This document shows positions 1 through 32,204 of a stretch of DNA of 32,204 nucleotides, one piece after another (position 1 is the stretch's first letter; every line of letters starts with the position of its first letter). The stretch spans positions 1 through 32,204 of the forward strand of contig JACRBB010000008.1 in the NCBI GenBank assembly GCA_016234585.1, in the 5' to 3' direction. Both the position numbers and the translations under genes were made by a program. The notes below the pieces were generated by a model that saw only the letters and a program-made list of their open reading frames with translations, made no database searches and had not been told where the DNA came from. This DNA is from Candidatus Saccharimonadota bacterium (GTDB taxonomy: Bacteria > Patescibacteriota > Saccharimonadia > Saccharimonadales > UBA10212).

Positions 1-2
1 AA

Positions 3-404
3 GAGCCCGTACAGCCAGATTTAAACGGTGAATACAGTCTTGCGATGAGGGACCACGATGATCTTTCTACGGCCACGTTAACTTACAGAGATGGCGCCTG
101 GCAATTAGAGATTGCCTGGTGCAACCCCAGGCGCAGGGAAGGCTATCAAACACTTATGTTTAACGGGAGTATACTACTAATCCACGCCGAGGTTGATTTT
201 TATGAAGCCAACCAGGACCGGTCTGTATACGATGACAAGAAAAAAATAGTCGATCCCCAGGATACTACTGATTTAACTGGTATGATGGACGAATTTGTCA
301 CGCCCGCGGAGCGCCAAGTCATAATTGCTAAACAAGCAGAACGAAAGCGCGCCAAAGGCCTGACTATAGGCGAGTTACTCGCCAGAGCGGCCGGCATACA
401 TTAG
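3..404 (+). CDS. Hypothetical protein, probably truncated by the left window edge
   Basis: The frame is open from base 3 (EPVQPDLNGEYSLAMRDHDD...) to TAG at 402-404. The listed ATG at 45 has no clear SD, so the gene probably starts upstream of the window. Confidence 0.55.
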   Translation, partial: EPVQPDLNGEYSLAMRDHDDLSTATLTYRDGAWQLEIAWCNPRRREGYQTLMFNGSILLIHAEVDFYEANQDRSVYDDKKKIVDPQDTTDLTGMMDEFVTPAERQVIIAKQAERKRAKGLTIGELLARAAGIH

Positions 405-472
405 ATAATAAAGCCCTCCTAAGCATTGACTCAGATGACGTAAGCGTGTTTTCATTATCATACAATCCGCTT

Positions 473-1039
473 ATGGCAAAAAAATCAAAGACCACAACTC
501 ATTGGTTGCAAACAACCGCTGTCAGAGTCACTCGTGTCCACTTTGTTTATGTAGCCGCTTATATTGCTTCGATAATTGTCTTTGACATGTGGAACCTATA
601 CACCCACACGGCTATCGCCCAATTGTGGACGGCCGCCGGGTTGATGCTAGCTGTGAACACGGTGCTTTGGTACATTGCCCGGATGAATTTTAGTAATAAG
701 AATATTTACGGGGCGATTGTGCTTTTTCTAATCGTGGCGGATATCATTTTTGCTTCATATAACGTGCTGTGGCAAAGGGGGCTGGCCAGTAAATCCGTCA
801 TGCTATTTGCCGTGCCAATCATAACCGCCGCGGCTCTGCGCAGTCGCAGCACGCTTTTAGCTACCACGACTCTTTGCGCGGCGGCCTATTCAACGGTTTC
901 GGTGCGGTATTTCTTCCAGCACTATGGCGAAAGCTACAGGGTAGAGCTGTATGGTACGGTCGGGTTTTACTGTGCCATATTTTTTGTACTAGCCGGACTG
1001 CTTGCAATAATCATTCTTCCCAGAACAGAACGCTTCTAA
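473..1039 (+). CDS. Hypothetical multi-pass membrane protein
   Basis: Several hydrophobic segments. The ATG at 473 (MAKKSKTTTHW) is preferred over 446; a TACAAT -10-like box lies at 461-466. Confidence 0.6.
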   Translation: MAKKSKTTTHWLQTTAVRVTRVHFVYVAAYIASIIVFDMWNLYTHTAIAQLWTAAGLMLAVNTVLWYIARMNFSNKNIYGAIVLFLIVADIIFASYNVLWQRGLASKSVMLFAVPIITAAALRSRSTLLATTTLCAAAYSTVSVRYFFQHYGESYRVELYGTVGFYCAIFFVLAGLLAIIILPRTERF

Positions 1040-1084
1040 ACCGCTTAAGCAACACCAATAATCACAACATAATGTGAGTTTTTT

Positions 1085-1107
1085 CATATACTTTATTTTT
1101 GTATATG
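1085..1107. other. Hairpin (CATATAC / GTATATG) upstream of the TasA-like gene
   Basis: Perfect 7-bp inverted repeat CATATAC-N9-GTATATG. Confidence 0.4.
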
Positions 1108-1145
1108 AGATAATAAAAGTACCAATAAAGTAAAGGGGGTGGGGT

Positions 1146-1703
1146 ATGTTAGGTATACAAAAACTAAGTCCGGTAGCACGGGCTGTCGGAACTGTCGGTG
1201 CAGTGGTAGCGCTGGCTGGCGGGGTAACGTTCGCAGCTTTAACAAGTAACCCTGTAGTTTTGGCTGATAGCCAGTTTTCAACTGGCACAGCACATCTACA
1301 GATTTGGAATGGTGCCAACTATGTTGATGGGAGCGTTCCCGGCTTTAACTTTACAAACGTAGTTCCTGGTACAGAAAGTAGTGCATTTACTTTCTGGCTC
1401 AAGAATACCGGGACTACAGCACTTGACGTTTCGATGGTGGGCAGTGACCATGCCTTCAATAACATTGCTGACCCAGACTTAGTGGATCTAAAATTCACTG
1501 ATATAACGACTGCAAGCAGTCCTTCAACGTATTCCATACAAACACTGGAAGGTGGCGGAGCGGATGCTTTACCAGGCGGCACGCTTGATCCGGGTGAAGA
1601 AAACCAATATAGCGTCACAGTTAATGTAAATCCAAGTACAGTCAGTGGCTCCTCGGCGGGCATGACTAATTTTGACCTGACATTTACTGGGGTACAGCCT
1701 TAA
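1146..1703 (+). CDS. TasA/camelysin-like secreted protein with SipW-type signal peptide
   Basis: N-terminal hydrophobic segment followed by FAALTSNPVVLADSQFSTGTAHLQI. Contains the FTNVVPGTESSAFTFWLKNTGTTALDVSM beta-sandwich pattern typical of SipW substrates and sits next to a SipW-like signal peptidase. Confidence 0.75.
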   Translation: MLGIQKLSPVARAVGTVGAVVALAGGVTFAALTSNPVVLADSQFSTGTAHLQIWNGANYVDGSVPGFNFTNVVPGTESSAFTFWLKNTGTTALDVSMVGSDHAFNNIADPDLVDLKFTDITTASSPSTYSIQTLEGGGADALPGGTLDPGEENQYSVTVNVNPSTVSGSSAGMTNFDLTFTGVQP

Positions 1704-1733
1704 CTAAACTAAAAATAAGAAGGATTACGCCCC

Positions 1734-2594
1734 ATGAAGCGTAACCTAAGTGCGATTATCGCACTGATGGTCGTAGTAATGAGCTTTGGTTTGGTATATA
1801 GCCAAGCCAAAGGCTCAAAGCTACTTAGTGTACAAAGCGGCAGTATGGTGCCAGCTCTTCATAAAGGTGACCTTGTGTCTGTAGAACGCGTCCCCGAGAG
1901 CCAGCTTGCGGTCGGGGATGTCATTACATACGTAAGTGCCAGTAATACTAAAAGAACAATCACTCACCGAATTATCTCTAAAGAAAACGGAAAAATAATT
2001 ACTAAAGGTGACGCAAATACCGTTGCGGACCAGCCCATAACTGATAAGTACGTACTGGGTAAAGTACACTATAGCTTGCCTTATGCTGGGCATGCCATAG
2101 ATTTTGTACGTAAACCCGTAGGGCTGGCATTAATTATTTATGTGCCTGCTCTGATTATTATCATTCGAGAGATTATTCTGCTTAGTGAGTACTATAAAAA
2201 ATCCACACCATATATTTCGGCAGCAATCCGTGTTCGAATGAAAGGGCGGACTAAAAAACACAAACTTTTGCCTATAACAATGGTTGCCTTATTTTCTATA
2301 ATCCTTTCTGGCTCTATTGCTTGGCCGGTTCAGGCGGCTCTTAGGAGTGACCCAGTTATTCTTGCTAATAATTCTTTTACGGTAACTGTACTACCGCCAA
2401 CTCAATGTACCGGCAATAGTACAAACGTAAATGTTGGGGGTAGCGGTGGTAATAATAACTCAACCGTCATTATCAATAACAACTCTAGTCAGACCAGCGC
2501 AACAGGCAATGCAAGTAGCAATGGCGGTACGGCTACCAGCGGCAATGCCAGCAACAGCAATACCACTTGCATAAATGTCACCGTCCACCAGTAA
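1734..2594 (+). CDS. Signal peptidase I, SipW/ER type, with substrate-like C-terminal extension rich in Asn/Gly/Ser
   Basis: VQSGSMVPALHKGDLV (catalytic Ser box), THRII (His-type dyad), ITKGDANTVADQPI. A second hydrophobic segment and an N/G/S/T-rich tail follow. Confidence 0.8.
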   Translation: MKRNLSAIIALMVVVMSFGLVYSQAKGSKLLSVQSGSMVPALHKGDLVSVERVPESQLAVGDVITYVSASNTKRTITHRIISKENGKIITKGDANTVADQPITDKYVLGKVHYSLPYAGHAIDFVRKPVGLALIIYVPALIIIIREIILLSEYYKKSTPYISAAIRVRMKGRTKKHKLLPITMVALFSIILSGSIAWPVQAALRSDPVILANNSFTVTVLPPTQCTGNSTNVNVGGSGGNNNSTVIINNNSSQTSATGNASSNGGTATSGNASNSNTTCINVTVHQ

Positions 2595-3320
2595 TTAGAT
2601 CAAGTGTACGCCCAGGGTGTTGCGGCCAGGTTCTTCACCAGTTGATCTGTGACGACGGTGAGAGAAGTAATTTTTATCACTGCCGGTGTCAATATCCTCT
2701 ACATGGATATTTTCTTTTAAAATCCCGTTGTCTATCAGCTCGTCCATTACGTAGCCGAACAAATTAATATGTATGTAATCATCCGCTTCGGTAATGTATT
2801 TGTTCCAGCTTTCATCAATATTTATTTCTTGTTTTTTCTCTTCAAAATGATCCTTACTCATTCTGTATGACTCTTTGCGGATAGAGGGACCGATATAGCA
2901 GTGAATCTGTTTGGCGGGGGAGCCCAAGGCCTTTATAACTTTGGTTGGCAGGTGCAACGCCGCGCCGCTTGTGCCAACATGGGCTAAACACAAAATATTT
3001 TTTCCTGGAACGTAAAAAACCAAAGGCATGCAGTCAGCTGCTTTTAGTACTAATAGAGCAGGAGGTCTCTCGGTAATCAACGCATCGGCTTCTAATTCCC
3101 ACAGTTCACCTGGTGTTAGAGAGTCTACGTCTATAATCGTATCTTTGCCAACCGCAGGCATATCGTAAACAGTTTTTCCGGGGAATTTGGCAATAAACTT
3201 TTCAAAATTAGCCTCCGCCTCATCTGTTAAACCAAATTTAATATTAGTATTACCTAGCTTTTTACCGGCATATCCCACGGTTATCGCATCATCAATAGTC
3301 TTTATAATCACGTCTGGCAT
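2595..3320 (-). CDS. YfiH/laccase-domain (DUF152) family protein
   Basis: AADCMPLVFYVPGKNILCLAHVG, CYIGPSIRKESYRM and C-terminal NYFSHRRHRSTGEEPGRNTLGVHLI match the YfiH family pattern. Confidence 0.8.
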   Translation of the reverse strand: MPDVIIKTIDDAITVGYAGKKLGNTNIKFGLTDEAEANFEKFIAKFPGKTVYDMPAVGKDTIIDVDSLTPGELWELEADALITERPPALLVLKAADCMPLVFYVPGKNILCLAHVGTSGAALHLPTKVIKALGSPAKQIHCYIGPSIRKESYRMSKDHFEEKKQEINIDESWNKYITEADDYIHINLFGYVMDELIDNGILKENIHVEDIDTGSDKNYFSHRRHRSTGEEPGRNTLGVHLI

Positions 3321-3396
3321 ATGTACATCCTACCACCTCTGTAAAATTACCAAAAATATGTTATTATAGCTATATAAATATTGAAGGTTAAAGATT

Positions 3397-4407
3397 ATGG
3401 ATGACAATGAAGCGCTTAATCTTAGCGCAGCCGAAAAACAAGCTAAGGAAATCTTAATAAAAGCGGATGATATAACGCGTAGAGCGGCAGATGTCCTTGC
3501 CGGTAAGTCTGGCAGTGATCCAATGGAAGTCTTTCCGGTTACTAAAGTTGTTCGTAGTGAAAATGAATATCCGGAACTCAATGATAATCAGGTTGAGGCT
3601 TTAACCGCGATAGCTAGAGAAATAGGATTTGGAAGAGAGGCTGATGTAATGCTGTCTGAGCTTGGCCTTCAAGGCGCACATGTAGTAATTGAAGGTGGCC
3701 AACCTCATAAAATAGTTGCCGAGGCTAGGATGGTTATGGAAGATACTGCCGCCCGGCCAAAAACTATTATTTTCAGCGGTTCTCAGGCAGACCACCGTAA
3801 GATAACTAGCGACACTGAAAGGGCGAGTGCGCGACGACAGTTTAACGACGAAGTGCCAGAAACCGAGTACGATGTGGCACGAAAGGTAGCCGAAAGTTTA
3901 CCAGGCTTTGTGGCTCACCAAGAAGATAAAGCATTACCATTTGGTTACAATATCCATAACAATCAAGAATTTCTACAAGAGCCTACTGGTCAATTTGTAG
4001 AGATAGGCACCGTTGGTGACACTGCAGTTGTATTGATGCGCATAGACAGTGAAACATATGTAGATGAAAAAACTGGAAAATCCAAACACCGCAAACAACC
4101 AAGCACATATGATGTAATGCGTATTGTATCCAGGGCTAGCAGTCTTTTAGGGAAAGAAGATGACCCAATTGGTTTTGTGACCAGTTCATCTTATAGCCTA
4201 TCGAGGCAGGTTGATGCTGCCCGAGCTTCCGTTGTTGGCAATCCAGTTGGGGTAGCCACTTATGGGACCACGAGACTAGCTGGAGTTAATGGTACGGATG
4301 TACCCACTTCAGTAGATCTTAGACAGTTACCAAGCGAGCTGCACACCATAGCCCGAAGATCCAGGGACCTTAGAAGTTTGCTTCAAAAAGAACTAATCAT
4401 AAAATAA
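3397..4407 (+). CDS. Hypothetical protein
   Basis: 336-aa ORF with a GAAGG SD-like motif upstream. No recognised domain. Confidence 0.6.
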   Translation: MDDNEALNLSAAEKQAKEILIKADDITRRAADVLAGKSGSDPMEVFPVTKVVRSENEYPELNDNQVEALTAIAREIGFGREADVMLSELGLQGAHVVIEGGQPHKIVAEARMVMEDTAARPKTIIFSGSQADHRKITSDTERASARRQFNDEVPETEYDVARKVAESLPGFVAHQEDKALPFGYNIHNNQEFLQEPTGQFVEIGTVGDTAVVLMRIDSETYVDEKTGKSKHRKQPSTYDVMRIVSRASSLLGKEDDPIGFVTSSSYSLSRQVDAARASVVGNPVGVATYGTTRLAGVNGTDVPTSVDLRQLPSELHTIARRSRDLRSLLQKELIIK

Positions 4408-4411
4408 ATAA

Positions 4412-4440
4412 CCCCCGCGGACTCCGAAGAGCGGCGGGGG
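4412..4440 (-). terminator. Rho-independent-like terminator for the minus-strand orphan gene
   Basis: CCCCCGC / GCGGGGG stem. Read on the minus strand it is followed by the T-rich tract TTATTTATTTT. Confidence 0.6.
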
Positions 4441-4510
4441 CTTGATGTCTGAGCGGCAGATGCCGACGGGACACGCGGTTGCGTGCAGACTTTCCGTTGG
4501 AGTTGAGCTG

Positions 4511-4825
4511 CTAGCCCTTGCGGTTGTGCAGAAGATCATGGGCATCTGGCACGAAGTGGACGTGCAGGTCGCCACTGACCATATAACCGATCAGGTTGCG
4601 ATTGGGCTCCCAGCCCCACATGCCTCTTCGGGATACGCGAATGTCGATGGTTTCGCCACCGATGGTGTAACGCAGCACGATCACTCGAGGGAACTCATCG
4701 GTGATCAGCATGTTAGGCACCAGCCCGGTGTCCTTATCTGAGCCACCCACGTCATCCATTGTCTGAAGGTCAAAGCATGACACTTTCTCGCCTACGTGCA
4801 TGACGACCCCGTAGATCAGTAACAT
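4511..4825 (-). CDS. Orphan protein with elevated GC content
   Basis: Strong SD (GGGAGG) just before the ATG on the minus strand, terminator downstream, and plausible protein composition (104 aa). Confidence 0.65.
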   Translation of the reverse strand: MLLIYGVVMHVGEKVSCFDLQTMDDVGGSDKDTGLVPNMLITDEFPRVIVLRYTIGGETIDIRVSRRGMWGWEPNRNLIGYMVSGDLHVHFVPDAHDLLHNRKG

Positions 4826-4910
4826 GCCGCCTCCCTTATTCTACCCTCGACAGGATTGCCGAGAACAAGTCAATATATTGTCATAAGTACTATAATGTGT
4901 CAATGTTTGC

Positions 4911-4928
4911 TATCTGTTTTAACAGATA
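4911..4928. promoter_or_regulatory. Perfect palindrome TATCTGTT-TT-AACAGATA upstream of polA
   Basis: 8-2-8 inverted repeat about 5 nt upstream of a TATAAT box at 4934-4939. Confidence 0.5.
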
Positions 4929-4947
4929 CGGCGTATAATTATTACTA

Positions 4948-7596
4948 ATGGCAGAGGCACGTAAAAAATTGGCGATCATAGATGGAAAATCGGTGTTTTA
5001 CCGGGGCTATTATGCCATGCCCAATCTTTCTACCAGGGAAGGCATACCTACTGGCGGCGTATATGGCTTTACCGCGATGGCATTGGAACTGGTAAAAAAG
5101 CTCAAGCCAGACTATGTTTGTGTAGCTTGGGACAAACCCAAAACTAACATTAGAAAACGGCTGGAAATATACCCCCAGTACAAGGCCGGCCGCAAAGCTC
5201 CGCCGCCCGATTTTTATGCGCAAATACCCCTGTTACACGACCTACTGAAAGCCTTTGGCTGGCCGCTTTATGAACTAGACGATTACGAAGCCGACGACAT
5301 TATGGGCGCCTTTGCTGTGCAGGCCCGCAAAAAAGACGTCGAGACCATGCTAATTACATCTGATTTGGATGCCTTGCAGCTAGTTAACAGCCATACCCAT
5401 GTATATGCGCTTAAAAAGGGCTTTACTAATATCGAGCTGTTCCACCCAGAAAGTTTTGTGGAGAAATACGGCATTGATCCGCACCAGTTTTTAGACCTAA
5501 AAGCCCTAAAAGGTGATAGCTCCGACAACATTCCAGGTGTACCGGGCGTTGGCGAAAAAACCGCGCTAGAGCTGATAAAAAGCTATAAAACGTTGGAAGG
5601 CGTTTACGAAAACCTGGACCTCATAAAACCGACCCTAAGAGCAAAGCTGGAGGCCGGTAAAGACCTGGCCTACCTCAGTAAAAAACTGGCTTGCATCTGG
5701 ACCGACGCGCCCATAAAACTCGACCTAAAAGCGATGGATGGCACCAAAATAGACACCGCCGAACTTAGGGATATGCTACAAAAACTAGAGTTTAAGAGCC
5801 TGTTAAATAACTTGCCGACAAACATGCAAAACGTGGCTCCTGCGGCGGACACCACGGCTGGCGTTAAGCTAAAGCTACCCCAAAATGTACTCATAGATAG
5901 CAATAAAAAACTCGCAGAACTTAAACTGGAAGATTCTGAACAACTATTCATATGCTCACGCGCCGCCGGCCGGCACGGTCGTGACCCACAAGTGCTTTTA
6001 CTGGCAACCGATGACAGCCAAATGTACACCCTGGACCTTACGAAACTCACCCCTGAAGCTGTCCAAAAAAATATAACCTCTAACCTACAACCTACAACCT
6101 CTCTGGTTGGCTACGACGTAAAGTCCACACTTAAAGTTTTACGCGAACTTGGCTGTGACCCGCTACCGGCAGTCGGGCATGACGTTTTAGTGGGAGCCTT
6201 TTTAATCAACGCGCTTGTGCGTGCCCAAAGCCTTACCGATCTGGCGATCGATAATCTAGGCTACGATGGTGCGCCGTTTGAGGATTTACCAACAGAGGAT
6301 TTTATAACCAGGGCTCCCGAAATAATGGCCGTAATCGTTCAACTGCACGCCTATCAGGCAAAAGAGTTGGCTAAGTTGCCTAAAGTAGCAGGCTTAGCCA
6401 AAGACGTGGAGTGGCCGGTCATACCGGTGATAGCCGACATGGAGTACCGAGGTATGAAGCTAAACAGCGCTTACCTGAATAAATTCTCCAAAGAGCTAGA
6501 AGACAGCATCAGCGACCTGGAGCAGCAAATCTATGGCCATGCCGATCACGAGTTTAACATCAGCTCGCCGGCGCAACTGGCGGACATCTTGTTCACAAAA
6601 CTTAATCTGCCTACGCTTAATATCAAGAAAACCAAAACCGGCTACAGCACGGCCGCTAGCGAACTGGATAAATTAAGGGGCCAACACCCTATAATTGATC
6701 TGATAACCAGCTATCGGGAGGTCACGAAACTTAAGAGTACTTACGTAGATACGTTGCCGACAATGGTCGACGACAATGGCCGGGTGCACACAACTTTTAA
6801 CCTAACCGTGGCCCAAACCGGCAGGTTGTCTAGCGCCGACCCAAATTTGCAGAATATTCCTGTTCGCACAGAACTTGGCAACCGCATCCGCACAGCCTTC
6901 GAGGTAGATAAGGGCAACGTGCTGGTAAGCGCCGACTACAGCCAGTTTGAAATCCGGCTGGCAGCTGCCTTAAGCGGCGACAAAGGCATGATAGAGTCGT
7001 TTAACAACGATCGTGACATCCACACCGAAACTGCTGCGCTGGTTTACGGCATTAAGCCGGAAGAGGTTACCAAGCAACAGAGGTACCAGTCTAAAGCTGT
7101 TAACTTTGGCATCATGTACGGCCAGGGACCACATGCGCTGAGCGTAGGAACCGGCATGACGTTTTCTGATGCCCGAGATTTTATAGCCAAATATTTTGAA
7201 ATTCGCCCCAAACTCAAAGAGTTTATTGAACACACCAGGAAGTTGGCATTGGAACAGGGGTACGTGGAGACTTTACTAGGTAGGCGGCGCCCAACACCGG
7301 ATGTAAAATCGTCCAATTTCGTAGTTCGTGAGGCTGCTTACCGCGCTGCAGTTAATATGCCGCTGCAGGGCAGCGCCGCCGATATTATGAAGCTAGCTAT
7401 GACCAAGGTAAGTAAAAAACTGGATAGCGACTGCCACCTGTTGCTACAAGTACACGACAGCATTATGGTGGAATGCCCAGCCGGCAAGGCCAAAGCCTGT
7501 GGCAAGCTGATGAAAGACACCATGGAAAACGCCTATAAACTACCAGTAAAACTAAGAGTAGACATAACCATCGGCAAAAACTGGGGTAAGTTATGA
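4948..7596 (+). CDS. polA: DNA polymerase I
   Basis: N-terminal 5'-3' exonuclease motifs (DYEADDIMGAFA, KGDSSDNIPGVPGVGEKTA) and polymerase motifs (SADYSQFEIRLAA, QRYQSKAVNFGIMYGQG, LLQVHDSIMVE). Confidence 0.97.
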   Translation: MAEARKKLAIIDGKSVFYRGYYAMPNLSTREGIPTGGVYGFTAMALELVKKLKPDYVCVAWDKPKTNIRKRLEIYPQYKAGRKAPPPDFYAQIPLLHDLLKAFGWPLYELDDYEADDIMGAFAVQARKKDVETMLITSDLDALQLVNSHTHVYALKKGFTNIELFHPESFVEKYGIDPHQFLDLKALKGDSSDNIPGVPGVGEKTALELIKSYKTLEGVYENLDLIKPTLRAKLEAGKDLAYLSKKLACIWTDAPIKLDLKAMDGTKIDTAELRDMLQKLEFKSLLNNLPTNMQNVAPAADTTAGVKLKLPQNVLIDSNKKLAELKLEDSEQLFICSRAAGRHGRDPQVLLLATDDSQMYTLDLTKLTPEAVQKNITSNLQPTTSLVGYDVKSTLKVLRELGCDPLPAVGHDVLVGAFLINALVRAQSLTDLAIDNLGYDGAPFEDLPTEDFITRAPEIMAVIVQLHAYQAKELAKLPKVAGLAKDVEWPVIPVIADMEYRGMKLNSAYLNKFSKELEDSISDLEQQIYGHADHEFNISSPAQLADILFTKLNLPTLNIKKTKTGYSTAASELDKLRGQHPIIDLITSYREVTKLKSTYVDTLPTMVDDNGRVHTTFNLTVAQTGRLSSADPNLQNIPVRTELGNRIRTAFEVDKGNVLVSADYSQFEIRLAAALSGDKGMIESFNNDRDIHTETAALVYGIKPEEVTKQQRYQSKAVNFGIMYGQGPHALSVGTGMTFSDARDFIAKYFEIRPKLKEFIEHTRKLALEQGYVETLLGRRRPTPDVKSSNFVVREAAYRAAVNMPLQGSAADIMKLAMTKVSKKLDSDCHLLLQVHDSIMVECPAGKAKACGKLMKDTMENAYKLPVKLRVDITIGKNWGKL

Positions 7597-8006
7597 GTGA
7601 ATACCAAATTCATAAAGCAGCAGGAATAATTATTCAAGATAGGCAACTATTGGTCGAACGATCTTTTGGCAAACAATTTTTTATAGCCCCTGGTGGAAAA
7701 GTTAAAGCGAGAGAAACCCCTCCAAAAGCTTTAATTCGGGAACTTCGGGAAGAGTTCGGCATTGAAACTATTGAAGAAGATTTTGAGCCATTTGGTACTT
7801 ATTATGCCGATGCGGCGGGCCAAGAACATTTGAGGCTTCGTGAAGATGTTTTTATGGTTAAAAAATGGATAGGTGAGGTTGCCGCTAACAGTGAGGTTGA
7901 GGAAATTGCATGGATAACCTCCAGCCCACCAGAAGAAATGAAAATCGGCTCAACTCTAACTGATGAAATTATGCCTCGTTTGAAGAAGATAGGATTATTA
8001 GATTAA
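7593..8006 (+). CDS. NUDIX hydrolase
   Basis: NUDIX box GGKVKARETPPKALIRELREEFGIE. Overlaps the polA stop by 4 bp. Confidence 0.88.
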   Translation: MSEYQIHKAAGIIIQDRQLLVERSFGKQFFIAPGGKVKARETPPKALIRELREEFGIETIEEDFEPFGTYYADAAGQEHLRLREDVFMVKKWIGEVAANSEVEEIAWITSSPPEEMKIGSTLTDEIMPRLKKIGLLD

Positions 8007-8575
8007 TGAATGATGGAATGATAGACGTTTTGGACCAGTGGGGCGATAAAACAGGGGAGATATTGCCCAAAACCGAAGTTCATAAACGTGAGCTGTGGCA
8101 TGCTGGCGCGCACTTGTGGATCTATAACTCTAAAGGCGAAGTGCTTTTGCAGCACAGAAGCCCAGGAAAAAAGATATTTCCGGATACATGGGATATATCT
8201 GTTGCTGGCCATGTTGATAGTGGCGAGACTCCACCGCAGACCTTAGTTAGGGAAGCAAAGGAAGAACTTGACCTAACTATTGACCCAGAACTTCTCAGAT
8301 TTATTGGCATAACGTTTTTTGACGCTAAGCTACCAGTAGGCTGGATTCACCGAGTTTTTGATTGGACCTATATTTTACAGATGGAAATAGACCTAAAGTC
8401 GTTAAAGTTCCAAGAAACAGAAGTGGATGATATAAAATGGCATCCCATGGATGACTTTGAGCGAGATATTAACAGTCCTGAAATATTTAAACGCTATTCA
8501 GCCCGACCCAAGTATGTCTATCAGATGGCAATAACTGAGATTCAGGATATGCTCATTAAAAACCAGAGCGAGTAA
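8006..8575 (+). CDS. NUDIX hydrolase (IDI/YfcD-like)
   Basis: NUDIX box GHVDSGETPPQTLVREAKEELDL; LWIYNSKGEVLLQHRSPGKKIFPDTWD. Confidence 0.88.
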   Translation: MNDGMIDVLDQWGDKTGEILPKTEVHKRELWHAGAHLWIYNSKGEVLLQHRSPGKKIFPDTWDISVAGHVDSGETPPQTLVREAKEELDLTIDPELLRFIGITFFDAKLPVGWIHRVFDWTYILQMEIDLKSLKFQETEVDDIKWHPMDDFERDINSPEIFKRYSARPKYVYQMAITEIQDMLIKNQSE

Positions 8576-8589
8576 ATTTAGGAGGTAAA

Positions 8590-9129
8590 GTGGTGAGCGC
8601 AGAAAAAATAAGTATAGATCAAGCTAAACCAGACAAACTTTTTTATGTTGTTGCCAACGCGGTTGTGTATAGGCCCGAGGATGGGCGCTGCTTAATCCTT
8701 AAGCGCGACGAGCGGGAAAAAGTGCATCCCGGAAAATGGGCCACGATTGGCGGTAAGTTGGAGCAGGGAGACCTGGATATAAACAAGCCCAGTAAAGTGG
8801 AGGGCGATGTTTTAGTCTTTTCTAACCCACTCTTTAAACTACTCGGTAGAGAAGCTATGGAAGAAGCCGGTGTAACAATAGTTCCACCACTGGTATTTAT
8901 TAATGAGTCGCTGATTGTCCGGCCAGATGGCATTCCTGTTCAGTTGATAACTTTTGGCGCTCGTTACGGTGGTGGGGAAGTCAGGCCAGAAAAAGGCGCG
9001 TTTACCAACTCGGCCTGGGTTAATGAGGTCGAAGTTGATAGCTATCCGACCATTGGTTCTGTATCTGAAGAAGTCAAAACCACAATCGCCCACTTTAAGA
9101 CAGAGGTTAGCCTCCAGGTTTCATATTAA
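8590..9129 (+). CDS. NUDIX hydrolase with an expanded NUDIX box
   Basis: GTG start with AGGAGG SD. WATIGGKLEQGD...LLGREAMEEAGVTI. Confidence 0.8.
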   Translation: MVSAEKISIDQAKPDKLFYVVANAVVYRPEDGRCLILKRDEREKVHPGKWATIGGKLEQGDLDINKPSKVEGDVLVFSNPLFKLLGREAMEEAGVTIVPPLVFINESLIVRPDGIPVQLITFGARYGGGEVRPEKGAFTNSAWVNEVEVDSYPTIGSVSEEVKTTIAHFKTEVSLQVSY

Positions 9130-10207
9130 CAATACCGGAATTGGCGTCAACAGATACGACCTGGCCATTTTTTAGAACTTTAGTAGCGTTTTTGGTGCCT
9201 ACGATGCAGGGTTTTTTAAGCTCCCGTGCAACAATTGCGGCGTGGGACAATATGCCGCCTTGATCGGTCACAATGGCCACGGCTTTTTGCATCAGCGGAA
9301 CATAGTTTGGAGTGGTTACTTTGCAAACCAGCACGGCCCCGTCAGGGAAGTCTTTATTGATATTTCCAGGATCCACAATACATACTGGTCCCTCGGCTTT
9401 TCCTGGGCTGCCCACCAGGCCCTTAACACCTACTTTCTTGCTCGGAGCTTCTATAGCTAAGTCTTCGTACAATTTTCCTAAGGCCAGGTTGTAATCTATA
9501 AACCAAGTGCCCAAAGAAGATTCGGTAGTTTCTAGGTATCCTTCCAGATAATCATTTATAAAATGTGCTCCAAGCTCCTTTTTTAACCTATTCTGCGTGG
9601 ATTTATCTGGAATGTGTATATATTTCGCGATAGATTTAAGATGTTCTAGGGCCGTGGGATTTTCTGGGTAAATCATCCAGTTTTTGTAATCATAACGAAA
9701 AACATGTGGTGAAGTATCGTGGTGAAATCCTTGGGTCAACTGATGGTGTCCACCCCATATAATTTCACCCTGTATGCCGTATTTATTAACCACAAAAATA
9801 GTTGCCCATTTGTAGTCTGGCGGATGGGCTATGAAGTCTGCAAGGTACTTGGATGGATCGACATCCTGCTCCAAAAACCAGGCGTAGGCGTCTTTGACCG
9901 ATTTACCACGCATCCTTAGCTTGGGCAGGTCGTCTTGTTTTGGCAGTAACCGTAGGGCGCACAACTCACTGCCGTGTTCGTTTAGGTATGCCCTAAACTT
10001 CTTATTATCTTCAGCTAAATCAGAGGCTTCAAACTGAATAGTCATTTCAATGGGTAAATCAATTATCTGACCAAGAATACTTAGACGTTTACGTTTATCG
10101 TTATCCTCGCGCCTTAACGCTTCCGTGTCTTTATGGCCAATATCCTCAAACCACTCAGTTAGGGATTTCTGAGTTTTAAGTAATTCTGCTAAATTATCAT
10201 CTGCCAT
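9107..10207 (-). CDS. PEP-utilising enzyme, mobile (swivelling) domain protein
   Basis: C-terminal VTTPNYVPLMQKAVAIVTDQGGILSHAAIVARELKKPCIVGTKNAT, with the phospho-His motif GGxxSHAA. Confidence 0.85.
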   Translation of the reverse strand: MADDNLAELLKTQKSLTEWFEDIGHKDTEALRREDNDKRKRLSILGQIIDLPIEMTIQFEASDLAEDNKKFRAYLNEHGSELCALRLLPKQDDLPKLRMRGKSVKDAYAWFLEQDVDPSKYLADFIAHPPDYKWATIFVVNKYGIQGEIIWGGHHQLTQGFHHDTSPHVFRYDYKNWMIYPENPTALEHLKSIAKYIHIPDKSTQNRLKKELGAHFINDYLEGYLETTESSLGTWFIDYNLALGKLYEDLAIEAPSKKVGVKGLVGSPGKAEGPVCIVDPGNINKDFPDGAVLVCKVTTPNYVPLMQKAVAIVTDQGGILSHAAIVARELKKPCIVGTKNATKVLKNGQVVSVDANSGIVNMKPGG

Positions 10208-10217
10208 TAAATATATT

Positions 10218-10964
10218 TTATCCTAAAGTTGTTATCGGGCGGCTTTGTAATATGTGCAACTTCTTGTCGGCTATGGCCCACTCAATATCAACTGGAAAAC
10301 CAAAGAATTTTTCTATCTTTATAACTTGCTTTGCTATATTAATGATCTCAAGCTTCTTAAGTATGGTTTTTCTACCGGAAAGCGCTGCATCTATTATGGC
10401 GATAGTCTGTTTATCGATTACATGCGTATCAGGACTTGTGATACCTGATACAAGTCCCTCTCCTAGGCCATATATAGACTCTATTATCATGTGCTTTTTA
10501 TTCTGGGTAACTGGATGGACAGAAAAGGCAACTCCTGCCACTTTACTTGGGATCATTCTTTGAATTATTACTGCCACGCCACCGCTTTTTAATCCTTGTT
10601 CTTTGGCGTAAGCTATAGCTCTTGCAGATTGAGCAGATGCCCAACAATTTTTGATGTTTTCGATCAGGTTATCTCTATTTGTGTTTAAAAAAGTATCAAA
10701 CTGTCCAGCCCATGCTGTATTTTTGCCGTCTTCGGCTACTGCACTGGAGCGGACCGCTACGTATGGGCTACCCAACTTATCAAATGCCTTTAATATGCTG
10801 TCCCTAAGAGAGCTAGTCATATTAGCTTTAGTCTCTGTCGTAACTATAAAACCCTCTGGTATGTTAAACCCAGCCTTAATCATTTTTGACAAAGCCAATC
10901 CCTTTCCTCCTATAGACTCTAGGGAGAGACTACTATTTAAGTCTACAACCTCTGACGTAGCCAT
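10218..10964 (-). CDS. PEP synthase/PPDK N-terminal ATP-grasp domain protein
   Basis: SIGGKGLALSKMIKAGFNIPEGFIVTTE, VRSSAVAEDGKNTAWAGQFDTFLN, C-terminus LHILQSRPITTL. Confidence 0.88.
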   Translation of the reverse strand: MATSEVVDLNSSLSLESIGGKGLALSKMIKAGFNIPEGFIVTTETKANMTSSLRDSILKAFDKLGSPYVAVRSSAVAEDGKNTAWAGQFDTFLNTNRDNLIENIKNCWASAQSARAIAYAKEQGLKSGGVAVIIQRMIPSKVAGVAFSVHPVTQNKKHMIIESIYGLGEGLVSGITSPDTHVIDKQTIAIIDAALSGRKTILKKLEIINIAKQVIKIEKFFGFPVDIEWAIADKKLHILQSRPITTLG

Positions 10965-11027
10965 AAATATAGCATACCAGGCATGTTTATATTGCTAATA
11001 AATACTATTTATGTTCTAATTATACTA

Positions 11028-11519
11028 ATGTCTGAAGTTCTTAAAGATCAAACAGGCGCAAAAGCGCTTATACCTCACCCTGGCTATAAGATACCTTGCT
11101 ATCTTTTCTTGGAGCGTGCTCAATCAAGCAGCAACAGAGTAGGCAGGATAGATATACCTGGCGGGCGGCGTAATGACACGGATCAATCTATACTTGGTGG
11201 TCTCGAAAGGGAGGTTGATGAAGAAACAGGCCTACAAATAGTAACTCACGGGAACTTAAGACCACACCAGATATATCAACAAACTATAGAAAGACGTCCA
11301 CAATACCCCAATGTGAATAGGTTCACTTTTTTAGCTAACGTAGTTGAAGTAAGACCAGTTGAATTGTCCGAAGAGCATGAGAGATCGTTTTGGCTGCCAA
11401 GGCATGAAGTCTTGCAAGAGGATCTGGATGATAGCCTTCGAGAGTTAATGGAATCTAGTACTCTCTCAAGGGTAGAGAATTATATGCAGCACTTGGGGCT
11501 ATTGCAATTAGTACGTTAA
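11028..11519 (+). CDS. NUDIX hydrolase
   Basis: IDIPGGRRNDTDQSILGGLEREVDEETGLQI. ATG at 11028 (MSEVLKDQTG) preferred over 10983. Confidence 0.8.
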   Translation: MSEVLKDQTGAKALIPHPGYKIPCYLFLERAQSSSNRVGRIDIPGGRRNDTDQSILGGLEREVDEETGLQIVTHGNLRPHQIYQQTIERRPQYPNVNRFTFLANVVEVRPVELSEEHERSFWLPRHEVLQEDLDDSLRELMESSTLSRVENYMQHLGLLQLVR

Positions 11520-11561
11520 TATGATATTATAATATTAATTACCTTTAGGGAAGGAGTTGTT

Positions 11562-12125
11562 ATGAACAGATATATCGTTGCTTTTGCCGGATTTATGATA
11601 TTAGTAATCGCTTTGCTAATAATTATTTTTAGTGGTGGCGGTAAAAAACCCTCAACTCCAACCACCCCTGTTAAAACTCTGCCGGACTACTCAACTACCA
11701 CGGCTGCAGTGAGTATGACCGTTGACGGTCGAGTCACTGGTGAAGATACTCACCGGGCTATCCGTGTGACCGTAGATCGCTTTCAGCGCAAGGTGGATAT
11801 ACTCGGCGGCTACAGCGGCAACATCGTAGAGACACACAGTTTCGCCAATACTCAGACGGCTTACGATGTGTTTTTGCGTGCTATCAATGGCGCAGGCTTC
11901 ACCACCAAAAGTACCAGATACAAGACTACGGACGACCGCGGCAAATGTCCACTGGGCTTTCGCTACATATTTGAGCTTAACGACAGCGGCGATCAAGTGT
12001 CCCGGCTATGGTCTTCCAGCTGTAACGGGCTAGGCACTTTGGGCGTCAACTCCGGCCCGCTTCAATCGCTATTCAAAGCCCAAATAACAGATTACAACAA
12101 GCTTACCACCAAAGTCGTTTTGTAA
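11562..12125 (+). CDS. Hypothetical membrane-anchored protein
   Basis: GGAAGGAG SD; N-terminal transmembrane segment followed by a soluble domain. Confidence 0.65.
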   Translation: MNRYIVAFAGFMILVIALLIIIFSGGGKKPSTPTTPVKTLPDYSTTTAAVSMTVDGRVTGEDTHRAIRVTVDRFQRKVDILGGYSGNIVETHSFANTQTAYDVFLRAINGAGFTTKSTRYKTTDDRGKCPLGFRYIFELNDSGDQVSRLWSSSCNGLGTLGVNSGPLQSLFKAQITDYNKLTTKVVL

Positions 12126-12146
12126 GCTCTGCTATAGTAGCAGGGA

Positions 12147-12719
12147 ATGATTAAAGCAGTTATCTTCGACTTCTTCGGAGTGTTGGTTACCGAGGGATTT
12201 AAACTCTTTTGTGATACTTATTTTCCTGACGATAAAGCTAGAAGAAGTCAGGCCCTAGAGCTCGTTCGCAGCCACGATGCTGGAAGGATATCCAAGGCCC
12301 AGTATGTTACTGGTTTGGCGACGCTTGCTGGTGTTAGTGAGAAAGTAGTCCACGACCACATGAGTGGTAACCAACCGAACCAGACACTACTTAGCTACAT
12401 AAAGAACGAGCTAAAACTAAAGTATAAAGTCGGAATTCTTTCTAATTCTGGCGACAACTATGTCACTCAAATTCTAAATCCAGAAGACGTAAAACTTTTT
12501 GATGATGTAATTTTGTCTTACCGGTATGGGGTAACAAAGCCACAGGCAGAGCTCTTTGAGCTGGCGGCTCGGCGCCTTGGTGTTTTAGCCCAGGATTGTG
12601 TATTTATAGATGACGCTTCGAGGTATTGCGATGCCGCCAAGGCTGTGGGGATGAAGGCTATCTGGTACCGAGATTTTCCGCAGATGAAGTTGGAGCTGGA
12701 AAAAATCCTAGCCGCCTGA
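12147..12719 (+). CDS. HAD-superfamily hydrolase
   Basis: MIKAVIFDFFGVLV, LSNSGDN, TKPQAELFELAARRLGV, CVFIDDASRYCDAAKAVGM. Confidence 0.88.
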   Translation: MIKAVIFDFFGVLVTEGFKLFCDTYFPDDKARRSQALELVRSHDAGRISKAQYVTGLATLAGVSEKVVHDHMSGNQPNQTLLSYIKNELKLKYKVGILSNSGDNYVTQILNPEDVKLFDDVILSYRYGVTKPQAELFELAARRLGVLAQDCVFIDDASRYCDAAKAVGMKAIWYRDFPQMKLELEKILAA

Positions 12720-12953
12720 GCCGGTTCTAATGACTAGGCGCTTGGTAATGCCACAAGCATCCAGCAAACTTTGTCTTTCCAGATGAATAGTGGCTGCCAA
12801 GGCCGAATCCCGCACACTGATAATTACGGCGTCACGCTGCAGTTTCACGTAACTTTTACTCTTATAGCGGCGTTCGATATAAGCGCGGATGGTCGTGATC
12901 TCACTTGGCGGGGTGAAGTCTTTATTACCTAAAATCTCTTGAATACTATCCAT
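12708..12953 (-). CDS. Small conserved-looking hypothetical protein
   Basis: MDSIQEILGNKDFTPPSEITTIRAYIERRYKSKSYVKLQRDAVIISVRDSALAATIHLERQSLLDACGITKRLVIRTGSGG. The listed N-terminus upstream of this Met overlaps mutM and is not credible. Possible DciA/DUF721-like fold is a guess. Confidence 0.55.
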   Translation of the reverse strand: MDSIQEILGNKDFTPPSEITTIRAYIERRYKSKSYVKLQRDAVIISVRDSALAATIHLERQSLLDACGITKRLVIRTGSGG

Positions 12954-12975
12954 TAAGCCCAAGTATAATGGGAGT

Positions 12976-13854
12976 ATGCCAGAACTTCCAGAGGTAGAAA
13001 TTATTCGGGTAGGTCTTGCCAAGCTGCTGCCTGGCCGTGTAGTTAAAGATGTCTGGCACGACCATCCTAAGTCGTTCCCTAATTCGCCTTCAGACGTCGC
13101 CAAATTCTTGCTGCGAGCTAAAGTAACTGATGTGCGGCGGCGCGCCAAAGTGTTGATTATTGAGCTGTCGAGTAACTACTCACTGGTAATCCACCTGAAA
13201 ATGACCGGCCAATTGGTTTTTGATGGCAAAGAGCGATTTGGAGCGGGGCATCCTAACAAGTCGCTAGTAGGCGATCTGCCAGACAAGTCCACGCGCGTTT
13301 TAATAGATTTTACGGATGGCTCCAGGCTCTTTTTTAACGACCAGCGAAAGTTTGGCTGGATGCGATTGCTGCCGACCACCCAGGTACCGGAAATTAATTT
13401 TTTTAAAGAGGTCGGGCCTGAGCCGCTGGAAGATGATTTTACGGCTGCCAAGTTCATCGAGGTCTTGAGCCGACGAAAAAACAGTAACATTAAAGCCGTT
13501 TTGCTGGACCAGACAGTTTTGGCAGGGGTTGGCAATATTTACGCCGACGAGTCATTGTTTATGGCCAAGATTCATCCTCTGACCCCTGTTAGTAAAATAT
13601 CGCGTACTAAGCTTGTGGCGCTACATAACGACCTTCGTGAGGTACTAAGACTTAGCATAGAAAAAGGTGGAAGCACCGACCGCAACTACGTGGATGCCGA
13701 AGGTAAAAAAGGCAGTTACCTAAGTTTTGCGCAGGTGTTTAGGCGCGAAGGTCAGCCGTGCCCGCGTTGCGGAACTATAATAAAAAAAATAAGAGTCGCC
13801 GGACGTGGCACTCACATTTGCCCGTATTGCCAAAAACCTCCACGCAAAGCATGA
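12976..13854 (+). CDS. mutM: Formamidopyrimidine-DNA glycosylase
   Basis: MPELPEVEIIRVGL N-terminus, HLKMTGQL, QTVLAGVGNIYADE, C-terminal zinc finger CPRCG...CPYCQ. Confidence 0.97.
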   Translation: MPELPEVEIIRVGLAKLLPGRVVKDVWHDHPKSFPNSPSDVAKFLLRAKVTDVRRRAKVLIIELSSNYSLVIHLKMTGQLVFDGKERFGAGHPNKSLVGDLPDKSTRVLIDFTDGSRLFFNDQRKFGWMRLLPTTQVPEINFFKEVGPEPLEDDFTAAKFIEVLSRRKNSNIKAVLLDQTVLAGVGNIYADESLFMAKIHPLTPVSKISRTKLVALHNDLREVLRLSIEKGGSTDRNYVDAEGKKGSYLSFAQVFRREGQPCPRCGTIIKKIRVAGRGTHICPYCQKPPRKA

Positions 13855-13896
13855 GCAATTTTCCATTCACCCTTCACCCTTTACAATACTTTTACC

Positions 13897-14265
13897 ATGA
13901 GCCCTGAACCATTAAAGCTTGATGTCAGAACCGTAAATTTTAGCAGGGAAGTTATTACATTTTGCAAAGCGGAGAAAGTAACACTTGTAAGTCGGCCCTT
14001 AATAAATCAACTAGTACGCTCTGCCACAAGCATTGGGGCGAATTATGCAGAGGCAAATAACGCTGCTTCACGAGTAGACTTCAGAAGTAAGATATTCATT
14101 GCAAAGAAAGAAACAGCGGAAACGGAATATTGGTTAACACTACTGAGTGATGTAACGAACGATAAAGACACGTGCAACAAACTAACACAAGAATGCCACT
14201 ATCTATTGATGACATTTCAAAAAATAATCAATACACTAAATAAAGGGAAAACGGCTAAGGTATAG
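13897..14265 (+). CDS. Four-helix-bundle protein (23S rRNA IVS / S23 family)
   Basis: LINQLVRSATSIGANYAEANNAASRVDFRSKIFIAKKETAETEYWLTLL is the family signature. Confidence 0.9.
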   Translation: MSPEPLKLDVRTVNFSREVITFCKAEKVTLVSRPLINQLVRSATSIGANYAEANNAASRVDFRSKIFIAKKETAETEYWLTLLSDVTNDKDTCNKLTQECHYLLMTFQKIINTLNKGKTAKV

Positions 14266-14289
14266 AAAAAGGTAAAAGGAAAAGCGTGA

Positions 14290-15204
14290 ATGTTGGTTAG
14301 CCTGGTTGGTAGTAATTCGTTTGGTTTGAAGCGGCGACTAGACGAGTTGGCGCGAGCATTTGTGGCTGAGCATGGTGAGCTGGCGCTAGAAAAAATAGAC
14401 GCTGAGTCGGCGAGTGAAAATCAGATTTTGGATGCGGTTCAGAGCTTGCCTTTTCTGGCTGATAGGAAGCTGGTTGTGGTCCGTGGTCTTTCTGGTAACA
14501 AGCTCATGGCAGAACAAATTGAACAAATAATTGATGCAATTTCGGATGGTACTGACTTGATTTTTCATGAACCGTCCATAGACAAGCGCACGAGCTTTTT
14601 TAAAGTGTTAAAAAACAAAACCCAACTTGAGGAATTTAATGAATTGGACGCCCGCAGCCTAGCGGCTTGGCTGGTAGATGAGGTCAAAAATCGTGGCGGT
14701 GAGCTAAGTTATGCCGACGCTAATTATTTGGTTGAGCGGCTTGGCACCAACCAACAGATGTTGGCCAGCGAGCTGGATAAATTGCTTACGTACGAGCCAA
14801 AAATTTCCCGGATTTCTATTGACCTTCTAACCGAACTGGCGCCCCAAAGCAAGGTCTTCGATCTTTTAGACGCCGCTTTTTCCGGCAATAAAAAGCGGGC
14901 TTTGAAACTATATGAGCAGCAGCGCGCCCAAAAAGTAGAACCGCAACTAATTATTGGTATGGTGGCTTGGCAGCTGCAGCTTATTGCCTTGGCGAAGAAC
15001 GGCAGTAAGCGTACGCCAGCCCAAATAGCCGCCGATTCCGGCATGAAACCCTACCCGATAGAAAAGGCCAGGGGGCTGGCTAACAGGCTGAGCAGTGACG
15101 AGCTTAAAGGCCTGGTTGCCGAGGCTCTGGATATCGATTATAAGAGTAAAACAACGCCCCTAGATCTAGACGAAGCCCTAAAAACTTACATAGTAAGTCT
15201 TTAA
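14290..15204 (+). CDS. holA: DNA polymerase III subunit delta
   Basis: MLVSLVGSNSFGLKRRLDELARAF, LPFLADRKLVVVRGL, QMLASELDKLLTY, VFDLLDAAFSGNKKRALKLYEQ. Confidence 0.85.
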   Translation: MLVSLVGSNSFGLKRRLDELARAFVAEHGELALEKIDAESASENQILDAVQSLPFLADRKLVVVRGLSGNKLMAEQIEQIIDAISDGTDLIFHEPSIDKRTSFFKVLKNKTQLEEFNELDARSLAAWLVDEVKNRGGELSYADANYLVERLGTNQQMLASELDKLLTYEPKISRISIDLLTELAPQSKVFDLLDAAFSGNKKRALKLYEQQRAQKVEPQLIIGMVAWQLQLIALAKNGSKRTPAQIAADSGMKPYPIEKARGLANRLSSDELKGLVAEALDIDYKSKTTPLDLDEALKTYIVSL

Positions 15205-15208
15205 ATAA

Positions 15209-15595
15209 TTATTTCTTAGTGGCAGGTTTCTTTGTTGCGGTGGTTTTTTTGACCACTGGCTTTTTGGCCGGAGCCTTTTTGGCAGCTGGTTTTGCTGTAA
15301 CCGTCTTCTTTGGAGCGGCTTTACCGGGCTTAACGCCAGCAGCCTTGACTCTTGCCGAGACTTGAGACTTTTGGCGGGCGGCTTTATTGCGGTGGATCAC
15401 ATCTTTTTTAGCAGCTGTATCAATAGCGCTTATAACAGCTCGCTCGGCTTTAGCTATCTCTGCGGTTTTACCTTCAGACAGGGCTTTAGTAAAAGCCTTT
15501 AAAGAGTCTCGCAGGTTTCGCTTGGTGCGAGCGTTGCGGGATTTAGCCTTGGCAGCTACTTTTACGCGTTTACGGGCCGATTTGATTATGGGCAT
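15209..15595 (-). CDS. rpsT: Ribosomal protein S20 with Lys/Ala/Pro-rich C-terminal tail
   Basis: MPIIKSARKRVKVAAKAKSRNARTKRNLRDSLKAF, AVISAIDTAAKKDVIHRNKAARQKSQVS. Confidence 0.93.
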   Translation of the reverse strand: MPIIKSARKRVKVAAKAKSRNARTKRNLRDSLKAFTKALSEGKTAEIAKAERAVISAIDTAAKKDVIHRNKAARQKSQVSARVKAAGVKPGKAAPKKTVTAKPAAKKAPAKKPVVKKTTATKKPATKK

Positions 15596-15708
15596 TAAAT
15601 TTCCTCTGGTTAACTCTTATAAGATGTTAGATACAGATAAAGACTATAGCGTGACCACCCCTTTTTGTCAAAAGGGGATGAGCCTACTTTGTAAAGTGGC
15701 CAAACGTA

Positions 15709-15761
15709 TTCATACTTTTGTACCGCCAAAAGTATGCAAAAGCTCTCGGACTGCTACCTCA
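15709..15761 (+). repeat. Inverted repeat copy A flanking a GC-rich cassette
   Basis: TTCATACTTTTGTACCGCCAAAAGTATGCAAAAGCTCTCGGACTGCTACCTCA matches the reverse complement of 16914-16966 at 50/53 positions. Confidence 0.92.
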
Positions 15762-15777
15762 ACTTGGCGCATCTGCT

Positions 15778-15873
15778 GTGAAAAACAGGCTTGCTCGAGA
15801 ACTCCTCCTAAATATGCCCCCAGCATATTTACTCGTCTAACAGCTCTCACACTCAAAGGCGCCTATTTTTCAC
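15778..15873 (+). other. Structured region (possible RNA element)
   Basis: Outer stem GTGAAAAACAGGC / GCCTATTTTTCAC and inner hairpin AAATATGC-CCCCA-GCATATTT. Confidence 0.5.
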
Positions 15874-15987
15874 GATCATCTGCCCAGGCCGAGCTAGATG
15901 TCCGAATATAAAACAAGCTACTTAACTACTGCATCTACTCAGGTGAGTTGCACATGCTTGGTAACGGTCATCTAGGCCTAAACATGC

Positions 15988-16016
15988 TTGCTAGTTTAGC
16001 GTTTTTATTGTATTAT
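15988..16016 (+). promoter_or_regulatory. Promoter of the GC-rich orphan gene
   Basis: TTGCTA-N17-TATTAT. Confidence 0.6.
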
Positions 16017-16051
16017 TTGTTGGTTCGATCCTTCCCAAAAAGGAGAGCCGA

Positions 16052-16649
16052 GATGCTCAAGCGGTTTATCCGCGTACACCAGAATCCTTGGGACCACACG
16101 GTCCCGGACGACCAGCTGACCGGGCTCATTCTCGCCGTCGCCGACAGGCGTGCCGAGCATGTTGCCAGGCAGTTCGATGCCGGCATCTACGCCCGCGACA
16201 GCCTGGCTCTGGCCATCCTCAACCCCGCCGCGCCCTTGTGGCAGCCGAGCAGCGAGACGCTGCTGGCAACCATCGCCATCGGGCCGGAGGGCGAACGATT
16301 CGTCGCAAACGCCATCGCCAAGGCCGTCGAGCACCGTGATCACGGTCTGCCCGGCGGTTACGGAGTCTACGTCGACCTGACCCAGTCGGCCGACGGCGAC
16401 TTCTGCTACGGCTACTCGACCCAGGTCGATGGTACCATCGGCGGTGCCAGCGGCCAGACGGAGCTTCAGGATGCCTGCGAGGCGGGCCACGCGCTCGTCA
16501 CGTTCAACTACTACATCCGTGAGGCCCGCAAGAAGTGGGCCGAGATGCGCGAGGCACACCCGCACTGGTTCTGCAACCTCGATGAGCCGGGCGAGCTGTA
16601 CTCGGAGATGGCGAACCGCCCTGGAGAGATCTACGACGGCTTCCGCTGA
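16052..16649 (+). CDS. Orphan GC-rich protein
   Basis: AAGGAG SD before the ATG at 16052 (MLKRFIRVHQNPWDH...). GC about 65-73% in two 60-nt lines counted, well above neighbouring genes. Downstream hairpin. Confidence 0.75.
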
Positions 16650-16668
16650 CTCGCACGAAGGATCGAAC

Positions 16669-16692
16669 CCGGGGTGCGTTCACGCACCCCGG
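16669..16692 (+). terminator. Strong hairpin after the orphan gene
   Basis: Perfect 10-bp stem CCGGGGTGCG-TTCA-CGCACCCCGG; no clear U-tract directly after. Confidence 0.55.
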
Positions 16693-16693
16693 T

Positions 16694-16736
16694 CGATTCC
16701 AAAGTTTACAAAGAATGATTGTAGGTTTTGGAATCG
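16694..16736. other. Hairpin CGATTCCAAA / TTTGGAATCG
   Basis: Perfect 10-bp inverted repeat. Confidence 0.55.
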
Positions 16737-16803
16737 CAATTACCCATACGTCTGATGTAGTTAAGCTCGGGCGTCTGCCGAGCCCTGATTAGATGTTGTT
16801 TTT

Positions 16804-16893
16804 AAAATAAGTGTCCTTAGGTGGCTTTGGCTGTTTGACGCAGGATTCATCCACTGGATGAATCCTAAGGAGTTCCAAAGCCAAACTTATTTT
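16804..16893. other. Multi-stem structured element
   Basis: Nested stems AAAATAAGT/ACTTATTTT, GGCTTTGG/CCAAAGCC and apical AGGATTCATCCA-C-TGGATGAATCCT. Confidence 0.65.
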
Positions 16894-16913
16894 TAACAAT
16901 CAGCTACTCACGG

Positions 16914-16966
16914 TGAGGTAGCAGCCCGAGAGCTTTTGCATACTTTTGGCGGCACAAAAGTATGGA
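16914..16966 (-). repeat. Inverted repeat copy B flanking the GC-rich cassette
   Basis: Reverse complement of copy A at 50/53 positions; also holds the hairpin CATACTTTTG / CAAAAGTATG. Confidence 0.92.
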
Positions 16967-17086
16967 TTATTTGGTTCTTTGGAAAAGAACTTTTGAACAG
17001 GAGTAAAAACTCTTGCGTTGCCGATATGGTTATGGTAATCTGGCGACAGAAGTTATTAAAACCAAAAAAATCCTAAAAATATATAC

Positions 17087-18778
17087 ATGGACGCGGCAGC
17101 CAAACAACAGGTAGTAGAGCGGGTAAAACAAGCCAATAAGATATTGGTGACGGTTAGCACTAATCCATCGGTTGACCAGTTGGCAGCTTGTGTGGGTCTG
17201 ACCCTGCTGCTTAACCGTATGAACAAGCACGCCACGGCGGTCTTTTCGGGTAAAATTCCATCTACCTTAGAGTTTTTGAAGCCCGAAAAAACTATCGAGA
17301 CCAATACCGACAGCCTGCGCGATTTTATAATCAGCCTGGATAAGGCCAAAGCCGATAAACTGCGCTATAAGGTTGAAGACCAGGTGGTGCGTATCTTTAT
17401 AACGCCTTACAGAACATCTTTGAGCGAGAAAGACCTGGTTTTTAGCCAAGGCGACTTTAATGTCGAGGCTGTTATGGCCCTGGGAGTTGCCGATCGCAAC
17501 CAAATAGACGCCGCTATTACCGCGCATGGCCGGATTTTGCACGACGCCACGGTTATTTCTATTAATGCCGGGCAGGGCAACGCCCCGAATATCGGACAGA
17601 TTAACTGGAAAGACCCGGCTGCCAGCAGTTTATCGGAAATGTTGGTCAGTATCTCGGAATCGTTTGGCTCGGGCTTGATAGATAACCAGACTGCCACAGC
17701 CTTTTTAACTGGGATAGTTGCCGAAACCGAGCGGTTTAGAAACCCTAAGACAACTTCCAAAGTTATGACCATGGCCGCCCAGCTGATGGCTGCCGGCGCC
17801 AACCAACAGTTAATTGCTAAAGAATTAGAGACTCCTCCACCTCCGCCGCCACCTCCACCACCGCATACCGCTACTCCGACTACTCCAAAGCCGCCCGAAC
17901 CGCCTAAAAAACCAGAAGGTATCTTGAATGTGTCCCACGAGCCAGCCAAACCGGATAGCCCAGAAGTGGATATAAACCCAAGCGAGATACATATTGACGA
18001 AGAGGGCAATTTAAAAACCAACGATGATCTGAAAGCTGAGGTTGATAGCCTAAAAAACGAACGTGACAAGCAGAAAAGTGACATCGATCTAGAGTCAGCT
18101 CCGCCGCCACCCCCGCCTCCGGTAGCCCAAACACCTCCACCAGCCTATACTCCACCTCTGCCCCCGCCACCCCCGCCTGTCGAACGTGACCCCAGGATTG
18201 CGCCCGACCCAACGGTTATCAAGCCGCTTGATCCTTCAACTTTGCCTTTGCCCGGAGCGCACACTCTGTTGGACCCCACTAATCATCAGCCGTCCATGTC
18301 CACGGCCTTCACGGCTGATACCGAACCTGATTGGCAGGATCCATATAACAGCGCGCCAGCGGATGCCTTGGGTAACTCGGCGGATGTGGCCGGCGCCTTT
18401 GGTCACAGCGCAACGATTCAACCTCCCGGCTCATCGCAGCAATCACCACTCACACCTGGTGTTGATAGTGCCCGCAGCGCCGTAGATAACGCTTTGGCTT
18501 CAACGCCTTTTGATCCGTCGTTCGCCCCGCCGGTAAGTTCATTAAACGCTCAGCCGCTGGGTGCCGATATCCATGCTCCAGGGCAACCATCTCCGGCCGT
18601 GCCTCCGACCAATGAAACGCCCAGCCTGCCTTTGCCTGGCGCTGATATGCCGGGTCCGGCATCCCAGGCCGGCTCTATGCGCGTTGACCCGCCACCGGTG
18701 CCTCCGCCATTTCCACTGACTTCCAATCCGGGGGCAGTCATTCCAGATGCTCCTAAACCACCTCCGCAGCAGCCGTAG
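17087..18778 (+). CDS. DHH/NrnA-like protein with degenerate catalytic motifs and proline-rich C-terminus
   Basis: KILVTVSTNPSVDQLAACVGLTLLL aligns with the HxxPDxDxxxS region. DHHA1-like segment TATAFLTGIVAETERFRNPKTTSKVMTMAAQLMAAGANQQLI. Located directly upstream of truB, a common nrnA-truB order. Confidence 0.65.
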   Translation: MDAAAKQQVVERVKQANKILVTVSTNPSVDQLAACVGLTLLLNRMNKHATAVFSGKIPSTLEFLKPEKTIETNTDSLRDFIISLDKAKADKLRYKVEDQVVRIFITPYRTSLSEKDLVFSQGDFNVEAVMALGVADRNQIDAAITAHGRILHDATVISINAGQGNAPNIGQINWKDPAASSLSEMLVSISESFGSGLIDNQTATAFLTGIVAETERFRNPKTTSKVMTMAAQLMAAGANQQLIAKELETPPPPPPPPPPHTATPTTPKPPEPPKKPEGILNVSHEPAKPDSPEVDINPSEIHIDEEGNLKTNDDLKAEVDSLKNERDKQKSDIDLESAPPPPPPPVAQTPPPAYTPPLPPPPPPVERDPRIAPDPTVIKPLDPSTLPLPGAHTLLDPTNHQPSMSTAFTADTEPDWQDPYNSAPADALGNSADVAGAFGHSATIQPPGSSQQSPLTPGVDSARSAVDNALASTPFDPSFAPPVSSLNAQPLGADIHAPGQPSPAVPPTNETPSLPLPGADMPGPASQAGSMRVDPPPVPPPFPLTSNPGAVIPDAPKPPPQQP

Positions 18779-18793
18779 TCTATACTTCTTCTT

Positions 18794-19633
18794 ATGAATG
18801 GAATTTTGCTGGTTGATAAGCCGGCCGGCTGGACGTCGCACGACGTTGTAGCCAAAGTCCGGGGTATCCTGCATAGACAGGCTAGCAATAGCGATCTTTC
18901 ATCTTCGCATCTGGATGTAGTACAAGGAAGTAGCGAGGAATGGAAAGAGTCGTACAAAGAGGTACGGCGACTGAGTACCGGAGTTACTGACGCCGTAATG
19001 CGTCAGAAGTCTGCCGGTGTGGCCCTGCCTAGGCGGGGACAGCAGGGCAAGACGATGCGAAAGGTGAAAGTGGGGCACACGGGGACATTAGACCCCTTTG
19101 CTACAGGCTTATTGATATTAGTTGTTGGTAGCTACACCAAACGCGCGGCTGAGTTTAGCAAACTAGATAAAACTTATGAAGCGGAAGTAGTTTTGGGAAG
19201 TGTGAGCACGACAGGTGATCCAGAGGGGGAAATTACGAAAAAAAGCGATAAAAAACCTTCTGAAGAGGAAGTTATGGCTGTTTTGGAGCAGTTTAAGGGC
19301 AAATACATGCAAATGCCTCCAAGCTACAGCGCCAAGAAGATAAACGGTCAAAGGGCCTATAAACTGGCCAGGGAAGGTAAAGAAGTAAAACTGGAGCCCG
19401 TTGAAGTAGAAATATACGATATAACAGATGTAGTTTATGACTTTCCCCGCCTGAGTTTCACCGTTTCTGTCAGCAGCGGCACCTATATCCGTACTTTAGC
19501 CGAAGATATCGGCGAAAAACTCGGCACAGGGGCCTACCTATCAGCTCTCCGCCGCACAAAAATAGGTAAATTTGATATAAGTAGCTCGGTAGATGTGAGC
19601 CATGCCTTGGACGCTTACTTGATAAAAGTATAG
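18794..19633 (+). CDS. truB: tRNA pseudouridine(55) synthase with internal insertion
   Basis: NGILLVDKPAGWTSHDVVAKVRG, KVGHTGTLDPFATGLLILVVG, PPSYSAKKINGQRAYKLAREG, SGTYIRTLAEDIGEKLG. Confidence 0.95.
   Translation: MNGILLVDKPAGWTSHDVVAKVRGILHRQASNSDLSSSHLDVVQGSSEEWKESYKEVRRLSTGVTDAVMRQKSAGVALPRRGQQGKTMRKVKVGHTGTLDPFATGLLILVVGSYTKRAAEFSKLDKTYEAEVVLGSVSTTGDPEGEITKKSDKKPSEEEVMAVLEQFKGKYMQMPPSYSAKKINGQRAYKLAREGKEVKLEPVEVEIYDITDVVYDFPRLSFTVSVSSGTYIRTLAEDIGEKLGTGAYLSALRRTKIGKFDISSSVDVSHALDAYLIKV
18914..19064 (+). repeat. Interspersed palindromic repeat, copy 1 (inside truB)
   Basis: GATGTAGTACAAGG...TCGTACAAAGAGGTACGGCGACTGAG...TGACGCCGTAAT...AGCAGGGCAAGACGATGCGAAAGG aligns with copies at 28718 and 29788. 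Confidence 0.75.
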
Positions 19634-19647
19634 TTACGTGATATAAT
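19619..19647 (+). promoter_or_regulatory. Promoter of orphan gene 19691
   Basis: TTGATA-N17-TATAAT overlapping the truB 3' end. Confidence 0.65.
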
Positions 19648-19690
19648 ATACAGGCTCCTTAACAAGACAAGCGAATGGAGGTGGGTTACC

Positions 19691-19981
19691 ATGGAGCGAC
19701 TCACACTGTGTCTGGCCTGCGTAAGGTCGGGCACTCTCAGCGATGATGCACTTGAGATGAACGGTGTCGCACCCGACACGGTGAGACTCTTCACTGACGG
19801 CGAAATCTTTGCCGTTCGAATTGTCCGCCGTATCCCCTGGGGCATCGAGATCGACTGGATCGCGTTCGACGAGGACAGGGACCGAGCAATTCACAAGGTC
19901 TGTCTGCGCTCTCGTCAGCACTCTCCCGGAGAGATTTACCGAGTTCTTGGTATTTCTCGACCGGTTAGCAGAACCAGCTAG
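19691..19981 (+). CDS. Orphan protein with elevated GC content
   Basis: GGAGGT SD, own promoter, GC about 53-60% per line counted. MERLTLCLACVRSGTLSDDALEMNGVAPDTVRLF... Confidence 0.65.
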   Translation: MERLTLCLACVRSGTLSDDALEMNGVAPDTVRLFTDGEIFAVRIVRRIPWGIEIDWIAFDEDRDRAIHKVCLRSRQHSPGEIYRVLGISRPVSRTS

Positions 19982-19983
19982 TT

Positions 19984-20155
19984 TCCTCTAGCACCATCCT
20001 TGCCGTTAGCTTAATCTAACGGCAAAAAACAAAATATTAATATATTTAATATAGCTAGAGGAGACGGCAAGCATACAAATATCACTTGTATGTTTGTTTA
20101 GAACAATTCGCTTGTCGTCTACCTTTAACGCTCAAACCTTGAGCTTTGAAGGTAG
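19984..20155 (+). other. Dense multi-hairpin tract between orphan gene and rpsO promoter
   Basis: TCCTCTAGC/GCTAGAGGA enclosing TTGCCGTTAG/CTAACGGCAA; GACGGCAAGC/GCTTGTCGTC enclosing CATACAA/TTGTATG; CTACCTT/AAGGTAG enclosing GCTCAA/TTGAGC. Confidence 0.7.
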
Positions 20156-20157
20156 GG

Positions 20158-20186
20158 TTGCTAAGGTGTTAATAGTCTGCTATAAT
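20158..20186 (+). promoter_or_regulatory. rpsO promoter
   Basis: TTGCTA-N17-TATAAT. Confidence 0.65.
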
Positions 20187-20197
20187 TGAGGCCAACA

Positions 20198-20464
20198 ATG
20201 ATAACAAGTGAGAAAAAGGCCAAGGTTATCTCTGACCTCGCTGCCCACAAAACCGACACCGGATCGGCTGCCGTACAGGTTGGTATCGCAACCGCCCGTA
20301 TTACAGAGCTGACCGCGCATCTGAAGGTTAATAAGAAAGACTTTGCGGCCCGTAGAGGTTTATTGCAGTTGGTTGGCCAGCGTAAGCGTCATCTTAAGTA
20401 CATCGCCGAGCGTGACGGCGAGGCATATTTGGCTTTGATTAAAAAACTTGGCATCCGAAGGTAG
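20198..20464 (+). CDS. rpsO: Ribosomal protein S15
   Basis: DTGSAAVQVGIATARITELTAHLKVNKKDFAARRGLLQLVGQRKRHLKYI. ATG at 20198 preferred over the TTG at 20186, which overlaps the -10 box. Confidence 0.95.
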   Translation: MITSEKKAKVISDLAAHKTDTGSAAVQVGIATARITELTAHLKVNKKDFAARRGLLQLVGQRKRHLKYIAERDGEAYLALIKKLGIRR

Positions 20465-20470
20465 AAATTA

Positions 20471-20526
20471 GACCTTAGACATTGGACATTAGAGTCTAAT
20501 ATCCAAAATCTAGAATCTAAGTTCTA
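20471..20526. repeat. Imperfect palindrome built of TTAGAC/TCTAAT-type units
   Basis: TTGGACATTAGAGTCTAATATCCAA core (20482-20506) with flanking CTTAGAC / TCTAAG. Confidence 0.6.
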
Positions 20527-20539
20527 GGAACATTAAATA

Positions 20540-20622
20540 GCTGGGTGATAGAGCACAGGTTGTCGCTACGTGTGACTGCTTGGACCTTATCACTCAGCCC
20601 ACCAATTCGCCAGCTGGCGAAT
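20540..20622 (+). promoter_or_regulatory. Structured pnp leader
   Basis: Stem GCTGGGTGATA / TATCACTCAGC, then perfect palindrome ATTCGCCAGCTGGCGAAT. Confidence 0.6.
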
Positions 20623-20651
20623 CAGGCGGGCAAAGAAAGGTGAATAAACAT

Positions 20652-22790
20652 ATGGCCGAGACCATTAACCCATTAGGTAAGAAAATAATCAGCGTGTCCA
20701 CAGATTTCTGTGGCAAAGAGCTGACATTAGAAATAGGTCGCGTTGGTTTTAGAACCAGCGCCTCAGTTTTAGCGCGATACGGCGATACGGTCGTACTGGG
20801 TACGGCTATGATTAGCCCAGAAGCTGTGAACGGCATGGACTATTTCCCATTAAGCATCGATTACGAAGAGAAGTTTTATGCGGCCGGCAAGATTAGCGGC
20901 AGCCGATATATCAAACGCGAGGGCCGGCCCAGCGACGAAGCCGTGCTAATCAGCCGTTTGATTGACCGTCCTATCCGGCCGTTATGGCCCAAGGGCTACA
21001 GGCACGAGGTGCAGGGTGTGGCCTCGGTGCTGAGCCTGGACCCCGATTTTCGTCCGGACTCGATAGCCATGATAGCCATGAGCGCTGCCTTTATGCTGAC
21101 CGGAGTGCCATTTGAGGGCCCGGTGGCCAGTGTCCGGGTAGGCCTGGTAGATGGTAAACCCCAGGCTTTCACTAGCGCCGAATCGCTAGATAGCGGAGAC
21201 TTGGACCTAGTTGTTGCCGGAACTAAAGGCGCCATCATGATGGTAGAAGCCGGCGCCCGTGAGGTTAGTGAGCAACAGATAACCGAAGCCATGGAATACG
21301 CCCATAAAGCCATCCAACCAGCTATCGCTTTGCAGGAAGAACTTGTTAAAAAAGCCGCCCCAACCAAGCAAGAGTACCAGCTTGTTTTGCCCGACGAGGC
21401 AATCATTACCCGGGTAGTCAAATGGCTGGAAGACAAACTGGGCGAGGGCCTACGCGCGCCGTATCCCGAGCGTAACGACCTGGTTAACGAACTTAGGGTA
21501 AAAATGCATGAAGCCTTTGAGAGTGAGCTGGGCGAGGAGTTTTTGGAGAAAAAAGCCGATTACAATGAGGCCTTTGTCATGGCTGTCCACAAAGACGTAC
21601 GAGCCGGAATTATCAAGGATAATGCCCGTCCTGACGGCCGTAAATTTACCGAGATCCGCCCGCTTTCCAGCGAGGTCGGTTTGTTACCAAGGGCCCACGG
21701 GTCCAGCCTGTTTAACCGCGGTATGACCCAGGCCATGAACATTGTGACCTTGGCGTCGCTTTCCTATGTGCAAATGGTTGATACCATGGAGAGAAACGGC
21801 GAACGGCGCTACATGCACCACTATAACGCTCCCGGCTACACAGTCGGCGAGGTCCGCCGTTTGGGATCGCCTGGCCGCCGCGAAATCGGCCACGGTTACT
21901 TGGCGGAGCGGGCGCTTTTGCCAGTTTTGCCCGAAGAAGATGTGTTTCCTTACACTATTCGTTCGGTAACCGAAATCATGAGTCAGAACGGCAGTACCAG
22001 CATGGCAGCGACGTGCTCCAGCTGTTTGGCATTGATGGATGCCGGTGTGCCGCTTAAGGCGCCGGTGAGCGGAATAGCCATGGGCCTTATCATGGAAGAC
22101 GGCAAACCTTACATTTTAAGCGATATAGCCGATGCCGAGGATTTTGCCGGTGATATGGACTTTAAAGTAACCGGCACGGCCAACGGTATTACGGCGTTGC
22201 AGATGGACATGAAGGTCCACGGACTGCCCATCGAAGTATTGGCTAAAGCGCTGGAACAGGGTAAAAAAGGCCGTCTTGAGATTCTTTCGCACATGCTCTC
22301 GGTTATGCCCGAATCAAGAAAAGAAATGAGTCCGTATGCGCCGCGCGTGGAAGCTATCAAAATCAATCCCGAAAAAATCCGTGAAGTTATTGGCAAGGGC
22401 GGTGAAACAATACAGCGAATTACTGCCGAAACCGGTACCGAAATTGACATCAAAGACGATGGCACGATTACTATCGCCAGCCCCGACAAGACCAGTATCA
22501 ATGCGGCAATCGAGTGGATAAACAGCATTACTGCCGAACCGGAAGTTGGCAAGATTTACGAGAACTGCCGAGTGGTCAGCATTTTGGACTTCGGGGCGTT
22601 TGTAGAAATTATGCCCGGCAAAGAAGGTTTGGTGCATGTGTCGGAAATCCGCGAGGAGCGGGTAGAAAAACCCAGCGATGTTTTGAAAGAGGGCGAGAAA
22701 GTAACCGTTAAGTTAGTTGCCATCGATGAGCGGGGCAGATTGCAGCTAAGTATGAAAGCCGCCGCTCGGGAACAAGGCAAGAAAGGCTAG
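20652..22790 (+). CDS. pnp: Polyribonucleotide nucleotidyltransferase
   Basis: RNase PH-type domains, KH segment INPEKIREVIGKGGETIQRITAETG, S1 domain GKIYENCRVVSILDFGAFVEIMPGKEGLVHVSEI. ATG at 20652 with an AAAGGTG SD. Confidence 0.97.
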   Translation: MAETINPLGKKIISVSTDFCGKELTLEIGRVGFRTSASVLARYGDTVVLGTAMISPEAVNGMDYFPLSIDYEEKFYAAGKISGSRYIKREGRPSDEAVLISRLIDRPIRPLWPKGYRHEVQGVASVLSLDPDFRPDSIAMIAMSAAFMLTGVPFEGPVASVRVGLVDGKPQAFTSAESLDSGDLDLVVAGTKGAIMMVEAGAREVSEQQITEAMEYAHKAIQPAIALQEELVKKAAPTKQEYQLVLPDEAIITRVVKWLEDKLGEGLRAPYPERNDLVNELRVKMHEAFESELGEEFLEKKADYNEAFVMAVHKDVRAGIIKDNARPDGRKFTEIRPLSSEVGLLPRAHGSSLFNRGMTQAMNIVTLASLSYVQMVDTMERNGERRYMHHYNAPGYTVGEVRRLGSPGRREIGHGYLAERALLPVLPEEDVFPYTIRSVTEIMSQNGSTSMAATCSSCLALMDAGVPLKAPVSGIAMGLIMEDGKPYILSDIADAEDFAGDMDFKVTGTANGITALQMDMKVHGLPIEVLAKALEQGKKGRLEILSHMLSVMPESRKEMSPYAPRVEAIKINPEKIREVIGKGGETIQRITAETGTEIDIKDDGTITIASPDKTSINAAIEWINSITAEPEVGKIYENCRVVSILDFGAFVEIMPGKEGLVHVSEIREERVEKPSDVLKEGEKVTVKLVAIDERGRLQLSMKAAAREQGKKG

Positions 22791-22794
22791 GCAA

Positions 22795-23013
22795 ATGGCT
22801 AAACGAATCAGCCGGCAGTCACAAGAGCAAAAACTAATGGCCAAGTGGTGGGTACGGATTATTTTGGCGCTGGTTTTCCTTGGTTTGGCTTACGGCTTTG
22901 CGTCCTGGGCGATTGACTCTGGCGCCTGGCTGGCCTACGGATTAGGTTTTTTCTTCATTGGCTGGGCTTTTGTCCAGGTTAAGCAGAGCGTTCGCAGCTT
23001 AATAAACCGATAG
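22795..23013 (+). CDS. Small membrane protein
   Basis: 72 aa with two hydrophobic segments, directly after pnp. Confidence 0.55.
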   Translation: MAKRISRQSQEQKLMAKWWVRIILALVFLGLAYGFASWAIDSGAWLAYGLGFFFIGWAFVQVKQSVRSLINR

Positions 23014-23029
23014 TTTTAAATAAGTTTTT

Positions 23030-23593
23030 ATGAGTAAACAGCAAAGCTTAGACAAAATTAAAGATGATATTATTGCTAAAAATATCTGCCCGGAGTTAGC
23101 GGCTTCGTCCACGCAGCTGGTTTTTGGAGATGGTAACATAGATTCCGAAATAGTTTTCATAGGCGAAGCACCAGGTAAAAACGAGGATTTGCAGGGCTTG
23201 CCGTTCGTAGGTGCCGCTGGCAAGTTCTTAAACGAAATGCTGGAAGGCATCGGTTTGAAGCGCCAGGATGTTTACATCACCAACATCGTTAAGTATCGTC
23301 CGCCAAATAACCGCGACCCACTGCCCGACGAAAAACAAGCCTTCCTGCCATTTTTGCGAGCCCAGCTAGAGGTAATAAAGCCAAAACTAGTAGCGACTTT
23401 AGGTCGCCACAGTATGGATTGCCTCTTGCCGGGGTTACAAATCAGCAAAGTCCACGGTCAGCCAAAAAGGTATAAAGGACAGGTTTACCTGCCTTTGTTC
23501 CATCCGGCAGCCGCTCTCTATAATGGCTCGATGAGGCAGACCCTAATAGATGACTTTGCCAAGATCCCGCGCATATTGGCGCAAATTAAATAA
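23030..23593 (+). CDS. Uracil-DNA glycosylase, family 4-like
   Basis: IVFIGEAPGKNEDLQGLPFVGAAGKFLNEML, VYITNIVKYRPPNNRDPLPDE, LFHPAAALYNGSMRQTLIDDF. Confidence 0.9.
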   Translation: MSKQQSLDKIKDDIIAKNICPELAASSTQLVFGDGNIDSEIVFIGEAPGKNEDLQGLPFVGAAGKFLNEMLEGIGLKRQDVYITNIVKYRPPNNRDPLPDEKQAFLPFLRAQLEVIKPKLVATLGRHSMDCLLPGLQISKVHGQPKRYKGQVYLPLFHPAAALYNGSMRQTLIDDFAKIPRILAQIK

Positions 23594-23640
23594 TGAAATT
23601 CGAATTTATAAAATTCTAAAAGAAAGGAATTAACAAAAAT

Positions 23641-25707
23641 ATGAATCCAAAAAACAACCAACGAAAAAGACTTAACCAACCGGCAAAAAGCCGCAGTTTG
23701 GTCACGGCAACCGGGCGCAATGTCAGCCGCGGCGCGGCTATCCGCGCCCAAAAAAGGACCGTTCAAGACGCTAACCGCGTCGCCAGCCAGTACCTAGACG
23801 CTTCCACAAACGGCGGCGAGAAGTCCCAACCGCGCCGAGCTAACGTAATAGATGATAGCCCGCGCCTAAAAATCACCGGGCTAGGCGGCATGGACGAGGG
23901 TGGCGCAAAGAACATGATGGTCATCGAATACGCTAACGACGCCATTGTTATCGATTGCGGTAACGACTTGGGCATCGATTTGCCCGGCATCAACTACGGT
24001 ATCGCCGATACCGCCTATCTGGACCAGATAAAAAGCAAGATAAAAGCCTTTGTGATTACGCATGGCCACTTAGACCACATGGGCGCTTTGCCACACATTT
24101 TACCTAAGTACAACGTGCCGGTATACGGCAGCCGTTTTACCATCGGCCGGGTAGAGGAAATATTCCAAAACTTTGGCTTGCCGATGCCCGATGGCTTTGA
24201 GCTTAAAACTGTCATCATGAACGAGAATACCCACGAACGTCTTAAGATAGGTGAATTCTTCGTGGAGCTGGTGCGGGTTACGCACTCCATTCCCGGCAGC
24301 ACATCCATAGTCCTTGACACCCCCGTAGGGCGAATCATCAATACTGGTGACTTCCGGCTCGATCCTAACCCACTGGACCATGAGCGAACAGACATTGAAC
24401 GCTTGAAGGAGCTGGGTAAAGAAGGTGTACTGTTGCTAATGAGCGAAAGTACAACCAGCGATCGCCCCGGCCGAACACCTTCCGAAAGTACTATCGAACA
24501 AAGTATTATCGATATTATGGAAGGTGCTGAAGGCCGCATTTTCGTGGCCATGTTCAGCACTAATGTTAATCGTGTCCAAATGATTGTTAATGCTGCAGTT
24601 AAGCACAACCGAAAAATCGCGCTTGATGGCAGAAGTTTGGTTAGCACACTAGAGATGGCAGTTAGAAACGGCTATATGAAGATACCAAAAGGCACCTTTG
24701 TGCCAATCGCCAATGTAGCTAGCATGAATCCGCAAGACGTAGTTGTGGTCTGTACCGGCTCCCAGGCCGAGCCTAATTCGGCACTTCAACGCATGAGTAC
24801 TGGCGAACACAAATACGTTAAGCTCGAAGGCCAGGATACCGTAATTTTGTCGAGTAACCCCATCCCTTATACCGGCAACGACGCATTAGTCCGAACTATG
24901 GTGGATGAATTTATGCGCAAAGGCGTTCATGTTTACCGGCATGAGAGTCATGAGGTTGATAAATGCGGCCCACTGCACGTTAGTGGACATGCAAGCATGG
25001 ACGAATATGCCGAAATGATGGAGATGACCAAACCTAAGTTCTTTATGCCTATTTACGGTGATTACACCGCTAAGAAATATCATATAGACTTAGCGGTAGA
25101 GCAAGGCATTCCACGCAAAAACACCATCAATGCCAGCAACGGCGAAATCGTTGCTGTTAGCAAAGATAAGATCGAAGTTGTTGGTGAAGCGCCAAGAGGT
25201 ACGATTTTAGTAGATCAAACCGGCGCCATTGTTTCCAGTATCGTGGTCAAAGACCGAGTGCTGCTAGCCGAAGAAGGTCTAGTGGCCGTGGTTCTGACAA
25301 TCGATAAAAGAACCGGCCAATTACTTACCAGCCCCGATATCATCAGCCGCGGCTTTATTTACATGAAAGACAGCGAGGAGCTGATGAACGCCTTTCGGGC
25401 GGAACTACGCCGGGCCACATCCCAACGTTTCAAGCGTGTCGATTTGGACCGCTTCAAGGCCGAGCTTAAAGATTACGTCACCCATTTTCTGTATGAGCAG
25501 ACCCAGCACAGTCCTATCGTCATTCCGGTAGTGAACGTTGTTGGCGGACGGACAGAAAAGCCTAACGGTAACGGTCCAGACAAGCAGGTTAACAAACAAG
25601 TAGGCAACGAAGTAGTGAAAACACCCGAGCAGGTCGCGCTTGAACAGCAACGCCGCTTTGCCCAGATGCGCCAACGCCTTCTAAACCAAGACGCCCGCGT
25701 AGACTAA
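23641..25707 (+). CDS. rnj: Ribonuclease J
   Basis: FVITHGHLDHMGALPHIL, INTGDFRLDPNP, VSGHASMDEYAEMM, MPIYGDYTAKKYHIDLA. Confidence 0.95.
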   Translation: MNPKNNQRKRLNQPAKSRSLVTATGRNVSRGAAIRAQKRTVQDANRVASQYLDASTNGGEKSQPRRANVIDDSPRLKITGLGGMDEGGAKNMMVIEYANDAIVIDCGNDLGIDLPGINYGIADTAYLDQIKSKIKAFVITHGHLDHMGALPHILPKYNVPVYGSRFTIGRVEEIFQNFGLPMPDGFELKTVIMNENTHERLKIGEFFVELVRVTHSIPGSTSIVLDTPVGRIINTGDFRLDPNPLDHERTDIERLKELGKEGVLLLMSESTTSDRPGRTPSESTIEQSIIDIMEGAEGRIFVAMFSTNVNRVQMIVNAAVKHNRKIALDGRSLVSTLEMAVRNGYMKIPKGTFVPIANVASMNPQDVVVVCTGSQAEPNSALQRMSTGEHKYVKLEGQDTVILSSNPIPYTGNDALVRTMVDEFMRKGVHVYRHESHEVDKCGPLHVSGHASMDEYAEMMEMTKPKFFMPIYGDYTAKKYHIDLAVEQGIPRKNTINASNGEIVAVSKDKIEVVGEAPRGTILVDQTGAIVSSIVVKDRVLLAEEGLVAVVLTIDKRTGQLLTSPDIISRGFIYMKDSEELMNAFRAELRRATSQRFKRVDLDRFKAELKDYVTHFLYEQTQHSPIVIPVVNVVGGRTEKPNGNGPDKQVNKQVGNEVVKTPEQVALEQQRRFAQMRQRLLNQDARVD

Positions 25708-25738
25708 AGTCTTAACAGGGACTAGTTACCAGAATTGA

Positions 25739-25768
25739 TTGACAAGCAAAGCATAAACATGTTATAAT
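25739..25768 (+). promoter_or_regulatory. Consensus sigma70-type promoter upstream of ftsK
   Basis: TTGACA-N18-TATAAT, followed by hairpin CATTACC-ATCTG-GGTAATG. Confidence 0.8.
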
Positions 25769-25817
25769 TACAACATTACCATCTGGGTAATGCTTAAGAT
25801 ATACTGTTAATCATAAT

Positions 25818-28034
25818 ATGGCTAAAAAACGAAAAACTGCGCGCAAAAGTACCAAAAAGGTAGAAGACTCTAAAGCTTCTGGCGGCTTCTGGCGTGGCCT
25901 GGGGGCAGTTACCCTAATTATCGCCGGCATAGTGCTGCTGTTTGGTGTCTTTATTAGTGCGCCGATTCCACAGAATATGTGGGACGGTTTTTGGTGGGCT
26001 TTCGGGGTAGCCACCATAATTGCTCCACTTGTGCTTATTTACTTGGGGCTAACCAAGTTCTTGAGTGAAGACCAACGCATACCGCTGGCTAAGATGGCCG
26101 GCAGCATCAGCCTATTAGTGTTTTTGGCCAGCTGGCTGCACACGATGTTTATGAGCCAAGACGCATTTGGAGTAATAACCGGCGGTCATGGCGGCCACAT
26201 TGGGCAGGCAGTAGGCAATCTGCTTTTTGGAGCACTGGGTAAGTTCCTAGCATCCTTAGTGTTTTTTGTGCTGACAATTTTTGCCGTGCTATTCACTTTT
26301 GCCATCGAACCCCGTTCGCTGCTTAAACTAGCCGAACTATTTAAGCGAGAGAAGTCCGATGAAGAAGAGGACCTGGCGGCCTTAAAGAGTAAAATGGCGC
26401 CTGGGTTTCAGCTTAACGAGGGCGTACCGGTAGAGCACCACGGAGCGGGCGTCCCTACAGCCCGCATGACTAGTTTACGAAATAGCGCCCAAAAAATGGC
26501 CCCCGAGCAAGACCATGCGGCCCTAACAGTTGCTAGCGATCCCGACTGGAAGTTTCCCCCACTCGATCTATTGAGCGATAAACAAGACAAAGCCGACGCC
26601 GGTGACGTTAAGGGCAATGCCGAAATCATCAAAGATACCTTTGCTCAGTTTAATTATGACGTGGAGGTAGAGGGCGCCAACGTCGGCCCGCGCGTCACCC
26701 AGTTTACGCTTAAACCGCCACAGGGCGTTAAGTTGGAAAAGATAGAATCGTTGGATAAGAACTTGGCTTACGGGCTAGAGGCCCAGAACGTGCGCATAGA
26801 GGCGCCGATTCCGGGCAAACGGGCCGTGGGTATCGAGGTGCCTAATAAAAAATCAGCCACCGTCACGCTGCGCAGTATCTTAAGCAGCGCCGAATGGCAG
26901 GCAATCCACGACCCGCTGGCTTTTGTGGTCGGTAAGGACATTGCCGGCACGCCGATAGTCGCCGACCTAGAAGATATGCCGCACGTTTTGATTGCCGGCC
27001 AGACCAAAGCCGGAAAAAGCGTGATGATTAACAGTTTGCTGGGCAGCCTGCTGTACCGCAACAGCCCCTCGGACTTAAAGCTGATTCTGATTGATCCAAA
27101 GCACGTGGAAATGGCGCCCTACGACGGCATCCCCCATCTGATAGCGCCGGTAATCAACGAGCCCGAAAAGTGCATCAGCGCACTTAAGTGGGCAGTGGCC
27201 GAAATGGATAGGCGGCTTAAGACTTTTGCCACCGTAAAGCAACGCGATATCCAGGGCTACAACCAGCTTAAGAACGAAGAAGGCATGCCCTACATTGTGA
27301 TAGTTATCGACGAGTTGGCTGACCTTATGATGGTGGCCGCCCGGGACGTTGAGGCGTTGGTTGTACGCATCGCTCAAAAGGCTCGGGCAGCCGGCATTCA
27401 CTTGGTACTGGCTACCCAGCGCCCTAGTGTGGATGTTATTACCGGCTTGATTAAGGCCAACGTGCCCGGCCGCATTGCCTTTACCGTCGTGCAGCAGGTG
27501 GACAGCCGGACTATCATCGACCAGATTGGCGCCGAGAAATTGCTGGGACGTGGAGATATGCTGTTTAAGACCTCGGACATGCCCAAGCCTAAGCGTATGC
27601 AGGGCGCGTTAATCAGCGGCAGCGAGACCAACAAAGTTTGCGACTTTTTGCGCAGCCAGCGTCCGCCGCAGTATAACGAGGAAGTTGTCAGTCAACCGGT
27701 CCAGCTGGGCAAAGGCGGGGTAGTGGCCAGTATTGATAACGATGACGATGATGCTTGGAAAGATGCCGTGGCGGTGGTGGTAAACACCCGAAAAGCCAGC
27801 ACCAGTTTGTTGCAACGTAAGCTGCGGATCGGCTACGGCCGAGCCTCACGGTTGATGGATATGATGGAAGAGCAAGGTATAATCGCGCCTTCCGACGGCA
27901 CTAACCGTCCGCGCGAGGTACTGGTTAACAGTGTAGACGAAGTCTTTGCTGCCGAGCCGGTGGCAGCCGAAGCGTCTAATCCAGACGGCGACGTTTACGA
28001 CGACATGCCCGACGATGAACCGCCAGTGAGCTAG
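25818..28034 (+). CDS. ftsK: DNA translocase FtsK/SpoIIIE
   Basis: N-terminal TM segments, Walker A IAGQTKAGKSVMINSLL, YIVIVIDELADLMM, LATQRPSVDVITGLIKANVPGRIAF, C-terminal winged helix. Confidence 0.96.
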   Translation: MAKKRKTARKSTKKVEDSKASGGFWRGLGAVTLIIAGIVLLFGVFISAPIPQNMWDGFWWAFGVATIIAPLVLIYLGLTKFLSEDQRIPLAKMAGSISLLVFLASWLHTMFMSQDAFGVITGGHGGHIGQAVGNLLFGALGKFLASLVFFVLTIFAVLFTFAIEPRSLLKLAELFKREKSDEEEDLAALKSKMAPGFQLNEGVPVEHHGAGVPTARMTSLRNSAQKMAPEQDHAALTVASDPDWKFPPLDLLSDKQDKADAGDVKGNAEIIKDTFAQFNYDVEVEGANVGPRVTQFTLKPPQGVKLEKIESLDKNLAYGLEAQNVRIEAPIPGKRAVGIEVPNKKSATVTLRSILSSAEWQAIHDPLAFVVGKDIAGTPIVADLEDMPHVLIAGQTKAGKSVMINSLLGSLLYRNSPSDLKLILIDPKHVEMAPYDGIPHLIAPVINEPEKCISALKWAVAEMDRRLKTFATVKQRDIQGYNQLKNEEGMPYIVIVIDELADLMMVAARDVEALVVRIAQKARAAGIHLVLATQRPSVDVITGLIKANVPGRIAFTVVQQVDSRTIIDQIGAEKLLGRGDMLFKTSDMPKPKRMQGALISGSETNKVCDFLRSQRPPQYNEEVVSQPVQLGKGGVVASIDNDDDDAWKDAVAVVVNTRKASTSLLQRKLRIGYGRASRLMDMMEEQGIIAPSDGTNRPREVLVNSVDEVFAAEPVAAEASNPDGDVYDDMPDDEPPVS

Positions 28035-28070
28035 TTGACAAAACCTTCTATTGTTTGACAATATTGGACG

Positions 28071-28601
28071 ATGGCAAAGATTTATGATAAATATCCTGGT
28101 GATGTTACTAATGAGACAAACTCAGGTGTAGTGCCTGCCGAGAGTGGCGAGAAAGACCAAAGACGCCAAACACTAGAGTCCTTATGGAGAGCTAGCGTAC
28201 TGGCTATTCTGACTGTAGATCAAAGAAAGAAACTGGCTACCGGAGATTCATCAGTCTTAGAAGATATACCGATAGAAGAGCCTATGACGCTGGGAGGGCA
28301 TGATGAAAATTCGTTGCCGACAGTCCTTTTCGTTATAGGTGGTAACCGAAACACCAAAGAAGCGGAGGTGAAATACATGGAGGTAAAGTGGCTCAGTTAT
28401 CAACCAAACCATGGCCTTGAGCCTTTAAGGGTGGTCATAGATTTGTCTGTACTTGACTCTGCATTTGTAACTTTGCGGGGTGATCAAACGCGTGAGATAA
28501 AAGAGATTGAAGCGCGTGAAGCACTAACCCAGATTATTAAAAGCTCTGGCTTAACCCCAGAAGAGTTAGATGCCTATAATCCCTTTGACAAACAGGGGTG
28601 A
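28071..28601 (+). CDS. Hypothetical protein
   Basis: 176-aa ORF between ftsK and rpsF; no recognised domain. Confidence 0.55.
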   Translation: MAKIYDKYPGDVTNETNSGVVPAESGEKDQRRQTLESLWRASVLAILTVDQRKKLATGDSSVLEDIPIEEPMTLGGHDENSLPTVLFVIGGNRNTKEAEVKYMEVKWLSYQPNHGLEPLRVVIDLSVLDSAFVTLRGDQTREIKEIEAREALTQIIKSSGLTPEELDAYNPFDKQG

Positions 28602-28613
28602 TTAATCTATAAT
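28585..28613 (+). promoter_or_regulatory. Consensus promoter of the rpsF operon
   Basis: TTGACA-N17-TATAAT overlapping the end of the upstream ORF. Confidence 0.75.
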
Positions 28614-28693
28614 CATTGGTAGTAAAAACTAAGCTTCAGCTCAAGGCGACTCTTTAGGCACTTGGGCGGCGATCCAGAGGAAGGAGTTCATTT

Positions 28694-29284
28694 ATGGCTA
28701 CAAGAGCCACGCAGGCAGATGCAGTACAAGGCGCGGACGAGGAGCGCAGCGAAGCCGTACAGAAAGGTACGGTGAGCGAGAACCACAGTTCGCAACGCAG
28801 TAATGTGTCTGCAAGCACTACCAGAGTCAGCAGCTCTGCTGATGAGCAGGGTAATGCGGTGCGAGGGTCGGTGAACCAATATGAAATAGCTGTGCTATAT
28901 CACCCAGATCTAGAAATAGATATGGAAAAAGCCAGTAAAAAAGTAGAAAAAATTATTACCGATAACGGTGGTAAAATTACCAAAACAGATAATTGGGGCA
29001 AGCGTAAGCTAGCCTATACCATCAAGAAACTCGACCATGCCGTGTACGTTTTTTACACGGTGGATATGCCAGGTGAAAACGTTGGCAAGGTAGAGCAAAT
29101 CTTTAATATTACAGATGAGATTATTCGTTTTCTGATAACCCGTCCCGATCTTAAGGCTATGGCCAAAGCCGAGGCGTTAAAAGCCGAAAAGGCTAAAAAA
29201 GCCGCCGAGCGCGGTGATCGAGATGACGCTGACAGGGAAGAAGACAGCGAAAACTCCAACAAACCGAGTAGAATAGAGGAATAA
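28694..29284 (+). CDS. rpsF: Ribosomal protein S6 with N-terminal extension of about 60 aa
   Basis: S6 core NQYEIAVLYHPDLEIDMEKASKKVEKIITDNGGKITKTDNWGKRKLAYTIKK. The ATG at 28694 has an AAGGAG SD. Confidence 0.92.
   Translation: MATRATQADAVQGADEERSEAVQKGTVSENHSSQRSNVSASTTRVSSSADEQGNAVRGSVNQYEIAVLYHPDLEIDMEKASKKVEKIITDNGGKITKTDNWGKRKLAYTIKKLDHAVYVFYTVDMPGENVGKVEQIFNITDEIIRFLITRPDLKAMAKAEALKAEKAKKAAERGDRDDADREEDSENSNKPSRIEE
28718..28871 (+). repeat. Interspersed palindromic repeat, copy 2 (inside rpsF)
   Basis: GATGCAGTACAAGG...CCGTAC-AGAAAG-GTACGGTGAGCGAG...ACGCAGTAAT...AGCAGGGTAATGCGGTGCGAGGG. Confidence 0.75.
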
Positions 29285-29298
29285 GGGAGAAAACTATT

Positions 29299-29787
29299 AT
29301 GGCAAGAAGTTTTAACCAAGTTACTTTGATGGGTAACCTTACCCGCGACCCGGAACTTAGGAGTACACCCAACGGCCAAAGCGTGTGCAGTTTTAGTTTG
29401 GCGCTTAACCGCAGCTACAAGAACTCAACTAGTGGCGAATGGGTAGAGGCTACCGACTATGTAGATGTAGTTGCCTGGGGCCCATTGGGCGAGCGAGTAG
29501 CTCAATATCTAACCAAGGGCCGTCCGGCATTAGTAAGTGGGCGCTTGCAAAGCCGTAACTGGGAGCAAGAAGGCCAAAAGCGTAGCAAAGTAGAAGTTGT
29601 AGCCAACGATGTAACCTTCTTAGGCGGCCCTGGTGGCGGAGCGCCATCCGGTGATAGCGGTGCCCCGGCAGCTAGCTCAAGCACCAAAGACGACACTAAA
29701 AAGGCTAGCAAGAAAGCCAAAGACGAGGAAGTTGTCATCGAAGACATCGGTGATGAGCCCATTAACCTCGACGACATCCCGTTTTAG
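29299..29787 (+). CDS. ssb: Single-stranded DNA-binding protein
   Basis: FNQVTLMGNLTRDPELRSTPNGQSVCSFSLALNR, C-terminal acidic tip DDIPF. Confidence 0.96.
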   Translation: MARSFNQVTLMGNLTRDPELRSTPNGQSVCSFSLALNRSYKNSTSGEWVEATDYVDVVAWGPLGERVAQYLTKGRPALVSGRLQSRNWEQEGQKRSKVEVVANDVTFLGGPGGGAPSGDSGAPAASSSTKDDTKKASKKAKDEEVVIEDIGDEPINLDDIPF

Positions 29788-29892
29788 CGAGCTTTGATTA
29801 TGGCGAATTGCTGCGTCAGAACTTCCGCTCTTCACTCACTGTATCCTAAAATACAGCTCGCTCCAGTGCTCGGTTCTTCCTTGCACTTCACT
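29788..29892 (-). repeat. Interspersed palindromic repeat, copy 3 (ssb-rpsR intergenic, inverted)
   Basis: Reverse complement GTGCAAGGAAGAACCGAGCACTGGAGCGAGCTGTAT-TTTAGG-ATACAGTGAGTGAAGAGCGGAAGTTCTGACGCAGCAATTCG aligns with copies 1 and 2. Confidence 0.7.
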
Positions 29893-29931
29893 CATACTAA
29901 AAGCTCTTAACTCAAAGGAAAGGAATTATTT

Positions 29932-30135
29932 ATGGCAAAGATTTTTAAACACCGAACGGACGTAGCGTTTTTTGACTACAAGGACTTTAAGACCTTGCAG
30001 CGCTATGTCAACCAGTACGGTCAAATAGAGCAACGCAAAAAGACTGGCTTAACAGAGAGCAAACAGCGCCAGCTGGCTCGAGCCATCAAGCGCTCTCGTC
30101 ACATCGCGTTACTACCATTTGTAAGTAACGGCTAG
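29932..30135 (+). CDS. rpsR: Ribosomal protein S18
   Basis: FFDYKDFKTLQRYVNQYGQIEQRKKTGLTESKQRQLARAIKRSRHIALLPFV. Confidence 0.95.
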   Translation: MAKIFKHRTDVAFFDYKDFKTLQRYVNQYGQIEQRKKTGLTESKQRQLARAIKRSRHIALLPFVSNG

Positions 30136-30155
30136 TTTAGCAGGTAGGTTTTAAC

Positions 30156-30716
30156 ATGGGCTTATCTATAACTAACCTAAAAAAAGGTACAGTTTTCCAG
30201 CTGGACGGCGTGCCGTACCGGGTGACCGAGTATGCCCAAAAAGTTATGGGACGGGGCGGCTCCACAGTTAACGTCAAAATTAAAAGCCTGGTTGATGGTA
30301 AGGTGTTAAACAAGACTTTCCACGGTAACGACCAAGTAGACAGTGCCGACATTACTTATAAAAATTTGCAGTACCAATACAAAGATACCGACTATCACTT
30401 CATGGACGAGGATACTTATGAGCAGGTAGACATGCTAATAGATGGCAGTGAAGACATAGCTGGCTACATGAAAGAAGGCGAGAGCGTTAAGGCCCAGTTT
30501 TTCAACGGCCGGCTGATTGGCGTGGAGCTGCCTAAAAACGTACCGCTAAAGGTCACCTATACGGAAAACGTCGTAAAGGGCGATACTTCCTCGGCAATCA
30601 CCAAAGATGCCACACTAGAAACCGGCATTATGGTTAAGGTCCCAGCCTTCATAAAGCAGGGCGATATGGTTAGCATAGATACCACGACTGGTACTTATCG
30701 CGAGAGGATTAAGTAA
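30156..30716 (+). CDS. efp: Elongation factor P
   Basis: LKKGTVFQLDGVPYRVTEYAQKVMGRGGSTVNVKIKSLVDGKVLNKTFHGND, C-terminal GDMVSIDTTTGTYRERIK. Confidence 0.95.
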   Translation: MGLSITNLKKGTVFQLDGVPYRVTEYAQKVMGRGGSTVNVKIKSLVDGKVLNKTFHGNDQVDSADITYKNLQYQYKDTDYHFMDEDTYEQVDMLIDGSEDIAGYMKEGESVKAQFFNGRLIGVELPKNVPLKVTYTENVVKGDTSSAITKDATLETGIMVKVPAFIKQGDMVSIDTTTGTYRERIK

Positions 30717-30721
30717 TAGTA

Positions 30722-31291
30722 ATGAGTAGGAGAGTAAGGGCCAGAAGTGAATCACTACCTAGCCCTGTATTGGTAGATTCTGGTCCGGGTGATGGCACAG
30801 CAGATTTAGTCAAAGACGATTTTAACCATTGGACGGTACTTATTTACCCTGAGATAGGTATGGAACAAGAACCGCCCGTTCGACCCATTAGCGTGATTAA
30901 CGAATTTACTTCGAGTCCTGACGATGCAAAAAAAATTGTTAGCGAAGCAGCGCAGAATGCCAGAGAAGGTGTAGTGTTTGCGGATGAAATTGTTCCACAA
31001 GCCGGGACTCAAGTGACTGAAATTTGGAAAATCAACGATCGTTTTAACGTTATCAGGGGAATATATGAAGCACTAGAATCCGCACTTAATAGTAGGGATA
31101 TTACGTTTGGTGCCGAAGCAAAATTATTTCCTGCAAGAAAACCAACATTTGCAGTATTCGAGAAAGGGATAATTGTACCAGAACGCGATTTATGGGTGGG
31201 TGCAATTAGACTTGAAAAAATGGTTAGGAGATCGGTCAATAGACCCATTGTGCAGTGCCAACTCATGCCTTTTGAGCCCTATGAAGTCTAG
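30722..31291 (+). CDS. Hypothetical protein
   Basis: 189-aa ORF between efp and tlyA; no recognised domain. Confidence 0.5.
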   Translation: MSRRVRARSESLPSPVLVDSGPGDGTADLVKDDFNHWTVLIYPEIGMEQEPPVRPISVINEFTSSPDDAKKIVSEAAQNAREGVVFADEIVPQAGTQVTEIWKINDRFNVIRGIYEALESALNSRDITFGAEAKLFPARKPTFAVFEKGIIVPERDLWVGAIRLEKMVRRSVNRPIVQCQLMPFEPYEV

Positions 31292-32012
31292 GCTTGATCA
31301 GGAACTTGTGATCCGTAAGTTTGTGGCGACACGGTCGCAGGCGGAGAATTATATAAAACTGGGCAAGGTTACGGTGGATGGCCGGGTGATAAAAAAGCCT
31401 GGTTTTTTTGTGAGTGAAAACAACCTAATTAAGCTTAACCAAGAAGAGAAATACGTTAGCCGGGCCGGTTTGAAATTGGCCAGTGTGGCCAATAACCTGG
31501 GAGTGGATTTTAAAAACAAAACCGTTTTGGATGTTGGTAGCAGTACCGGAGGGTTCACCGATTATGCTCTAAAACACGGCGCCAAAAAGGTAGTAGCCGT
31601 GGACGTAGGCACGGACCAAATGCACCCAAGTTTGCGCGCGGACCCGCGAGTGGAATTACATGAAAAGACTGACGTTCGCTACTTACAACTTAGCTCTAAG
31701 CCCGACATCATCCTAGTGGATGTGAGCTTTATAGGCCTCCGCGCGGTACTGCCAAGCATTAGCATGTTGAGTAAATCTAGTACTCAAATTATAACTATGG
31801 TAAAACCGCAATTTGAGGCCGGAAAAGCCGATATTAACAGGGGTATCGTTAAAAACGATAGCCTTAGGCGTAAAATCCTTAAAGACTTTGAAGTTTGGGT
31901 AAAGGGCTCATTTTTGGTGGTCAAGAAAGCCGACAGCCAAGTAGCTGGGGCTAAAGGCAACCTGGAACGCTTTTATCATTTGCGGATTGCTACGGCGCGT
32001 CGTGCCAGTTAA
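31281..32012 (+). CDS. tlyA: TlyA-family rRNA methyltransferase (S4 + FtsJ-like)
   Basis: MKSRLDQELVIRKFVATRSQAENYIKLGKVTVDGRVIKKPG (S4), VLDVGSSTGGFTDYALKHGAKKVVAVDVG. The ATG at 31281 overlaps the upstream ORF by 11 nt. Confidence 0.93.
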   Translation: MKSRLDQELVIRKFVATRSQAENYIKLGKVTVDGRVIKKPGFFVSENNLIKLNQEEKYVSRAGLKLASVANNLGVDFKNKTVLDVGSSTGGFTDYALKHGAKKVVAVDVGTDQMHPSLRADPRVELHEKTDVRYLQLSSKPDIILVDVSFIGLRAVLPSISMLSKSSTQIITMVKPQFEAGKADINRGIVKNDSLRRKILKDFEVWVKGSFLVVKKADSQVAGAKGNLERFYHLRIATARRAS

Positions 32013-32031
32013 GCGATTACGTTAAGTTTTT

Positions 32032-32092
32032 ATTGATTTTCAGAAGCCACAAGCGTAACCTAAAAACAGGTTTAATAGTAAATAAAAACTTT
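32032..32092 (+). terminator. Long-range inverted repeat after tlyA
   Basis: AAGTTTTTATT ... AATAAAAACTT. Confidence 0.4.
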
Positions 32093-32097
32093 TAAAA

Positions 32098-32204
32098 ATG
32101 AATCCAGCCAGAAAATTCGGCCGTAACGAGTATATGAATTTCTATTCGTATACATTTGCGCCGGCATATGGCGGCCACTCAGCCTTACCGGTCCATCACT
32201 TTCC
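32098..32204 (+). CDS. Partial ORF running off the right edge
   Basis: ATG then MNPARKFGRNEYMNFYSYTFAPAYGGHSALPVHHF with no stop before the window end. Confidence 0.3.
   Translation, partial: MNPARKFGRNEYMNFYSYTFAPAYGGHSALPVHHF

Follow-up and report, generated by a model that had tools for sequence, protein, structure and literature searches.

Palindromic repeats placed mostly behind stop codons in a family of Saccharimonadales, and two copies that flank a GC-rich orphan gene

The window, by which we mean the whole stretch of 32,204 nucleotides analysed here (Candidatus Saccharimonadota bacterium, assembly GCA_016234585.1, contig JACRBB010000008.1, positions 1 to 32,204), contains between the divergent genes rpsT and DHH two facing copies of a palindromic repeat and, enclosed by them, a GC-rich orphan gene with the following features:

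15683..15906, plus strand: palindromic repeat, left copy, of outer type A and with its 5' end facing rpsT (blastn, alignment, covariance model 117.9 bits for the core)
15683..15699, plus strand: small hairpin at the outer 5' end of the left copy, CCTACTTTGTAAAGTGG (direct reading; near-identical in the repeat of G006)
15711..15736, plus strand: 26-nt hairpin CATACTTTTG-6-CAAAAGTATG of the left copy (pattern count, fold)
15759..15900, plus strand: long hairpin of the left core, internal loop GAGAACTCC...TCGTCTAACA (model R1, E 4.6e-25; fold z -2.4)
16022..16034, plus strand: 13-nt inverted repeat GGTTCGATCCTTC closely flanking the gene (partner at 16657-16669)
16041-16045, plus strand: Shine-Dalgarno sequence AGGAG of the orphan gene (reading)
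16053..16649, plus strand: GC-rich orphan gene, 198 aa (ORF; GC3 0.79; homologues of 35-39% in three genomes)
16657..16669, minus strand: partner of the 13-nt inverted repeat (inverted-repeat search)
16669..16692, plus strand: strong hairpin 3' of the gene, 10 bp, loop TTCA, without a T-run (fold of the 44-nt stretch 16657-16700: -30 kcal/mol, z -6.3)
16765..16990, minus strand: palindromic repeat, right copy, of outer type A and with its 5' end facing the DHH gene (blastn, alignment; core E 4.0e-30)
16772..16917, minus strand: long hairpin of the right core, GGAACTCC...GCGTCAAACA (covariance model; fold z -4.9)
16939..16964, minus strand: 26-nt hairpin of the right copy (pattern count, fold)
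16974..16990, minus strand: small hairpin at the outer 5' end of the right copy, GTTCTTTTCCAAAGAAC (direct reading; the same in the C30 copy, in G001 C21 and in others)

An earlier, sequence-only reading had described 53-nt inverted arms, each with a hairpin of its own, as the limits of one mobile cassette. The inverted repeat is real and extends over 59 nt (15708-15766 and 16909-16967, 92% complementary), and each arm does carry the 26-nt hairpin CATACTTTTG-6-CAAAAGTATG with its 10 bp (fold z -7.5 and -4.9), which occurs twice without mismatch as compared to 0.01 occurrences expected per window even when 3 mismatches are allowed. The outer 53 nt are nearly identical between the left and the right copy, and in the alignment the left arm equals a copy on contig C30 of the same genome over 48 nt. 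However, homology to other copies, as detected by blastn of the own genome and by alignment, extends far past the arms, which are therefore the ends of whole repeats and not of one cassette.

The whole repeat is about 225 nt long and, according to the alignment, is composed of a small 5' hairpin, the 26-nt CATACTTTTG hairpin, the sequence CAAAAGCTCTCGGAC and a long hairpin closed by GTCCGAA, whose stem covaries around a conserved internal loop GGAACTCC...TCGTCAAACA. It comes with two outer types that share a common core, type A having the CATACTTTTG-like hairpin and type B having GCTCGCCCCTAA...TTAGGGGCTCGCT; a type A copy taken by itself lacks inverted ends. Outside the window the same genome (G000) contains matches at C30:17192-17424, C30:8353-8530 and C25:29918-30112, all of which span the whole repeat (about 180-230 nt) rather than the arm alone, and a remnant at C34:144-184. 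The copies at C25:29918-30112 and C30:17192-17424 are solitary. In a consensus of 22 cores (three of the five of this genome and the remainder from relatives, both window copies being included and kinship left unweighted) 16 of the 19 predicted pairs show changes on both sides and the letters of the internal loop are kept; RNAalifold recovered only part of the stem. A covariance model found copies in 21 of 118 relatives, 14 of which belong to the window's own family (14 of its 16 genomes, about 60 copies in all), with up to about 10 copies per genome. The outcome that the sequence-only reading had itself named as fatal to a cassette, namely that the arms are a repeat found singly at many loci, is thus largely what we see, on C25 and C30, in the C34 remnant and dozens of times in the family. 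No Rfam family matched at the gathering threshold, the sole match being at chance level and inside the orphan gene (E 0.05); blastn with the repeats against plasmids and phages gave no match, and searches of the literature returned nothing for the motif letters and known repeat families alone for the topic. As a side observation, the 26-nt hairpin of C30:8353-8530 (L187) is interrupted by another hairpin, CGGGGTCCCCAAGCTTGATAATCAAGCTTGGGGTAG, and this copy faces a second one of another subfamily at about C30:8561-8739.

Among the 60 copies with a readable upstream gene (from genomes of the family and a few of the order, genes being taken as simple longest ORFs), 47 lie 3' of a gene on the same strand (p 1e-5). 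The distances from stop codon to core cluster at about 30 nt for type B and about 75 nt for type A, with 31 of the 47 in these clusters, so that the outer end mostly starts within about 10 nt of the stop codon. Most of the upstream genes are core genes, which in this genus read as rplT, tsf and ileS. That the orientation and the distance to the stop codon are fixed, and that the internal-loop letters are conserved while the stems covary, is also what would be expected if the repeats were not selfish elements but functional 3'-UTR RNA structures, i.e. mRNA stabilisers or processing or termination signals. We regard this explanation as rather unlikely, as the repeat varies at matching sites of sister genomes: the three copies of G001 for which both flanks exist in G000 (C21, C49 and C35) are all absent from the matching G000 sites, where the alignment is untidy for C49 but clear for the other two. 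The comparison shows either gain or loss within a genus. In addition, no T-run follows the closing stem in the copies read, on which ground an intrinsic terminator was rejected. Since G-U is not in excess over A-C in the apical stems (7 as compared to 18 cells, where the A-C count may be inflated by register error), there is no sign of selection on the transcribed strand in these stems. Finally, both window copies are located upstream of rpsT and the DHH gene rather than behind them; because these genes are divergent, the window copies are among the exceptions that do not follow a gene.

How, then, are the two window copies related? Their cores are only 55% identical to each other, and for each of them the closest relative is found in another genome (at 78% and 86%). 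As they are not sisters, the copies are, on this comparison, read best as putative independent insertions. What speaks against this is that the outer 53 nt are nearly identical, in the C30 copy as well; independent insertion alone would not account for the likeness unless the outer module is strongly constrained or exchanged between copies. That the convergent pair and the enclosed gene form one mobile cassette with long inverted ends appears improbable to us, and we reject such a composite mainly because the flanking copies are non-sister and agree in their outer 53-59 nt only. The arrangement of other pairs hints at a composite unit all the same, as all seven pairs of neighbouring copies within 1.5 kb are convergent (gaps of 26, 36, 44, 95, 159, 779 and 872 nt; four of the seven pair partners come from our own pattern scan, controlled by reversed sequence alone). 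A loosened scan of this kind for other subfamilies yielded C30:8718 and a weaker candidate, C21:28480, gave no hit in reversed sequence and missed most of the copies found by the model. Two of the seven pairs, that of the window and one in G010 (C1), enclose one orphan ORF, whereas the other five contain no gene. The G010 ORF (192 aa, in the 779-nt gap) has a core gene on either side; the two core genes are convergent and each is followed by a repeat of its own, which accounts for this pair without a cassette. This one further pair with an enclosed orphan gene, and the convergence of all close pairs, keep the cassette from being rejected outright. The genome contains no second copy of the unit, and no target duplication was seen. 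Similarly suggestive of a cassette is the interval read as rplU-ileS, where G001 has a pair 44 nt apart and the present genome shows a remnant of the repeat with GC-rich genes after it. Of the 18 ORFs with a GC3 of at least 0.66, 3 are located no more than 300 nt from a repeat as compared to 10 of 501 ORFs overall (p 0.004), although the cut-offs were picked post hoc (at 0.72 it is 2 of 10, p 0.015), the counts are low and the window gene is among the three. Two observations may be added here. The G010 ORF (L232:2954-3532) is an orphan of low GC with a zinc-finger-like CGYC...CPNC pair between the convergent repeats, and the region C25:20644-29787 of G000 is a GC-rich run of large, foreign-looking genes (GC3 0.73-0.83) that ends beside the repeat behind the gene read as tsf.

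The orphan gene itself extends from the ATG at 16053 to a stop codon ending at 16649 and has a GC3 of 0.79 as opposed to a genome median of 0.52. The sequence-only reading was right about its GC-richness, its Shine-Dalgarno sequence and the strong hairpin that follows it, and gave its length as 199 aa only by counting the stop. Homologues with 35-39% identity are found in one MAG of the genome_contigs set and in 2 of 383 other genomes of the phylum, and the gene is a member of a rare orphan family. No such repeat was seen by eye in the flanking stretches read at the three homologous loci, which, together with the 55% identity of the cores, speaks against the proposal of one cassette between the arms. 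What stands of that proposal is that the repeat looks mobile and has no transposase of its own, and that the gene is foreign in composition; most likely, the gene was horizontally acquired and is unrelated to the repeats. The 13-nt inverted repeat around it is of a length reached by 2 of 478 control ORFs (at least 13 nt). Nothing usable was obtained for the 198-aa protein from Pfam, PHROGs, NCBIfam or PDB sequences. An AlphaFold2 model built from four sequences (pLDDT 69) yielded just weak roadblock/MglB-like matches, with a TM of about 0.3 and an E of 0.016 at best, which were set aside, and a GlcG/HbpS-like fold, which we had suspected, obtained no support.

The sequence-only reading had proposed to look for empty sites between rpsT and the DHH gene. 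In G001 this gap contains neither insert nor core but sequence resembling the two outer hairpins, and no target duplication was resolved. At the same place G006 has a related repeat of another subfamily, whose first hairpin is almost that of the left copy's outer end. The corresponding gaps of G004 and G005 (L055, L053) contain long hairpins that are unlike the repeat.

But what could move the repeat? A mobilising enzyme was not found, Y1 transposases being the class searched. Genes for Y1 transposases (about 205-230 aa) are present in half of the family genomes, and the convergent pairs resemble BIMEs, both of which would fit mobilisation of a REP/BIME-like palindrome by a Y1 transposase of the REP-associated kind (TnpA-REP). 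Nevertheless we consider this very improbable. The 21 Y1 genes of the family that were read are flanked by short, differing palindromes of their own, e.g. GCTACAAGGATTATCCTTGTAGC, and not by the repeat of about 225 nt, as would be expected of a cognate TnpA-REP gene, and were rejected as the mover on this ground; moreover, G015, G003 and the present, incomplete genome have several copies and show no Y1 gene. In the Y1 loci the model gave clear matches only for the pair of G001 at rplU-ileS, which a Y1 gene approaches to about 0.75 kb. Most Y1 genes (in G001, G006, G012, G008, G004 and G002; L324-L343) are closely flanked by perfect or near-perfect palindromes, such as GCTACAAGGATTATCCTTGTAGC and CTATTTACAGGGTGGCACCCTGTAAATAG, which are specific to the respective gene.

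In more general terms the repeat resembles REP/BIME sequences in that it consists of interspersed non-coding palindromes outside genes with a convergent composite arrangement, the close pairs alternating in orientation in seven of seven cases. A REP is defined as a palindrome of 20-40 nt with a GTAG or CGTC tag (PMC3733652). Different from such short, tagged palindromes, the unit described here is about 225 nt long, contains several hairpins with conserved internal loops, is strongly oriented directly behind stop codons and occurs in few copies per genome. With bacterial MITEs and other small mobile repeats (PMC2229807) it shares being short, non-autonomous, structured, non-coding and multi-copy, with presence and absence at matching loci of relatives. 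It differs from them by the lack of a terminal inverted repeat at both ends of a single copy and by its placement next to stop codons; neither a target duplication nor, among the Y1 elements searched, a parent insertion sequence was found. Like integron attC sites it is an imperfect hairpin directly behind a stop codon, with fixed orientation and a structure that is kept while letters vary, but it is longer and mostly follows core genes instead of lying in cassette arrays.

On balance we think it fairly probable that the two copies in the window belong to a non-autonomous palindromic repeat spread across the family, were inserted independently and face each other by chance, and that the orphan gene enclosed by them is unrelated and was acquired horizontally. 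The repeat is oriented and is usually placed directly behind a stop codon, where it would be tolerated in a very compact genome. It may move as a folded strand or palindrome on which an enzyme acts in trans, and sites that bear a repeat would then collect accessory genes. Most likely, the orphan gene is not part of one moving cassette, and the locus is a site where repeats and extra genes pile up. Against this explanation stand the convergence of all close pairs and the lack of both a mobilising enzyme and a target duplication, and a maintained function at 3' ends would produce the same placement.

Compact, reduced genomes are expected to lose repeats, whereas here one family is repeatedly gained or lost, always in the one orientation, right after core genes. 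The part worth following is this family, with its orientation behind stop codons and its variation between sister genomes. If the repeat moves, its enzyme and the rule by which it targets stop codons can be tested for; if it is not mobile but kept for 3' ends, it is an RNA element absent from Rfam. Either way, with the family defined, repeats that might be mistaken for the ends of a cassette can be delimited.

Relatives of the repeat may occur more widely. The right-hand copy of the G010 pair has the apex AACTCGCTTCGCTCAAACA, and the apex pattern AACTCGCTNCGCTCAAACA is one that occurs in other bacterial genomes. At least 80 viral contigs match AACTCGCTNCGCTCAAACA; collapsing duplicates leaves 41 contexts, about half of which, judged by eye, have the same layout, in which a hairpin precedes a long hairpin that carries the motif at its apex. 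The remaining contexts are of plainly different sequence and partly coding. Several contexts contain AAGTGCGGT, the Pasteurellaceae uptake word. This prophage repeat shares with ours the two-hairpin order and the AACTC...TCAAACA apex, which the G010 copy has in that very form; it differs in its inner stem, a mini-hairpin GCTNCGC in place of a long variable stem. The apex pattern in the form of the present family was not found in the viral contigs, the prophage contigs show no clear placement behind stop codons, and seven related ones gave no match in Rfam. We only tentatively suggest, as a possibility that we hold to be less than even, a class of structured mobile repeats common to Patescibacteria-type genomes and other bacterial groups, with the internal loop GAACTC...TCAAACA, which would insert in fixed orientation directly behind stop codons through an unknown enzyme and whose sites would become hot spots for accessory genes. 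Elsewhere in the window, an ORF of 122 aa at 13897-14265, flanked by a formamidopyrimidine-glycosylase-like gene and by the gene for DNA polymerase III delta, reads like a four-helix-bundle (S23-type) protein.

Follow-up and report, generated by a model that had tools for sequence, protein, structure and literature searches.

The insert in the truB gene of this window (the whole 32,204-nt stretch of DNA analyzed) is very probably one copy of a family of miniature inverted-repeat transposable elements (MITEs) that is specific to Patescibacteria and also fits inside proteins. The best reading of this family is a new, phylum-wide MITE that resembles the Rickettsia palindromic elements (RPEs) and carries a conserved RNA fold. 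Its mobility was seen in related genomes as terminal inverted repeats (TIRs), 5-bp target duplications (TSDs) and empty sites, and its insertion in frame was seen here.

Patescibacteria are tiny, host-dependent bacteria with reduced genomes. To our knowledge, in-frame selfish palindromes are known mainly from Rickettsiales. The elements described here represent an independent in-frame family across this phylum of reduced genomes, with TIRs, 5-bp TSDs, empty sites and an RNA fold that is deeply conserved. Two questions thereby become testable: the way in which these elements move, and the reason for the persistence of the fold within coding regions. The covariance model would also annotate unexplained insertions in TruB, S6, UvrD, RarA, EngA, PrmC, TsaD and other proteins.

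The truB insert and the other copies in the window

TruB is a tRNA-modifying enzyme encoded by an essential gene. In an alignment with Thermotoga TruB (PDB 1ZE2), residues 3-26 of the latter matched residues 1-25 of the protein encoded here, and residues 25-210 matched residues 86-271. This left about 60 extra residues and bore out the in-frame insert that an earlier note on this DNA had proposed. The note had placed the insert at 18914-19064. An insert is present there, but the element runs further on both sides (Table 1). Its right edge is uncertain, because the outer part of the P1 3' strand consists of codons that are native to TruB (KVK).

Table 1. Positions of the elements and their host genes in the window
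Feature	Position	Strand	Basis or remark
truB ORF, 279 aa	18794-19633	+	Insert between KVRGIL and KVGHTGTLDP; Pfam TruB_N at residues 88-232; PDB 1ZE2 alignment
Copy A, full element (P1, arm 2, arm 3, P1')	about 18896-19070	+	R2 match, E=2e-24; read in frame through truB
Copy A, P1 5' strand, CTTTCATCTTCGCATC	18896-18911	+	Fold
Copy A, arm 2, conserved irregular hairpin	18912-19006	+	R1 match, E=8e-25
Copy A, arm 3, second hairpin	19007-19053	+	Fold
Copy A, P1 3' strand, GATGCGAAAGGTGAAAG	19054-19070	+	Fold
rpsF ORF, N-terminal extension derived from the element	28694-29284	+	S6 start motif compared with relatives
Copy B, 5' end of rpsF, in frame	28700-28873	+	R2 match, E=1.5e-26
Copy C, ssb-rpsR spacer, without arm 3	about 29790-29906 (arm 2 at 29800-29894)	-	R1 match, E=3e-24; fold z=-3.7 on the minus strand

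Two further copies had been claimed in the window, and the similarity of the three was real: they aligned with scores of 92, 66 and 45, and shuffled sequences reached at most 52, 42 and 39, respectively. The copy in rpsF, which the note had aligned over 28718-28871, extends somewhat beyond these bounds. The reverse-complement copy in the ssb-rpsR spacer was recovered on the minus strand as an element that lacks arm 3.

The site in rpsF was likewise filled in four other genomes (G006, G008, G012 and G015). The copy was missing in G004 and G013, which belong to the same genus, and the S6 proteins of several relatives begin directly at NQYEIAVLYHPD without the element.

In truB, the element was absent from all the relatives' proteins that could be read, a comparison that the note had proposed.

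The same site in the truB genes of relatives from other genera (L081, L090, L092, L094, L095, L098 and L099) holds different, simpler palindromes. These consist of AGCTYAA or AGTC-type units, or of a short stretch of the right flank repeated in inverted form (CGCGCACC-AAA-GGTGCGCG). The site may be a spot permissive for insertion, or these palindromes may be footprints.

Architecture and fold of the family

The family consists of dispersed palindromes of about 125-180 bp, the truB copy being about 175 letters long. Each has an outer stem (P1), an irregular hairpin of about 95 nt (arm 2) and usually a second hairpin of about 47 nt (arm 3, missing in some copies), which together form a three-way junction. 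The 'central hairpin' with a 6-nt loop described earlier does exist, but the flanking sequence showed that it is merely the tip of the 95-nt hairpin, itself one arm of the larger structure. The RNA of the truB copy folded at -72.4 kcal/mol (z=-5.8).

A fourth, weak copy, found by BLAST with the truB insert, lay between genes (G000:C25:13932-14025). A covariance model of these four copies (R1) contained 27 pairs, 14 of which showed double changes, and a full-length covariance model (R2) was also used. In 82 distinct copies of arm 2, 93% of the cells were paired, compared with 20-43% when the register was slid, and 25 of the 27 pairs showed double changes. The covariation that the note had called for was thus present. 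The full-length consensus (42 full-length copies) had 58 pairs, of which 50 showed double changes, and the pair counts of P1 taken alone are biased in this consensus because the P1 register was picked for complementarity.

The purine-rich internal loops were conserved across classes. P1, on the other hand, was hypervariable in sequence from copy to copy, yet its pairing was kept. The best-preserved P1 of Saccharibacteria, GACTTACGCA/TGCGTAGGTC in L044 and L050, resembled the TIR of the family. The idea that P1 is merely target sequence was dropped on comparison with the empty site in EngA, where the insert is seen to include the two arms of P1. At sites other than EngA, P1 does extend into the native flank.

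G-U cells far outnumbered A-C cells (200 versus 36 overall, and 110 versus 14 in arm 2 alone), an excess that is somewhat inflated by the fitting of the alignments to an RNA model. This pointed to the sense strand, and it argued against covariation of a purely mutational origin. In such a scheme, template switching during replication (quasipalindrome correction) would keep long inverted repeats matched, as the hypervariable and still paired P1 might suggest. The left arm is also the complement of the native right flank at several sites (L046, L042 and the truB right flank). Template switching would, however, remove the unpaired internal loops that are conserved, and G-T and A-C would arise equally often. 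Neither was seen, and we consider this origin of the covariation improbable.

Four copies fused to rpsF in different genera were 86% identical and occupied the same site in the same frame, and a common ancestry is likely. Sixteen of their 30 variable pairs showed compensatory changes, and substitutions were spread over the three codon positions without bias (17/24/25). This argued for a constraint on the pairing and not on the peptide. Conservation at the protein level alone, which the note had set against its own reading, was thus not what the rpsF copies showed.

Distribution and insertion inside genes

The note had regarded the truB copy as the founder of a three-copy family. No mark of founder status was found, and the R1 search gave 7 copies in this genome alone, with E values from 8e-25 to 4e-10. 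Further copies, the first check proposed in the note, were also found in relatives: of 41 genomes (this one and 40 relatives), 32 contained the element, with a maximum of 28 per genome. R2 matches were found in several classes, in 44 of the 380 genomes of a phylum sample in which only about 7 candidates were scored per genome.

A scan of about 85,000 named species with an arm-2 pattern of 50 bits gave 102 stretches. Among the 80 of these that were listed, the matches were in Saccharibacteria and other Patescibacteria, in unnamed bins and in one Omnitrophota bin. No family in Rfam 15 matched the window or the elements. The element was not found in 2.9 million viral contigs, and phages and plasmids gave no real match, nothing beyond chance. 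A literature search that reached only a minority of subscription journals found no such element described in Patescibacteria.

Two copies lay in rRNA operons, just before the 23S gene and between 23S and 5S (L028 and L035), as judged from the adjacent rRNA-like sequence. A HAD-family gene of this genome carries an N-terminal remnant of the element (L167, G000:C6:9987-10061), and a full element occupies the same place in G029 (L023).

All 19 sense copies that interrupt a gene, counted as those whose two flanks match one gene, kept the frame and contained no stop. The hosts were truB, uvrD, rarA, engA, prmC, tsaD, glmS, murF and a peptidase M1 gene. Pfam and PDB alignments showed 49 extra residues in RarA (between Walker A and Walker B), 53 in UvrD, 59 in EngA, 52 in GlmS and 50 in PrmC. 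By the same alignments, a murF-type ligase, tsaD, a gltX-type synthetase, peptidase M1 and S6 also have copies within them or at their start. In LepA, S1 and KhpB, copies lay close to the N-terminus.

Because all the sense interruptions were in frame and free of stops, the in-gene copies are most likely translated. An intron-like or translationally bypassed element, which would be removed or skipped and leave the protein unaffected, might be suggested by a structured insert in the middle of a catalytic domain, as in rarA and uvrD. An insert that is excised or skipped would not need an open frame in every one of the 19 cases. We rejected this idea, which is hardly credible.

When the 154 copies were compared with ORFs of at least 150 aa that span them, 22 ORFs were in the sense and 3 in the antisense orientation. 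One of the 3 antisense ORFs was a real gene, the only antisense case in frame (L033:1441-1611), in which the element splits an MGMT-like DNA-binding domain and the frame stays open.

This orientation bias, together with the compensatory changes and even codon positions in rpsF, the G-U excess that marks the sense strand, and the internal loops conserved across classes, would also fit a functional structured RNA. Such an RNA (a regulator, a processing signal or an RNA-protein site) would be kept at each site for its function, transposition being only its means of delivery. Against this, the copies occupy different places in different genomes and share neither a gene class nor an operon, the rpsF copy is missing from two genomes of the same genus, and there is no Rfam relative. 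We regard this reading as rather unlikely.

A further possibility, less likely than not, is that the element is both mobile and selected as an RNA. Its three-way-junction module with conserved internal loops would have been transposed into housekeeping mRNAs across Patescibacteria, and compensatory changes would preserve the fold at each place, even where the gene is translated. This would imply an RNA-binding function, either cellular or encoded by the element.

Mobility and comparison with known elements

Evidence for mobility of the MITE family came from other Patescibacteria lineages, whose genomes show recent activity of the element. G316 contained near-identical copies of 174-175 bp with the ends TAGGACTTACGC...GCGTAAGTCCTA. 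Five of its 8 copies were flanked by perfect 5-bp TSDs (AATTT, AAATT, TATAA, ATAAA and CTTTG), and two more matched at 4 of 5 positions. Elements with the same ends in G307 had the perfect 5-bp TSDs AATAT, TATGA, AGATT, AATTG, CATTT, TATTA and GTAAA, and G138 had TTATT.

Empty sites were found at orthologous positions. The EngA site in G004 and G012 reads GATAT|GCCCAG, and G015 has the whole element there, including both P1 arms. The MurF site was likewise empty in G004 and G012 and filled in G015. The TruB and S6 proteins of relatives without the element represent further empty sites. The elements are shorter than 500 bp and contain no transposase gene. With TIRs, 5-bp TSDs in young copies and empty orthologous sites, they conform to the definition of a MITE.

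Some observations run counter to the MITE reading. In the old copies of Saccharibacteria, TSDs were not above shuffles (2 versus 1.0). A search around the TIR pairs found no autonomous element with matching ends, in assemblies that are fragmented at these repeats. In G316, G307, G227 and G074 there was nothing between the pairs but short elements, or ends that lacked a partner and lay beside ordinary genes. None of 15 genomes contained an IS630-type DDE_3. The variable sequence of P1 is also unusual for a TIR recognized by a transposase.

Like the REP/BIME palindromes with their RAYT transposases, the element is dispersed in bacterial chromosomes, and it might be a REP-like palindrome that a Y1 (RAYT-type) transposase moves via single-stranded DNA. 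Of 34 genomes, 14 had Y1_Tnp genes, and copies in G001, a congener of this genome, lay 0.6-2.5 kb from three RAYT-like Y1 genes (C36:12290-13217, C51 and C40). The Y1 genes were patchy and did not track the copy number of the element, and none was detected in G015 (19 copies) or in G316 with its fresh copies, leaving no consistent Y1 partner. The element is also much longer than REP/BIME and has TIRs. The TSDs of the young copies weigh further against this route, as a 5-bp target duplication is not expected of Y1 transposition. Movement by Y1 is very unlikely.

For the preferred MITE reading, we infer the transposase, the route by which the Saccharibacteria copies move, and any function of the fold. 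The old Saccharibacteria copies, in which no TSD was detected, have the fold and the ends in common with the young ones, and their mobility is deduced from this. The transposase would be of the DDE type and act in trans, recognizing the P1/TIR ends and moving the element as DNA. Where an insertion breaks a gene it would be purged, and the surviving in-gene copies would be those in surface loops with an open sense frame (xLDxVQGxxEQRxE...), translated as a loop of about 50-60 residues. The sense-strand fold might be selected additionally, either because mobility requires the fold or because transcripts are tolerated better when they are folded.

Correia/NEMIS, ERIC and YPAL are small, non-autonomous MITEs bounded by TIRs, with highly base-paired transcripts and some ORFs fused in frame (PMC2229807). 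The Patescibacteria element differs from them in its ends and its 5-bp TSD, and no sequence relation was found in plasmids or phages.

The palindromic elements of Rickettsia and Wolbachia are palindromes of about 100-150 bp with TIRs; they sit in frame within conserved genes and, in some cases, in regions of RNA genes (PMC2229807, PMC10969869, PMC3767692). A guanylate kinase bearing an RPE is translated and active (PMC2229807). The likeness to RPEs that the note had drawn holds in the sense that the Patescibacteria element works like them, being also palindromic, bounded by TIRs and in frame inside conserved genes. It differs in that its fold is a three-way junction with two arms and conserved internal loops, and in its demonstrated 5-bp TSDs, target duplications of RPEs being listed as unknown (PMC2229807, Table 1). 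By the arm-2 pattern, no Rickettsia, the source of RPE 1-10, was among the listed loci of the species scan.

The TIR variants in G307 ranged from 70 to 214 bp. At three loci (L190, L202 and L206), short elements of 70-124 bp had the TIRs but lacked the conserved arm 2. The TIR ends alone may suffice for movement.
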